From Mycoplasmatota bacterium (lineage in GTDB: Bacteria; Bacillota_I; Bacilli_A; Haloplasmatales; Haloplasmataceae): DNA of 64,000 bases. Below are positions 1-64,000 of the stretch, piece by piece. The number at the start of each line of letters is the position of its first letter. Position 1 is the first letter of the stretch. Location of the stretch: positions 2,177,156 to 2,241,155 of the forward strand of contig CP074573.1 of NCBI GenBank assembly GCA_018394295.1, given 5' to 3'. The notes under the pieces are model-generated. The model had not been told where the DNA came from and did no database searches. It saw only the letters and a program-made list of their open reading frames with translations. The position numbers were made by a program, and so were the translations under genes.

Positions 1-872
1 ACAAATATACCAGTATCTCGAATATCTAGTTTATTAAGTGCACCTGTTAAGTAAGGAATATATTTCCCAGAGAATATTTCTATTGCGATTAAAACAATTT
101 GAAAAAATAAGAATACTAAACCTTTTATTACTTGTTTATTTTGAATTTGTCCTAAACCCCAAATAAAAAATGATGCTAAACCTCTTAATTTTGGTGTGTT
201 TTTACTAATTTGGGAATAATAGATTTCATTTCCTTGTAACCGAATTTCATCTTTTGCTTCCATTATCTTTATTTTTACTTGGTTTATTTTCTCAAGATAT
301 TGTTGTTTAATATGAAAAGAACTTAATTTAACCTCTATCAGTTCTTCTTTCTTTTCTTTTTTGAACTGTTTTTCTTCTTCCTTTGAAAGTTCAGTTTTCC
401 CCAATATAGATTGATATTTCTTATTTATTTTTTCAATCTTTGAATCTACTTCTTTTTGATTAACTTTGATTTCTTTCTCCATATTAGATTTTAATGAACT
501 AATTTCTGCTTCTAATTGTTTAATTTTAGCATTTTTTACTTTTTTAATCTCTTGTTTAGTTATCTTTAATTTTCTTATTTTCTCATCTAACTGTTTGTTT
601 AGTAAATCTATGTTTTCATCTTGTTTATTTTTGATTTCTTCATAATAACTTTGTTGATTCTTTTTCAATTGGTTTATTTCTTCTATGTGTCTACTTTTAT
701 TAACTTCTTGTTCTTTTTGATCTACATTATTTTCTTTAAAAGCAATTATTTCCTTATTATGTTTATCTAATAGTTTGTTAAGATCAGAATTTGCTTTTAT
801 TTTAATTTGTCTTAAATTTTCTTTATGATCACTTTTTAATTTCTCTATTTCAATTCTTGTTAAGGTATTCAA
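1..872 (-). CDS. MalF-like sugar ABC permease, N-terminal part, cut by window edge
   Basis: Partial: the gene enters at its start codon and runs off the left edge after about 290 codons. The start is TTG at 870-872, with AGGTG eight bases upstream. The first ~229 residues are almost purely charged (Lys, Glu, Gln, Asn rich) and look like a long coiled coil. Then follows RGLASFFIWGLGQIQNKQ and a hydrophobic stretch, the usual beginning of the membrane part of MalF-type maltodextrin permeases (GLGQxxNKQ motif). It lies directly downstream of a MalE-like binding protein and a DUF1189 gene, which supports a maltodextrin-type importer. The coiled-coil extension is longer than I expect for this family. 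The transmembrane permease signature (EAA loop) is outside the window, so the family call rests on the hinge motif and on context. Confidence 0.7.
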   Translation of the reverse strand, partial: MNTLTRIEIEKLKSDHKENLRQIKIKANSDLNKLLDKHNKEIIAFKENNVDQKEQEVNKSRHIEEINQLKKNQQSYYEEIKNKQDENIDLLNKQLDEKIRKLKITKQEIKKVKNAKIKQLEAEISSLKSNMEKEIKVNQKEVDSKIEKINKKYQSILGKTELSKEEEKQFKKEKKEELIEVKLSSFHIKQQYLEKINQVKIKIMEAKDEIRLQGNEIYYSQISKNTPKLRGLASFFIWGLGQIQNKQVIKGLVFLFFQIVLIAIEIFSGKYIPYLTGALNKLDIRDTGIF

Positions 873-896
873 AGTAAAGTACACCTACTTTCTTAT

Positions 897-937
897 AAAA
901 AGAACTTGATCATGGCATTACATGACCAAGTCTTTTT
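897..937 (-). terminator. Hairpin between malE-like and malF-like genes (attenuating terminator)
   Basis: On the minus strand a near-perfect stem (GACTTGGTCATG against CATGATCAAGTTC) with a 6-nt loop is followed by a U run. It lies between the binding-protein gene and the permease gene. Such partial terminators commonly keep binding-protein mRNA more abundant than permease mRNA. Confidence 0.7.
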
Positions 938-966
938 AAAACTAAATTTAAACTACCATATCACAA

Positions 967-2298
967 TTATTGATTTAAAGCTCGTGCATCATCGTAATCT
1001 TTCTCTGCTTTTTGTGCTGCTTGTGTTGGTGTTATTCCTTCTGGTGCATTCCATGCATTTCCATACATACCGCCAGCAAATTGCCAGTAATAACCCATTT
1101 CAGAAATAGTTGGCATTGGTTGTGAAAATTGCATTTGATCGATAATTCCTTTTAAATATGGGTCATCAGCTAATCCTTCAATAGCAGTCGTATCTTTTAA
1201 TGTTGGAAGTTTACCAGTAACATCATACATCACTTGAGAGCCAGATATATTGGCCATAAAATTAGCTAAAGTTCGTGCTGCTGCAGGATATTTTGTAAAG
1301 GTAGAAATTGCAGCTAATTGGTTTCCAGCAAAAGTATAAGGTTGAGAATCTTCACCGTTTACATTTATAGTTGGTATTTTTATTACACCAAAATTTAATC
1401 CAGCATCTTTATATCGTTGAATATCCCAAGGACCATCTAGAATATAAGCCATTTGTCCATTTTCAAATACTGCTTTGATATTATCACCCGATAAAGAGCC
1501 AGATTCTACATCTAAAGCTTCTAATCTAAAATTGCGATGCCACTCTAAAGCACTAATCATTTCAGGTGAAGCAAAATTTATTTGATCTGGGTCTTTATGT
1601 GTTGGTCCAAATAATTCATAATGATGTGCAGTTGCAATGAAGTGCATATCATAAGCATTCGCAACATCCATTCCTATCCAATAAAAGTTGTTATCAATAT
1701 CATTGTATTTAGCTGCTTGGGATTTAATTTCTTCCCAAGTACTAGCTACTTCTTCGCCTTTTTCTGCAATTATATCTTTATTATAGAATAATGCGAGTGA
1801 TTCACCAGCAATAGGGAATGCATAAATTTTTTCTTCATTATTTTTTGTAGCAGTAACTGTTTGAACTGAAGTTTCAATGATTCTGTCTTTCACTAATTCT
1901 TCATATTGACCAATAGGACCTATAACATTTGTTCTTAATGCTTGTCCAATATGATCATGTGGCATAACAAATACATCTGCACCAAGACCAGCCGGACCAT
2001 CTAGTTCCATTTTGGCACGTGTATCAACTGAACCAACCACCTCATAAGTAACAGGTACCTCTGGAAAAAATTTATTATATTCAGCAATTAATGCCTCTGC
2101 CCAAGTTGCATTATCAACCCATAACTTTAATTTAGCACCAGTTTCCGGACGATACTCATTTATTTGTTCATCCCATTGTCCTGGGTCAACATTCCACTTG
2201 TAATAAGGTTCAACGGTCGTTGTTACACCAACTCGTCTACATGCTTGTATTCCTAATACAATGGTTAGTATAAATAGAATCGATATTATTTTTTTCAT
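967..2298 (-). CDS. MalE-like extracellular sugar-binding lipoprotein
   Basis: 443 aa. The N-terminus MKKIISILFILTIVLGIQAC is a lipoprotein signal with the acylated Cys at residue 20, so the protein is anchored outside the membrane. The body matches family 1 solute-binding proteins for maltose/maltodextrin: KLKLWVDNATWAEALI near the start, a central FPIAGESLALFYNKD segment and ENGQMAYILDGPWDI about two thirds in. The start has a strong Shine-Dalgarno (AAGGGGG). It captures oligosaccharides for the permease encoded downstream; the energising ATPase is probably the MsmX/UgpC-type protein at 16584-17687. The exact sugar is not readable from the sequence, so no symbol is given. Confidence 0.87.
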   Translation of the reverse strand: MKKIISILFILTIVLGIQACRRVGVTTTVEPYYKWNVDPGQWDEQINEYRPETGAKLKLWVDNATWAEALIAEYNKFFPEVPVTYEVVGSVDTRAKMELDGPAGLGADVFVMPHDHIGQALRTNVIGPIGQYEELVKDRIIETSVQTVTATKNNEEKIYAFPIAGESLALFYNKDIIAEKGEEVASTWEEIKSQAAKYNDIDNNFYWIGMDVANAYDMHFIATAHHYELFGPTHKDPDQINFASPEMISALEWHRNFRLEALDVESGSLSGDNIKAVFENGQMAYILDGPWDIQRYKDAGLNFGVIKIPTINVNGEDSQPYTFAGNQLAAISTFTKYPAAARTLANFMANISGSQVMYDVTGKLPTLKDTTAIEGLADDPYLKGIIDQMQFSQPMPTISEMGYYWQFAGGMYGNAWNAPEGITPTQAAQKAEKDYDDARALNQ

Positions 2299-2426
2299 GT
2301 TTTCTATTCCCCCTTCGGAATAATATTTAAGTAATTTTGATTTTCTACTATGTAGTTATATAGTTTGAATAGCTTATACATTTGCTTTCAAAAATATTAT
2401 ATGTAAATATTATTAGATGAAACGAT

Positions 2427-3233
2427 TTAGATAAAATTACCTTTTATTACATTTTTATAAACATATAAAAAGAATAATGCTAAGGAAAAATTATATATAA
2501 CAACACCGAAAATAGGAGATATTATTATACTCACAAAAAAGGAAATAAGGGTTGGTGTTAATGAAGAAAGAATGACGATATTTAATAATTGTTTATAACT
2601 TAGAGGGTGTTTATTCCCAATATTAAGAAGTGTTCCTAAACCTGCTAATCCTAAAATAAAGATTATATTCAATGATACAACAATCAAATAAATGGTTAAT
2701 AGTAAAGGAAGTAAAATTAAAGGTTTTATACTTAAAAACAAACGATTTGATAAATCATCAATTACATATTTTGACTCTGTCTTTTTATAAGAATTGAAAT
2801 CAACATTTTTGAATTGTTGATAATTTAAGTCATAGGTTGATGTATCATTAACAATTGATATTTTATCTTTTAAAAAGAGGATATTGGTTTTATGTTGAAC
2901 TAAACTATCATCATTTTGAGGATTAATGACTAAATTGAAATTATTGAACTCCTGTGTAAAAACATCACTTGAATTACATATTAACTTTGAATTGATTACC
3001 TGACAATTAGGTAATTGATTAACATGATCACGTGATAATCCTTGATAGATTTCTTTTGATATTATTGTAGGATCAAATGTATCCATTTGGATGATAGAAA
3101 AGGCTAACCCAAAATTTAAAAATAAAGAATATATTATTAATAGAAATAAACTTTTACTTATTTTAATATTTTTTAACTCTGATATCGCATTTATCGAATA
3201 TATCGTTTGAAATAACTTTTTCATTTTTTTCAT
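2427..3233 (-). CDS. DUF1189 membrane protein (MalA-like)
   Basis: 268 aa with an N-terminal hydrophobic segment at about 27-50, an extracytoplasmic domain of ~120 residues, and three or four hydrophobic segments in the C-terminal half. The layout and the opening (KLFQTIYSINAISELK...) fit the DUF1189 family, whose streptococcal member is called MalA and sits in maltodextrin operons. Its position immediately upstream of the MalE-like gene on the same strand supports this. The molecular function is not established. Confidence 0.65.
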   Translation of the reverse strand: MKKMKKLFQTIYSINAISELKNIKISKSLFLLIIYSLFLNFGLAFSIIQMDTFDPTIISKEIYQGLSRDHVNQLPNCQVINSKLICNSSDVFTQEFNNFNLVINPQNDDSLVQHKTNILFLKDKISIVNDTSTYDLNYQQFKNVDFNSYKKTESKYVIDDLSNRLFLSIKPLILLPLLLTIYLIVVSLNIIFILGLAGLGTLLNIGNKHPLSYKQLLNIVILSSLTPTLISFFVSIIISPIFGVVIYNFSLALFFLYVYKNVIKGNFI

Positions 3234-3429
3234 CCTTTTCTTTTATTTATTTTTAGTATAAATCGAATATAAAAATAAATGAGGTGGATTAAAGAAAAAG
3301 AAAATATTCAATCATAAAAATCATCATTTAAGTAGTAAAATAGAAAAAGACTATTTATTTACTTATTAAAAGATTTTTAAAGATAAATATGGAAATTTAA
3401 TGCTAATAAATATCAGCATGTACACTCAT

Positions 3430-3461
3430 AACAATATATTATTAGATATATATTGTTTTTT
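3430..3461. terminator. AT-rich hairpin in the divergent intergenic region
   Basis: A stem of ACAATATAT against ATATATTGT with a T run on the plus side. It lies between the DUF1189 gene (minus) and panT (plus). No gene upstream on the plus strand is visible, so its role is unclear. The rest of 3234-3489 shows no gene. Confidence 0.4.
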
Positions 3462-3489
3462 TGAAAAAGAAACTTTTATAATATAAAGG

Positions 3490-3518
3490 TTGATTATTAG
3501 TTTCATTAATAATATAAT
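3490..3518 (+). promoter_or_regulatory. Sigma-A promoter of panT-coaX
   Basis: TTGATT, a 17-bp spacer, then TATAAT. The expected start of transcription is near 3525, exactly where the long leader hairpin begins. Confidence 0.6.
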
Positions 3519-3525
3519 AATACTG

Positions 3526-3572
3526 ACAAACAACGATTAAGAAATAACATTATTTGCTTAATCATTGTTTGT
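3526..3572 (+). promoter_or_regulatory. 5'-terminal leader stem-loop of panT-coaX
   Basis: ACAAACAACGATTAAG (3526-3541) pairs with CTTAATCATTGTTTGT (3557-3572), with one mismatch in 16 and a 15-nt loop. No U run follows, so it is not a simple terminator. It begins at the predicted first transcribed nucleotide. It may protect the 5' end of the mRNA or be an operator read as DNA. Confidence 0.5.
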
Positions 3573-3672
3573 TTAGAATTCAAAATCTTGCTGATATTAA
3601 GAATAAGTCAGACAAGTAAAAAAAAATATTATTTTATCGGCATCTTTTTTAAGAGCTGGAAAGGAAGATTTG

Positions 3673-4290
3673 ATGAGAAATCAAAAGACTCAAGATTTAG
3701 TTTATTTAGCTTTATTTTTAACGATTATTATCGTTATGTCTCAAGTTCCTTGGTTAGGTTTTATACCTTTAGGATTTACCAATGCAACCATAATACATAT
3801 TCCTGTTATTATTGCTGCCATTTATTTTGGTAAAAAATTGGGGGTATTAACAGGCCTTATGTTTGGTTTGGCTTCATTATTTACAGCTTACGTTAGACCA
3901 TCAGCTGTTATGGATTTATTTTTTCAAAACCCAATTGTATCTATTCTACCACGCATAGCGTTTGCGTATCTGACGGTCATTATCTATCAAGGATTAAAGG
4001 GAATAGTCAATCCAAACGTACGAGTTGCAATAACTGCTCTATTTGGCTCAATATTACATTCCATTTTAGTTGTTGGAACAATACTATTAGTACATTTTAA
4101 TAAGACAAAAACATTTGTGCCTGCTGAAGGGGATGCTCAAACTTATACCATTAATTTCGCAATATTATCAGGGCTACTTGTAATAGTTATTTCTGAAGCG
4201 GTAATTAGTTCTATAATTACAACTCCAATTATTAGAGCACTTAATGCTAAAAATAAACAAGACAATATAAATGAATTAATAAAAGACTAG
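3673..4290 (+). CDS. ECF transporter S component, probably pantothenate (PanT-like)
   Basis: 205 aa, about six hydrophobic segments, opening RNQKTQDLVYLALFLTIIIV as in ECF S components. S components bind a vitamin and dock on a shared EcfA-EcfA'-EcfT energy module, which is not in this window. The gene sits 17 bp upstream of the type III pantothenate kinase gene, so pantothenate is the natural substrate. ATG at 3673 is chosen over the adjacent TTG at 3670 because AAAGGAAG is better spaced from it. Substrate is inferred from the neighbour. Confidence 0.75.
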   Translation: MRNQKTQDLVYLALFLTIIIVMSQVPWLGFIPLGFTNATIIHIPVIIAAIYFGKKLGVLTGLMFGLASLFTAYVRPSAVMDLFFQNPIVSILPRIAFAYLTVIIYQGLKGIVNPNVRVAITALFGSILHSILVVGTILLVHFNKTKTFVPAEGDAQTYTINFAILSGLLVIVISEAVISSIITTPIIRALNAKNKQDNINELIKD

Positions 4291-4307
4291 GTTAGGACGT
4301 GTAAGAT

Positions 4308-5063
4308 ATGTTATTATTATTTGATGTTGGTAACAGTAATATTAGTTTTGCTGTCTATGAAGAACATACCTTAAAAGATAGATGGCGAATTAAAACTGAT
4401 ACCAATAAAACAGCTGATGAATATTCTATTATATTAAATAATTTAATATCAAAATATCCAATTCATGGTGTTGTTATCGCATCAGTAGTTCCAATTATCA
4501 CAAATTTATTAAATACTTTTTCTACCAAATATTTAACGATTAATCCACTCATCATCGGTCCTGGAGTAAAAACAGGATTAGATATTCGTTTAAACAATCC
4601 TAAAGAAATAGGTTCTGATTTAGTAGCTTCTGCTGTGGGAGCCATGATAAAATATCCACAACCATGTATCATTTTTGACATGGGAACAGCAACTACTATT
4701 ACCTTACTAGACCATAATACCTTTCATGGCGGAGCTGTATTACCAGGTATTGAAACAAGTTTATTTGGTTTAGTTAAAAAAACAGCGCTTCTACCTCATA
4801 TTGATATAAAAGCTCCAAAACGGGTAATAGAAAAAGAGACAGTTACCTCAATGCAATCTGGTATTGTCTATGGAAATGCATCAGCTATAGATGGAATGAT
4901 AGATCGAATTGAAAAAGAATATAATAAAAAATGTTTCGCTGTTGCAACAGGAGGATTAGCTAAACATATCATTCCGCATTGTTTACATCAAATAAAAATT
5001 GATAGATATCTTATTTATGATGGATTAATCGAAATTTATAATAAAAATAATGAAGTAAAATAA
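4308..5063 (+). CDS. coaX: Type III pantothenate kinase
   Basis: 251 aa, the normal length. It phosphorylates pantothenate, the first committed step of coenzyme A synthesis, in the cytoplasm. Phosphate-binding ASKHA motifs are visible: LLFDVGNSNISF at the start, GPGVKTGL about one third in, and IIFDMGTATTIT at about 125-136; ATGGLAKHI comes near the end. Translationally close to the PanT-like gene, so uptake and trapping of pantothenate appear co-expressed. It ends at a bidirectional terminator shared with the convergent peptide array. Confidence 0.93.
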   Translation: MLLLFDVGNSNISFAVYEEHTLKDRWRIKTDTNKTADEYSIILNNLISKYPIHGVVIASVVPIITNLLNTFSTKYLTINPLIIGPGVKTGLDIRLNNPKEIGSDLVASAVGAMIKYPQPCIIFDMGTATTITLLDHNTFHGGAVLPGIETSLFGLVKKTALLPHIDIKAPKRVIEKETVTSMQSGIVYGNASAIDGMIDRIEKEYNKKCFAVATGGLAKHIIPHCLHQIKIDRYLIYDGLIEIYNKNNEVK

Positions 5064-5070
5064 AAGCATA

Positions 5071-5110
5071 AAAAAAATCCTACTGACAATTTGATTAGTA
5101 GGATTTTTTA
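5071..5110. terminator. Bidirectional terminator between coaX and the peptide array
   Basis: AAAAAATCCTACT pairs perfectly with AGTAGGATTTTTT across a 12-nt loop, giving a U run on both strands. It ends coaX from the left and the small-peptide transcript from the right. Confidence 0.9.
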
Positions 5111-5140
5111 TATAAATTTTGTTAATAGGTTATCAAGCAT
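5108..5140 (-). pseudogene. Truncated 3'-end unit of the peptide array (10 codons)
   Basis: The peptide MLDNLLTKFI starts with ATG behind a GGAG Shine-Dalgarno. Its first residues resemble the start of unit F (MTLDNLIQV), after which the reading frame ends inside the terminator stem. I read it as the 5' end of a twelfth unit whose body has been lost. A functional mini-peptide cannot be excluded. Confidence 0.4.
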
Positions 5141-5175
5141 TATTTCATCTCCATTTATTATTTTATTTAAACAAA

Positions 5176-5265
5176 TTATATTCTACGTTTATTTTTCTCC
5201 TCTATCTTCTTAATTTGTTCTTTATAACGCTCTAATTTAACCTGAAATAAATAATTTTCCATCAT
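5176..5265 (-). CDS. Array peptide, unit K (29 aa)
   Basis: The last complete unit of the array. It begins MMENYLFQVKLERYK and continues EQIKKIEEKNKRRI, preceded by GGGAGG. It keeps the core Q-V-K/R-L/I-x-x-Y-K-E-Q-I-K-K but has a changed tail: the usual KENLRK is replaced by KNKRRI. No signal peptide, no Cys. This is one of the most diverged members, whose DNA differs from unit I at many third codon positions. Function unknown. Confidence 0.8.
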   Translation of the reverse strand: MMENYLFQVKLERYKEQIKKIEEKNKRRI

Positions 5266-5292
5266 CTTTCTTTCCTCCCTTTAATTTTTTTT

Positions 5293-5382
5293 TTATTTTT
5301 TAAGATTTTCTTTTTGCTCAACTTTCTTAATTATTTCTTTATACTTATCTAATTTAACCTGAAATAAGTAAACATCCATCAT
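5293..5382 (-). CDS. Array peptide, unit J (29 aa)
   Basis: Begins MMDVYLFQVKLDKYK and continues EIIKKVEQKENLKK. The ATG pair at 5377-5382 is preferred over the ATG six bases upstream because AGGAGG is then seven bases away. Its N-terminus resembles unit K (YLFQVKL), the rest resembles the core units. Predicted single amphipathic helix with hydrophobic residues in a 3-4 spacing. Function unknown. Confidence 0.8.
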   Translation of the reverse strand: MMDVYLFQVKLDKYKEIIKKVEQKENLKK

Positions 5383-5407
5383 CTTCATCCCTCCTTTAAT
5401 ATAATAA

Positions 5408-5497
5408 TTATTTTCGAAGGTTTTCTTTTTGTTCTACTTTTTTTATTTGTTCTTTGTATTGGTCTATCCGAACTTGAATTAAGTGATCATTCATCAT
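5408..5497 (-). CDS. Array peptide, unit I (29 aa)
   Basis: Same protein as units G and H (MMNDHLIQVRID then QYKEQIKKVEQKENLRK). It differs in DNA at the last codons (CTTCGA instead of TTAAGA) and by TAA instead of TAG as the stop. Same protein from different codons is direct evidence that the reading frame is selected. GGAGGG Shine-Dalgarno. Confidence 0.85.
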   Translation of the reverse strand: MMNDHLIQVRIDQYKEQIKKVEQKENLRK

Positions 5498-5523
5498 TTC
5501 TATTCCCTCCTTTTATCTTTAAA

Positions 5524-5613
5524 CTATTTTCTTAAGTTTTCTTTTTGTTCTACTTTTTTTATTTGTTCTTTGTATTGGTCTATCCGAACTTGAATTAAGT
5601 GATCATTCATCAT
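5524..5613 (-). CDS. Array peptide, unit H (29 aa)
   Basis: DNA identical to unit G through gene and spacer, which indicates a very recent duplication or gene conversion. Starts with ATGATG behind GGAGG. Heptad-like hydrophobic positions are I7, I11, Y14, I18 and V21; the rest is Lys, Glu, Gln, Asp and Arg. Function unknown. Confidence 0.85.
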   Translation of the reverse strand: MMNDHLIQVRIDQYKEQIKKVEQKENLRK

Positions 5614-5639
5614 TTCTATTTCCTCCTTTTATCTTTAAA

Positions 5640-5729
5640 CTATTTTCTTAAGTTTTCTTTTTGTTCTACTTTTTTTATTTGTTCTTTGTATTGGTCTATC
5701 CGAACTTGAATTAAGTGATCATTCATCAT
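5640..5729 (-). CDS. Array peptide, unit G (29 aa)
   Basis: N-terminus MMNDHL, then the core IQVRIDQYKEQIKKVEQ and tail KENLRK. Identical to unit H at the DNA level. Net charge slightly positive, no membrane segment, no export signal. Function unknown. Confidence 0.85.
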   Translation of the reverse strand: MMNDHLIQVRIDQYKEQIKKVEQKENLRK

Positions 5730-5755
5730 TTCTATTTCCTCCTTTTATCTTTAAA

Positions 5756-5845
5756 CTATTTTCTTAAGTTTTCTTTTTGTTCTACTTTTTTTATTTGTTC
5801 TTTGTATTGGTCTATCCGAACCTGAATTAAGTTATCAAGCGTCAT
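5756..5845 (-). CDS. Array peptide, unit F (29 aa)
   Basis: N-terminus MTLDNL, then the same core and tail as unit G. Only the first five residues and the start context differ between F and G. The Shine-Dalgarno is GGAGGG. The first residues match the truncated mini-gene at 5108-5140. Confidence 0.85.
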   Translation of the reverse strand: MTLDNLIQVRIDQYKEQIKKVEQKENLRK

Positions 5846-5871
5846 CTTTATTCCCTCCTTTTATCTTTAAA

Positions 5872-5961
5872 CTATTTTCTTAAGTTTTCTTTTTGTTCTA
5901 CTTTTTTTATTTGTTCTTTGTATTGGTCTATTCGAACCTGAATTGAGTTTTCAAACGTCAT
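5872..5961 (-). CDS. Array peptide, unit E (29 aa)
   Basis: N-terminus MTFENS, core IQVRIDQYKEQIKKVEQ, tail KENLRK. Strong GGAGGG Shine-Dalgarno. The spacer to the next unit is the conserved 26-bp version. Function unknown. Confidence 0.85.
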   Translation of the reverse strand: MTFENSIQVRIDQYKEQIKKVEQKENLRK

Positions 5962-5987
5962 CTTTATTCCCTCCTTTTATCTTTAAA

Positions 5988-6077
5988 CTATTTTCTTAAG
6001 TTTTCTTTTTGTTCTAACTTTTTAATTTGATCTTTGTATTGGTCTATTCGAACCTGAATTGAGTTATCAAGCGTCAT
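5988..6077 (-). CDS. Array peptide, unit D (29 aa)
   Basis: N-terminus MTLDNS, core IQVRIDQYKDQIKKLEQ, tail KENLRK. Compared with E the core has E to D and V to L changes, both conservative for a helix surface and a heptad core position respectively. GGAGGG Shine-Dalgarno. Confidence 0.85.
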   Translation of the reverse strand: MTLDNSIQVRIDQYKDQIKKLEQKENLRK

Positions 6078-6103
6078 CTTTATTCCCTCCTTTTATCTTT
6101 AAA

Positions 6104-6190
6104 CTATTTTCTTAAGTTTTCTTTTTGTTCTAACTTCTTAATTTGATCTTTGTATTGGTCTAATCTAGTTTGAATTAAGCTATTATACAT
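6104..6190 (-). CDS. Array peptide, unit C (28 aa)
   Basis: First gene after the internal promoter. N-terminus MYNSL, core IQTRLDQYKDQIKKLEQ, tail KENLRK. The Shine-Dalgarno is AAGGGGTG rather than GGAGG, and the spacer upstream differs from the others, as expected for the first unit of a transcript. Confidence 0.82.
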   Translation of the reverse strand: MYNSLIQTRLDQYKDQIKKLEQKENLRK

Positions 6191-6237
6191 TTTCTTTCAC
6201 CCCTTTATATTTATCTTTATATAAGTAATTTTTTTTG

Positions 6238-6258
6238 TTTTAAACACACAATTTAAAA
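6238..6258 (-). promoter_or_regulatory. Stem-loop at the start of the internal array transcript
   Basis: TTTTAAA and TTTAAAA form a perfect 7-bp inverted repeat around a 7-nt loop, placed immediately after the -10 box at 6258-6263. The sequence differs from the inverted repeats at the other two promoters but the position is the same. Confidence 0.4.
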
Positions 6259-6286
6259 GTATATCAGTTTTTTTTAAAAATGCAAC
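6258..6286 (-). promoter_or_regulatory. Internal array promoter P3
   Basis: On the minus strand GTTGCA (or TTGCAT) precedes TATACT with a 17-bp (or 16-bp) spacer ending in CTGA. The block AAAAACTGATATACT is shared with the two upstream promoters. It would transcribe units C to K. Confidence 0.65.
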
Positions 6287-6362
6287 AGTTTTTTGTAACT
6301 TTTTTAAATATTCTTTGATGAAAATGCTTTCATAAAAATTTCCCTTTTATTACGGTGATATT

Positions 6363-6455
6363 TTACTTTCTAAGGTTCTCTTTTTGTTCTAACTTCTTAA
6401 TATTTTCTTTGTATTGTTCTAATTTAACTTGAGCTAAGTAACTATCCATTATCAT
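6363..6455 (-). CDS. Array peptide, unit B (30 aa)
   Basis: Begins MIMDSYLAQVKLEQYK, continues ENIKKLEQKENLRK. Its ATG overlaps the stop of unit A (TAATG), so the two are translationally coupled; the Shine-Dalgarno GGAGGG lies inside the end of unit A. Core Gln17 of the other units is replaced by Asn. Function unknown. Confidence 0.85.
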   Translation of the reverse strand: MIMDSYLAQVKLEQYKENIKKLEQKENLRK

Positions 6456-6562
6456 TAGTTTTCCCTCCTATTATTTCTAAGGTTTTCTTCTTTTTCTAAC
6501 TTCTTAATATTTTCTTTGTATTGGTCTAATTTAACTTGAAAGTAATCATCCATCATCATCAT
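6455..6562 (-). CDS. Array peptide, unit A (35 aa), first of the array
   Basis: Starts with four ATG codons in a row behind GGAGG, so the exact first residue is uncertain (the first or second ATG is best spaced). Then DDYFQVKLDQYKENIKKLEK, and a longer tail (EENLRN followed by NRREN). The tail codons double as the Shine-Dalgarno of unit B. Function unknown. Confidence 0.8.
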   Translation of the reverse strand: MMMMDDYFQVKLDQYKENIKKLEKEENLRNNRREN

Positions 6563-6581
6563 TTTTTCCTCCAATTAATTA

Positions 6582-6612
6582 TAATTTATTTTCTAAGTTT
6601 TTCTTTTTTTAC
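6582..6612 (-). pseudogene. Remnant of a further array unit (3' end only)
   Basis: Between P2 and unit A the minus strand reads YEVKKEKLRK then TAA. This resembles the universal unit tail (KKVEQKENLRK). No start or Shine-Dalgarno remains. It is best read as the eroded 3' end of a lost unit. Confidence 0.35.
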
Positions 6613-6623
6613 TTCATATTAAT

Positions 6624-6641
6624 GTAACAATGTTTTGTTAC
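6624..6641 (-). promoter_or_regulatory. Inverted repeat at the start of transcript P2
   Basis: GTAACAATGTTTTGTTAC, a 7-bp perfect inverted repeat with a 4-nt loop, begins about seven bases after the -10 box. It can be a repressor operator or a 5'-terminal mRNA hairpin. An identical copy lies at P1. Confidence 0.65.
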
Positions 6642-6647
6642 ACTTAT

Positions 6648-6676
6648 AGTATATCAGTTTTTTTTAAAAATACAAC
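6648..6676 (-). promoter_or_regulatory. Array promoter P2
   Basis: Minus strand GTTGTA, 17-bp spacer ending CTGA, TATACT. Nearly the same sequence as P1 and P3. It is the promoter closest to unit A. Confidence 0.65.
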
Positions 6677-6693
6677 TCTTTTTTTAATTTTTT

Positions 6694-6750
6694 TTAAATT
6701 ATTTTTAATATTATTTCCAAAATTGCACACCCGATATTCATTATATTCAT
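6694..6750 (-). CDS. Possible 18-aa hydrophobic peptide between P1 and P2
   Basis: ATG at 6750 opens MNIMNIGCAILEIILKII, a short hydrophobic and potentially membrane-active peptide, in the leader of the P1 transcript. The Shine-Dalgarno is poor, so this may be chance in AT-rich DNA. Confidence 0.2.
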   Translation of the reverse strand: MNIMNIGCAILEIILKII

Positions 6751-6791
6751 TTTTTATCAAAAGTTTCCAACTTTTTTTATTTTTTTCTAAC

Positions 6792-6809
6792 GTAACAATG
6801 TTTTGTTAC
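6792..6809 (-). promoter_or_regulatory. Inverted repeat at the start of transcript P1
   Basis: Same 18-bp GTAACAATGTTTTGTTAC as at P2, again placed just downstream of the -10 box. Confidence 0.65.
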
Positions 6810-6815
6810 AATTAT

Positions 6816-6844
6816 AGTATATCAGTTTTTATACAAAATGCAAC
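6816..6844 (-). promoter_or_regulatory. Array promoter P1 (outermost)
   Basis: Minus strand GTTGCA, 17-bp spacer ending CTGA, TATACT. The block from the -35 box to the inverted repeat is duplicated 168 bp downstream as P2. Confidence 0.65.
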
Positions 6845-6893
6845 TAAAACATTAAAAAAAATTAATTTTTTTTAAATTTTGATTAAATAACAT

Positions 6894-6921
6894 AAAAAAA
6901 AGACCCTATAAAGGTCTTTTT
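6894..6921 (-). terminator. Terminator of the CorC/HlyC-like gene
   Basis: AAAAAGACC pairs with GGTCTTTTT around a 7-nt loop. It overlaps the stop codon of the upstream gene and insulates the peptide array from it. Confidence 0.85.
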
Positions 6922-8344
6922 AATCATTATTCTCAGAATTCTTATCTCCATCTAATTCTGATCTTTTTATTTCTAAATGGATTTTCTTCATGCGTCTGTT
7001 ATGTAATTCTTTAACAGTAAACGTTAAAATTAATTCATAATACTCGTCAGCATCAATTGTAGTTACATCATGTTCAATTTTAATTAAAGATGTATACACA
7101 TATTGATCTCCAACAATAGGTATTTCCTCTAACTTTTCATATAGCCAACCACCAACACTATTATAATGGGTTTCTGGTGCTTTTCCGAACTCTAATTCCT
7201 CAAATAGATCTTCTAATGAAATTGATGCATTGACGATATAATTATTTTCATCTAACTTCTTAATTTCAAATTCTTCTTCATCATGTTCATCATATATTTC
7301 ACCTACAAGTTCCTCTAAGCAATCTTCCATTGTTACAAGTCCTGAGGTTCCTCCATACTCATCAGATACTATTGCTAAATGTTGCTTATTTCTTTGGAGT
7401 AATTCCATTAAGTCATCAACATGCATTGACTTAGGAACATATATAGGCTTTCGCATTAATTCTTTTACTTTAATTTGACTTTGATCCTTAATTGTGATTA
7501 AAGCTTCAAAGAAATTGCGTTGATATAAAATTCCAATAATATTATCTTTTGAGTCCATATAAACAGGCATACGTGAAAATTTTTCTTTTAAGAAACAATC
7601 TTTAATGAAATCTATTTCGTCATCACAATAGACACCTACCATATCAACACGTGGGGTCATAATATCATAAACTTTAGTTTCACTTAAATCTAAAACACTT
7701 CGAATCATTTCTTTTTCTTCTTCTTCTATTACGCCTTCTTCTTCCATGGTATCAATTATGACTTCAAGTTCATCTTCTGTAACAGAAGGTAAACTATTAT
7801 CCTTATTTTTTTCAAAGATATTTGATAATCCATTTTTTATCTTCATGATAATAAATACAAATGGATAAAATATACGAATAAAGATTAATAAAAGCCAACC
7901 AAAACGCACACAAAATTTTAATGAATTTTCTTTCGCATATGATTTTGGTAATATTTCTCCAAATATTAAGATAAATACGGTTGTAACCAATGTAGCTACA
8001 ATAGGACCTTTAGTTTTATCAAATACATCAATTGATAAAATGGTCACTAAAGATGCTGTTGCGATATTGACAATATTATTACCAATAAGAATCGCTGATA
8101 ATGTTTTATCAAAATGGTCTGCAACATATAGAGCTTTTTTAGCCCCTCTTTTTCCCTCATCAGTAGCATTTTTTAATCTAATAAGATTAACGCTTGAAAA
8201 AGCAGTTTCACTAGATGAAAAAAATGCTGATAATATCAATAGTAAAAATAGTAGTAAATAACTAATGATACTCTTAAAAGTAGATACATCTACTTGCCCT
8301 TGCATAAATAATAGTAAATAGCTAAAGACCGACGGGTCCTCCAC
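6920..8344 (-). CDS. CNNM/CorC (HlyC)-family membrane transporter
   Basis: 474 aa. It starts at GTG 8344, about ten bases after AAGGAGAG. Order: DUF21/CNNM membrane domain (about 30-180, opening LSAFFSSSETAFSSVNLIRL), two CBS domains (about 215-335; MTPRVDMVGV, then DEYGGTSGLVTMEDCLEELVG), and a C-terminal CorC_HlyC domain. CNNM/CorC proteins export or regulate Mg2+ (or Co2+) at the cell membrane, with CBS domains sensing nucleotides. The haemolysin name of the family is historical. The length is normal and the gene stands alone. Confidence 0.88.
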   Translation of the reverse strand: MEDPSVFSYLLLFMQGQVDVSTFKSIISYLLLFLLLILSAFFSSSETAFSSVNLIRLKNATDEGKRGAKKALYVADHFDKTLSAILIGNNIVNIATASLVTILSIDVFDKTKGPIVATLVTTVFILIFGEILPKSYAKENSLKFCVRFGWLLLIFIRIFYPFVFIIMKIKNGLSNIFEKNKDNSLPSVTEDELEVIIDTMEEEGVIEEEEKEMIRSVLDLSETKVYDIMTPRVDMVGVYCDDEIDFIKDCFLKEKFSRMPVYMDSKDNIIGILYQRNFFEALITIKDQSQIKVKELMRKPIYVPKSMHVDDLMELLQRNKQHLAIVSDEYGGTSGLVTMEDCLEELVGEIYDEHDEEEFEIKKLDENNYIVNASISLEDLFEELEFGKAPETHYNSVGGWLYEKLEEIPIVGDQYVYTSLIKIEHDVTTIDADEYYELILTFTVKELHNRRMKKIHLEIKRSELDGDKNSENND

Positions 8345-8462
8345 AATAACAACACTCTCCTTGAATTGTAAATTATAATTATTATATATTATATCAAATT
8401 AATTAAAATATGTAAATATAGTAAATATTTTACGCTAATTATTTTATTAAATTTTAATATTT

Positions 8463-11400
8463 TTAAACATCCATCTTAATAAATTGGTTTATTTCAAATA
8501 AATATAAATATGCCATAACATGTTTTTGGGGATAAATATGCTCCATCGCTTCTTTATAAACGCTAATTTGTGTTTCATACTGTTTTTTCAATCTATTAAT
8601 ATCTACCTTTGTATCATTTATACGGTCTGATTTAAAATCGATTAATATACAATCATCCTCAAACTCTACCAATAAATCCACAACCCCTTGAATCAATATG
8701 TCTACATCTTCCTTTAATTCAGGATAAACTTTATGACTGCTTACTAAAGTGGTAAAAGGCATTTCTTTATGGATTTTATCAGTTTCACCTATTTTTTCTA
8801 CAATCTCATTATGTAAGAAACGTTCAATCTTACTTAAATCAATTAACCCCAGTTGGTCTTCACTCATAATTTCTTTAGAAATCAATTGTGTTTTTAAATT
8901 ATTCAAATCTTCAGCAGTGTAAGTTTTATGATAATCAAGGTGTTGCATAAACATATGATAACTTGTACCTCTTAAAGTAGCGTTTGCTCGATTTATATCA
9001 ATAAATTTTGGTGTTTTCAACATGATATTATCTTGATGATTACTTAAGCTATTAACTCTTTTAATATCAGCTATGGTTTGTTTCGCAAAATGAATCGTTT
9101 TTTCAAAGTGAGGATAACAGTAATTTAGACGTTCACTAAAAGTATGCATATATTCCTTATAATCAATATCAAACGTACTAGAATGTTCTTTCATAACTTT
9201 ATCAACATCTAATGACGCTATTAATTTTACCTCACATTGTGGTATTTTTAACTTATTGAAATAAAATGTTTCCTCACTATTTAATAAAGTTTTAAATGAA
9301 GGATGTCTTGTCAAAGCTAACATAATTAAACTTAGATAATCCGTTTTTTGTCTTTCTTCACTTGGTAATACAATCTCATTAAGTGAAGAAATATGAATTA
9401 ACTTTTTCGCTTCTTTCTCGAAATCATCAACCGTTCCCACTAAAAACAATCGTTCTTTCGCTCTAGTTAAAGCAACATATAAAAGACGCAATTCCTCAGC
9501 TAACATTTGATGACGTAATTTATCTTTAATCAGACATTCATAGAGCGTTTCATATTTAACACGGTTCTCAATATCTAAATAACTAAAAGCAATTCCTAAA
9601 TCCTTTTCAAATAATACTTGCGATACTTCATCTTCTGTATTATATTTTTTACTTAAATTCGTGATAAAAACGATAGGAAATTCTAACCCCTTTGATTTAT
9701 GAATAGTCATAAAGCGAACTAAATCTTCATTTTCACTCACAGTTCTTGCTTGTGGTAAATCTTTATCATTTTCATTTAAAAAATTAATCAATTGAATAAA
9801 TTTAAACAAACTATTTGATGTTAGATGTTCATATTGCTTTGCTCGTTCAAATAATAAATCTAAATTTGATTGTCTTTGTTTACCACCTATTTGTCCTAAA
9901 ACAAAATCATAATAATTCGTTTCATGATATATCTTAAAAATCAGTTCAGATAATGGTTCATTCTTTACACTTTCTCGCCAATTTTGTAGTTGTTCAATAA
10001 AATTGGTTAATTTATCAATTAAACCCTCATCCTTACCTTTTTTAATATAATCTAATACTTTATCATAATAATAATCTGAATAACTATTTGTTTTAATCTT
10101 AATTAATTCTCTTTCATTAACTTGAAAGATAGGACTTCGTAATGTAGCGACTAATGGAATATCTTGTAATGGATTATCAATTGTTTTTAAAATTGAAGTC
10201 ACTGTTAAAACTTCTATTGAATTAAAGTAACCTGATAATTCTGCGGTTAAAAAAGGAATATTATAAGTCTTAAAGATATCATGATAAGTATCTTGGTCAC
10301 TCTTAGTTCGTGATAAGATTACAATATCTTTATATTTTACAGGTCGCAAATCTTTCATTTTGTTATCATATACTAATGTATTATTATCCATTAACTGTCT
10401 AATTTGCTGGGCAACATAACGGGCTTCAATTTCTCTTTTCTCAAGGATTTGATCTTTAGTTTCATTTATCTTCCTTTTTTCTAAAAGATGAAAAGAGATA
10501 AACGATGCATCTAATGTTTTCTTCAAATAATCCTTTTGACCAAATACTAAGCTAGCATCATCATAAGAAATTTCACCAACTTCTTCATCCATTAATTGAT
10601 GAAATAAGTAATTAATAAAATCAAGTATTTCCATTCGACTTCGATAATTTGCATTTAATTTAATTAATTCCCCATTTTGATGGATTTGATATTGTTTATA
10701 TCTTGTTTGAAATATCTCAGGTTCAGCTGAACGAAAACGATAAATAGATTGTTTTACATCCCCCACCATAAATAGATTATTACCTTTAGCGATTGCTTTC
10801 ATAATAGTTTCTTGCATTGAATTGGTATCTTGAAACTCATCAATTAATATTTCCTTAAATAAACTTTGATAATATTTAGTTGCTTCATTATCAAAATTAT
10901 TACTAGTTAATATTTTTAAAGTCATCTCCTCTAAATCACTAAAATCAACAAGATTTTTCTCTCTCTTTAACTGACTAAAACGTTCGTCAAATAAATCCAT
11001 TACATAAAATAATGCTTCAAGTACCAATTTATTTTCTTTTATAAATTTAACTTGACTCTTTTCCCTATAGAGAAAATATTTTTTTCCCAGTTTTTTCGTA
11101 ATAATCTCTTTCCCATTATTACGAAAGTTTTTAATAGCTTCTTTACTCATTTCATCAATCTCATCGCATTTTGAACGTAAAGTTGAAAATTTAACAGATT
11201 TTAAATAGAGAAATACTTGATCAAATGGGCCACTTAGACGTTGTCGTATAGTCTCTAAAATCTTAATGTCTTCTTGATATTGATCACCATAAGGATGATT
11301 AAATTGTTTTGCCAAGACACTTGCTTTTTTAAAATAGTTTTCTGCTTCATTTAATCTTTTATTAATCGATTTTATTACCAATGGGTAATAACCCCATGAA

Positions 11401-12014
11401 CTTAATGTTTCAGAGACCTGATATCTATTTAAAATTTCTTCCTTAAATTGTTCCTTAAATGGTAATGTTCGCATTTTAAAATATAAATCAGTAATTAAAC
11501 GCTTTAAAAAGTCATCATGTGTTTTAGGTGAAAAACGATTTACAAGTAGCATGAAATGTGCATCATTTTTTTCATAACTTTCTTCAAATAATTGTTCTAA
11601 TGCTTCTCTAGCAATCATAAATATTTCAACATCATCACTAATTTTATATATAGCGTCATAATCAATTAAATAAAAGAATTTTCTTAATACCTGATTACAA
11701 AACGAATGAAATGTTGATATATGCGCATTTGCAAGTTTAGGTAATTGTTTTCTTAAATGTATATTACTGTTATCTGCTAGTAATTCCTTCGTTATTGTAA
11801 CTCTTAGTTTCTGTTTTAATTCAAACGCTGCTGCTTCTGTAAAAGTGACAATTAATAATTCATCAATATTCCAATGTTCATTTTTAATTTTATTTAAAAT
11901 TCGTTCAATTAAAACAGTTGTTTTCCCACTTCCAGCACTAGCAGACACTAATAAATTAGTTTCACTTGTTTCGATTGCTTTCAATTGTTCTTTCGTAAAT
12001 TTCACACTACTCAT
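8463..12014 (-). CDS. addA: ATP-dependent helicase/nuclease subunit A
   Basis: 1183 aa UvrD-like helicase fused to a RecB-type nuclease. Visible: Walker A SASAGSGKT at 24-32, Walker B with DEFQDTN about one third in, TIHKSKGLEFPIVF, LRLLYVALTRAKERLFL, and the C-terminal nuclease motif ILIDFKSDRI. With AddB it resects double-strand breaks and loads RecA at Chi sites (the RecBCD role in Gram-positives). Its start overlaps the end of addB by 8 bp, so the subunits are translationally coupled. Confidence 0.95.
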   Translation of the reverse strand: MSSVKFTKEQLKAIETSETNLLVSASAGSGKTTVLIERILNKIKNEHWNIDELLIVTFTEAAAFELKQKLRVTITKELLADNSNIHLRKQLPKLANAHISTFHSFCNQVLRKFFYLIDYDAIYKISDDVEIFMIAREALEQLFEESYEKNDAHFMLLVNRFSPKTHDDFLKRLITDLYFKMRTLPFKEQFKEEILNRYQVSETLSSWGYYPLVIKSINKRLNEAENYFKKASVLAKQFNHPYGDQYQEDIKILETIRQRLSGPFDQVFLYLKSVKFSTLRSKCDEIDEMSKEAIKNFRNNGKEIITKKLGKKYFLYREKSQVKFIKENKLVLEALFYVMDLFDERFSQLKREKNLVDFSDLEEMTLKILTSNNFDNEATKYYQSLFKEILIDEFQDTNSMQETIMKAIAKGNNLFMVGDVKQSIYRFRSAEPEIFQTRYKQYQIHQNGELIKLNANYRSRMEILDFINYLFHQLMDEEVGEISYDDASLVFGQKDYLKKTLDASFISFHLLEKRKINETKDQILEKREIEARYVAQQIRQLMDNNTLVYDNKMKDLRPVKYKDIVILSRTKSDQDTYHDIFKTYNIPFLTAELSGYFNSIEVLTVTSILKTIDNPLQDIPLVATLRSPIFQVNERELIKIKTNSYSDYYYDKVLDYIKKGKDEGLIDKLTNFIEQLQNWRESVKNEPLSELIFKIYHETNYYDFVLGQIGGKQRQSNLDLLFERAKQYEHLTSNSLFKFIQLINFLNENDKDLPQARTVSENEDLVRFMTIHKSKGLEFPIVFITNLSKKYNTEDEVSQVLFEKDLGIAFSYLDIENRVKYETLYECLIKDKLRHQMLAEELRLLYVALTRAKERLFLVGTVDDFEKEAKKLIHISSLNEIVLPSEERQKTDYLSLIMLALTRHPSFKTLLNSEETFYFNKLKIPQCEVKLIASLDVDKVMKEHSSTFDIDYKEYMHTFSERLNYCYPHFEKTIHFAKQTIADIKRVNSLSNHQDNIMLKTPKFIDINRANATLRGTSYHMFMQHLDYHKTYTAEDLNNLKTQLISKEIMSEDQLGLIDLSKIERFLHNEIVEKIGETDKIHKEMPFTTLVSSHKVYPELKEDVDILIQGVVDLLVEFEDDCILIDFKSDRINDTKVDINRLKKQYETQISVYKEAMEHIYPQKHVMAYLYLFEINQFIKMDV

Positions 12015-15000
12015 TTATATCACTTCCAAACTCTTTCACAATTTTATCAATTACTTCAAAATTATCACCGACTTTAGTAATCTCTTTATATCTATTTTCT
12101 TTTAATTTAGCATCAAATTTACAAATCGAATGATATTCACAATATTTACAAGGTGTCATTTTCTGATACATCACAGGTTTAATATCCAATTTACCACTTG
12201 TCATTTCTTCCATCGATTGAATTATCGCTTGGTTAGAATAATGACTTAATGCATTGATTTCCTTTAAACCTAACACTTTCGATTGCGTTTTATGATAACC
12301 ATTTTTCGTGAAAGTTACCTTAACAATATCAGATTTACCATCACTAGATAATTTATCATCAAACAATGTTGATACTGATTTTTCACCTAAGGTATAACCA
12401 TTCATTTTATATTGTTCATGATGTTTTGATAAAATCTCAGAATCATTCATTTCTCTATCGGCTGTAATTTCAGAGTTTTGTATATGATAATATAACACAC
12501 CTGCTGGTTTTGCTTCTTTATTAAATAAAGCATAAGAGTTTTTTAGCACAACATCTAAGTAGGTAAACAATTGTAAACTTAAACGATGATAAATTTTCGT
12601 AAAATCGATATCGCGGTTCCCAGATTTATAATCAATAATTCTAATAAAATGGTCATCATCTAGATTTGAAACATCAATTCTATCAATATATCCTTTTAGT
12701 CGCATCTCAAAACCTGTAGAAAGTTTTTGTGGTTTTACGATTAATTTCTTAGCATCATGACTAAATTTTTCTTCAACAGCGAATAGTTTAAACTGGGAAT
12801 GTTTAGATTGATAACGCATGGTCTGTAGTGATTTTAATAATGATTGTTTAATTTTGTAAAGTAAATATTGATTTCCTTTATTATTCAAGAAATACTTCCG
12901 TTGCATCTTTAAAGAAAAGTCATCCATAGTTTGGTTGACAAAATTATTAATCTCATCAACAGATAACTCATGAAGCATTTTATTATGATTAATCAAGCGA
13001 ATGGCTACTTCTTTCATCGTTTCATGGTATAAATCACCAACATCCATTGGCTTAATTGTCTGGATATCTCTTTCTTTTAATTTTAGTCCCTTATCTAAAA
13101 AATAAGCATAAGGACAACTATTGAATTTTTCAACACTCGAAATACTTGCGGTAATGGTTTCACCATAGATTTCTTTAATATTTTCATGATTTAGTTTGGT
13201 GGGTTCATTTAGATAAGTAACCCCAAACAACTTACTTCTTAATGACTTATTATGTTTGTAATAGCCATATAATGCTTTCCAAATATCATGAACCTCATAA
13301 CCTTTTCTTAGTAAATTAATCGACTGTAAAATAAGCTTAGATGACATCGTTTTAGTTGTTATATAATTGATATTATCTTCATCACCACTTGGGAAATCAT
13401 ATATTGTTTCTACCTTTAATTTAGGAAAAAATTTCCTAACCTTTTCAATTATTTCTGAAGAATAAGCTTCTTTTTTATCATGACTGGATAAAGTATAAGA
13501 TAATATTAACTCATCACTTGCTGAACATAATACCGTATAAATAATAAAATATTCTTCTAAAAACACCGTTTCAACTGTTGGCATGAGTTCAATTTCTTCA
13601 TTCAATAAAAATTCTCGTTCTTCACTTGTAATTAATCCACTTTCAGTTTGGATTTTAGGAATTTCATTTTCATTTACTCCTAATACAATAGCCTTTTTAA
13701 CTCCAATAGATTTAGGATCATCAAAATGACCCATCATCTCAAATCGAGATCTTTTTAAAGTACCAACCATCACTTGATCTATAGCTGGGGGTACTATCGC
13801 AAACTTCATCCCTTTAAATCCTGTTCGCAAGATTTTTATAAATTCGTCGGTACTAACTTCATAATCACCACATACCTCAACTAATTCATCAAACAAATCC
13901 ATTAAGTTATTATAAACTTGTTTATGTTTCTTACTTTCATTTAAATCAACATCTTTATTATTTACCAGTCCATAAACTTTTTCATATAATTCTAGTTTCG
14001 TTTCAACATTTAATTCAACTAATAATTGATAAATAGCATCGACTTTTTCTTTAACACAATTAGCCTGCTTAAACTTTTCTTTAAAAGGCAACATGATATC
14101 ACTAATTTCATTTTTAGTTTCATTAATGATAACTTGTAATATTTCTTCTTTTTTGGTTTTTTCCCTATTTTTTTCACCTAATTTTTTATAAATATCAATA
14201 TCCCATGAAATCTTTTCCCAATCACTCCCCTTGATACCATGTGACAAGCAATAATTTTCTAATAAATCTATTCTGTTACGATAATCTGAAATCATACGAT
14301 AATAATTTTCTTTTGTTAATTTCACATCGTTATAAACTGTTGGAATAAAAATTTCTGTTTTAATAGCCCTAAAAATAGATTCATAACTAAAATTAGTTTT
14401 AATTACTTCAAGTGCAGCATCTATAAAATTAAGTAAAGAATGGTCTAACATTAATTTTTGATCATCTATAAAAACAGGAATATTATAAAGTGAGAAGATA
14501 TTATGAATCAATGGATAATAGACTTCTTGATTATTAATATATATCACATAATCATTATAAGTAGTCTTATTTTTTAGGATATCATTATAAATCAAACGGG
14601 CAACTGCATGTACCTCAGATGTTGGATTTTCTGTTTCAATCACACGAATTGAATGAACATCTTCCTGATAAGTGGCCTCTTGATTATAATTTTTTTCTAG
14701 GAAAGCTAATGGTTGATAGTTAAATCGCTTTAATGAATCATTAGATAAGTGATTAATATTTATTATTATGTTGTTATCAAGTGCGAAATTTTTAATTTTC
14801 ATAAACGTTCTGTATGGTAAATTAAATAAATGATCTGCGCTTGACATATCTTCAACTTCTGAGTTATCTAAAGTAAATAAAATAGTCAATAAAGAACTTG
14901 TTTTCATCATTTGAAAAATCGCATTTAATTCCACAGATGTAAAATTATGAAAGCCATCAATATAAATATCAGCATTTTTAATATAAGCAGATTCTTTTAT

Positions 15001-15561
15001 CTTTTCAGCTAATTCATTATAAAAATCTTCATTATCAATTAAATTCCTACCATAAATTTGATTTAACTCTGAAAAAATAATTGAAATATCATGTAATTTT
15101 TTTCGTAACGTTTCATCCATATCTTTATTTAAAATCAAACGTTCAATTATTTCAGGTGTTAATTGATAACTTTTAAATTCTTTTAATACATCATGCACTA
15201 ATTGAACAAAACTATAATTAGCACTTAATTTATTGTACAATAAAAAACGCTGTTTATTTTCTTCGATAATTTTTGTTATCATCATATGAACAGTAATATC
15301 ATTGATAAAGGTTTTATTAAGTCCTCCAACCTCCAAAAAAATTCTATAAGCTAGCCTTTTGAAACTAAATACTTGTAAACGACTATAAGTTTTACCTTTT
15401 ACTTTTTTCGCAATTTCATATTCAGCTTGAAAAGACATTTGTTCAGGTACAAATAACACGATATTCTTATTGTCACTATCATCATTTAAACGATTGATTA
15501 TTTCATTCATCATCATCGTTGTTTTTCCACTACCAGCTCTTCCAGTTAGAATCTTTAACAT
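12007..15561 (-). CDS. addB: ATP-dependent helicase/nuclease subunit B
   Basis: 1184 aa from the ATG at 15561, chosen over the GTG 12 bases upstream because GGGTG then serves as Shine-Dalgarno. Walker A GRAGSGKT lies at the N-terminus. The C-terminal nuclease has RIIDYKSGNRDIDF and the four Cys of the iron-sulfur staple: one in KFNSCPYAYF and three in TPCKYCEYHSICKF. Partner of AddA, whose gene follows directly. Confidence 0.95.
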   Translation of the reverse strand: MLKILTGRAGSGKTTMMMNEIINRLNDDSDNKNIVLFVPEQMSFQAEYEIAKKVKGKTYSRLQVFSFKRLAYRIFLEVGGLNKTFINDITVHMMITKIIEENKQRFLLYNKLSANYSFVQLVHDVLKEFKSYQLTPEIIERLILNKDMDETLRKKLHDISIIFSELNQIYGRNLIDNEDFYNELAEKIKESAYIKNADIYIDGFHNFTSVELNAIFQMMKTSSLLTILFTLDNSEVEDMSSADHLFNLPYRTFMKIKNFALDNNIIININHLSNDSLKRFNYQPLAFLEKNYNQEATYQEDVHSIRVIETENPTSEVHAVARLIYNDILKNKTTYNDYVIYINNQEVYYPLIHNIFSLYNIPVFIDDQKLMLDHSLLNFIDAALEVIKTNFSYESIFRAIKTEIFIPTVYNDVKLTKENYYRMISDYRNRIDLLENYCLSHGIKGSDWEKISWDIDIYKKLGEKNREKTKKEEILQVIINETKNEISDIMLPFKEKFKQANCVKEKVDAIYQLLVELNVETKLELYEKVYGLVNNKDVDLNESKKHKQVYNNLMDLFDELVEVCGDYEVSTDEFIKILRTGFKGMKFAIVPPAIDQVMVGTLKRSRFEMMGHFDDPKSIGVKKAIVLGVNENEIPKIQTESGLITSEEREFLLNEEIELMPTVETVFLEEYFIIYTVLCSASDELILSYTLSSHDKKEAYSSEIIEKVRKFFPKLKVETIYDFPSGDEDNINYITTKTMSSKLILQSINLLRKGYEVHDIWKALYGYYKHNKSLRSKLFGVTYLNEPTKLNHENIKEIYGETITASISSVEKFNSCPYAYFLDKGLKLKERDIQTIKPMDVGDLYHETMKEVAIRLINHNKMLHELSVDEINNFVNQTMDDFSLKMQRKYFLNNKGNQYLLYKIKQSLLKSLQTMRYQSKHSQFKLFAVEEKFSHDAKKLIVKPQKLSTGFEMRLKGYIDRIDVSNLDDDHFIRIIDYKSGNRDIDFTKIYHRLSLQLFTYLDVVLKNSYALFNKEAKPAGVLYYHIQNSEITADREMNDSEILSKHHEQYKMNGYTLGEKSVSTLFDDKLSSDGKSDIVKVTFTKNGYHKTQSKVLGLKEINALSHYSNQAIIQSMEEMTSGKLDIKPVMYQKMTPCKYCEYHSICKFDAKLKENRYKEITKVGDNFEVIDKIVKEFGSDINE

Positions 15562-15716
15562 AAAATCACCCACTAAATCTTTTTACTCCATTATATCATT
15601 TTTTAATACAAATTACTTGTAAGAATAAGAATAGATTACACAAAATTTATTAAGTATTCCTCATACAATATGATATAATATGAAATATAACTAAATAAAT
15701 AAGGGGATGTGAGAAT

Positions 15717-16060
15717 TTGAAAAGAATATTAGTAATCATTGGATTTTTGTTTTTAATGTCAGATGTTCTCGTCTGAATTATAAAAAAACCGATATGAAAA
15801 TCGGTCAATTCGTTGTTTATCGTAGTTATTATAATAGCCAAAATCACATATGCAAGCTAGCTTCTACAGAATTGATTACCGAAGATGATACACACACCTA
15901 TTATTTAACCTATACTGGATGTGATTTAGAATTAGGGTACTATATAAAAGAGGATAATAAATTTATCAAACTATCTGAAGCATTTGAAAAAAATCTAATC
16001 ACATTTGATGAGATAAATTCACTAGAGATTTTATACAAACAAGAAAAACAATCTGATTAG
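15717..16060 (+). pseudogene. Small lipoprotein gene broken by a 1-nt deletion
   Basis: TTG at 15717 opens MKRILVIIGFLFLMS, a lipoprotein signal, then the frame stops at TGA 15774-15776. In the +1-shifted frame the next residues are C-S-R-L-N-Y-K-K-T-D-M-K-I-G, continuing to 16060. Restoring one base would recreate the lipobox L-M-S-G-C and give a lipoprotein of about 114 aa. An internal ATG at 15794 could still give 88 aa without an export signal. Family not recognised. Either a recent mutation or a sequencing error. Confidence 0.65.
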
Positions 16061-16106
16061 TGAATATATTTTTAATATAATCAGAATAAATTGAAAAGGA
16101 GAAGCA

Positions 16107-16550
16107 ATGGAATTAAAATCATATAACGTTCAAGAAATCGATGCGTATGTAGCTCTATTTTTAAAAGTATTTGAAAAAGAACCTTGGAATGATAAGTGGC
16201 CTTCTTTTGAAAGAGCTAAATCATACTTAACTGACTTATCTCAAACACCAGGATTTAGAGGTTTTGTAGCAACTAAAAATTCTACTATTGTCAGTATTTG
16301 TTTTGGTTATATTATGAAATGGTGGCAAGGTGATGAATATTTCGTCAAGGAATTTTTTGTAGATGATACGATGCAAAATCAAGGGATTGGAAGTATATTA
16401 TATGATTATATGGTACAAAACTTACAAAAAGAAAAAGTGAGAACAATTACTTTACTTACAGAAAAAAGTATACCAGCATTTCAATTTTATCAAAAAAAAG
16501 GATTAACTCTTAGTGAAGATACCGTATTTCTATATCAAAATATTTCATAA
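16107..16550 (+). CDS. GNAT-family N-acetyltransferase
   Basis: 147 aa, preceded by AAAAGGAGAAGC. The acetyl-CoA binding motif A is visible as FFVDDTMQNQGIGSILYDYM (QxxGIG), followed by ITLLTEKSIPAFQFYQKKGL, typical of GNAT folds. The substrate cannot be told from the sequence. It may be co-transcribed with the broken lipoprotein gene 46 bp upstream. Confidence 0.85.
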   Translation: MELKSYNVQEIDAYVALFLKVFEKEPWNDKWPSFERAKSYLTDLSQTPGFRGFVATKNSTIVSICFGYIMKWWQGDEYFVKEFFVDDTMQNQGIGSILYDYMVQNLQKEKVRTITLLTEKSIPAFQFYQKKGLTLSEDTVFLYQNIS

Positions 16551-16582
16551 AAAAAGACTTGCCAGATGGCAAGTCCTATTTT
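16551..16582. terminator. Terminator between GNAT gene and sugar ATPase gene
   Basis: GACTTGCC pairs with GGCAAGTC around AGAT. The U run is strongest on the minus strand, so it mainly ends the ATPase transcript, but it lies just after the GNAT stop too. Confidence 0.85.
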
Positions 16583-16583
16583 A

Positions 16584-17687
16584 TTATTTACGAATACGTA
16601 ATTCTGTTTCTGGATCAAAGAAATGACAATGTTGCATTTTTAATGCTAAATCTACCTTAGAACCAATTTTCAAGTCTGCACGAGCATCTACTTTTGAAAC
16701 GATTCTCTGTTTATTTAAATCTGTATAAATAATTGTTTCTGAACCTAATAATTCAGCTACATCAACATTAAATGTTAAACGTGATTTAGCGTTAGCTTCT
16801 AATTCTAATGGTTTATCAGTAATATGTTCTGGTCTAATACCTAATACAACTGCTTTGTCTTCATATCCTTTAGCTTTTAATAAGTCAGCTTTTGGTTTTG
16901 GAATTTCAACTTCAAAATCACCAGATACAAATGTACCTTTTTCAGTAAATTTACCTTTAATAAAGTTCATTGGAGGTGTACCAATAAATCCACCTACGAA
17001 CATATTATTTGGAAGGTCATAGATTTCCTTAGGTTCACCAATCTGTTGAATATACCCATCTTTCATTACAACAATACGTGAAGCCATTGTCATCGCTTCA
17101 ATTTGGTCATGGGTAACGTATACAGTTGTTGTATCTAAACTCTCATGTAATTTAATTAATTCAGAACGCATTGTAACACGTAACTTAGCATCTAAGTTTG
17201 ATAAAGGTTCATCCATCAAGAACACTTTAGCATCACGAACAATTGCACGTCCTAAAGCAACACGTTGTCTTTGTCCTCCTGAAAGAGCTTTTGGCTTACG
17301 ATCTAAATATGGTTTTAATCCTAAAATTTCTGCTGCTTTTTGAACACGACGTTCAATTTCATCTTTAGGGAATTTACGTAATTTTAATCCAAATGCCATA
17401 TTATCATATACATTCATATGAGGATATAATGCATAATTTTGGAAAACCATCGCAATATTACGATCTTTAGGAGCAACATCATTCATTAATTCATTATCAA
17501 TATATAATTCTCCTGAAGTAATTTCTTCTAATCCAGCAATCATACGTAAAGTTGTAGATTTCCCACAACCTGATGGTCCTACAAAAACAATAAATTCTTT
17601 GTGTTCTACATTGATATTAAAATCAAATACAGCTTGTACATTGTTATCATAAATCTTATTAATATTTTTAAGTTTTAAAGTTGCCAT
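16584..17687 (-). CDS. MsmX/UgpC-type sugar ABC transporter ATPase
   Basis: 367 aa. Walker A GPSGCGKST at 37-45, Q-loop region VFQNYALYPHMNV, signature LSGGQRQR, Walker B VFLMDEPLSNLDA, and a C-terminal TOBE/MOP part ending LRIRK. Such stand-alone ATPases (MsmX in Bacillus) energise several sugar importers, so it probably serves the MalE/MalF-type system at the left of the window. It has its own 110-bp upstream region containing TTGACA and TATAAT blocks and an inverted repeat around 17758-17787. Confidence 0.9.
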   Translation of the reverse strand: MATLKLKNINKIYDNNVQAVFDFNINVEHKEFIVFVGPSGCGKSTTLRMIAGLEEITSGELYIDNELMNDVAPKDRNIAMVFQNYALYPHMNVYDNMAFGLKLRKFPKDEIERRVQKAAEILGLKPYLDRKPKALSGGQRQRVALGRAIVRDAKVFLMDEPLSNLDAKLRVTMRSELIKLHESLDTTTVYVTHDQIEAMTMASRIVVMKDGYIQQIGEPKEIYDLPNNMFVGGFIGTPPMNFIKGKFTEKGTFVSGDFEVEIPKPKADLLKAKGYEDKAVVLGIRPEHITDKPLELEANAKSRLTFNVDVAELLGSETIIYTDLNKQRIVSKVDARADLKIGSKVDLALKMQHCHFFDPETELRIRK

Positions 17688-17757
17688 TCTATTTCCTCCT
17701 ATAATTTCTATTACATTTATTATATGACATATGCATTCTTAAGTAAATGTCAATTAT

Positions 17758-17787
17758 GCACAACAATTTTCCCTAAAAATTGTGCAA
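17758..17787. promoter_or_regulatory. Inverted repeat upstream of the sugar ATPase gene
   Basis: An imperfect inverted repeat, TGCACAACAATTTT then AAAAATTGTGCA, lies between the PucR-like regulator gene and the ATPase gene. It could be an operator or a weak hairpin after the regulator gene. No U run is seen. Confidence 0.35.
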
Positions 17788-17797
17788 TTTGTACAAA

Positions 17798-18652
17798 TTA
17801 CATGACAAGGGCTAAATATACAATAAATGCATCTTCATAATTTCTAACATTAAAATGAGTTTGTTGAATAAATTTATCAATTTTGTGAATAAATGTATTT
17901 CGATGCATATAACATTTTTTCGCTGCAAGTGTAGAATTAAAGTTTGTTTCAAAATACATTTTAATCACATTAAGCATTTCAGTATCATATTGAAAATCTT
18001 TTAAAATATAAGATTTTATATCTTTTTTTATATTTTCATCAATATTAAATAAAATATTATTATTTATTAGATTTGTTTTATGAATAACCAAATGATTTGT
18101 TTTTTTATAAGAAACAAACGCCTTATAATCAAATTGAAAATATTTTGGTAGAGAATCATTAACGTCAAAGAAATCACTCTCATATCCAACTATTTGTATT
18201 AAGAAATCACTTTCAATCGATTTTAAAATATCGATAAATTGAATATCTTTATCTTTATCAACAACCATAATATATATGTTTTGTTTTTTAATTAAATAGG
18301 TACTTTCATCAAATGAACCAATTAATAATTGATTTAATTCTTGATAAGTCTCTTCATCCTTAACATTCATAAATTTAATCATATAATACTTCAGATGTTT
18401 CAATTTTATATCATCATCGCTTACACCAAATAAATAATTAATAATTGACTGATATTTATCTAACCCAATTTCCTCGCTTAATAATTCATACTGACTACAT
18501 ATCATTTTAAATTCATTATCAGTTATAGTATTTTTGGAAATACCAAAAATATGATGATTGCTATCAATAAAATAATAATACTTTTTAAAATCATACTCTG
18601 AAACAGATTCAATTAATTGATCTTTATATATTTTTTTGAGCGTTTCTTTCAT
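17798..18652 (-). CDS. PucR/CdaR-type transcriptional regulator
   Basis: 284 aa. The last ~55 residues (MYFETNFNSTLAAKKCYMHR, NTFIHKIDKF) match the C-terminal helix-turn-helix of the PucR/CdaR group: one helix with a xxNxSxTAxxLxxHRNTxxxR pattern. The N-terminal 220 residues give no clear domain. It lies immediately upstream of the sugar ATPase gene, so control of sugar import is a reasonable guess. It looks cytoplasmic. Confidence 0.7.
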   Translation of the reverse strand: MKETLKKIYKDQLIESVSEYDFKKYYYFIDSNHHIFGISKNTITDNEFKMICSQYELLSEEIGLDKYQSIINYLFGVSDDDIKLKHLKYYMIKFMNVKDEETYQELNQLLIGSFDESTYLIKKQNIYIMVVDKDKDIQFIDILKSIESDFLIQIVGYESDFFDVNDSLPKYFQFDYKAFVSYKKTNHLVIHKTNLINNNILFNIDENIKKDIKSYILKDFQYDTEMLNVIKMYFETNFNSTLAAKKCYMHRNTFIHKIDKFIQQTHFNVRNYEDAFIVYLALVM

Positions 18653-18766
18653 CGATTAACACCTACATTACTAAAATAATTAATATAGATATAGTATATC
18701 ACAATTCAAATGTTAATAAAAATCTATTAACAAAAATATATTGATATTATACATAATTAGATAATT

Positions 18767-18798
18767 AAAAAAATGAATCATAATGATTCACATTTTTA
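18767..18798 (-). terminator. Terminator of nadK
   Basis: TGAATCA and TGATTCA pair around a 3-nt loop with a run of seven T on the minus strand. It lies 44 bp after the nadK stop. The rest of 18653-18841 holds no gene. Confidence 0.75.
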
Positions 18799-18841
18799 AT
18801 CTTTATCTATTAAATTATAAATGAATAATGACTATCTATTT

Positions 18842-19624
18842 CTATAAAAATGATTTCTGAACTCTTTTCCAAAAATCATTTTTATCATACTGCCTAAAAC
18901 GAACAACTTTTTCTGATAAAACAAATTTAATAAACTCAAAACTTTCTAAATTACGATGCATATGATCAACAGTTAATGTAACATCGTTAAAATTAGGAGA
19001 TTTTAAAGTAATAAAATGTTCTTTAGGAAAGATCATCGGTGCAGAAATTGTTCGATAAACATTATTATTAATTGAACCAATTTCAGTTAATTGAAAAGCT
19101 TGGATTTTTGGATGCAACAAAGCACCGCCAAGCGATTTATTAAATGCAGAACTACCAGTAGGTGTACTAATACATAAACCAGTCCCTTGAAAAGATTCAA
19201 AATACTCATTATTAATAAATACTTCAATTTGTTGTGTATGAAAGGAATTGATTAATGTAATATCATTTAATGCATAAAATTTAATGCATGAAGTTTTATT
19301 ATAAACATAGGCAGTTAATAGTGGAAAGGATACATCATTATATTGATTTTGAACGATTTTTTCAATAAAAGAATCTAAGTCCTCTGGGAGAAAGTCTGTA
19401 TAAAAACCTAATTTCCCAGTATGAACACCTACAAAAACCACTTCATCTATTTTATTTATATAATGATGAACCGCTTTAAGCATCGTTCCATCTCCACCAA
19501 CGGTGATGATAATATTCGGATTTTGTTGGTCATTTATAAAATTTATCTGAGTCAGCCGTTTGTGTAATTTGGTGACAACTTCTTCAGAAAATGGATCACC
19601 TCTTGTTATAATCGCATATTTCAT
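18842..19624 (-). CDS. nadK: NAD kinase
   Basis: 260 aa from ATG 19624 (MKYAII). An in-frame ATG 12 bases upstream lies at the Shine-Dalgarno GGAGGG and is not preferred. The catalytic GGDGT motif is at 43-47, then the conserved GVHTGKLGFYTDF and the NAD-binding TPTGSSAFNKSLGG. It makes NADP from NAD. It lies just after relQ, as yjbN follows yjbM in Bacillus subtilis. Confidence 0.95.
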   Translation of the reverse strand: MKYAIITRGDPFSEEVVTKLHKRLTQINFINDQQNPNIIITVGGDGTMLKAVHHYINKIDEVVFVGVHTGKLGFYTDFLPEDLDSFIEKIVQNQYNDVSFPLLTAYVYNKTSCIKFYALNDITLINSFHTQQIEVFINNEYFESFQGTGLCISTPTGSSAFNKSLGGALLHPKIQAFQLTEIGSINNNVYRTISAPMIFPKEHFITLKSPNFNDVTLTVDHMHRNLESFEFIKFVLSEKVVRFRQYDKNDFWKRVQKSFL

Positions 19625-19638
19625 AATGCCCTCCATTA

Positions 19639-20295
19639 TTAATTATCATCATCATAACCTTTAAATTGACTTAATTTCTTTAAAACAAATTGTTGCTGAG
19701 CTTCTCTTATTTCATTTCTTATCTGAGATATTTGTTCATCTAAACTCACAGCAGCCTCAGCTGCTTTTATTAGTTTCTCTTTAATCTCCTCAGGAATTTC
19801 ATCTTCATATTTATAATTTAACGAATGTTCAACAGTAGCCCATACATTCATAGTCATTGTACGGATTTGTACTTCAAATAGCACTTTTCTTGTACCATCA
19901 ATTGTCTCTAAGTTATAATAACCATGTAAATGATAAGATCGATATCCACTTTCTTTTGGATAAGTAACATAATCTCGCTCATAGACAATTTCAATATCAC
20001 TTCGCTTTTTTAATAAAGCGACAACTGAATAAATATCTTCAACAAACTGACAAGTAATTCTTACACCAGCAATATCATGCATTTTTTCACCAATTTCATC
20101 AAGTCGTAATGACATTCGCTTAGATTTATCAATTATACTATTGATTGTCTTCACTCGAACTCGAACAGATTCTATCGGTGAATGAATATTCTTTTTCCAA
20201 TATTGAGCTCTTATTCCTTCTAATTTTAATTTTAATTCATGAACAGTTAACTCATAGGGTTGAAGAAATTCATCCCAATTATGTATATAAACCAT
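19639..20295 (-). CDS. relQ: Small alarmone synthetase RelQ (GTP pyrophosphokinase)
   Basis: 218 aa, the usual size of RelQ/YjbM. The synthetase core is present: GVRITCQFVEDIY, ESGYRSYHLHGYY and VLFEVQIRTMTMNVWATVEH. It makes (p)ppGpp without a hydrolase domain. The Shine-Dalgarno is ACGGAGAA. The cluster relQ-nadK with a CYTH gene and spx nearby matches the Bacillus yjb region. Confidence 0.93.
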   Translation of the reverse strand: MVYIHNWDEFLQPYELTVHELKLKLEGIRAQYWKKNIHSPIESVRVRVKTINSIIDKSKRMSLRLDEIGEKMHDIAGVRITCQFVEDIYSVVALLKKRSDIEIVYERDYVTYPKESGYRSYHLHGYYNLETIDGTRKVLFEVQIRTMTMNVWATVEHSLNYKYEDEIPEEIKEKLIKAAEAAVSLDEQISQIRNEIREAQQQFVLKKLSQFKGYDDDN

Positions 20296-20439
20296 ATATT
20301 CTCCGTAAAACCGGATTCACCATCCTTCTCTTTTAAAGGTTTATTCATTCCCCTATCACCTTTATTTTACCATAAATTATTGATTTCACAAAAATAATTT
20401 ATTAAAATAATAATATATAATAAACAAGGAGAATGGAAA

Positions 20440-21015
20440 ATGTCACAAAATCTTGAAATAGAATTTAAAAATAGTTTAACAAAAACAGAATATGAGAAAA
20501 TTATTGACCACTTCAATCCTTTGCCTGAATCAATGATAAAACAAGTCAACATTTACTTTGATACAAAAGATTTAATATTGAAAAAACAAAAAACTGCTTT
20601 AAGAGCTAGGATTAAGAAACAAACAATTGAGCTTACTTTAAAACAAAAACAAAAAGTTGGAATCTTAGAAACAACAGATATAATTACGGAAAATGATTTA
20701 TCTGATATTATACAACATCATAAATTGAATAAAGGTGAAGTTTTCAATAAGCTACAAGAACTAGAAATAAATGATGCACTTTATGAATTAGCCTCATTAA
20801 CCACTTACCGTTATGAAATCCCATATTTAGGTAATTTAATCGCTATAGACAAATCTTTCTATTATAATCATTGGGATTACGAGATAGAACTAGAAACCAA
20901 CGAATATAATAATGGTAAGAAGATATTTCAGGAATTATTAGCGTCATTCAAAATTCCGAGAATAAAAACGAAAAACAAAATAGTACGAGCCTATAATTAT
21001 AAAAAAAATCTCTGA
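20440..21015 (+). CDS. CYTH domain protein (YjbK-like triphosphate tunnel enzyme)
   Basis: 191 aa. The N-terminal EIEFK corresponds to the ExExK signature of CYTH proteins, followed by the alternating charged strands of a triphosphate tunnel (ALRARIKKQ, IELTLKQKQ). Family members hydrolyse inorganic triphosphate or thiamine triphosphate; the substrate here is unknown. Divergent from relQ. It ends at a terminator shared with spx. Confidence 0.85.
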   Translation: MSQNLEIEFKNSLTKTEYEKIIDHFNPLPESMIKQVNIYFDTKDLILKKQKTALRARIKKQTIELTLKQKQKVGILETTDIITENDLSDIIQHHKLNKGEVFNKLQELEINDALYELASLTTYRYEIPYLGNLIAIDKSFYYNHWDYEIELETNEYNNGKKIFQELLASFKIPRIKTKNKIVRAYNYKKNL

Positions 21016-21033
21016 AATGTCAGAGATTTTTTA
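21001..21033. terminator. Bidirectional terminator between CYTH gene and spx
   Basis: AAAAAATCTCTGA pairs perfectly with TCAGAGATTTTTT across a 4-nt loop. It overlaps the 3' ends of both convergent genes. Confidence 0.88.
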
Positions 21034-21483
21034 TACAGTTATTTTTAACGCTTCTTTTAATGCTTCTATATAATCACAAGTTCTATTTTGTTTTCGACAA
21101 ATCTCACCATCACACATTAATTGTTCACGAATGTGTCTAGGTAAAAAAGTTCTAATTTCTTCATCATTATAACCGATTTGAAGCCTCTTATCATCAATAA
21201 TAATAGGTCTACGTAAAATACTTGGATTTTGAATTATAAAGTCTAAAAGCTCATTCATTTTCATATTATTAATATCAATATTATTTTGACTGATTATTTT
21301 AGAGCGTGTTGAAATAATATCATCAAACCCATTTTCTGTTTTATCTAATATATGAATAATATCAGCCTTGGTTAATTTAGTATTAAATATATTAACCTCT
21401 TCATATTTTATTTTATATTCTTCAAACCATTTTTTAGCCTTACGACAAGAAGCACAACTAGGCGTTGTAAATATGGTTACCAT
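21031..21483 (-). CDS. spx: Spx/ArsC-family regulator, redox-sensing CxxC
   Basis: 150 aa. The redox switch C-A-S-C is at residues 10-13. The Spx signature continues with ILRRPIIIDDKRLQIGYND and EEIRTFLPR. Spx binds the RNA polymerase alpha C-terminal domain under disulfide stress. The C-terminus has two or three extra Cys (CDGEICRKQNRTC), more than in most Spx proteins, and could bind a metal or another redox pair. Confidence 0.88.
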   Translation of the reverse strand: MVTIFTTPSCASCRKAKKWFEEYKIKYEEVNIFNTKLTKADIIHILDKTENGFDDIISTRSKIISQNNIDINNMKMNELLDFIIQNPSILRRPIIIDDKRLQIGYNDEEIRTFLPRHIREQLMCDGEICRKQNRTCDYIEALKEALKITV

Positions 21484-21724
21484 TTATTTAAACCTTCCTT
21501 CAATATACTTATATCTACTACTAAAATACTTACAAATATCCTATTTCCTCAATTACATTATATCATAAAGGTAGGCGATTTTCTACACTATCTTTATACT
21601 TTAGTAATTTTTTCACAAAATAGCAAAGACTAACTCAAATAAAACTGAAAGTATATTGAGATTCACTTTTTATCAAAAAGGTGTTATAATTAATTAATAA
21701 AATTTATATAAAGGCAGGAATGTT

Positions 21725-22711
21725 ATGAAAACAATATTTTCAGGAATTAAACCTAGTGGTGATTTAACATTAGGAAATTATATTGGTGCGGTCTCAAATT
21801 TTGTTAAGCTACAAAAAGACTACGACTGTTATTTTTGTATCGTTGACCTACATGCAATCACTGTACCACAAAAAAAACTTGAACTTAAAAAACGAACAAA
21901 AGATATCGCTTCTTTATATATTGCCTGTGGAATAAATCCAGATATCTCTACTGTATTTGTACAATCTGAAGTTCCAGCTCATGTGCAACTTAGTTGGATA
22001 TTAGAGTGTAATACTTATATCGGTGAATTAAACCGCATGACCCAATTCAAAGATAAATCGCAAAAACAGGGAACTGATGGTTTATCATGTGGGTTATATA
22101 CTTATCCTGTTTTAATGGCTTCTGACATATTACTATATGATGCAGATTTGGTACCTGTTGGAGAAGACCAAAAACAACATGTTGAAATAGCAAGAGATAT
22201 TGCAACCCGCTTTAATAATAAATATGGTGAAACATTTGTTATTCCTGAACATTATGTACCTAAAGTAGGCGCTAGAATAATGGATTTACAAAATCCATTG
22301 AAAAAAATGAGTAAAAGTGATAATAACAAAGGATGTATATTAATGTTAGATGACCCTAAAGTTATCCATAAAAAAGTTATGTCAGCTGTCACTGATAGTG
22401 GTTCATCTGTTCACTATGATAAAGTAAATAAACCAGGTATTAGTAATTTATTAACTATCTTATCAATAATATCAAATAAATCAATTGATGACCTTGAAAC
22501 GCAATTTAAAGAATCGAATTATGGTCAATTTAAAAAAGAAGTAGCTGATACATTAGTTGAATTCATCATACCAATTCAAAATCGATTTAATAAAATTAGA
22601 AACTCTGACGAATTAGATGATATATTAGATAAAGGCGCTGAAAAAGCTAGAAAAATAACTTATAAAAAAATAATGAAGGTCTATAAACGTATTGGTTTAC
22701 AAAGAAAATAA
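21725..22711 (+). CDS. trpS: Tryptophan-tRNA ligase
   Basis: 328 aa, class Ic synthetase. The HIGH-like motif lies in TLGNYIGA (15-22) and the KMSKS loop in KKMSKSDNNKG. A TATAAT box lies about 50 bp upstream. There is no T-box hairpin and only ~155 bp of leader, so tRNA-dependent attenuation is not evident. Confidence 0.95.
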   Translation: MKTIFSGIKPSGDLTLGNYIGAVSNFVKLQKDYDCYFCIVDLHAITVPQKKLELKKRTKDIASLYIACGINPDISTVFVQSEVPAHVQLSWILECNTYIGELNRMTQFKDKSQKQGTDGLSCGLYTYPVLMASDILLYDADLVPVGEDQKQHVEIARDIATRFNNKYGETFVIPEHYVPKVGARIMDLQNPLKKMSKSDNNKGCILMLDDPKVIHKKVMSAVTDSGSSVHYDKVNKPGISNLLTILSIISNKSIDDLETQFKESNYGQFKKEVADTLVEFIIPIQNRFNKIRNSDELDDILDKGAEKARKITYKKIMKVYKRIGLQRK

Positions 22712-22741
22712 GAATTTCTATTTTTATTTCTAATTTAATCT

Positions 22742-22778
22742 AGTAGGAGAAAATATATCATTTTTCTCCTTTTTTTTC
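22742..22778 (+). terminator. Terminator of trpS
   Basis: AGGAGAAA and TTTCTCCT pair around a 10-nt loop, then a T8 run. Confidence 0.85.
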
Positions 22779-23082
22779 GACCTTTCACACTACCATTACA
22801 TACCGTTTTGTACTGAACGATTCCATATATTCATATTCTTATAGAAAATTAAGGATAAACTAACTTTTTTACTATATCGTGCTCTTCTAACTGCCTTCTA
22901 AGTAAGGTTTTCTTTTTTCATTTTTTACTTTCATACATCAGTTCAGTTCTTTCATTTATATATCTACTAATATGACTTTTTATTGACTTCTTGCTCACTA
23001 GTCCTAGTCATAAAAGTATTTGATGTAAAAAAGCAAGACCTACCGTCTTATAACTTTGCCTTGAGGTAAACGCCGTTTAACC
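22779..23082. other. Intergenic, no gene seen
   Basis: About 300 bp with no open frame longer than 20 codons behind a Shine-Dalgarno and no tRNA fold. Scattered short in-frame pieces on the minus strand suggest decayed coding DNA, but I cannot name it. Confidence 0.4.
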
Positions 23083-23113
23083 AAAAAACAACATGCTTAA
23101 CATGTTGTTTTTT
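23083..23113. terminator. Strong bidirectional terminator after the opp operon
   Basis: AAAAAACAACATG pairs perfectly with CATGTTGTTTTTT around CTTAA. It lies about 85 bp after the DUF3899 gene and likely ends the opp transcript. Confidence 0.88.
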
Positions 23114-23198
23114 ATATGCATATAAAAATATTTTCAAATATATTGGTTTAAGAAAAATTGCTTAAACCCTAATATTTCAGTTTGTTAGATAATTAATA

Positions 23199-23558
23199 CT
23201 AATGATAAAATATATAAAGTAATAAAAAGGATATTCCCATATAAATCAATCCTGTAAATAGGATTATTCCTACTGGAATTTTTTCTCTTTCACTTCTTTC
23301 TACGTGATATTCATAATATGAACCCATGTTATTATTGCGTGAGAAAATACTTTTGAAAAACTTTTTTGTTCCAAAAATTGCTATATCAAATATACCTTCA
23401 CCACTAACATAAATTAAGATACCAACGCCAAATAAAATAATACCACTAGAAAAAGTTGCATTAATCCAGCCTATTAAATCGTATCTAGCACCAAATAGTA
23501 ATATTAATATTGTAAATACTATGCTAAATATCATAAATATGATTTTACCTATTGACAT
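23199..23558 (-). CDS. DUF3899 family small membrane protein
   Basis: 119 aa with three hydrophobic helices (about 5-25, 38-60 and 95-118) and a basic cytoplasmic loop with RNNNMGSYYEYHVERSEREK. Size and topology fit DUF3899, a family often found at the end of opp operons in Bacillota. Function unknown. Confidence 0.65.
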   Translation of the reverse strand: MSIGKIIFMIFSIVFTILILLFGARYDLIGWINATFSSGIILFGVGILIYVSGEGIFDIAIFGTKKFFKSIFSRNNNMGSYYEYHVERSEREKIPVGIILFTGLIYMGISFLLLYIFYH

Positions 23559-23618
23559 TTAATCACCCACCATTTATAGGATTAAAATTTTTGAGATATC
23601 TCATCTCTTTAATGTCGA

Positions 23619-24710
23619 CTATTTAATTATTTTTTTGTACTCTTCCAATTCACTAGGTGAAGCAGATACAAAATGTCCTGGTTTTATCTCCACTAAAGAT
23701 GGTTGATTATTCTCATCATAATTATGTGAGGATTGATCATAATGTATACGTTGTCTATTTCTTTCACTCAAAGGATCAGGAATAGGAATTGCAGATAATA
23801 AAGATTTAGTATAAGGATGTAAAGGATTTAAAAACAATTCTTTACTATCAGCTACTTCAACTATTTTTCCAAAATACATAACTGCGATTCGATCAGAAAA
23901 ATATTTAACAACTGACAAATCATGAGCAATAAATAAAACAGTTAAACCTAATTTTTCTTTTAAATCATTCAATAAATTTATAACCTGTGCTTGAATTGAA
24001 ACATCTAATGCACTTATTGGTTCATCAGCAATCAGAATTTCTGGTTCGATAACTAGAGCTCTAGCAACACCAATACGCTGTCTTTGCCCACCAGAGAACT
24101 CATGTGGATAACGGAAGGCATGCTCAGGTAATAAACCTACGATTTGAAGTATATCTGAAACTTTTTGTTTAATTACCTTGTCATCTTTCTCACCGTGAAT
24201 TCTTAAACCTTCAGCAATAATTTCTTTAACGGTCATACGTGGGTTTAAGGAAGCTATAGGATCTTGAAAGATCATTTGAATTTTATCATAGTAATGTTTA
24301 TTTTCATTATTTAAATGCTTTGCTTCTCTTATTTTTGATTTTAATTCTGAAATTCTAATTTTAGATTTTTTAGCTAATTCACATATATTAGCTGCTTTTT
24401 CAGATTTCTTTGCTTTTAATTCCGCTTTAAGTCTTTTAATCTCTTTAACATAACTTGCTGTTCCCTGTGCAATTTTAACACCATTTAAAATTACTTCACC
24501 ATCAGTAATATTGTATAAATTAATAATTGATCTTCCTGTAGTTGTCTTTCCACAACCAGATTCACCAACTAATCCTAAGGTTTCTCCTTTTTTAAGTGAA
24601 AAACTAACTCCATCAACTGCTTTCACAAATATATGTTTTCTACCTGTTCCTACATCAAAATGTTGTTTTAAGTTTTTGACTTCTAAAATCGGAGATTCAA
24701 CTTTCTTCAT
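23619..24710 (-). CDS. oppF: Oligopeptide ABC transporter ATPase OppF
   Basis: 363 aa. Walker [14 protein letters not shown], signature [15 protein letters not shown], Walker [15 protein letters not shown], and the Opp C-terminal tail [16 protein letters not shown]. Between Walker A and the Q-loop ([14 protein letters not shown]) there is an insert of about 60-70 residues, very rich in Lys, Glu, Ala and Ser, predicted as a helical hairpin. It pairs with OppD to drive peptide import. The stop overlaps the oppD end region (last base 24710 shared). Confidence 0.93.
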
Positions 24711-25747
24711 TAGTTACCCCTCCCATTTTTTAATCGCTCAATACGATTTTTTAAACTTTTTGGCATTTCAACTTTTGGTGCTAATTCATGTAATAACCAA
24801 GTTGCTGCGTAATGGGATTCAGAAATTTTGAACATTGGAGGTTGTTCTTCAAAGTCTATCTGTAATGCATACTTATTTCTAGCTGCAAATGCATCTCCTT
24901 TAGGAGGAAAATGCATGTCTGGTGGTGTGCCAGGGATTGTAAATAACTTTTCTTTGGAATCTAAATCTGGCATTGCTGATAATAATGCCCATGTATATGG
25001 ATGTTTTGGTTGATAGAAAATTTCTTCAACATTACCATATTCAACAATTTTTCCAGCATACATAACTGCAACTCTATCTGCCATATTAGCAACTACACCT
25101 AAATCATGTGTAATAAAGATAACAGATAAATTTCTTTCTTTCTTGATTTTGTTAATTAATTCAAGAATTTGTGCCTGAATTGTAACATCTAAAGCGGTAG
25201 TTGGTTCGTCACAGATTAAAATTTCTGCATTATTTGCTAGAGCAATTGCGATAACAATACGTTGTCTCATCCCACCAGAAAATTGAAAAGGATATTGATA
25301 ATATCTTTTTTCTGGTTGATCGATTCCAACTTCTGTCATTAATTCTATAGTTCTTTTTTTAGCTTCCGCTTTTGTTAAACCTAATTTAAGATACAGTGCC
25401 TCAGAAATTTGTTTTCCAACTTTCATTATTGGATTTAAACTAGACATTGGATCTTGGAAAATCATAGAGATTTTAGTACCTCTAATTTTATGAAAGTCAG
25501 GTTCTTTAATTTTCATCAAATCTTGACCGTCATAAAAAATTGACCCACCTTCATAAATAGAATTTCCAGCTAAAATTCCCAGAATTGCACGACTGGTTAC
25601 ACTTTTTCCACTACCACTTTCTCCTACTATAGCTAATGTTTCACCTTTTTTTAGTTTAAAACTAACATTTCGAACAGCTTTAACTGTACCATTTACAGTC
25701 TTAAAAGAGATAGCTAAGTCTTTAACTTCTAATATTGTCTCAGCCAT
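24710..25747 (-). CDS. oppD: Oligopeptide ABC transporter ATPase OppD
   Basis: 345 aa. Walker [10 protein letters not shown]-loop [14 protein letters not shown], signature [15 protein letters not shown], Walker [15 protein letters not shown], and an Opp-type C-terminus ([15 protein letters not shown]). The usual Cys cluster for an iron-sulfur site at the C-terminus is not seen. Overlaps its neighbours oppC and oppF by one base each. Confidence 0.93.
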
Positions 25748-27207
25748 TATTCTTCAACTCCCCTTAACGATGGATTAAATGCATCTCTTAGTCCATTACC
25801 AAACATATTAAAAGATAGCATCAATAGTGAAATAATTATTCCAGGGAATAATAATATATGCACACTAGTATTCATTACTTCTTGACCATAACTAATTATT
25901 CTACCGAGACTAGTAGTTGTACCATAGTTAATAATTGATAAGAATGAGAAATTTGATTCAGTGAAAATAATAAATGGTATTTGCAATACGGTAGATGTAA
26001 TAATCATACCAAGTGCATTTGGAAATATATGTCTAGCCATAATTCGAACATCTGATGCTCCTAAACTTCTTGCTGCTAACACATACTCTCTATTTTTATA
26101 TCGATAGAATTGAGCACGCACCATCCTTGATGTACCTACCCAACCTGTCAAAGTAAATGCTAATACTACAACCCACATTGTACTACCAAAACGTAATATC
26201 AGAATGGTAAGCACTGCTAACAAAGGAATTTCTGATACAATCTCAAATATACGTTGTAAATATAAGTCTACTTTTCCACCATAGTATCCACAAATTGCTC
26301 CCAAAACAATACCAATCATAATGTTTATTGTAGCAACTGTGAACGAAACAATGAAAGATGTTCTTGTACCAATCCAAATAGAAGTAAATAAGTCACGTCC
26401 TTCTTGGTCTGTACCAAACCAAAAATATGGCATTTCTCCTTCTTCATATCCCATATACTGCCAATAATCAACATATAATTTATACATAGTTCTAGTATAA
26501 TGTTCTTCACTAATTACAGTATCAGGGTCTATTGAGGAAAATGTTTCTAATGATACAATATATTCCTTCTCCACACCATTTTCATCAAGTGCTACATATC
26601 TAACCATTTTAGCACTAATTTCTTCAGGTGTTCCAATTATAATACTAGGATCAACCTCTTCAAATTGACTTTGACTCAAGGTTAAATATTTTTTCTCATC
26701 ATGAGAATTAATCCAATTTCTATACTTATAATCATCAACTTTAATATCCATAAAAGTAGTGTATGTCCATGGAATTTCAACACCATTCTTATAACATACA
26801 TCACCATATGGATTTCCATCACATCTTGGCTTTGTATGTACATTAGAGGTACTTATAACAATATCTTCAGGAATTTGAGTATATCGTGTCATAGTATAAT
26901 CTTTATACACTTTAGTTCCATCAAATATCCCTAATTTTTCAATTCCAGGAATTCTTGGTGGTAGAGTAGCGATTCTCACGTCTTTGTCATTAAAGCTATA
27001 ACTATTAAGATACGGACCGAAAAGAGTAAAGAAAAAGATAATCATTAATATAATGAAAGCTAAAACAGATACTTTATTTTTTCTAAAACGAATCCAAGCA
27101 TCTTTAAAATAACCTATCGGTTCAGTTTCAATCTTTTCATCATAAATGACTTTATCTTGCTGAACTAAGGTAAATTTAGACTTATCTAATATTTTTTCAT
27201 TATTCAT
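25747..27207 (-). CDS. oppC: Oligopeptide ABC transporter permease OppC, with large extracellular insert
   Basis: 486 aa, much longer than the usual ~300. TM1 is at about 50-70. Then follows an insert of ~180 residues with two Cys (KPRCDGNPYGDVCYKNGVE), placed outside the membrane. The permease core begins near FWFGTDQEGRDLFTSIWIGT with the EAA loop AARSLGASDVRIMARHIFPN. The insert may contact the enlarged OppA. Confidence 0.92.
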   Translation of the reverse strand: MNNEKILDKSKFTLVQQDKVIYDEKIETEPIGYFKDAWIRFRKNKVSVLAFIILMIIFFFTLFGPYLNSYSFNDKDVRIATLPPRIPGIEKLGIFDGTKVYKDYTMTRYTQIPEDIVISTSNVHTKPRCDGNPYGDVCYKNGVEIPWTYTTFMDIKVDDYKYRNWINSHDEKKYLTLSQSQFEEVDPSIIIGTPEEISAKMVRYVALDENGVEKEYIVSLETFSSIDPDTVISEEHYTRTMYKLYVDYWQYMGYEEGEMPYFWFGTDQEGRDLFTSIWIGTRTSFIVSFTVATINIMIGIVLGAICGYYGGKVDLYLQRIFEIVSEIPLLAVLTILILRFGSTMWVVVLAFTLTGWVGTSRMVRAQFYRYKNREYVLAARSLGASDVRIMARHIFPNALGMIITSTVLQIPFIIFTESNFSFLSIINYGTTTSLGRIISYGQEVMNTSVHILLFPGIIISLLMLSFNMFGNGLRDAFNPSLRGVEE

Positions 27208-28160
27208 CGTTTTCCACCTCCAACTCTAATTCGTGGATCAATAACACTATATGATATATCAACAAATAAAGTTGCTAATAAACCTATCACTAAATACATA
27301 ACACTCAAAAACATTATTAATGGATAGTCTCTAGCTCCAAAAGCTTCTAAGTAACTATTTGCAACACCCGGAATAACATATATTTTTTCAACTATTAGTG
27401 AACCAAATAATGATCCAATTAGCCCCCCAATAATCATTGGTGCTAAAGGTACCATTGAATTTCTCATAGCATGACGTAATGTTGCTTGTCTTTTGGTAAG
27501 ACCTTTAGTTCTACATAATAACATAAATTCCGATGTTAGTACCTCAGTTAGTTCTGCACGTGTGAAACGTGTGAAACCTGCTACAGCTCCAAATACCATA
27601 GATAACCAAGGCAATAATATTGTGGTAAATCTTAAAGATGGATTAACTGCTACATCTGCCTTCGCAGCATAAAATGGCAATACCCATTCTAATTCATACG
27701 CGAAATAGTATTGCAATAAAGATGCAACAACAAAACCAGGACAACTAATAAAGAAAATGACCCCTAATGAAATGACATGGTCGATACCTTTATTTTTCCT
27801 TAATGCAGCTAAAATACCAAGACCAAATCCAAGAGGAACTGAAAACAAAAACGGAACTATAGAAATTGAAGCAGAAACAGGGATTCTATGTACAACTTCA
27901 TCTACTACGTCATTTTGTTTACTAGTGGACCATCCCCACTTAAATTCAGTTACAATATTTTTAATCCAAATTCCATATTGTTCTGGGATAGATTTGTCTA
28001 ATCCTTCTTCTTTTCTAATTCTCTCAATAATTTTCGGATCTTGTCCAAGTACAGGTTTGTCAAAATCTGGCATCATTCTAATCGTTACAAAGATAATTGT
28101 TATAATGATTAGAGCAGTTATGAACATCAAACCTAGTCTTTTCAAAATATACTCAAACAC
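27204..28160 (-). CDS. oppB: Oligopeptide ABC transporter permease OppB
   Basis: 318 aa from GTG 28160, which has GGAGG seven bases upstream; a longer reading frame to 28199 would place the Shine-Dalgarno inside the gene. Six hydrophobic helices and the EAA-type loop LLCRTKGLTKRQATLRHAMR. Forms the channel with OppC. The stop overlaps the oppC start. Confidence 0.92.
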   Translation of the reverse strand: MFEYILKRLGLMFITALIIITIIFVTIRMMPDFDKPVLGQDPKIIERIRKEEGLDKSIPEQYGIWIKNIVTEFKWGWSTSKQNDVVDEVVHRIPVSASISIVPFLFSVPLGFGLGILAALRKNKGIDHVISLGVIFFISCPGFVVASLLQYYFAYELEWVLPFYAAKADVAVNPSLRFTTILLPWLSMVFGAVAGFTRFTRAELTEVLTSEFMLLCRTKGLTKRQATLRHAMRNSMVPLAPMIIGGLIGSLFGSLIVEKIYVIPGVANSYLEAFGARDYPLIMFLSVMYLVIGLLATLFVDISYSVIDPRIRVGGGKR

Positions 28161-28189
28161 AATTTTACCTCCTATTTCAAATAATAAAT

Positions 28190-28221
28190 ACAACCCCAAA
28201 GAATTAAATCCTCAGGGTTGT
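28190..28221 (-). terminator. Attenuating hairpin between oppA and oppB
   Basis: ACAACCC and GGGTTGT pair across a 17-nt loop; the downstream run is only partly U. Probably leaves more oppA than oppBCDF mRNA. Confidence 0.55.
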
Positions 28222-28258
28222 AAGTTTATAACTGATTGTTTTTAATTTAAATATATTT

Positions 28259-31189
28259 CTATGATACTACGTCAGGTTCATTTTTGTACATATATTTAAG
28301 TCCGCCCCAACCCATCCAGTTATGGAATTCAGGACTTTCAAATACGATACTGTCAGAATATACTACAGTTGTAACTGCTGAATATAATGGCACATTCATA
28401 TATAAATCTAATACACTTTTTTCCATAGCAGCTAATATATTTAGGCAATCTAAATCTTTACCTTCATACACATCATACAAATCTCCACCTGGTTGAACAG
28501 CTTGGAACCATTCATCATAAGTTCTTGTTTCAGAGATATCTTCTTTACCTGCATTTTTATATGGTAATTCTACAGTAAGTTCAGTATCACCAGGAGTAAA
28601 TCCTTTTTCTTGCATATAGGCTTGATGGTTGTTATAAACATAACCAATTAATTCAATAGGCCAGAAGTCCATGCCATACCATGCACCAAATGACATATCA
28701 AAATTACCAGCATCAGTAACTGCGTCTAATGCATCACCTGAATACGGTTGGATAACGAATTCAAATTTACCTTCATTTGATCCACCTTCAACTGCATCAA
28801 ATGAAGTTTCAACACAATTTTTAACCCATCGATTTAATGTCCAGTTTCTCTCTGAATCATACATAGCTAATTCAATAGTAACTTTTTCACCATCTGTAAT
28901 ATCACCAGCAGCAACTGCTTCAGCATATGCATCATTGAATAATTCTAAAGCATACTCTGGATCATATCCAAATGTTTCTGGACTTCTATCAGCTATTACT
29001 GATTCACCTTGTTCTGTTCCTCTAAATGATATTGTAGAGAAATCAGCAATTATATATTTAGATGTTAATAATGCTTGTTGAGGGAATGAAGGTGCTACTA
29101 CAGTATTAGACATTTCTTCTCGGTTAATAGCGTAATATATACCTTCACGGAATTTGTCATATTTCATCATTGGATTAGTATTTTCATCTGGTCTATCAGC
29201 AATATTGAAATAATAACGGTATGTTTGTGTAGTTGGTGATAATTTAACATTAGGATTTTCTTTAAATTCATCATAGTAATCTCCACCAACACCAGCTATA
29301 TCAAGACGACCTTCTTTGAACTCTGAAACATAAGCTGATTGATCACCAATAACATCATCTCTTATTTTGTCAAATCTATAATTATCTTTATCAAAGAAAT
29401 GTTCATTTTTTTCATACAAATAAAGTTTTTCTGTTTCCCAAGTCACTAATTTATATGGACCATATGACATAATTGTATCAGCACTTGTTCCATAAGTAGT
29501 TCTAGTACGTTCAGGATTCATTCCAGCTTCATATAATCCTTCATGTACAGGACCAGTAATTCCACTAGTTAATTGTCCACGTAAATCCCAACTTGTAAGA
29601 GGATCTTGTAAAACAAATTGAAGTGTATGATCATTAACTTTATGAACTCCAACCTCAGAGAAATCTAAAGTTTCTGGATAATTTTGAACAGTTCTAGATG
29701 TTTCATGTTCACCTAAGTATTCAATTGTACATGCGTCTTCGCTAATTGAAGTTACTAAAGAACCTTCAACTTGATTATCATACATTACATAGCATCCCTT
29801 ATATCCAGTACCTTGGAAGAAATAATCTTCTGCATTAACTACAGGTATATCTTGATATAAATTAGAAGCTCTGTCATTAACTAATTTAGGATCAATTAAC
29901 ATCTTATATGCATATAAATAATCATCTACTGTAATTGGTGTACCGTCTTCCCATTTTAAATCTTCTCTTAATTCAATATTCCATGTCTTTTGATCACCAT
30001 TAACATCAATAGGTAAACTTTTTGCTAGATAAGGAAGTCTATCATAATTTAATAAATCCATGTTTCTGAAATCTCCAACTTGTAATCCAGCACTTGCCCA
30101 ATCAAAGTCACCTTTATATAATCCAGCTGTGATATAATCATATAAATCACTAGCTACACCTGCTGTAGTAGCATGTGGGTTAATAATAGATTCTCCAGCA
30201 GTATATTCTCTATATGTATAAGTATTTCCTGTTCCTATTACAAATACTCTAAATGTTTTTGTTTCAGTAACATCATTTAATGTAATAGTAGCCGTTAATG
30301 TTACTTCAGTATCTAGTTCTTGTCTAGTAACATTAGCAACTCCACCAGCAATTGATACAGCAACTGTATTGTTACTTTCCCATACAATTGGAATATTATA
30401 AGCACCAGTAGTTGGAAGTGTTAAATCCCCAATAACAAAGTCAATTCTAAATAAACGTAAGTTTTCTTTAACTTCTGCTACTTTTCCTTCATCAGTATCT
30501 GCTAACTTAGTAATAACTAAATCAAATGTTTTTGTTTCAGTTAAAGTATTTCCATTGTCATCAATAGTTAAAGTAGCTGTTAAAGTAACATTTTCATCAT
30601 TTTCAGTTCTAGTTACAGTAGCGATTTGAATACCACTAGTACCAGGTTCTGCTAATGAAACTACAGCATCATTACTAGAGGTCCAAACAATATTTACTGA
30701 ATCATGAACTGTTGATATAGCATTTAAACTGAATGAATTTTCAACGATATTAGTAATATCATTTACTGATGTGATATCTAATCCAGTTACAGCTTCATCC
30801 AATTTTGCTTGAGCACCTTGGGGTGTAGCTATTACAGTAAGTGAATATTCTTTAGTTTTGAAAGCATCACCTTTTGTTGCAATTAAAATTAACTTAACAG
30901 TAGCATCACTTTGACCAACTGCTGGTCTAGTAATCTCAGCCACATTATTTTGAATCTTTAAAACTTGTTCATTACCAGATGTCCATGTAAATGAAACACC
31001 AGATTCTGAATCAGAGGCTGGTAAATCGAAGTTTTGAGTAACAGCAGTTAAATCTGGAAGTTCCAAATTACTAATCACTGTATTGATAACTTCTTCATTA
31101 TCTTTGTCTTTAGTTGTTTTATTGTCATTACAAGCTACTAAAACTGATGCAAAAACAACTAATAATACCAAGGTAAAAAATCTTTTCAT
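28259..31189 (-). CDS. oppA: Oligopeptide-binding lipoprotein OppA with Ig-like repeats
   Basis: 976 aa, against about 540-600 for usual OppA. Lipoprotein signal with Cys20 (VLVAC). Residues about 30-330 hold three repeats of a bacterial Ig-like fold, each with a W-T/E-S-S/N-N pattern (FTWTSGNEQVLKI, IVWTSSNDAVVSL, IVWESNNTVAVSI) ending in T-L-T-A-T. Residues about 335-976 are the SBP family 5 peptide-binding domain (LKWEDGTPITVDDYLYAYKM). It delivers peptides to OppBC. A strong GGAGG start follows promoter 31234-31262. Confidence 0.9.
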   Translation of the reverse strand: MKRFFTLVLLVVFASVLVACNDNKTTKDKDNEEVINTVISNLELPDLTAVTQNFDLPASDSESGVSFTWTSGNEQVLKIQNNVAEITRPAVGQSDATVKLILIATKGDAFKTKEYSLTVIATPQGAQAKLDEAVTGLDITSVNDITNIVENSFSLNAISTVHDSVNIVWTSSNDAVVSLAEPGTSGIQIATVTRTENDENVTLTATLTIDDNGNTLTETKTFDLVITKLADTDEGKVAEVKENLRLFRIDFVIGDLTLPTTGAYNIPIVWESNNTVAVSIAGGVANVTRQELDTEVTLTATITLNDVTETKTFRVFVIGTGNTYTYREYTAGESIINPHATTAGVASDLYDYITAGLYKGDFDWASAGLQVGDFRNMDLLNYDRLPYLAKSLPIDVNGDQKTWNIELREDLKWEDGTPITVDDYLYAYKMLIDPKLVNDRASNLYQDIPVVNAEDYFFQGTGYKGCYVMYDNQVEGSLVTSISEDACTIEYLGEHETSRTVQNYPETLDFSEVGVHKVNDHTLQFVLQDPLTSWDLRGQLTSGITGPVHEGLYEAGMNPERTRTTYGTSADTIMSYGPYKLVTWETEKLYLYEKNEHFFDKDNYRFDKIRDDVIGDQSAYVSEFKEGRLDIAGVGGDYYDEFKENPNVKLSPTTQTYRYYFNIADRPDENTNPMMKYDKFREGIYYAINREEMSNTVVAPSFPQQALLTSKYIIADFSTISFRGTEQGESVIADRSPETFGYDPEYALELFNDAYAEAVAAGDITDGEKVTIELAMYDSERNWTLNRWVKNCVETSFDAVEGGSNEGKFEFVIQPYSGDALDAVTDAGNFDMSFGAWYGMDFWPIELIGYVYNNHQAYMQEKGFTPGDTELTVELPYKNAGKEDISETRTYDEWFQAVQPGGDLYDVYEGKDLDCLNILAAMEKSVLDLYMNVPLYSAVTTVVYSDSIVFESPEFHNWMGWGGLKYMYKNEPDVVS

Positions 31190-31233
31190 ACTTTCTATTC
31201 CTCCTTCTTTATTACCTTATATAGGTTATTATA

Positions 31234-31262
31234 ATTTTACATTACTCAGTATAGTTTGTCAA
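31234..31262 (-). promoter_or_regulatory. Promoter of the opp operon
   Basis: TTGACA, 17-bp spacer, TAAAAT on the minus strand, about 45 bp before the oppA start. The remaining 31263-31611 is AT-rich, with a weak hairpin at 31336-31353 followed by U on the minus strand, and no convincing gene. Confidence 0.75.
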
Positions 31263-31611
31263 TGATATTATTATTTTAGTTTACTGATTATCAAAATTTA
31301 TTAATAATAACTATGATATCCGACAAAATCGAAAAAAAAATCTCTAGATTTTTGAGAAAAAATATGGTTTTTTTGGGTTTTTTATTATTAATTATTCCTT
31401 CAACAACTTTATAATTTCTTATACTTCTAAAGTAGATTTCAAATAGAAAGTTCATATCTTCTATTTCGATTAACTTGTTTATTAAGCCATTCTACTTCTT
31501 AGATAAGTTATATTAATTGCATTAATTTTATGTCTAGCAATTCATTTCTACATATAATTGTAACAACCTAATTTCGGTATTTCTTTCGTTAATTATATGC
31601 TACTTATTTTT

Positions 31612-31645
31612 AAAAAAGTGAGCATACTAATGTATATTCACTTTT
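31612..31645 (-). terminator. Terminator of the MATE gene
   Basis: AAAAGTGA and TCACTTTTTT pair around a 16-nt loop, 12 bp after the MATE stop codon. Confidence 0.8.
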
Positions 31646-31656
31646 GTATTATTTTA

Positions 31657-33033
31657 TTATACAATTTTTCTTTTCCACTCACCAAACTTATACAAAAACA
31701 ACCCTAATATACAAACTATAACATTACTCAGTACCATTGCATACCAAATACCACTACTACCAAGATTAGTAAAATGCTTAAAAATAAGTATTAAAGGAAT
31801 CCTTATCCCCCATAATCTTGTCATTGACATAATAAATGAATAAATACTCTTACCAGACCCTACAAATACGCCATTGAAATTTTGGAATATACCCATAAGT
31901 GGAATATTAAGTCCCACAAACATCATATAAGTTACAGCTAATGTAATGGATTCTTCTTCTCGTAAAAAAATCTTAACGATATTTATCCTAACAGGATAAG
32001 GTAATATAATCACCATCCCTATAAACATCATAAGTAGTGTTAATTTTAGTGATGTATAAAATGATTCCTTTGCGCGTTTATAATTCTCATTACCTATATT
32101 TTGACCTATATAAAATGCTAACGCACTTCCAATTCCCATCGCTGGCATCATAATTAAGCTTGTAATCCGGTTTCCTATACCAAAAGCAGCCATTGTAGAA
32201 TCTCCATATGAAATAATAAATGCATTTAATACGGTAAAGCCTAATGCAGTTAATGATCCACTAAATGATGCTGGTATCATTACCTTCACAATCTTTTTAA
32301 CCATTTTCCATTTCAATTTCATATGTTTTATAATAAGATGAATACTTTTTTTATCAAGAAAGGCTTTATGTAACCAAAAAGGCATTACAATTAATTTAGC
32401 TAAAATAGTTGCATAAGCAACTCCTGGAACACCTAATTTAAATATTATTATAAATAACGGATCTAATAAAACGTTTAAGATAACTGAGCTCCCTGTAAAC
32501 AATACCGGCGTTAAGGTATCACCATAGGCTTGACGCATTGACGTAAACACTAACAAACAAAAATCTAAAGATATCCCTATAAACATAATCCTTAAATAAC
32601 TTAAACCTAATATATATGTTTCTGGATCCTTATTATCTCTCATTAAATGCAAAATAGATGGCGCAAATAAATAGGCCAGTACCATCATTAATAGTCCAAT
32701 TAAAAAAGAAAACATAAAAATTTGACTTGCCAACTTACTGGCTTTTTCTTTTTCATTTGCACCTATGTATTGACTCATTAATGAGGTTCCGGCAATTTGT
32801 ATTCCCATTCCAAAGGCTATAAATAGCATTAAAACAGGCCAAACAAGACTAATAGCCGATACTTCTGTATCAGCCTTACTTATCTTAGAGACCCATAAAG
32901 TATCTGCAAGATTATATAAGGTATGCATCAAATTGTTAACCACAATTGGAATAGATAAAACTAATAATCCCTTATATAGATTACCTTTTAAAACAATTTG
33001 TCTTTTTTCTTCATTACTCATTTTTAATATCAT
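31657..33033 (-). CDS. MATE-family multidrug exporter
   Basis: 458 aa with about twelve hydrophobic helices. Family features: NNLMHTLYNLADTLWVSKIS in TM1-2, MGIQIAGTSLMSQYIGANEK, and the second-half counterpart AFGIGNRITSLIMMPAMGIG with FYIGQNIG. MATE proteins use Na+ or H+ gradients to expel cationic compounds. The substrate is unknown. Single gene. Confidence 0.9.
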   Translation of the reverse strand: MILKMSNEEKRQIVLKGNLYKGLLVLSIPIVVNNLMHTLYNLADTLWVSKISKADTEVSAISLVWPVLMLFIAFGMGIQIAGTSLMSQYIGANEKEKASKLASQIFMFSFLIGLLMMVLAYLFAPSILHLMRDNKDPETYILGLSYLRIMFIGISLDFCLLVFTSMRQAYGDTLTPVLFTGSSVILNVLLDPLFIIIFKLGVPGVAYATILAKLIVMPFWLHKAFLDKKSIHLIIKHMKLKWKMVKKIVKVMIPASFSGSLTALGFTVLNAFIISYGDSTMAAFGIGNRITSLIMMPAMGIGSALAFYIGQNIGNENYKRAKESFYTSLKLTLLMMFIGMVIILPYPVRINIVKIFLREEESITLAVTYMMFVGLNIPLMGIFQNFNGVFVGSGKSIYSFIMSMTRLWGIRIPLILIFKHFTNLGSSGIWYAMVLSNVIVCILGLFLYKFGEWKRKIV

Positions 33034-33116
33034 AAAATCACATCCAACAGAGATATTATAACATCATTTAAGTTAATTGATAAGTTAAAATGAAAATTTA
33101 ATAGATATAGTTTATA

Positions 33117-35675
33117 TTATTCTATTATAATATTCCTGTCTTTCATATTGATTGTAATAACTTGATGTGGTTTTATTTCATTACTTATGATTTTATGAGC
33201 AATCGGTGTTTCAACATGACGTTGGATAAAGCGTTTCAATGGTCTCGCTCCATAAACTGAATCATACCCTGTTTTAGCGATATATTCTAAAACTTCCGGC
33301 TTAACTAAAATATCTATGGTTTGTTCCTTTAATCTAACTTTTAATTCATCAATAAATTTTTCTACTACCTTAACAATAACTTCTTCATTTAGTAGACTAA
33401 ATTTTACAATCTCATCAATCCGATTTAAAAATTCAGGTTTAAAATGATTTTTTAATTCTCTATCAATTAAGTCATATGCATTTTCTATATTATTTTCTAA
33501 TAAATGTAATGACCCAATATTTGATGTCATTATTATGATTGTATTTTTAAAGTCAACTGTTCTTCCTTGAGAATCTGTAATACGCCCATCATCTAATATT
33601 TGAAGTAATATATTAAATACCTCACGATGTGCTTTTTCTATTTCATCTAGTAAAACAATTGAATATGGTTTGCGTCTTACCGCTTCGGTCAACTGTCCAC
33701 CTTCTTCATATCCAACATAACCAGGAGGAGCACCAATTAAACGAGAAACACTAAACTTCTCCATATATTCACTCATATCAATTCTTACGATATGTTCTTC
33801 ACTATCAAATAAAGCTTCAGCTAATGATTTTGCAACCTCTGTTTTACCAACCCCTGTTGGTCCTAAAAATAAGAACGAACCAATTGGTTTATTTGGATCT
33901 TTAATTCCCGCTCTTGCTCTAATTATCGCATTCGCCACGAGTTCAACTGCTTTTTCTTGACCTTTAACGCGTTTTCGTAAAATATCTTGTAAATTGAGTA
34001 ATTTCTCTTTTTCGCCTTGAACAAGTTTTGCTAATGGAATTTTAGTCCAACGTGATATAATCTCAGCGATTTCTTCCTCTGTTACATTTTCTCTTAACAT
34101 ATTATTTTGCTCTTCTTTATTTCCTAATTCTCTAATTTGATTTTCAATAATAGGAATAACACCATATTTTATTTCAGCTGCTTTATTTAAATCATATTTA
34201 CTTTCAGCAATTTCTAAATCATGTTTGGCTTTATCTAATTTTGCTTTTGCATCTTGCAACTGATTAATCCCAGCTTTTTCTTTTTCATATTTGGCCTTCA
34301 TTTCTCTATGTTTATCTTTCAAATTAGCAATCTCTCTTTGAAGGTTACTTAATCTTTCCAGTGATAATTGATCTTTTTCTTTCTTCAATGCTCTCTCTTC
34401 AATTTCATATTGCATAATTTTACGTGTTACTTGATCTAATTCTTCTGGCATTGAATCAATCTCTATTCGTATGGTTGCACAGGCCTCATCAATTAAATCA
34501 ATTGCTTTATCTGGTAAAAACCGATCAGTTATATATCGTTCTGATAAACTAGCAGCAGCAATAATCGCACTATCAGCGATTTTAACCCCATGATGCACCT
34601 CAAATCGTTCCTTTAACCCCCGTAAAATACTGATTGTGTCTTCAATTGATGGTTCATCAACTAATACTTTTTGAAAACGTCGTTCTAATGCAGAATCTTT
34701 TTCAATGTATTTTCGATATTCATTTAATGTTGTAGCACCAATACAATGAAGTTCTCCACGAGCTAACATTGGTTTTAATAAATTTCCTGCATCCATTGCA
34801 CCTTCTGTTTTACCTGCACCTACAATTGTATGAATTTCGTCAATGAATAGGATAATTTTCCCTTCACTTTGTTTAATTTCATTTAGCACAGCTTTTAAAC
34901 GTTCTTCAAATTCACCACGATATTTAGCTCCAGCTACTAGACTAGCCATATCTAATTCAAAGATGGTTCTATCTTTTAAAGTTTCAGGAATATCATTTTT
35001 AACAATTCTTTGAGCTAACCCTTCTACAATAGCTGTCTTTCCTACACCGGGTTCCCCAATTAAGACCGGATTATTTTTTGTTTTCCGTGATAATATTCTA
35101 ATTGCTCTTCTAATTTCTTCATCACGACCAATCACAGGGTCAACTTTATGATTTTTTGCCTCTTTAACTAAATCGCGACCATATTTCTCTAATACTTCAT
35201 AACTTGCTTCTGGATTTTGTGTTTTCACTTTTTGATTCCCTCTTATCTTATCAATCGTTTTTTCAATCTCTTTATATTGAATATCTAATTTTTTAATTAT
35301 TTCTTTATGTTTATAATGATTTATTTTAAAATATGCCAAAATGACATGTTCTACTGATAAGTAATCATCTTTTAATTTGTTCTTATGATGATTTGCATCA
35401 ATTAATAATTGATTTAAAGCATTTGAAATATATAACTGCTGATTTTCACTTTCTACTTTCGGTAAACTATCAATTAATTGATTTAATTCTAAAATGAATT
35501 GTTTGCTGTTATTTTGACTCAATTCAAAGACACGTCTTAACAATCCTTCAGTAGCATTTGCTAAAGAAATCATTAAGTGTTCAATTTCAACTTGTTGATG
35601 ATGATTACTTAATGCTAAATTTTGAGCACTACTTATCGCTTGTTGCATTTTCTCAGTAAATTGATTAATATCCAC
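33117..35675 (-). CDS. clpB: ATP-dependent disaggregase ClpB
   Basis: 852 aa from GTG 35675, which has AGGAGGTG upstream; the longer frame to 35699 would start inside the CIRCE element. Clp N domain (1-140), first AAA with GEPGVGKT, ClpB-specific middle coiled coil (about 400-520), second AAA with [19 protein letters not shown]. It rescues aggregated proteins with DnaK. Under HrcA control through CIRCE. Confidence 0.96.
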
Positions 35676-35692
35676 TGCTAACACCTCCTGAT

Positions 35693-35719
35693 TTAGCACT
35701 CACCTATACAGAGTGCTAA
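35693..35719 (-). promoter_or_regulatory. CIRCE element (HrcA operator) of clpB
   Basis: Exact consensus TTAGCACTC, nine bases, GAGTGCTAA. It lies between the promoter and the Shine-Dalgarno of clpB. HrcA itself is not in the window. Confidence 0.95.
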
Positions 35720-35730
35720 TAACCAGTTAT

Positions 35731-35759
35731 ATAATAACGCAAATTCTGTACACTGTCAA
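35731..35759 (-). promoter_or_regulatory. Sigma-A promoter of clpB
   Basis: TTGACA, 17-bp spacer, TATTAT, 11 bp upstream of CIRCE. Confidence 0.85.
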
Positions 35760-35870
35760 TATAATTACTAGTTTTTATTAACCATATTTAACCAAAAACA
35801 AATAGTGATTGACTAATATAAAGTTTTTTTATATAGTATAAATAATAGTATATGAGAGGTGGTTAATAAT

Positions 35871-36338
35871 ATGTATTGCAGAAATTGTGGTAGTGAAGTT
35901 GAATCTATAAATGAACCTTGTACAAAATGTGGATTTCTTCCATTAAATGGGACAGATTATTGTCAAGAATGTGGGTTTACTACAAACGCTAATCAATTTA
36001 TATGTACAAGTTGTCAACAAAGATTGAAGTTTGCTCCTAGTCCTTCTTCCCAAACTTATCATACTGAACATAAAACAGTGAAACAAACTAAGCATTATCA
36101 AGATGTGGAAGATTATCTAGAGCTTGATCAACCAAATGTTGTTGCAAATATCGCTGCTTGTTGCACTGTTCCTTTTTCTGGTCCAATCGTTGGATTAGTA
36201 TTATATCTAGTATGGAAAGATGAAAAACCAAATGCTGCTAATTCTGTTTGTATGTGGACACTGATTCCATTTATAGGGATAATCATTTTTTATTTATTTT
36301 TCTTTATGATTGGTGGCTTTACCCAGATATTTAGATGA
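35871..36338 (+). CDS. Zinc-ribbon membrane protein
   Basis: 155 aa from ATG 35871 (GAGAGGTGG eight bases upstream). Two double zinc ribbons at the N-terminus: CRNCG with CTKCG, then CQECG with CTSCQ. A polar linker follows, then two hydrophobic helices in the last 65 residues. Family function unknown; zinc ribbons of this kind occur on many Bacillota membrane proteins. Followed by a perfect terminator hairpin. Confidence 0.75.
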   Translation: MYCRNCGSEVESINEPCTKCGFLPLNGTDYCQECGFTTNANQFICTSCQQRLKFAPSPSSQTYHTEHKTVKQTKHYQDVEDYLELDQPNVVANIAACCTVPFSGPIVGLVLYLVWKDEKPNAANSVCMWTLIPFIGIIIFYLFFFMIGGFTQIFR

Positions 36339-36341
36339 TTT

Positions 36342-36366
36342 AATCACGTAATATACGTGATTTTTC
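36342..36366 (+). terminator. Terminator after the zinc-ribbon gene
   Basis: AATCACGTA and TACGTGATT form a perfect 9-bp stem with a 3-nt loop and a T run. Confidence 0.85.
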
Positions 36367-36461
36367 TTTTATCCCAGTTTCTATACCTTGACTATTTTAT
36401 TTTTTTAGTATATTCTAGTAACTACACTCTTAATCTTTATACAATTACTAGAGGTGAAATA

Positions 36462-37274
36462 ATGAAAAATAAACATTTAATTTTATTAGATTTAGATGGA
36501 ACGACACTTTATGATTGGCAAAGCATGACTGATGAAACGATACAAGCCATTCATCAAGTGAAGGCTCTTGGTCATGAAATATGTATCGCAACAGGAAGAC
36601 CTTATCGTTCATCTAAAGTTTTTTATGACCAATTAGAACTTAAAACACCAATCATTAACTATAATGGTGCTTTAATTCATCATCCATATAATTCTCACTT
36701 TGATGAAATTACAAGAGAAATTGATTTAAACTACATCCTTAAAGTATTTAATGAGATTGATCATTTAATAGAAAATGCTTTTTGTGAATATTATGAAGAT
36801 ATCTATCTTTACAAAGAAAGTAAAGATATTATGCCCCTTATTCATCCTGAAGGAGGGAAAATTATAATAGGAGATTTCAAGGAAACACTACATTTAAATC
36901 CTAATGGTTTTATTTTATTGACTTATCCAGATTGTTATCAAGAAGTTGAAGCCTTTTTATCAGAAAACTTTAAAGGCATATTAGATTTTAGAAATTGGGG
37001 TGGAGATTACCAACAAATCATTGAAATATATACGCCTGAAACTAGCAAAGGAAATGCGATGCGATATATTCAAAGCTACTTTGATATTCCAAAAGAACGC
37101 ACAATTTCTTTCGGAGATGGTGAAAATGATGTTGAAATGATTAAAGATGCAGGTATTGGTGTGGCGATGGAAAATGCGGTTGATTCTGTTAAAAAAGCCG
37201 CAAAACACATTACCTTAAGTAATAAAGATAATGGTGTTGCCCACTTTTTGAGAAAGTTTTTTAAATTATCTTGA
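36462..37274 (+). CDS. Cof-type HAD hydrolase
   Basis: 270 aa from ATG 36462 (AGAGGTGAAATA upstream). Nucleophile Asp in LLDLDGTTL, motif II in CIATGRPY, and motifs III/IV in SFGDGENDVEMIKDAGIGVA. Cof-type phosphatases act on sugar phosphates or flavin/pyridoxal phosphates; the substrate is not predictable. Its TGA stop overlaps the TTG start of the next gene, and shows that UGA is a stop in this genome. Confidence 0.88.
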   Translation: MKNKHLILLDLDGTTLYDWQSMTDETIQAIHQVKALGHEICIATGRPYRSSKVFYDQLELKTPIINYNGALIHHPYNSHFDEITREIDLNYILKVFNEIDHLIENAFCEYYEDIYLYKESKDIMPLIHPEGGKIIIGDFKETLHLNPNGFILLTYPDCYQEVEAFLSENFKGILDFRNWGGDYQQIIEIYTPETSKGNAMRYIQSYFDIPKERTISFGDGENDVEMIKDAGIGVAMENAVDSVKKAAKHITLSNKDNGVAHFLRKFFKLS

Positions 37275-37651
37275 AAAAAAATTTTTTTGATGTCTTCTTT
37301 CATTGTCATAAATTACCAGAGCGCTCCTTTTTTTACAAAGATAAACAATTCCCTATCTGTAGCCGTTGTACGGGGATTTTTATTGGATATATTATTGGGA
37401 TTATATCTTTAATACTAGGTATATTTTTCCCTTTCCTTATTCTTAAGTTTTGGATTTCAATATTACTCATTATCCCAATGCTAATAGATGGCTCAATTCA
37501 ATTTTTTACTCATTATAGAAGTAATAATTATAAAAGATTAATTACAGGTGTCTTAGCTGGATTCGGTATTATCTTTTTTCTATATTACATAGCTCTTCTT
37601 GGAATGGCACATGGTAGATGGGTAGTTGACCATCTATTATCTTATTTCTAA
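37271..37651 (+). CDS. DUF2085 membrane protein
   Basis: 126 aa starting at TTG, overlapping the HAD gene by four bases. Conserved Cys/His signature of DUF2085: FFHCHKLPERSFFYKDKQFP then ICSRCTGIFIGY. Three hydrophobic helices follow. The Cys-His set suggests metal or redox binding; function unknown. Confidence 0.75.
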   Translation: MKKNFFDVFFHCHKLPERSFFYKDKQFPICSRCTGIFIGYIIGIISLILGIFFPFLILKFWISILLIIPMLIDGSIQFFTHYRSNNYKRLITGVLAGFGIIFFLYYIALLGMAHGRWVVDHLLSYF

Positions 37652-37663
37652 TTTCTTTAAAAT

Positions 37664-37674
37664 AAAAAAGCGAA
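37664..37674. terminator. Left half of a terminator split by the IS element
   Basis: AAAAAAGCGAA here is complementary to TTCGCTTTTTT at 39412-39422. Together with the loop ACAGA they formed one terminator after the DUF2085 gene (and for the convergent Nudix gene) before the IS entered. Confidence 0.75.
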
Positions 37675-37680
37675 ACAGAT
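37673..37680. repeat. Target-site duplication, left copy
   Basis: AAACAGAT, repeated exactly at 39405-39412 on the other side of the IS. Confidence 0.85.
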
Positions 37681-37726
37681 GAGGGTGCTGAAAATCTAGT
37701 CTATTTTCAGATAACTAATATTAAAT

Positions 37727-37770
37727 AAAAAAAGTTAGAAATGATTTAACTTCATTTTCTAACTTTTTTA
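37727..37770 (-). terminator. Terminator at the 3' side of the transposase gene
   Basis: AAAAGTTAGAAATGA and TCATTTTCTAACTTTT pair with U runs on both sides, inside the IS. Confidence 0.8.
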
Positions 37771-37798
37771 TTGTTTCTATTAAAGAATGAGATATATT

Positions 37799-38278
37799 CT
37801 ATCCCATTAGTGTTACAATTCTTTTCAAGTTTACTGCGAATATTGTCATTGCTGATTGTATCTGCATACCTAAAAGGCCATGGGATTGACATCTTTTATA
37901 TCCATGACTATTTTTCAATTCAGAATTTTTAGCTTCTATCTTATACCTTTCTTTTGCTAATTCTTTGAATTCTTTACTTTCTTGAAATTTTTCATGTTCT
38001 GCATGAACATTATCCTTCTTTAATGTAACTGTATAAGATCTACTATCTTGTCCTTCTTTATATCCACATTCTTCTTTAAATGGACACGTTTTACATTTTT
38101 CTACATCAAAATAATGCGTTTCTCGCAATGGAGTTCCTTCTATCTCATGTTTCTTTTTACCATGTAGTGCAACTCTAACTCCCATATGACCTGCTTTACA
38201 TACATATCTTTTCGCATCTTTATTATATTCAAAATTCTCACATTTTCTTTTATTTCCTTTAGATACTGTTTTACTCAA
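37799..38278 (-). CDS. IS1182-family transposase, C-terminal part
   Basis: 159 aa. Zinc-binding-like cysteines (KCKTCPFKEECGYKEG) and the end RCQSHGLLGMQIQSAMTIFA typical of IS1182-type (DDE, transposase 11-like) C-termini. It is the -1 frame continuation of the gene at 38287-39264: the joined frame reads KNEFKLVSKLSKTVSKGNK across the junction. Alone it lacks the first catalytic residues. Confidence 0.8.
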   Translation of the reverse strand: MSKTVSKGNKRKCENFEYNKDAKRYVCKAGHMGVRVALHGKKKHEIEGTPLRETHYFDVEKCKTCPFKEECGYKEGQDSRSYTVTLKKDNVHAEHEKFQESKEFKELAKERYKIEAKNSELKNSHGYKRCQSHGLLGMQIQSAMTIFAVNLKRIVTLMG

Positions 38279-38286
38279 TTTTGAAA

Positions 38287-39264
38287 CTAATTTAAATTCA
38301 TTTTTTTCGCATATTCTATTAGTTCTTTTTCTGAATACGCTCCATCCCCTATAAAAGCATCAACTTCAATTCCAGTTTCTTTTGATTTCACATATAATTC
38401 TCTTGCTTGCTTTCCATCGTGTTTATCTCCACTTGTCACAACTGCCGCTGTGATAATTCGTTCTGGCACCATCGCGATATGTGTTTTATATCCAAAGAAT
38501 GATGTATCAGCTGATTTATGTCCTACTTTTGCATCCTTTTCTACCATTGAATTTATTTCTTCAATATTATCATTTACTATTTCTTCTAATAAGTTTGTTT
38601 TTAATCTAATATTTTCTCTGATTAGTAAATTTTCATCATTTCTAATTAATTCAACTAATTCATTACAGTATTTTATATGATCGTCTATATTCTTTGATAT
38701 TGGCTTTTCAGGCATCTTATCTTTATAACTTTCATCAGTCTTATATACTACTTTTCGTAAATTTTTTGATTTCTCTTCTAAGATTTCAAGTGGTGATTTA
38801 TAATTAAACATACTATTTGTATGTGTTGAGTCTACTATTATTTGTTTTGATTTTATTAATCCTAAGTTTAGTGCTAGTTCTACTGTTTTTGAAATTAGTT
38901 TATCTAATAATTCTCCATCTTTTAATCGTAACTTTCTAAACTTTGTTAAACTTGTTGGATGGATAATATCTGTTTCTTCTGGAGCTATTTCTAAAAAATA
39001 CTTATATGCCATATTTAATTGTGCTTGTTCAACTAAATCTCGGTCAGACATTGGATACATTACTTTTAATAATAATAATTTAAACATAAAAATAGGACAT
39101 TTCGCTGTCGCTCCATTATCCTTTGTATATTTATCTTTTAATTCTTCATAAACAAATTCAAAATCCACTAATTCTTTAAATTTTCTTAATATATGATTCT
39201 TTGGAACCACAATATCATACAACTTACTGTATGGACTTAAGACAAGTTCTTTATTAGGTAGCAT
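38287..39264 (-). CDS. IS1182-family transposase, N-terminal part (frameshifted)
   Basis: 325 aa. Starts SPYSKLYDIVVPKNHILRK and carries IIVDSTHTNSM, VGHKSADTSFFGYKTHIAMV and AFIGDGAYSEKE, the DDE-containing core of IS1182-like transposases. The frame ends with TAG right after an A7 run (38301-38307); a -1 slip on that run joins it to the next gene. Either programmed frameshifting or an indel in a homopolymer. Confidence 0.85.
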   Translation of the reverse strand: MLPNKELVLSPYSKLYDIVVPKNHILRKFKELVDFEFVYEELKDKYTKDNGATAKCPIFMFKLLLLKVMYPMSDRDLVEQAQLNMAYKYFLEIAPEETDIIHPTSLTKFRKLRLKDGELLDKLISKTVELALNLGLIKSKQIIVDSTHTNSMFNYKSPLEILEEKSKNLRKVVYKTDESYKDKMPEKPISKNIDDHIKYCNELVELIRNDENLLIRENIRLKTNLLEEIVNDNIEEINSMVEKDAKVGHKSADTSFFGYKTHIAMVPERIITAAVVTSGDKHDGKQARELYVKSKETGIEVDAFIGDGAYSEKELIEYAKKMNLN

Positions 39265-39337
39265 ACTATCACCAATTTCAAATTATTTTCTACCTTCATT
39301 ATATCATTTTTCACTTTCTTTTCGTTGTATTTATATG

Positions 39338-39368
39338 AAAAAAGGAAGAATAATTAATATACTCTTCC
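39338..39368 (-). terminator. Hairpin with U run between the IS edge and transposase start
   Basis: On the minus strand GGAAGAGTAT... folds with ...ATTATTCTTCC and is followed by six T. It would stop outside transcription entering the transposase gene. Confidence 0.55.
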
Positions 39369-39404
39369 CAATTCATAATTTGATGAGACTTTTTCAGCAG
39401 CCTC

Positions 39405-39425
39405 AAACAGATTCGCTTTTTTTTT
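39405..39425. repeat. Target-site duplication, right copy, with terminator right half
   Basis: AAACAGAT again, followed by TCGCTTTTTTTTT, the complement of the left terminator arm at 37664-37674. Confidence 0.8.
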
Positions 39426-39437
39426 AATTCTCACTTA

Positions 39438-40055
39438 TTATTTATATATAATTTTATAATCAATGACTTTATCTTCTTCGTAGTGTAAGTAAGCACTAAA
39501 TGGTTTATTCATAATAATATTCATTAAAAAATATTGATCACCTTCCCATAAAGGTAAAGCCATAACTTTATCTTTTGGAATCCAGGATAATTCTCCTTCA
39601 TTACAGTCACCAATTTCATTTTCATAGTCATACCCTACGAAACAATACATTACTTCTTTACCAACTTCATAACCAAAATTCTTAAAAACTACTTGACCAA
39701 CATAATTGTATTTCGTCAATTTAATACCTGCTTCTTCATATACTTCACGCAAAACACAGTTATATTTAGATTCACCTTTTTCTACTTTTCCACCCAAACC
39801 ATTATACTTATTTATATGTACATCATCTTTCTTTTTATTTCTAAGCATCATTAAAACATGTTGATTTTTAACTATTAAACATAAGGTTGTTTCACGAATT
39901 TTATCTATTTTAAAATAATAATAACTTAGTAGTAATATAAGGATGATTGACACTAATAATAAATACCAAAATCTAAGCAGACTAAAAAATACAAGTGAGG
40001 CAAACAAAATAATAAGTAATATTTTTACGAACTCCTTTTTTTGTTGATATGTCAT
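39438..40055 (-). CDS. Membrane-anchored Nudix hydrolase
   Basis: 205 aa from ATG 40055; the GTG at 40064 is part of the Shine-Dalgarno AGGTG. N-terminal hydrophobic hairpin (about 10-47), then a Nudix fold with a complete Nudix box GGKVEKGESKYNCVLREVYE ending EAGI. MutT-like members hydrolyse oxidised dNTPs such as 8-oxo-dGTP. A membrane anchor is unusual for these. Follows the pyk terminator. Confidence 0.82.
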   Translation of the reverse strand: MTYQQKKEFVKILLIILFASLVFFSLLRFWYLLLVSIILILLLSYYYFKIDKIRETTLCLIVKNQHVLMMLRNKKKDDVHINKYNGLGGKVEKGESKYNCVLREVYEEAGIKLTKYNYVGQVVFKNFGYEVGKEVMYCFVGYDYENEIGDCNEGELSWIPKDKVMALPLWEGDQYFLMNIIMNKPFSAYLHYEEDKVIDYKIIYK

Positions 40056-40069
40056 AATAATCACCTATT

Positions 40070-40093
40070 AAAAAAGAGGTTATTCACCTCTTA
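40070..40093 (-). terminator. Terminator of pfkA-pyk
   Basis: AAGAGGT and AACCTCTT pair around a short loop with a T6 run on the minus strand, ending in the Nudix gene leader. Confidence 0.75.
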
Positions 40094-40102
40094 TATTTAT
40101 CT

Positions 40103-41545
40103 TTATTTTACTTCATATATTTTCATTAAGTTTGTAGAATTACGTTTAGCAACACCAGCTGTGATAATGGCAATCTCACCTTTACCTAAACCAGCTACTT
40201 CAACTGCTACTTTCTCAGCAATCTTAACTAAATCTTCACTAGACTCTACTTCACTCACAACCACTGGAGTAACACCCCAATTTAAAGCAAGTGATCTAGC
40301 AGTATCATGTGATGGGGTTACAGCAATGATTGGGCATGTTGGTCGATATTTAGAAATTAATCGAGCAGTATATCCTGACATAGTTGCAGCAACAATCACA
40401 CTAGCCCCTAAATCAGCAGCAGAATCACAAACTGATAATCCAATTGCAGATTCAATCGTATGAGGACTAGATAAAATAGCACGATTAATCATTATCTCAT
40501 GATTAATTTCTTCTTCTAAACGCATAGCAATTAAGGCTTGTGTTTGAGCTGAACGTACAGGGTAACTTCCTGCAGCTGATTCCCCTGATAACATTACAGC
40601 ATCTGTTCCATCTAATACAGCATTGGCTACATCAGATACCTCAGCTCTTGTAGGACGTGGATTTTTTTGCATTGATTCAAGCATTTGTGTTGCAGTTACA
40701 ACTATTTTCCCTACTTCATTACATTGACGAATAATTCGTTTTTGAATAACTGGTACTTCTTCAGCTGGAACTTCAACTCCTAAATCACCACGAGCTACCA
40801 TGATTCCTTCACAAACTTCTAATATTTCTTCAGCGTTTTCAACGCCCTCTTTGTTTTCTATTTTAGAAATTAATTGTATATTTTCTCCATTATGTGCTTT
40901 TAAAATGTCTTTTATCTCTAATACATCAGATGCACGACGTACAAAGGATGCTGCGATAAAATCTAGTTTTTGTTCACAAGCAAATATTATATCGTTTCGA
41001 TCTTTTTCTGAAATAAAAGGCATGTTTAATTTAGCCCCAGGAACATTAATTCCACGACGATTTTTAACTGGGTGTGTATTTAACGCTTCAGTTAAAATAT
41101 ATTTACCTTCACTATCTTCACCTTTATCGATAATTTTTAATTCTAAATATCCATCATCAACTAATATTGTACCATTAACTTCAACATCATCAATTAAACC
41201 TGAATAAGTGATTGAAAATTTTTCTTCAGTTCCTAACACTTCATTCATATACACTTTTACTTTTGTCCCTACAGTAATAATTGTAGGTTCATCTCCTGAT
41301 GAAAATTTATGTGTACGAATTTCTGGACCTTTTGTGTCTAATAATAATGCAACATTTGTTCCTTTTTCTTCATTGATTTCACGAATGTTTTTGATTCTTT
41401 GCCCATGTTCTTCATAGTCACCATGAGAAAAATTCATTCTGATAACATTCATTCCTGCATCAACTAATTGACCCATGATCTCTTTACTCTCTGATTTAGG
41501 ACCAATTGTACAAATAATTTTAGTCTTTTTAAATTCTTTAGTCAC
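40103..41545 (-). CDS. pyk: Pyruvate kinase
   Basis: 480 aa from GTG 41545, behind AGGAGGAAATATA; the upstream ATG 41575 lies inside pfkA. Catalytic pieces: TKGPEIRTH, ISKIENKEGVEN, VARGDLGVEVP, TATQMLESM. It has A, B and C domains without the extra C-terminal domain of many Bacillus enzymes. Last step of glycolysis. Second gene of pfkA-pyk. Confidence 0.96.
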   Translation of the reverse strand: MTKEFKKTKIICTIGPKSESKEIMGQLVDAGMNVIRMNFSHGDYEEHGQRIKNIREINEEKGTNVALLLDTKGPEIRTHKFSSGDEPTIITVGTKVKVYMNEVLGTEEKFSITYSGLIDDVEVNGTILVDDGYLELKIIDKGEDSEGKYILTEALNTHPVKNRRGINVPGAKLNMPFISEKDRNDIIFACEQKLDFIAASFVRRASDVLEIKDILKAHNGENIQLISKIENKEGVENAEEILEVCEGIMVARGDLGVEVPAEEVPVIQKRIIRQCNEVGKIVVTATQMLESMQKNPRPTRAEVSDVANAVLDGTDAVMLSGESAAGSYPVRSAQTQALIAMRLEEEINHEIMINRAILSSPHTIESAIGLSVCDSAADLGASVIVAATMSGYTARLISKYRPTCPIIAVTPSHDTARSLALNWGVTPVVVSEVESSEDLVKIAEKVAVEVAGLGKGEIAIITAGVAKRNSTNLMKIYEVK

Positions 41546-41556
41546 TATATTTCCTC

Positions 41557-42516
41557 CTAAGATAATGTTTTGCATAAGTTGTATAAATTAAGATTATCTC
41601 TTTTCTGCATTTCTAATGCTTCATAGATATCGAAATTAACTAATTGATTATTGTGTATCCCTACACAACGTCCACCTAATCCTTGAACAAGTAACTCAAC
41701 CGAATAAGCTCCTAGACGACTTGCTAATACACGGTCAGATGCGGTAGGTGTACCACCACGTTGTAAATGCCCGATAATTGTAGCACGTGTTTCAACACCT
41801 GTACGTTCTTCAATCTTTCGTGCAAGTTCAATCGGATCAGTTAATAATTCAGCTAAAGCTATGATAAAATGCTTTTTCCCTTTATTTTTTGCGTGTTCAA
41901 TTCGAGAAATAACTTCATCAATATCAAACCCTTTTTCAGGAATAATTAAATCTTCGACACCAGTAGCAATACCACCATAGATTGTTAAATCGCCACAATG
42001 TCTTCCCATAATTTCAACAACACTACAACGATAATGACTTGATGTCGTATCTCTTAATTTGTCAATTGCTTCAACAATTGTATTTAGAGCTGTATCAAAT
42101 CCAATAGTATAGTCTGTTGATGAAATATCATTGTCAATAGTTCCAGGGACACCAATACATTTAACACCCATTTCAGTTAATTTTTTAGCACCCATGAAAG
42201 AACCATCACCACCGATTACAACAATTGCATCTATTTGGTATTTTTTTAATTGTTCAATCGCAATTTGTCGAACTTCAGGGTTTTTAAATTCAGGTAATCG
42301 TGCTGTACCTAGAAAAGTTCCACCTCGATTCAACTTTTCACTTACATCAAATGATTCTAGTTGAAAAATCTCACCTTTTACTAAGCCAGCATACCCATTT
42401 TTAATTCCAAAGACTTCAATACCATATTTCAATGCTTGTCTAGCTATTGCTCTAATACATGCATTCATTCCTGGTGCATCTCCACCTGATGTTAAAATAC
42501 CAAGACGTTTTATCAT
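41557..42516 (-). CDS. pfkA: ATP-dependent 6-phosphofructokinase
   Basis: 319 aa, bacterial type A. ATP-binding [18 protein letters not shown], and substrate loop [19 protein letters not shown] with the catalytic Asp; Gly in GGDGS at the ATP/PPi determinant indicates ATP use. A TTGTTT/TAAATT promoter with 17-bp spacing lies just upstream. Cotranscribed with pyk. Confidence 0.96.
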
Positions 42517-42622
42517 ATTATCACCTCTAGTTTTTCATATATGACTTGTCTATACTAATTTACCATAATTAAAGAAAATAAACAACGAAAATGATAATGA
42601 AAGCGATTTACTATTTTATAAA

Positions 42623-45600
42623 TTAAGTTTCATTATTAATTATTTCAATATCGAATATAACCAGTTGAATTTTTTGATTTCTTTCTTGAACTTTACAACG
42701 AATCTTCACCAACTGATCTTTGATTAATTTATCTTTAATCAATTGATATATTTTAGGAAATACAACGCCATTAACACTTGTAATATCATCTGAAATTATT
42801 AAAGTCGCCATTTCTTCATTGTTTTTTGTAATGGTTTTCCTAATATTTTCAACAAATCCAACTAACTCTATGCTCTTGTTTAAATATTTTAATGTTTTAC
42901 TAGGGATAATACTACTTTGATTATCTTTTTCAATATATTTTCTAATAGGATGAGTACTTAAATAGAATCCTAGATATTCTTTCTCTTTCTTCATTAATTG
43001 ATTAATAGGATATTCATCTAAATCAGTATTGATTTCTATTTTGTCGGTAAAATAACCACTCTGATTAAAACGACATAAATCAATGATTTTTCGGTAATTA
43101 TTTATCATTGCTTTTTTTGATAATTTGAATTCATCTAAAGCTCCGGAATAAACTAAAGCTTCAAAAATATTCTGTTTCAAAAACACATGGCATCGAAAAA
43201 CAAAATCAATATAATTTTTAAAAATACCTTTTTCACGTTCATTTATAATCGCTTCACCACTATTTTGTCCAATTCCTTTAATGATCAAAAAAGCCATTCG
43301 TATACTATTATTGTTTTCGATACTATAATTATTATAACTATTATTAATTGAAATAGGTAATATTTTAATCCCATAGCGTTTACAATCCCTAATGTAGCGA
43401 CCAGTTTGCGTTTCACTACCTAAAATACTTGATAACATGACCACCATAAAAGGGATCAAATAATTAGCTTTTAAGTAAGCCATTTGGTAAGAAATTAAAG
43501 CATAAGCGACAGAATGACTTCGATTAAATCCATAGTCACCAAATTTAACAATGTAGTCGTACAAAGTTTCACTGGTTAATTGATTATATCCATTTTTCAT
43601 CGCACTATCTACAAACTTTACACGTTCCTTTTGTAGAACATCCTTTTGCTTTTTACTAATCGCTCTACGCAATAAATCAGCACTAGCTAAACTATACCCT
43701 GCTATTTTCTGGGCAATTTTCATGATTTGCTCTTGATAAACAATAATACCATAGGTACTTTCTAAAATAGGGATTAAGTCTTCATGTAAATATTCCACTT
43801 TTTGTTTTTTATTTTTTCTTGCGATATAAAGTGGAATATTATCCATTGGACCTGGTCTAAACAAAGCATTTACAGCAACAATATCCTCAAATTGACTCGC
43901 TTTTATATCTCGTAAAACACTACGCATTCCACTTGATTCTAGTTGAAATAACCCGGTTGTTTCACCCCTTGCAATTAAGCGATAGGTTTTAGGGTCATCA
44001 AAGGGAATATGATTAATATCAATTTTTATATGATGTGTCTTTTCAATCAATTCCAAAATTTCATTTATCGCAGTCAAATTTCTTATTCCTAAAAAATCCA
44101 TTTTAAGGAGTCCTAAACTCTCTAAATCTTTTGCTTCAAATTGTGTTTGTAAAACCTCATCTAAACTAGGTTGTAAACCAGTTAATTGTCTAAGGTCTTC
44201 TTCACATATAATAATACCTGCTGCATGTGTTGTGGTATTTCTTGGAATCGACTCGATTTTCTTAGCGATATCAATTAATTTCGCAATTTCTTTATATTCA
44301 TTAATTAATTTTTTAAATTCTTCATTATTATTAATATTTTGATCAATTGTTAATTTTGAATCAATATAGGAAATGATTTCATTTATTCTACTATCCTTTA
44401 TTCCCATTACTTTAGCAACTTCACGAATCGCACTTCTTGCTGCGAAAGTTCCGAAACTAATAATGTGAGCAACATGATGCTTACCATATTTATTTTGAAC
44501 ATATTTAATAACTTCATCTCGCCTATCATCTTGAAAATCTAAATCGATATCAGGCATTGTGACTCTTTCAGGATTTAAAAATCGTTCAAATAGTAATTGA
44601 TGAGTAATTGGGTCAACGTTAGTAATTCCTAATACAAAAGACACTAAACTCCCAGCTGAAGACCCTCGACCAGGACCAACATAAATCTGGTTCTTTTTAG
44701 CGTACTTAACAAAGTCATAAACAATCAAAAAATAATCACTAAAATTCATTTTTTTAATAATCGTTAATTCATATTTTAATCTTTCATAATAAACAGATGG
44801 AAATTCTTTTGTGTTTAGTCGTTTTTCAAGTCCTATTTTACATAAAGCTTTTAAATATTCATTACTACTTACCTCATTAGGCGTCTTATACTTAGGCATA
44901 TGAAATGAATCAAAATCAAGTTTTACATGACACCTATCTGCGATTAAATTCGTATTATCAATCGCTTTTTGATAATTTTTAAAATAGGCTTGATATTTTT
45001 TTACTTCTAAGAAATATTGATTCGATGAAAAAAGGTCTATTGTATTTTTACTTAAATTATACCCTTTATCAATTGCCTCAAGATATCTTAAAGTAAGTGC
45101 ATCCTCTGGATGACAATATTTTACTTCATTTAAACTAACATTTTCTACATTTAATTGATTTCCTATTTCAATTACTTTTTGATTTATCTCTTTGATTGTT
45201 TCATTAATTTCAGGAAAAAGAGATAAAAATACATCATTTTCAAATATTTCTTTTAATGGTTTTATAAATCGACTAAAGGTATTATTTTGTGTTGGTATAA
45301 TGCAAATAATATCTAAATGGTATAAATCTAATTTTTCTAAAGATATCAGTGAATTATTTAATTGAACTTCTGTTATGATACTTAAAAGATTTTTATAACC
45401 ATTATTATTTTTAGCTAATAAAATAAGAGGTGTATTAGATTGTAAAAAGACAGTCGTTCCTAATATTGGTTTAATCCCTTGTTTTTGACAAGCTTTATAA
45501 AACTTAATTAATCCGTAAACATTATTTTCATCAGTTATTGCTAATGCTTGCATGTTTTGTTGTTTCGCTTTTTCTACATATGCTTCAATCTTTAAACAAC

Positions 45601-45646
45601 TTTTTAGTAAAGAATAGACTGTTTTACTATATAATTGTGTATACAT
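42623..45646 (-). CDS. dnaE: DNA polymerase III subunit alpha (DnaE type)
   Basis: 1007 aa. PHP domain at the N-terminus lacks the usual metal His (YSKTVYSLLKS in place of HSxYSLL), so it is probably inactive as a phosphatase. Polymerase core with GPGRGSSAGSLVSFVLGI and PDIDLDFQDDRRDE, then tandem HhH and an OB fold at the C-terminus. In Bacillota this enzyme extends primers for PolC. Order dnaE, pfkA, pyk is conserved. Confidence 0.95.
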   Translation of the reverse strand: MYTQLYSKTVYSLLKSCLKIEAYVEKAKQQNMQALAITDENNVYGLIKFYKACQKQGIKPILGTTVFLQSNTPLILLAKNNNGYKNLLSIITEVQLNNSLISLEKLDLYHLDIICIIPTQNNTFSRFIKPLKEIFENDVFLSLFPEINETIKEINQKVIEIGNQLNVENVSLNEVKYCHPEDALTLRYLEAIDKGYNLSKNTIDLFSSNQYFLEVKKYQAYFKNYQKAIDNTNLIADRCHVKLDFDSFHMPKYKTPNEVSSNEYLKALCKIGLEKRLNTKEFPSVYYERLKYELTIIKKMNFSDYFLIVYDFVKYAKKNQIYVGPGRGSSAGSLVSFVLGITNVDPITHQLLFERFLNPERVTMPDIDLDFQDDRRDEVIKYVQNKYGKHHVAHIISFGTFAARSAIREVAKVMGIKDSRINEIISYIDSKLTIDQNINNNEEFKKLINEYKEIAKLIDIAKKIESIPRNTTTHAAGIIICEEDLRQLTGLQPSLDEVLQTQFEAKDLESLGLLKMDFLGIRNLTAINEILELIEKTHHIKIDINHIPFDDPKTYRLIARGETTGLFQLESSGMRSVLRDIKASQFEDIVAVNALFRPGPMDNIPLYIARKNKKQKVEYLHEDLIPILESTYGIIVYQEQIMKIAQKIAGYSLASADLLRRAISKKQKDVLQKERVKFVDSAMKNGYNQLTSETLYDYIVKFGDYGFNRSHSVAYALISYQMAYLKANYLIPFMVVMLSSILGSETQTGRYIRDCKRYGIKILPISINNSYNNYSIENNNSIRMAFLIIKGIGQNSGEAIINEREKGIFKNYIDFVFRCHVFLKQNIFEALVYSGALDEFKLSKKAMINNYRKIIDLCRFNQSGYFTDKIEINTDLDEYPINQLMKKEKEYLGFYLSTHPIRKYIEKDNQSSIIPSKTLKYLNKSIELVGFVENIRKTITKNNEEMATLIISDDITSVNGVVFPKIYQLIKDKLIKDQLVKIRCKVQERNQKIQLVIFDIEIINNET

Positions 45647-45770
45647 GGTTTCACCTCTTTATATAAATAAACATTATTAATCATATTATACTAAATAAAT
45701 ATAAGATTACAAACGTTAAATCAATCTATTAATGAAAAAATAACTAAGTTTATTTTGTATTAGAAACAAA

Positions 45771-45800
45771 ATCACATAGATTGCTCTATGTGATTATTAT
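45771..45800 (-). terminator. Terminator of ackA
   Basis: ATCACATAG and CTATGTGAT form a perfect 9-bp stem with U-rich sequence on the minus side. Confidence 0.8.
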
Positions 45801-45806
45801 TTATTA

Positions 45807-46991
45807 TTACTTAATTAATCTTAATGTATCTCGTGCAATCACTACTTCTTCATTAGTTGGAATAGCGTAAACTTTAATTTTAGAATCTTTAGTCGATATT
45901 AATCGTTCTTCGCCCATTACTTGATTTGCTTCTTCATCTAAAGTAATTCCTAAAGAAGTTAAACGATTCATAATAGCTTTACGCGCTGGTTCACTATTTT
46001 CACCAATACCAGCAGTAAATACGATTGCATCACAACCACCTAAAAGTACATAATATGAACCGATAAAATCACAAACGCGTTTAGCGAATAAATTCATGGT
46101 ACGAACACATTTTTCATCACCATTTTTAATTCCTTCTATAATATCACGCATATCAGATGAAATTGAAGAGATACCCTTCAATCCAGATTCACGATTTAAT
46201 GCAGTCATCACTTCATCAATTGTCAAATTTTCTTTTTCCATCACAAATGGAAGAATGGATGGATCAATATCACCAGAACGTGTTCCCATCATAATTCCAG
46301 CAAGTGGTGTGAATCCCATTGATGTATCAATTGATTTACCATCTTTGACAGCAGTAATAGAACCACCATTTCCAATATGTACGGTAATAATCTTCGTATC
46401 TTTTGCACCTTTTCCTAATAATTCAATTGCTCTTTCAGAAACGTATTTATGACTTGTCCCATGAAAACCATAACGTCTAATTCTGTGTTTTTCATACCAT
46501 GAATAAGGTGTTGGGTATAAATAAGATTCTTCTGGCATTGATTGATGAAATGCTGTATCAAAAACAACAACTTGTTTTACATTTGGTAATATTTCACGGA
46601 AGGCTTTAATACCAGTTGCATTTGCAGGATTATGTAAAGGAGCTAAATCTTTTAACTGTTCAATTTCATCTAACACTTCATCAGTAATTAATACAGAATC
46701 AGCGAATTTTTCACCACCATGAACAACACGATGTCCAACTCCCATAATTTCTTCATAATTTTTAACAATTTTCATATCAATTAATGCATCTAAAACAATT
46801 TGTACTGCTACTGCATGATTCTTAATTGGTTTTATAAATTTCTTTTTCTCTCCATTAAACTTTATCGTAAAAATCGAATCTTCAAAACCTATTCTTTCAA
46901 TTAAACCTGATGTAATGACAAGTTCGTTAGGCATCTCTAATAATTGAAATTTTAGAGATGAACTTCCTGCATTGACTGCTAATATTTTCAT
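45807..46991 (-). CDS. ackA: Acetate kinase
   Basis: 394 aa. Motifs NAGSSSLKFQL, GHRVVHGGEKF, YGFHGTSHKYVSERA, HIGNGGSITAV and FTAGIGENS are all intact. Converts acetyl phosphate to acetate with ATP formation. Follows the methyltransferase gene by 13 bp, as ackA follows ytxK in Bacillus. Confidence 0.96.
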   Translation of the reverse strand: MKILAVNAGSSSLKFQLLEMPNELVITSGLIERIGFEDSIFTIKFNGEKKKFIKPIKNHAVAVQIVLDALIDMKIVKNYEEIMGVGHRVVHGGEKFADSVLITDEVLDEIEQLKDLAPLHNPANATGIKAFREILPNVKQVVVFDTAFHQSMPEESYLYPTPYSWYEKHRIRRYGFHGTSHKYVSERAIELLGKGAKDTKIITVHIGNGGSITAVKDGKSIDTSMGFTPLAGIMMGTRSGDIDPSILPFVMEKENLTIDEVMTALNRESGLKGISSISSDMRDIIEGIKNGDEKCVRTMNLFAKRVCDFIGSYYVLLGGCDAIVFTAGIGENSEPARKAIMNRLTSLGITLDEEANQVMGEERLISTKDSKIKVYAIPTNEEVVIARDTLRLIK

Positions 46992-47004
46992 ATTCTTCCT
47001 CCAA

Positions 47005-47997
47005 TTATTTATTATGTATTTTTCTAAACCATTGATTTATTTGATCAATAGCGTTTTTTACTTTATCTTTATCTTTAAAGCTTGGAAATCTAAGCATTAA
47101 TATTTCTTGATTAACCGTAACTTGATTTCCTCTTTTTCTTAAAATTAAAATACTTTTCTGATATTTAGCTTCTTTAAACATATCTACAGGTAATTCAATA
47201 ATCCCTTGAATACAACTTTCTTTTAAAATAATCGCTTTAATCACATCGTTTTTAGGATGAACAAAAAAATCATTTGGGATTAAGTAAAAATAGTAACTAC
47301 CTTCTTTACCATATTTCATTAAATTTTCAAGTATTAAATAAGGTTTATAAGTAATATTATTTTTAGCGGTAACTAAATTAAATGAACCTATCTCTTTTTC
47401 TTCATCGGTAGGTAGGTCACTAATGATAAGATCCACAGGTGAAACTAACATCTTATCTAAATTATTTTGGTTAAAAAATTCCACTTCATATTCCATTAAA
47501 TTCGCTAAACGTAATGCTAGTTTCAAATAAGTAGGATTGACATCAATCCCATATAAATTATTAAACGTTTTATTACTATTGTTTGTCATTGAAAATAATA
47601 AATTCCCACTTCCAACAGTTGCATCTAAAACATCAATATCATCTTTCTTCTCAAAGAATAAATCAGTAAGATATGCAAATAACATTCCGACAGAATCAGG
47701 TGTTATCTCACTCATATTTAGTTTTAGATGTTTAAAGGCTTTTAATAAAGATAACTGAAAAGCTTTGCGAATTTCTTCTTTATTAAAAGATTCATTTTCA
47801 ATTTTAAGTAGGATTTGATCTAACCCTTTAATAACCGATTCTTCTAACTGATTAACAGATTCATCAGATAAAACATAATCAATCGCATATAAAAGGCTAT
47901 CTAAATAATTATTTTTACTACTTTCAAATATAAAAGTTCCCGCTTCGTCTAAGAAATCATAAAACTTCTCAACCTTATTATGAATTGTATTTAACAT
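47005..47997 (-). CDS. Class I SAM methyltransferase, YtxK-like (N6-adenine DNA methylase fold)
   Basis: 330 aa. SAM-binding VLDATVGSGNLLFSM, and ISDLPTDEE at the place of the N-P-P-Y/F motif of adenine methylases; the altered motif makes DNA methylation doubtful. N-terminal 110 residues helical. The neighbour ackA and the nearby gerW gene match the ytxK region of Bacillus. Biological substrate unknown. Confidence 0.82.
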   Translation of the reverse strand: MLNTIHNKVEKFYDFLDEAGTFIFESSKNNYLDSLLYAIDYVLSDESVNQLEESVIKGLDQILLKIENESFNKEEIRKAFQLSLLKAFKHLKLNMSEITPDSVGMLFAYLTDLFFEKKDDIDVLDATVGSGNLLFSMTNNSNKTFNNLYGIDVNPTYLKLALRLANLMEYEVEFFNQNNLDKMLVSPVDLIISDLPTDEEKEIGSFNLVTAKNNITYKPYLILENLMKYGKEGSYYFYLIPNDFFVHPKNDVIKAIILKESCIQGIIELPVDMFKEAKYQKSILILRKRGNQVTVNQEILMLRFPSFKDKDKVKNAIDQINQWFRKIHNK

Positions 47998-48066
47998 ATT
48001 ATCACCATTCCAAAGTATAATTTTACACTATTAAGATGGATTTGTCATTATTTTAACAAATAAAAA

Positions 48067-48088
48067 AGCTGAATTAATATATTCAGCT
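48067..48088 (-). terminator. Terminator of the DUF2953-gerW pair
   Basis: AGCTGAAT and ATTCAGCT form a perfect stem with a T6 run on the minus strand. Confidence 0.82.
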
Positions 48089-48498
48089 TATTCTTTTTGA
48101 TTATTTTTCCCAAATCCATTCATCATTTTTGGACTCACTAATTTAACTTTCGCTAATAATTCTGGAACAAAATCAATTAATTTTTCATAAATGTGCGTTT
48201 GATTTTCAAGTGATAAAACTTTAATTTCCTCATCTTGATTAACAACTAAAAATGCAATTGGTGTGATTGATACCGTTCCACCACTTCCACCACCAAATGG
48301 TGGTTGTTGATTTTCTTGTGCTTTTTCTACTTTTTGTTCCGTTCCTCCTGATGCAAATCCAAATTTAACTTTTGATATGGGAATGATTGTTGTTCCTTCT
48401 TTCGTATTCACTGGTTGACCAACAATCGTATCAACATCAACCATATCTTTTATATTTTCCATTGATATTTTCATAAAACTATGAATTGGATGTTCCAA
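48088..48498 (-). CDS. GerW/YtfJ family protein
   Basis: 136 aa from TTG 48498, with GAGGTG six bases upstream. Signature: VGQPVNTKEGTTIIPISKVK, a Gly-rich GGGSGGTVSITPIAFLVVN. In Bacillus YtfJ (GerW) is a spore protein, but the family also occurs in non-spore formers. No other sporulation gene is visible here. Confidence 0.88.
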   Translation of the reverse strand: MEHPIHSFMKISMENIKDMVDVDTIVGQPVNTKEGTTIIPISKVKFGFASGGTEQKVEKAQENQQPPFGGGSGGTVSITPIAFLVVNQDEEIKVLSLENQTHIYEKLIDFVPELLAKVKLVSPKMMNGFGKNNQKE

Positions 48499-48515
48499 AT
48501 TAATCACCTCTTATA

Positions 48516-49076
48516 TTATTGTGTACGTTTTAATACTAGTGGTATTTTTGTAATGTATTTAACACTAACACTTATAATTTTTGCTAGATTGGTTTTTATT
48601 ATGCAATCAAAATAAATAAAAACGTCATTATCAATATAATTAAATTTTGTTTCAACATCGATATCACTAACTTTTTTGAAATGTTCATTTATATAATCAA
48701 TAAATACTTGCTGCATTGTGGTATAAATTGGCAAAAGAGAAAGGCCTAGTAAAGGATTTTCCATTGGAACTGCTGAATACCAATATAGATGTTTTATTGT
48801 TGATCTTTCCAGTAAATCATGATAAATTGGTCTAATACTCAACATTTTTTTATAATTTTCAAATATTTCCATTATATTGACATCTTTTTCTTCTTGTGTT
48901 TTACGTGTTGTTGCAGTATGAATAAAACGCTGTAAACTAATTGGTACACGTATAAACCCAAACATAATTAAGTAACATTTTACTTTACCCTCTGTATAAA
49001 ATGTGATATACCAAGGAAAATATAATATTAATATATATAATGAAATAAATAAAAATATGTAATTTAGAATCATAGG
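48516..49076 (-). CDS. DUF2953 membrane-associated protein (YtfI-like)
   Basis: 186 aa from ATG 49076. N-terminal hydrophobic helix (about 3-25), then a soluble part ending with a weakly hydrophobic tail. DUF2953 genes precede gerW/ytfJ in many Bacillota, as here (17 bp gap). Function unknown. Confidence 0.7.
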   Translation of the reverse strand, partial: PMILNYIFLFISLYILILYFPWYITFYTEGKVKCYLIMFGFIRVPISLQRFIHTATTRKTQEEKDVNIMEIFENYKKMLSIRPIYHDLLERSTIKHLYWYSAVPMENPLLGLSLLPIYTTMQQVFIDYINEHFKKVSDIDVETKFNYIDNDVFIYFDCIIKTNLAKIISVSVKYITKIPLVLKRTQ

Positions 49077-49087
49077 TATCACCAAAA

Positions 49088-49137
49088 AATATGTGATAGA
49101 AAAAATAAATCAATTATTTATTTTTCCTTCACATATT
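49088..49137 (-). terminator. Long hairpin after asnB
   Basis: AATATGTGA and TCACATATT close a long, mostly AT stem, followed by U on the minus strand. Confidence 0.7.
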
Positions 49138-49141
49138 ATAT

Positions 49142-50935
49142 TTAGATTATATTTAAATTATATTCATTAAACCAATAATCAAATTGATATAAATAAGCAA
49201 TTAATTGTGGTTTTGTCATTAATTGTCCAAACCATGGTGATTCAAAAGACTTGTCATTTTCTAATAAATTATATAAAGCTTTTTTATTAAATAGTTCAAA
49301 TAAAACAGAATTTTTATTATTTAAACAATTTCTAAATAATGATTTTACTAATTTTTCATATTTTGGATGATGTGTTTTTGGATAAGGATTTTTTTTACGA
49401 TAGACAATTTCGTAAGGAACAATATCTTTTACCGCTTCTTTTAATAAACCTTTTTCTTTATTCTGGTAAAATTTCATCTCCCAAGGTACATTATATAGAT
49501 ATTCAATTAAACGATGATCGGCAAACGGCACTCGAACTTCTAAACTAGCACCCATAGTCATTCTGTCTTTTCTATCCAAAAGAGTTGTCATAAAATAAAG
49601 CATATTTAAGTAACTCAGTCTTTTATGCTTTATTTCTTCAAGTGTTTCATCCCCATTTAAAGGGACTTCACGCAATGCTTTTTTATAATGGTTATCCACA
49701 TATTCTCTTAATTCAAGTTTCTTTTGATAGTTATCATTTAATAAATTATTTCGTTCATCTAAATTAGAAAGCCACGGAAAACAGCCATCTTTAAAGGTAC
49801 GATAAAACCAAGGATATCCACCGAATATCTCATCAGCGCATTCACCAGATAATGCGACTGTAAATTGAGGTTTAATTTTCGTACTAAACCAATATAAAGA
49901 GGAATCAATATCTGCCATACCAGGCATATCACGTAAAATTACTGCGTTTTTAAGTGTCTCAATTAATTCTTCATTACTAATTACACAACGATGATGGTTA
50001 ATATTAAAATGGTCGACAACAAAATTAATAAAATCATTATCCTCAGCCACTTGGAAATTATTGGCATTAAAATATTTTTGATTATTAATATAATCAATAC
50101 TGTAAGACTCTAAATCTGGTTTATATTTTTGACCAATTAATGTTATCGCAGTTGAATCAAGTCCTCCAGACAAATAAGTACATAATGGAACATCAGAAAC
50201 AAGTTGTCTTTTAATACTATCTTCAAGTAAAAAACGTACTTTCTCTACCGTAGTTTTAAAATCCTCATGGTGTACTAAAGATTTAACCTGCCAATATTGA
50301 TGGATTTTTAATTGATTCTTTTTTAAGATGAGATAATGACCTGGTCTTAATTCTTTAATATTTTGATAAATCCCATTTCCTGGTGAATGAGAGGGTCCAA
50401 GTCCAAGAATTTCTTGTAATCCATTTACACTAATCTTATTAATATCAAAATAGTTTAAAATTGTTTTTATTTCTGATGATGCCATAAATTCACTATTTTC
50501 ATAATAATAGTAGAATGGTTTTACACCAACACGATCACGGAAGCAGTAAATTTCTTTTGTTTGTGTATCATATATCATGAATGAAAAAATACCATTAAGT
50601 TTTTTTACACACTCTTCCCTATATTCATAAAATAGTTTTATTAGGATTTCTGTATCAGAATGTCCATTAAATAAATATCCTTTTTGTTTTAAATCTTCTC
50701 TTAATTCAGAAGTATTATACAATTCTCCATTATAAATCATTACGAGTTGATTAAAAGTATACGGTTGTTTTCCAAACTCCTTATCTACGACAACTAATCG
50801 TTTATGTCCTATATATATCGTTTCATCAAAAAAGACCCCTTCTTCATCAGGTCCTCTATGACTTATTTTTTGTAGAACTTGATAGGCTTTCTCTCGATTA
50901 ATATCATTTGATTTTATCCCTATAAACCCACACAT
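49142..50935 (-). CDS. asnB: Asparagine synthase (glutamine-hydrolysing)
   Basis: 597 aa. Starts MCGFIGIKSND, so Cys2 becomes the amidotransferase nucleophile; KISHRGPDEEGVF and SDTEILIKLFYEY complete the glutaminase. ATP-binding loop TYLSGGLDSTAIT and GECADEIFGGYPWFYR form the synthetase. Makes asparagine from aspartate; some relatives act on cell-wall precursors. Divergent from yidD. Confidence 0.92.
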   Translation of the reverse strand: MCGFIGIKSNDINREKAYQVLQKISHRGPDEEGVFFDETIYIGHKRLVVVDKEFGKQPYTFNQLVMIYNGELYNTSELREDLKQKGYLFNGHSDTEILIKLFYEYREECVKKLNGIFSFMIYDTQTKEIYCFRDRVGVKPFYYYYENSEFMASSEIKTILNYFDINKISVNGLQEILGLGPSHSPGNGIYQNIKELRPGHYLILKKNQLKIHQYWQVKSLVHHEDFKTTVEKVRFLLEDSIKRQLVSDVPLCTYLSGGLDSTAITLIGQKYKPDLESYSIDYINNQKYFNANNFQVAEDNDFINFVVDHFNINHHRCVISNEELIETLKNAVILRDMPGMADIDSSLYWFSTKIKPQFTVALSGECADEIFGGYPWFYRTFKDGCFPWLSNLDERNNLLNDNYQKKLELREYVDNHYKKALREVPLNGDETLEEIKHKRLSYLNMLYFMTTLLDRKDRMTMGASLEVRVPFADHRLIEYLYNVPWEMKFYQNKEKGLLKEAVKDIVPYEIVYRKKNPYPKTHHPKYEKLVKSLFRNCLNNKNSVLFELFNKKALYNLLENDKSFESPWFGQLMTKPQLIAYLYQFDYWFNEYNLNII

Positions 50936-50986
50936 AAAATCACACCTTGCTTTTTAGATACCTTATTATATGATAAATAATGGAAA

Positions 50987-51015
50987 TTGTTATAATGGTC
51001 TAGTTATGATATAAT
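50987..51015 (+). promoter_or_regulatory. Sigma-A promoter of yidD
   Basis: TTGTTA, 17-bp spacer, TATAAT, 17 bp before the start codon, so the leader is very short. Confidence 0.7.
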
Positions 51016-51032
51016 TAAGTGTTGGTGATATT

Positions 51033-51269
51033 ATGATTAAAAAAATGTTTATAAATCTAATTCGATTTTATCAAAAATATATCTCAAAAGCACTTGGAAG
51101 TAATTGTCGTCATATTCCAACATGCTCTAATTATGCGATAGAAGCCTATGAAAAACATAATGTTTTTTATGCATCTTTACTAACCATCTACCGCATATTA
51201 AGATGTAATCCATTTGGAAAAGGTGGTTTCGACCCTGTACCCGAACCAAAAAAAAGAAAAATTAAATAA
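51033..51269 (+). CDS. yidD: Membrane protein insertion efficiency factor YidD
   Basis: 78 aa. Complete signature: [49 protein letters not shown]. An amphipathic inner-membrane protein that assists YidC-dependent insertion. The last conserved core gene before the decayed accessory region. Confidence 0.95.
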
Positions 51270-51290
51270 AGTTATTAAATATAATATATT

Positions 51291-51329
51291 AAAAAAGATG
51301 GTTTTGTGATTATTTAACCATCTTTTTTG
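51291..51329 (+). terminator. Terminator of yidD
   Basis: AAAAAAGATGGTT and AACCATCTTTTTT form a perfect stem around a 12-nt loop. Confidence 0.88.
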
Positions 51330-51646
51330 TTGATTAAACATATAACTAATTACTGGTATTAACCATATATAATTAAAGACACAATTAATACTTTTTTTTA
51401 GTATCAAAACTTAAGTTCAACTCACCTCTACTCCGCTGTCTTGTCCGTACCGACTTTGTACGGTTTTTCGCTTGTGACGTACCGACTTTGCTATTTTTTC
51501 ATGCTAGGAGTGTGTATTTTTCTTATTTTCAAACTTCTAGTGTGTACTCAGTTTCTTAATCTTTTTATGTTTAGATAGGTTTTTTCTAACTTGAGATACG
51601 CCCCGGTGTAACTAATGAAAACAAAAAAAAATAGATTCATTTGAAC
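51330..51646. other. Non-coding or decayed sequence with short repeats
   Basis: No gene. GTACCGACTTTG occurs twice, 37 bp apart, and a CTAGGAGTGTGTAT/CTAGTGTGTACT pair follows. Base composition is less AT-rich than around it, which suggests an imported remnant. Confidence 0.35.
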
Positions 51647-51901
51647 CTATTTATTTAACATCACAGAATCACAATAAGGTTTATACCCTATTTTCATATA
51701 GATACTATTTGAAGTTGGGTTTGATAAGTCTGTATAAAGCGTAGCTAATTTACCATCTGCTAAAACCTTTTTAGTAACTTCAGCTGTAACTATACTACCA
51801 TAGCCATTCCTTCTAAATTTAACTGGTGTATATACAAAACCAACTGATTCAGTTGAAATCAGTAATCTTGATCTTGCTGCCATAGAAACTATTGGAATCA
51901 A
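51647..51901 (-). pseudogene. C-terminal half of a GNAT acetyltransferase
   Basis: 84 codons covering only the acetyl-CoA half: FVYTPVKFRRNGYGSIVTAE then LYTDLSNPTSNSIYMKIGYK. This family normally has a further ~150-180 N-terminal residues, absent here. The only possible start (TTG 51901) abuts the purine-rich stretch. Probably a truncated, dead copy. Confidence 0.65.
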
Positions 51902-52502
51902 CTCCTTTGTGTTATTATACTACATAATTATTAGAAAGGGAGGGGGAATGTGTCCAGCATTTTCGTAGCAGTGCAGCATAATCTTCTAGCGTATTTTTTT
52001 ATATTCCAAGAGAAAAAAGACCTCTAAAAAGTCATATTTTTATCAATATATACAAAGAGTTCAATTCTCATAACGGCTATTCTTAGCTGTTTAAGCGTTT
52101 TTTAGCGAATGAACTCGGTATGATTGAGATGTATTAACAATACCAAGTTGATACAATTTAGAGGTTGTCTTACCTAAGTTGCTACCAAATATGGTTATAA
52201 TGTTTTCACAAACAAGATGTGTTTAAACTGTCGTGTTGCTAATATTACGCAAAAATAAAGTATTTTGCGTAATAGTGTACCCCTTTGGTGGGTTTTCTAT
52301 ATCAAAAAATGGTGTGAGTTTTACAACCCATACCATATATTATAGAACCGAAATCTTACAATATACCAAAATTTGTTTTTTTAACCAAGTATAAACTTTT
52401 TATAGGAAGAATTCATTATATTGGCATCATTATAGTCAATCGTAACATGATTGACTACTTTTTTCAGTGTGCTCTCTGCATTTATTGCTTCTTTATTTTA
52501 AT
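51902..52502. other. Decayed region with an 11-bp palindrome
   Basis: No intact gene. Minus-strand fragments (ENIITIFGSNLGKTTSKLYQ then a stop about 20 codons on) look like decayed coding DNA. A perfect inverted repeat, ATTACGCAAAA and TTTTGCGTAAT, lies at 52244-52273. Confidence 0.4.
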
Positions 52503-52808
52503 TTATGTTAATAATATTGACCATTCTTCAAATATCAATACCATAAGTAAAGATAGAAACCAATAGATTAATTCAATCAATAAATTAATACTCAATATTT
52601 TTTTTATATCCCTTATATTAAATAGGATAGCACTCAGCAACAAGAGGGTACTAAAAAACAAGTACATCATTAACTGGCTATTTATAAAGCAAAATACAAA
52701 GTAAAAATTAATAATTATTATATTTATTTTATTGATTTCTTTAGATTTAATTTTAACGTCTCCTCTTGATATAAATAAGAAAAAAAGGATCATTTCTAAT
52801 ACATTCAT
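52503..52808 (-). CDS. Small membrane protein, possible immunity protein
   Basis: 101 aa with three hydrophobic segments (about 1-15, 28-50 and 70-98). AAGGAG stands seven bases before ATG 52808. It begins right after a decayed, toxin-like tail (HHVVQDAVSNTTQS before the stop), the typical position for an immunity gene of a polymorphic toxin. No family recognised. Confidence 0.5.
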   Translation of the reverse strand: MNVLEMILFFLFISRGDVKIKSKEINKINIIIINFYFVFCFINSQLMMYLFFSTLLLLSAILFNIRDIKKILSINLLIELIYWFLSLLMVLIFEEWSILLT

Positions 52809-52816
52809 TATTTACT

Positions 52817-52964
52817 CCTTAACTTTGAGTAGTATTACTGACTGCATCTTGTACTACATGATGAGGGGTTATATGTACCAATCCTACCTGGTAATTCTTT
52901 TATGAAATTTATTTGATGTCTTTTTATCTAGACTTTTTTGGCTGTCTTTGATCTTCTTGTTAAG
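52817..52964 (-). pseudogene. Decayed C-terminal tail of a toxin-like protein
   Basis: Minus-strand frames join as INFIKELPGRIGTYNP and, after a shift, HHVVQDAVSNTTQS with a stop. An in-frame TAG interrupts it upstream. The double His followed by polar residues near the C-terminus recalls nuclease-type toxin domains, but this is only a resemblance. Confidence 0.35.
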
Positions 52965-53414
52965 TTATTTAATCATTTTTAAATAATGTAGTGGATTTTT
53001 TATAAAACTAAATGTTTTTGATAACCTGATATTTTCAGTAATATCTTTATATTCTGGATTTATGATTTTATTATCACATACAATTAAAGCATTATTATCT
53101 CGTATAAACTCCAAGATTAAATTAATTATATCTTTCGTTATATCCCTCAAATCTAATCTAAACTCAATATTTTCTAAAACATCATTTTCATATATGAATT
53201 CAATACATGTTTTATCTATTTCACCTAATTGCTTAATATCCTCACTCCAGCTTTTACTTGGTTTTAATATATTTGATAGGGTTTTAATAGAATTTTCATT
53301 TATCTCATATCCTTCCCAAGTAATATTATCTATTATATTAGTTATATTTAAATTATCATATTTATCAAATTTGTCTTTAGGAATTATATAAAAGACATAT
53401 TGCCATATTGCCAT
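52965..53414 (-). CDS. Immunity-like protein of unknown family
   Basis: 149 aa, soluble, acidic, starts MAIWQYVFYIIPKDKFDKYD. Strong GGGGGAGG Shine-Dalgarno. Its start lies inside the last codons of a decayed ParB-like domain gene, the gene order expected of toxin then immunity. No domain recognised with certainty. Confidence 0.55.
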   Translation of the reverse strand: MAIWQYVFYIIPKDKFDKYDNLNITNIIDNITWEGYEINENSIKTLSNILKPSKSWSEDIKQLGEIDKTCIEFIYENDVLENIEFRLDLRDITKDIINLILEFIRDNNALIVCDNKIINPEYKDITENIRLSKTFSFIKNPLHYLKMIK

Positions 53415-53665
53415 TTTATCCTCCCCCAGTTAAATAAATCTTTTACACTCTTTTCAGGAACTTGATTTATGCCTAATAGTATTGCTGCTCTTGCTCTATG
53501 ATGTCCATCTAAATCAACATATTTTATAGTATCCTCTATTCCTTCACTTTATGTTTTTTCATAATTTTTTCTGAAACTAGATTACCCTTTGTTAATTTAT
53601 TAGTCGGTATTAAATCAAACACATTTTCAAAAAATACTGTATAATCATCATCTTTAAATCTTTAT
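53384..53665 (-). pseudogene. ParB-like domain remnant, frameshifted
   Basis: Two frames join: DDYTVFFENVFDLIPTNKLT...KHKVKE, then after a shift EDTIKYVDLDGHHRARAAIL. The DGHHR motif is characteristic of ParB/sulfiredoxin-like domains that also occur as C-terminal toxin domains in Bacillota. No N-terminus is present. The 3' end overlaps the immunity-like gene. Confidence 0.55.
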
Positions 53666-53747
53666 TAAATAAACTACCTAAATCTTATTCTTAACAAGTG
53701 ATTATTTGAATCCAATCTATGTTAATACATACTACAATAAGCTTAAT

Positions 53748-54536
53748 TTATTGATTAAAATATAGAAAAACTGAATATATAATCAACGCAACAAACCATG
53801 TTATTAATATAGATAAAGTTAATATTATCCCCTTTAAAAAAGGTTTGATTTTCACTTTTCTTATAACTAATTCTGTGACCAAAGCAATACTAATCGAATT
53901 AAAAATTAAATATCCTAGTGAAATAAGAACATCACTAGGGTCCTTAATAATACTTACTATACAATCAATAACCCAGAATACAAGAAATAGGTATACCATA
54001 ACCCTAAAGTATACATCTTTATCTTTTCTTAGATTACTTTTCACTATCTCATCATAGTTACTAAATTCGTTATGTAATGTAGTATCACTTAAATATACTT
54101 CTCTTCTTCTTTTAATTTCTTCAACTAGATCTTTAGGTTTTACATTAAGCATTCCAGGAAGTGTTCCTCTTTTATTTTTTCCATCTTTTATATAACTAAT
54201 ATAAACCATTTTATTATGAAACATTTTATTTATATATACACTCTCAATATCTTTTAATAAGTATCGAACTTTTTTATTAAATATACCATTAATTATTATT
54301 TCTACATTAGTAATAACTAATATTGGTTCACTTTTTAAAATATACTTATAAAAGAAAACTGTAAGGATAGGTTGTATTAACACCAAGATTCCTAAAGAAA
54401 ATATTAATATAACACTCTCATCTTCATTAAGTAAATTATCAATATTTAATATCATAAATACTGTTAGAAGAGTTACTAAAAAGAATATCGGTGTATATTT
54501 AACCTTACTTACACCAACATTATAATTTTCATTCAC
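53748..54536 (-). CDS. Membrane protein with PH-like domain (STM3941-like)
   Basis: 262 aa. Two N-terminal helices (about 15-32 and 42-65), a middle part ILVITNVEIIINGIFNKKVR... that resembles bacterial PH-like domains, and two or three C-terminal helices. Proteins of this layout are common as possible immunity or accessory genes in Bacillota toxin loci. Function unknown. It is intact, unlike most neighbours. Confidence 0.5.
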   Translation of the reverse strand: MNENYNVGVSKVKYTPIFFLVTLLTVFMILNIDNLLNEDESVILIFSLGILVLIQPILTVFFYKYILKSEPILVITNVEIIINGIFNKKVRYLLKDIESVYINKMFHNKMVYISYIKDGKNKRGTLPGMLNVKPKDLVEEIKRRREVYLSDTTLHNEFSNYDEIVKSNLRKDKDVYFRVMVYLFLVFWVIDCIVSIIKDPSDVLISLGYLIFNSISIALVTELVIRKVKIKPFLKGIILTLSILITWFVALIIYSVFLYFNQ

Positions 54537-54808
54537 TATACATCACCCTTTATTATAAATTCTAGTACCTATACCACAAATTCTTTTATTAAAACCATAG
54601 TAATTTATAGGTATATTTTACCATAATGTTTCTATCCATATCAACAAGGTATGATAGTAATCTAGTTTTTCAAACTATTTTATGACACCTATAGACAAAA
54701 AGAGCCCTATTTAAAGGCTCTATAATATATTTAATTAATATTGTATCAAAACATGCCTTTATTTGTGTCGTCATTAGCAAATTGGTACACCTTTTATAGT
54801 TGCATTAC

Positions 54809-55297
54809 CTAAATAATCGTTAACACAGCAGTTATCCCACTAATAATGACAGTAAACATAAATCCTTTGAATGCAGCTCTAAGATGAAATCCGTAATCCT
54901 TATACTCTTTTAACCCTTCTGTTCCTTCCAATATAAGGTATTTGGGATTGATGTAGCAAAATATAAACCAATCCAACACCACTAAATCAAAAACATTAAA
55001 TGCACTACAAATAATAAAAGTATTCAAGAAACCTGCCATGAAAGTATAATCGGTACTCATCGTTTCTTTTAATACAATTGTAGAATATATTGGATATCCA
55101 AACATAATCAATAGAAATGGTATCCCAATTGACAACTTTTCTATTATCTCCTTTTTGGTTCTTTTGGGTACAATATTCTGTATTGCCTTAGGATAGTCAT
55201 TAATCCATAACCTGGCATTGAACAACTGAGATATGGTTACAATCGCTCCTAAAACTACTGAATAAACTAATCCTTCCAAGATTGCATTTCCAATCAT
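54809..55297 (-). CDS. Membrane protein of unknown family
   Basis: 162 aa with four hydrophobic helices (about 5-25, 55-75, 85-110 and 138-160). GAGGTG lies before the ATG. The region just upstream (55303-55352) is repeated at 57131-57179. No family recognised. Confidence 0.5.
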   Translation of the reverse strand: MIGNAILEGLVYSVVLGAIVTISQLFNARLWINDYPKAIQNIVPKRTKKEIIEKLSIGIPFLLIMFGYPIYSTIVLKETMSTDYTFMAGFLNTFIICSAFNVFDLVVLDWFIFCYINPKYLILEGTEGLKEYKDYGFHLRAAFKGFMFTVIISGITAVLTII

Positions 55298-55302
55298 GAC
55301 TC

Positions 55303-55352
55303 TATCACCTCTTCTCTGTTTTGTTTTAAAACCTTCTGTATTTCATTAGCAA
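55303..55352 (-). repeat. Diverged direct repeat, copy 1
   Basis: About 49 bp, 44 of 49 bases shared with 57131-57179. On the minus strand it encodes a Q-K-V-L/F-K-x-N-R-E-E-V motif ending at a Shine-Dalgarno. Confidence 0.6.
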
Positions 55353-55360
55353 CTATATAC

Positions 55361-55656
55361 TTATTTCCAAGTAGTTGTGTTGATCCAATAAATTGCTATA
55401 ATAGTAATTAAAAATAGTGTTACAAATGAATAAATTATTTTATTGACTTTACCTTCAGTTTTTAAATAAATTGATCTTGCTTCAAATAATAACAAAATAA
55501 TAGCAACAATAATAAACAAATACCTATTAAATATATTTATTAACTTAGTTGAAATTTCAAGATTTTTTGTAATAAATGAAATAGTTAAGCTTTCAATAAA
55601 ATGAATTAAGACACCAAAAAAAAATATACTATCGGAAGAAAAGTTTTTCTTAACAT
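55361..55656 (-). pseudogene. Small membrane protein gene with a homopolymer frameshift
   Basis: ATG 55656 follows AAAGGAT. The frame reads MLRKTFLPIVYFF, then a T9 run breaks it; with T10 it continues FGVLIHFIESLTISFIT and on to INTTTWK, 98 aa with two or three hydrophobic helices. Either a pseudogene or a sequencing error. Confidence 0.55.
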
Positions 55657-55690
55657 GATTAGTTATCCTTTCTTACAAAATAATTATTCA

Positions 55691-56180
55691 AACGATATTA
55701 TTTTATCACTAGGAACTTCAACTATTTGGTGACTGTCTACTTTAATTATAAAGCCTTTTATTTCTAGTAAACTTAAATCTACCATTGTTCGAGTTCCTGT
55801 TACGTCGTCATAGCTTTTTCTTAGTTGATCTTTTAAGTCTAAATCAACCTACTTTGGAAGTTGAAGATTCTCTATATAGCCTATATATTCTAAGTTAGCT
55901 TCTTCCACTTCTTTTTCACTTTCAATATCCAAATATATTTTATAGTTTATATATTTATTAAAAATAAAAGTAGGTAAAAGCCGAAAGATTGAAGTTTATC
56001 CATATCGTATAATGGTTTATCACCATACCAATTAAAACACAGACTTTCAGTTTTATTTGCTAATAATTCAGTATTATAACACCGCAGTTATCAAACTAAT
56101 ATATTAATATCAGTGTCAGTATCTAAAATATCAAATGTTCTTCCAAGTCAACATCTCATGTATCTTTTATAAGCAGTAAC
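55691..56180 (-). pseudogene. Decayed gene of unknown family
   Basis: Joined frames give TESLCFNWYGDKPLYDMDKL, then YKIYLDIESEKEVEEANLEY, an in-frame TAG after LQLPK, and finally MVDLSLLEIKGFIIKVDSHQ up to IISFE and a stop at 55691. At least one shift and one stop. No family recognised. Confidence 0.5.
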
Positions 56181-56250
56181 TGGATAATTATAATTTTATT
56201 TCAAGGAACCCCTCCTGCAGGCTAATATTAATAGCTTGTAATTACAATAC

Positions 56251-56565
56251 TTATTCTTTAAGTTTATCAATTAATTCTTTTATATATTTATTTATTTTTG
56301 GAATTATTTGCTGAATACTACTACTATTAAACCACGCATACTGAGAAAATACAGATTTACTCACTTTAATTTGCATATATGTTTTTATTAACGTATTTCT
56401 ACCTATATCTTCATAGTTAATTCTATTATGCAACAAATCAGATAAAACTTTAAAACAAATTACTTCATTACCATCTACTTTCATATTGAATTCTTCTATA
56501 TACTCAGAATAAGCATCTATTTCTTCAATTTCTTCATTATTAAAAACTACTTTTTCTTTACTCAT
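56251..56565 (-). CDS. Small acidic protein of unknown family
   Basis: 104 aa, starts MSKEKVVFNNEEIEEIDAYS, soluble, ends in a Lys-rich helix. The sequence upstream of ATG 56565 (AAGGTGAG) gives a moderate Shine-Dalgarno. Possibly an orphan immunity gene by context only. Confidence 0.5.
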   Translation of the reverse strand: MSKEKVVFNNEEIEEIDAYSEYIEEFNMKVDGNEVICFKVLSDLLHNRINYEDIGRNTLIKTYMQIKVSKSVFSQYAWFNSSSIQQIIPKINKYIKELIDKLKE

Positions 56566-56733
56566 TTACTCACCTTAAATAAATTATTAAATCAATTTCA
56601 TGCCTTGAATGGTTCTGTTCAAAAATACATAAATTTACTTATTATTTAAATTATATATTATTTTCTTTTTTGTGATGTAGATTATATGATAAACGGAACA
56701 TTCTACACCCGAGACTTGTAATTAATATCAAGT

Positions 56734-56871
56734 TTAATTATTTTTGATAACATTACAACATTGAGTAATTATTAAGCTTAATATAACGAAAAAAGCTGTG
56801 ATAGATATAATACCTATTGATCCAAATAATAAAGCTGACAAACTTTCAATAACATCTTCTTTAAATTTCAT
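56734..56871 (-). CDS. 45-aa single- or double-pass membrane peptide
   Basis: ATG 56871 with GGAGGG eight bases upstream. MKFKEDVIESLSALLFGS, then a long hydrophobic run, then ITQCCNVIKNN. The strong ribosome site and clean hydrophobic helix make it a credible small gene. It directly follows a decayed gene (stop at 56888). Confidence 0.5.
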   Translation of the reverse strand: MKFKEDVIESLSALLFGSIGIISITAFFVILSLIITQCCNVIKNN

Positions 56872-56887
56872 TATCTTAACCCTCCAT

Positions 56888-57072
56888 TTAATAACTTAAT
56901 AATGTATCACCAATAATTTTATTCGGAACAAAAGTAGATGGAAATTTACTTATTCCTCTAATAATTGGATTTATAGTGTTTTCAACTTCAAAAAGCCGGA
57001 ACCTACCATCATTCCACCAAAATTAAATGATGTTACACCTGTTGCTGATTGATCTAAACGAGCCTTTATCAT
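56888..57072 (-). pseudogene. Decayed gene fragment
   Basis: ATG 57072 reads MIKARLDQSATGVTSFNFGG and MMVGSGF, then a one-base shift leads to EVENTINPIIRGISKFPSTF and VPNKIIGDTLLSY with the stop. No family recognised. Confidence 0.45.
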
Positions 57073-57090
57073 ATTTAATCCATTAAACTC

Positions 57091-57258
57091 TTAATTGTTG
57101 TCACCAGCTACTAGAAGAGAATATACACCCATCACCTCTTCTCTGTTTAGTTTGAAAACCTTCTGTGTCGCATTAGCAAGCAAAACTAAACCTACAATTC
57201 CAACAATTACTAATTTAAATATAGGTACATTAGGAACAATTTCACTTTTGTATTAATT
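57091..57258 (-). pseudogene. Membrane protein fragment without a start
   Basis: Frame with EIVPNVPIFKLVIVGIVGLV, LLANATQKVFKLNREEV and an end at TAA 57091. No start codon or Shine-Dalgarno is left. Contains copy 2 of the 49-bp repeat. Confidence 0.4.
57131..57179 (-). repeat. Diverged direct repeat, copy 2
   Basis: Partner of 55303-55352, 1.8 kb away in the same orientation. Confidence 0.6.
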
Positions 57259-57259
57259 A

Positions 57260-57650
57260 TAAATTATGTTACCATAATTTTCAACATTTTGTAAATTTTT
57301 TATACTTATATCAGGTTTATTTCTTACATAACCATTTATAGACGAATAATTAAATATAGGAGAATATACAAACATCTAGGAAAAATTAAAAAAGGCTAGA
57401 TCCAAGACCTAGCACAGAAAATCAAATTTATAAATAACAATGTCTAAAGTTTATCGAGATATCCAGAGAACAACCAATTAGATGCTTTGATTCAAGCGTT
57501 TTAAATCCGTCTGTTCCTAATCTAAGGGATTGAAATAATGCATATGATTCATTAAGGAATACATATTGTATAACTGATGAGATCATATTAATCAGTTTGT
57601 TCAAAATTATATACTTTCAAATTTATTTTTATAATAAAACCTATATAGTC
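57260..57650. other. Intergenic, little of note
   Basis: A minus-strand frame of 52 codons (57428-57586) has no good ribosome site and is probably noise or a remnant. A short hairpin GCTAG/CTAGC with a T6 run on the minus strand lies near 57390-57413. Confidence 0.35.
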
Positions 57651-57651
57651 C

Positions 57652-57682
57652 AAAAAACAAAAAAAACTCCTCTTGGAGTTAT
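57652..57682 (-). terminator. Terminator of the rRNA-tRNA operon
   Basis: AACTCC and GGAGTT pair around a 4-nt loop with a long T run on the minus strand, just past the last tRNA. Confidence 0.88.
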
Positions 57683-57686
57683 CTAA

Positions 57687-57776
57687 TGGTGCCTAGGACC
57701 GGGGTCGAACCGGTACGGGATTTAACTCCCGCAGGATTTTAAGTCCTGTGCGTCTACCTATTCCGCCACCCAGGCA
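57687..57776 (-). tRNA. tRNA-Leu (UAA)
   Basis: Full cloverleaf with a long variable arm. The anticodon loop CTTAAAA gives UAA. The 3' CCA is encoded. Last gene of the operon. Confidence 0.96.
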
Positions 57777-57784
57777 TATAAAAT

Positions 57785-57858
57785 TGGAGCGAGCGAAGGG
57801 AATCGAACCCTCACAGTCAGCTTGGAAGGCTGAGGTTCTACCATTAAACTACGCTCGC
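57785..57858 (-). tRNA. tRNA-Gly (UCC)
   Basis: Acceptor GCGAGCG with CGCTCGC, anticodon loop CTTCCAA, CCA encoded. Confidence 0.96.
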
Positions 57859-57865
57859 AAAATAC

Positions 57866-57942
57866 TGGTCGGGAAGACAGGATTCGAACCTGCGACCTCT
57901 TGGTCCCAAACCAAGCGCTCTACCAAGCTAAGCTACTTCCCG
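57866..57942 (-). tRNA. tRNA-Pro (UGG)
   Basis: Acceptor CGGGAAG with CTTCCCG, anticodon loop TTTGGGA, CCA encoded. Confidence 0.96.
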
Positions 57943-57964
57943 ATTTTTATTTATTTAATTTTTA

Positions 57965-58041
57965 TGGCGCGCCCAGCAGGAGTCGAACCCACAACCTTTT
58001 GATCCGTAGTCAAACGCTCTATCCAGTTGAGCTATGGGCGC
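57965..58041 (-). tRNA. tRNA-Arg (ACG)
   Basis: Acceptor GCGCCCA with TGGGCGC, anticodon loop CTACGGA (A34 expected to become inosine), CCA encoded. Confidence 0.96.
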
Positions 58042-58047
58042 ATAAAA

Positions 58048-58123
58048 TGGCGGTCTCGACGGGAATTGAACCCGCGATCTCCTGCGTGACAGGCAGGCAT
58101 GTTAACCGCTACACCACGAGACC
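58048..58123 (-). tRNA. tRNA-Asp (GUC)
   Basis: Acceptor GGTCTCG with CGAGACC, anticodon loop CTGTCAC, CCA encoded. Confidence 0.96.
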
Positions 58124-58129
58124 ATTTTA

Positions 58130-58206
58130 TGGTGACCTGTACGGGATTTGAACCCGTGAATGCATGCGTGAAAGGCATGTGTGTTAAACCGCTTCACCAA
58201 CAGGCC
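58130..58206 (-). tRNA. tRNA-Glu (UUC)
   Basis: Acceptor GGCCTGT with ACAGGTC, anticodon loop CTTTCAC, CCA encoded. Confidence 0.95.
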
Positions 58207-58215
58207 GTTATTTAG

Positions 58216-58292
58216 TGGCGCCCCAACTAGGACTTGAACCTAGGACCCCATGATTAACAGTCATGTGCTCTAACCAACTGAGCTATTGAGGC
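58216..58292 (-). tRNA. tRNA-Asn (GUU)
   Basis: Acceptor GCCTCAA with TTGGGGC, anticodon loop CTGTTAA, CCA encoded. Confidence 0.96.
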
Positions 58293-58300
58293 ACTTTTTA

Positions 58301-58408
58301 GCCTAGCAGCGACCTACTTTCGCGTGAACTATCATCGGCGCTATAGAGCTTAACTTCTGTGTTCGGGATGAGAACAGGTGTTTCCTCTATGCTATTACCA
58401 CTAGACTA
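58301..58408 (-). rRNA. rrf: 5S ribosomal RNA
   Basis: Contains the conserved CCCGAACACAGAAGTTAAG loop and closing ends AGTCTAGTGG and CGCTGCTAGGCT. Ends are estimated within a few bases. Confidence 0.93.
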
Positions 58409-58492
58409 TGTTTTTTTCTTTGAGATTGATCTCTCAAAACTAGATAATGTAAGTAATTATATCATACTTGTATGATAATATTCGTATTTATT

Positions 58493-61383
<2,891 letters not shown>

Positions 61384-61630
61384 AATAATTCTAAATAAAT
61401 TTCTTTATTTAGTTACGCGCTTGTTCTTTGCTTAAGCTTTGTTTTTTGGTTGGTTTTACCCAACCTTTGTAAACACTGCTGTTGTGTTTACTTTCTTACA
61501 TTATCCAGTTTTCAAAGATCAATTTCTTTTTAGCTTATCGATTATATCATTTCCTAATTCATTGTCAACCAATAAATTTTTCCATATTGGAATTTAGGAA
61601 ATGTCTTTGACATTTTATTAAAAAAGTCTT

Positions 61631-61706
61631 TGGTGGAGCCTAGGGGATTCGAACCCCTGACCTCCTGCGTGCAAGGCAGGCGCTCTCCCAGCTAAGCTAA
61701 GGCCCC
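61631..61706 (-). tRNA. tRNA-Ala (UGC), in the 16S-23S spacer
   Basis: Acceptor GGGGCCT with AGGCTCC, anticodon TGC in CTTGCAC, CCA encoded. Standard rRNA spacer tRNA. Confidence 0.97.
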
Positions 61707-61732
61707 ACTTTTTTTATCTACACGCTTTTTTA

Positions 61733-61808
<76 letters not shown>

Positions 61809-61912
61809 ATCCTATTAGGGCTTCTTTTGAGAGTTTCATCTCTCAAAACTAAACAGAACTTTTGATTCAAGTTAAACCTTTGTGTGCTTTTTCTTTTTAT
61901 TCTTTCTCCTTA

Positions 61913-63446
<1,534 letters not shown>

Positions 63447-63567
63447 TTATTAATTAATATAATTAATTTCATTGGTTTTTTTGATTCTGTACTCAAAGGT
63501 TTTAACTTGTTCGTTTATTCAACGTTCTGTTTAGTTTTCAAAGATCTACTCACAATTACGCCATATT

Positions 63568-63596
63568 ATCATATCACTTATGCGCAATTTTGTCAA
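63568..63596 (-). promoter_or_regulatory. rRNA promoter a (closest to 16S)
   Basis: TTGACA, 17 bp ending GTGA, TATGAT. Confidence 0.85.
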
Positions 63597-63643
63597 CTTT
63601 TTTGTTTAATTTTATTTTATCGTTTTACCGACGACAATATAAG

Positions 63644-63672
63644 ATTTTATCACTTGTTTCCCTCATTGTCAA
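63644..63672 (-). promoter_or_regulatory. rRNA promoter b
   Basis: TTGACA, 17 bp ending GTGA, TAAAAT. Confidence 0.85.
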
Positions 63673-63720
63673 CAACTTTATTCATTTATTTTTTATGTTG
63701 TTTTAACATCGGGATTTAAG

Positions 63721-63749
63721 ATTCTATCACTGTTTTATTATTTAGTCAA
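63721..63749 (-). promoter_or_regulatory. rRNA promoter c
   Basis: TTGACT, 17 bp ending GTGA, TAGAAT. Confidence 0.8.
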
Positions 63750-63801
63750 CCACTTGTTTTTTCCAATTTCATTGATTTAAATTTTTGAAATAGCGAGATA
63801 G

Positions 63802-63830
63802 ATTGTATCACTTATATCCTATCCTGTCAA
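63802..63830 (-). promoter_or_regulatory. rRNA promoter d
   Basis: TTGACA, 17 bp ending GTGA, TACAAT. Confidence 0.85.
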
Positions 63831-63878
63831 CAACTTTACTCATTTATTTTCTTTGTTGTTTCAGTATCAGGATTTAAG

Positions 63879-63907
63879 ATTCTATCACTGTTTAATTACT
63901 TAGTCTA
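63879..63907 (-). promoter_or_regulatory. rRNA promoter e (outermost)
   Basis: TAGACT, 17 bp ending GTGA, TAGAAT. Sequence around it is a copy of the promoter c block. Confidence 0.7.
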
Positions 63908-63945
63908 CCACTTGTTTTTTCCAATTTAGTCGTCTAGTTTTTAGA

Positions 63946-63978
63946 ATCTTAACAGGTAATTATCTAGCTGTTAAGATG
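63946..63978. terminator. Hairpin upstream of the rRNA promoters
   Basis: ATCTTAACAG and CTGTTAAGAT form a perfect 10-bp stem. No strong U run; it may end a transcript coming from beyond the right edge or insulate the promoters. Confidence 0.45.
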
Positions 63979-64000
63979 AAATTGTTTATAATAGACCCTC

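Follow-up and report, generated by a model that had tools for sequence, protein, structure and literature searches.

The locus described here raises the question of whether a row of very short ORFs encodes real peptides and, if so, what such peptides do. It lies on the minus strand of the window (the whole stretch of 64,000 nucleotides that was analysed), flanked by a CNNM/CorC gene on one side and the gene for a type III pantothenate kinase (coaX) on the other. The closest named relative of this coaX comes from a Haloplasma contractile MAG (84% identity), and the window was assigned to Haloplasma. Using the ORF list and translations of the window, we read eleven consecutive ORFs of 28-35 codons between 5176 and 6559, each with a Shine-Dalgarno sequence (GGAGG, GGGAGG or GGGGTG) at the proper distance. 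Ten of the peptides have 28-30 residues and the first has 33-35, depending on its start. All of the eleven short genes with strong ribosome sites that the initial annotation had described are therefore present, in agreement with a tblastn search of the own genome, which returned exactly these eleven copies and none elsewhere. The extent it had given, 5108-6612, was accurate in part: the genes occupy 5176-6559, but 5108-5140 holds only a truncated ORF. The peptide genes listed below were taken from the ORF reading and the remnant from the sequence.

6455-6559, minus strand: peptide gene 1, MMMDDYFQVKLDQYKENIKKLEKEENLRNNRREN, with its start at 6556, 6559 or 6562
6363-6455, minus strand: peptide gene 2, MIMDSYLAQVKLEQYKENIKKLEQKENLRK, AlphaFold helix at residues 2-29
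6104-6190, minus strand: peptide gene 3, MYNSLIQTRLDQYKDQIKKLEQKENLRK
5988-6077, minus strand: peptide gene 4, MTLDNSIQVRIDQYKDQIKKLEQKENLRK
5872-5961, minus strand: peptide gene 5, MTFENSIQVRIDQYKEQIKKVEQKENLRK
5756-5845, minus strand: peptide gene 6, MTLDNLIQVRIDQYKEQIKKVEQKENLRK
5640-5729, minus strand: peptide gene 7, MMNDHLIQVRIDQYKEQIKKVEQKENLRK
5524-5613, minus strand: peptide gene 8, peptide identical to that of gene 7
5408-5497, minus strand: peptide gene 9, peptide identical to that of gene 7
5293-5382, minus strand: peptide gene 10, MMDVYLFQVKLDKYKEIIKKVEQKENLKK
5176-5265, minus strand: peptide gene 11, MMENYLFQVKLERYKEQIKKIEEKNKRRI
5108-5140, minus strand: truncated 10-codon ORF, MLDNLLTKFI, the last remnant of the array, running into the terminator
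5070-5109, minus strand: intrinsic terminator at the end of the array (hairpin z -5.9)

Tandem Repeats Finder (TRF) reported a unit of 116 bp in 8 copies with a 91% match. This period is common to six of the units, and adjacent ones are 93-100% identical, so part of the array is a recent expansion. A separate AT-rich tandem repeat lies close to the end of the window (63640-63893, period 77, 3.3 copies, 63% match).

The array is conserved in a second Haloplasma genome (G001, read as stretch L021), which carries its own version in the same gap between CNNM/CorC and coaX, arranged as two cassettes; about nine diverged copies are intact there and one is frameshifted. Eight of these copies were aligned, and in the core their mean identity to those of the window is 36%; between the two genomes the flanking proteins are 79-84% identical and AddA is 66% identical. 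The stem TCCTAC/GTAGGA of the array terminator also closes both L021 cassettes (z -4.8 and -4.0), and short ORFs stand in L021 at the place matching the 10-codon remnant. The frameshifted unit (L021, 9060-9100) is either a MAG assembly error or a pseudogene. In another genus of the family (G004), a 33-codon ORF, MFCYDYLENLILNYKEKANIAVKKVKRLEEIRS, directly follows the CNNM gene. Its ribosome site, YKE motif and identical hydrophobic spacing make it a probable homologue of the array peptides, and its promoter has a TATAAT...ATnGGGTGT element that, in the stretches scanned, occurred otherwise only at Haloplasma peptide loci. A motif screen covering 1.05 Mb of the about 2.3 Mb of G004 found this one peptide only and no coaX; the contig ends shortly past the ORF, with the apparent start of a second, broken unit.

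In three further family genomes (G002, G003 and G007) CNNM and coaX are separated by ~30-110 bp, and no peptide copy was seen there. G006 has a different gene between the two, and in the stretch of G005 that was read coaX is not adjacent to CNNM. Profile searches of 395 genomes of the class and 392 of the phylum (overlapping sets) found no array outside Haloplasma, returning the two Haloplasma genomes and one marginal partial match within a 138-residue frame, with a profile that also missed the G004 copy and would equally miss copies as diverged elsewhere.

The substitutions among the copies indicate that the peptides are under purifying selection, as the initial annotation had proposed. In both Haloplasma arrays the changes are concentrated at third codon positions rather than spread equally over the codon, with omega = 0.14 within the window array and 0.22 within that of the second species. 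For the window copies and for the pooled set, none of 2000 column shuffles gave as few amino-acid differences as were observed; for the second species, 6 of 2000 did. The contrast between silent and replacement changes was smaller in the shifted and antisense frames than in the sense frame. One antisense frame of the window copies gave a clear but weaker contrast (pS 0.47, pN 0.13), which we regard as a reflection of the sense frame since the starts, stops and ribosome sites are all in the latter. Given the omega of 0.14, the shuffle test and the diverged syntenic array in a second species, the eleven ORFs are not a product of chance.

What has been retained is a pattern of hydrophobic residues along a polar chain. 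Relative to a central Tyr (position 0), positions -7, -3, 0, +4 and +7 are hydrophobic in 16 of 16 copies from two species (permutation p 0.00085), K+1 and E+8 are invariant in the same set along with the Tyr, and most other positions are charged or polar. The 3-4 spacing and the helical nature of the peptides had both been put forward from the sequence; the former proved invariant, and AlphaFold predicts a single helix for the product of peptide gene 2 (mean pLDDT 88.5). The invariant core spans only about two heptads (-7 to +7), and in Haloplasma the positions from +11 onward are mostly charged or polar. Neither a signal peptide nor Cys or a membrane helix was seen in the window copies, again as described initially, and they contain no hydrophobic stretch. 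The best 18-residue segments of these copies have a mean Eisenberg H of -0.17 to -0.85, and the hydrophobic moment lies inside the shuffled range for all of them; several second-species copies have a somewhat stronger one.

The claim that the peptides fit no described family also stands: searches of Pfam, NCBIfam, PHROGs, PADLOC and PDB gave no credible family match for the peptides, and Rfam gave none for the array. The PDB profile search produced chance helix matches only, at E 0.16 or worse. Searching plasmids by tblastn with the peptide returned no match. In phage sequences it returned five weak ones, of which four lie under AAA-ATPase or porphyrin-biosynthesis genes and one in an unannotated record. 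The pattern occurred in 17 viral contigs, in which nearly all profile hits were ORFs of ~290-320 residues and no array of short peptides was seen.

Upstream of and within the array we identified the following control elements.

6816-6843, minus strand: promoter P1, with -35 TTGCAT (6838-6843), a 16-nt spacer and -10 TATACT (6816-6821), from the sequence
6791-6810, minus strand: P1 operator TGTAACAAAACATTGTTACG, 5 nt past the -10, from the operator alignment
6727-6745, minus strand: second promoter-like element TATAATGAATATCGGGTGT, common to the L021 and L142 peptide loci
6648-6675, minus strand: promoter P2, with TTGTAT, a 16-nt spacer and TATACT, from the sequence
6623-6642, minus strand: P2 operator TGTAACAAAACATTGTTACA, from the operator alignment
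6258-6285, minus strand: promoter P3, with TTGCAT, a 16-nt spacer and TATACT, without an operator, from the operator alignment

P1-P3 were recognised by visual reading and by aligning promoters on the operator; a standard promoter scan flagged none of them and reported a consensus promoter-like match on the plus strand at 6184-6211. No intact peptide ORF follows the element at 6727-6745 in the window. With three promoter-like segments, two of which have an operator, the array is not one uniform operon. P3 stands before nine of the eleven genes, so the operator would control only part of the array if transcripts from P1 and P2 do not extend into these nine genes. L021 likewise has an internal TTGACA/TATAAT-like promoter lacking the operator, and part of the dose may therefore be constitutive.

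The sequence TGTAACAAAACATTGTTAC[AG] is found right past the -10 in P1, P2 and both L021 cassette promoters. It extends well beyond the peptide loci: 18 operator promoters from five genomes and four genera (G000/G001, G003, G004, G006) were aligned, and in nearly all of them the operator lies a few bases past the -10. This position suggests repression. In the own genome and in relatives, a bactofilin-DUF4004 (yhbD)-bactofilin operon has the array operator at its leading gene, and the operator also occurs at another bactofilin gene, at ABC exporters that are not linked to the array, and at an M1-family peptidase gene (Peptidase_M1). A literature search with the operator sequence found nothing useful.

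DUF4004 is present in five of the eight family genomes, exactly those five with promoter operators. This co-occurrence, across 8 genomes, makes YhbD a candidate repressor, and we infer that it is the best candidate to act at TGTAACAWAACATTGTTACA. Its HTH and MerR matches are sub-threshold only, a comparison with solved structures gave no credible match, and nothing useful was found on DUF4004 in the literature. In B. subtilis, yhbD lies within the bactofilin operon yhbD-yhbE-yhbF (encoding BacE and BacF) (PMC4627819), and a 2026 paper suggested from gene position that YhbD regulates this operon (PMC12837462). The family genomes resemble this arrangement in that their DUF4004 and bactofilin genes share the array operator; they differ in that no peptide array is described in B. 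subtilis and that the Haloplasma yhbD sits between two bactofilin genes.

Our preferred reading, held tentatively and at somewhat less than an even chance, is that the array encodes a soluble, cytosolic, partner-binding micro-helix made at high dose within an envelope/cytoskeleton regulon. The locus would yield many copies of a mostly charged alpha-helix of ~29 residues that remains in the cytosol and works by contact with a partner protein, against which its short 3-4 hydrophobic stripe would lie. P1 and P2 would be switched by a repressor, YhbD being the best candidate, bound at TGTAACAWAACATTGTTACA beside the -10. Because the operator also occurs at bactofilin, ABC-exporter and M1-peptidase genes, the peptide could be made as part of an envelope/cytoskeleton response. 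Its partner would most likely be a product of the regulon, with bactofilin as the first choice, or else a protein of the envelope. The tandem arrangement would increase the dose, and the copies would turn over by unequal crossing-over.

The nearest alternative, also raised initially, is that the peptides self-associate or pair with each other as short coiled-coil oligomers or a filament scaffold. The a/d-like spacing invariant in all copies and the predicted helix fit such a role, many copies would favour assembly, and by inspection the stripe of the G004 homologue reaches +14. Against this, coiled-coil cores of two heptads are rarely stable alone, and the Haloplasma core is just that long. 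A two-heptad stripe would suffice for contact but be marginal as an autonomous coiled coil, which leaves self-association doubtful, though a possibility of some weight. A dimer in the style of Rop, suggested at the same time, does not fit: Rop has about 63 residues in two helices, and the peptides share with it a small, charged, helical character but have only 28-35 residues and a single predicted helix.

A role outside the cell is unlikely. On this account the peptides would be leaderless secreted effectors or signals, similar to phenol-soluble modulins (PSMs) or leaderless bacteriocins, with the co-regulated ABC exporters taking them out of the cell and the M1 peptidase clearing them. Tandem genes for leaderless helical peptides and the operator shared with exporter and peptidase genes speak for it, but the window copies are polar and their moment unremarkable, which disfavours a lytic role and with it the earlier suggestion of a secreted peptide. 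Moreover, no immunity gene is present at the locus, and G003 has the exporter with its operator but no peptide at the locus, so the exporter need not have evolved for the peptide. Still less probable is a LEA- or hydrophilin-like role, in which the peptides would protect membranes or proteins by mass action in salt or envelope stress. Haloplasma is a halophilic genus, and a helix rich in K, E and Q at high gene dose would suit this function; the bulky hydrophobic residues kept in all copies and the invariant Y, K and E point instead to a specific contact. Finally, the high similarity of the 116-bp units might mean that the repeats function as RNA or DNA with incidental ORFs, but this is highly improbable given omega values well below 1, changes mainly in the third base of the codons, fewer amino-acid differences in both species than in almost every shuffle, and the absence of an Rfam match.

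Short leaderless peptides encoded in tandem arrays are a known kind of system, and this array is set apart by the polarity of its products and by a control site shared with bactofilin genes. The PSM-alpha locus of Staphylococcus likewise consists of tandem genes for short, leaderless, helical peptides, each with its own ribosome site. However, PSMs are hydrophobic, amphipathic and membrane-active and have a dedicated exporter, whereas the window peptides form no strongly amphipathic hydrophobic helix (by the H values and moments given above) and two of the array promoters carry the bactofilin-gene site. Leaderless bacteriocins such as aureocin A70 also comprise several peptides of ~30 residues in a row; the array differs in its low hydrophobicity and in lacking an immunity or export gene at the locus, and a leaderless bacteriocin operon was rejected with CNNM/CorC and type III pantothenate kinase as the flanking genes. 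These two genes are not RiPP-type modification enzymes; those beyond them were read at the level of ORFs. The window peptides have no hydrophobic stretch that could serve as the transmembrane peptide of a type I toxin (Fst/Ldr), and for the cis-encoded antisense RNA of such a toxin the sequence offers just the plus-strand promoter-like match at 6184-6211.

With the bactofilin-gene site at two of its promoters, the array may represent a new small-protein system linked to the cell envelope or cell shape. In the fullest form of this idea the peptides would be a new class: micro-helices, encoded in many copies, whose partner is bactofilin or else another protein of the cytoskeleton or envelope. 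They would be controlled by the repressor of the bactofilin operon, unequal crossing-over would adjust their gene dose, and the family in which they occur includes contractile cells; as a whole this is rather unlikely. The selected small-protein family has no database entry that we found, and the size of the array suggests that dose matters. Its control site, shared with bactofilins and exporters, defines a small and concrete gene set for a Haloplasma cytoskeleton/envelope regulon, and it names in YhbD (DUF4004) a repressor candidate that is testable in B. subtilis.

Two other loci were noted in passing. A stretch of ~150 bp (L070 5262-5412, that is G000:C1 ~892261-892411; also in L139 and L095) hardly varies between two Haloplasma species and another genus. 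It lies upstream of a minus-strand ybjQ-like gene, near an operator-controlled ABC exporter and ffh. No Rfam family matched it at gathering score; it could be a conserved leader that contains a short ORF (MNPPLFFYHTSPLPFTYTY...) and ends in a terminator-like hairpin. In addition, TGTAAAATTATATCGTTACA or its complement occurs in identical form five times (G000:C1:91873, 379800, 1358781, 1848064 and 2091220), which suggests a repeated element.
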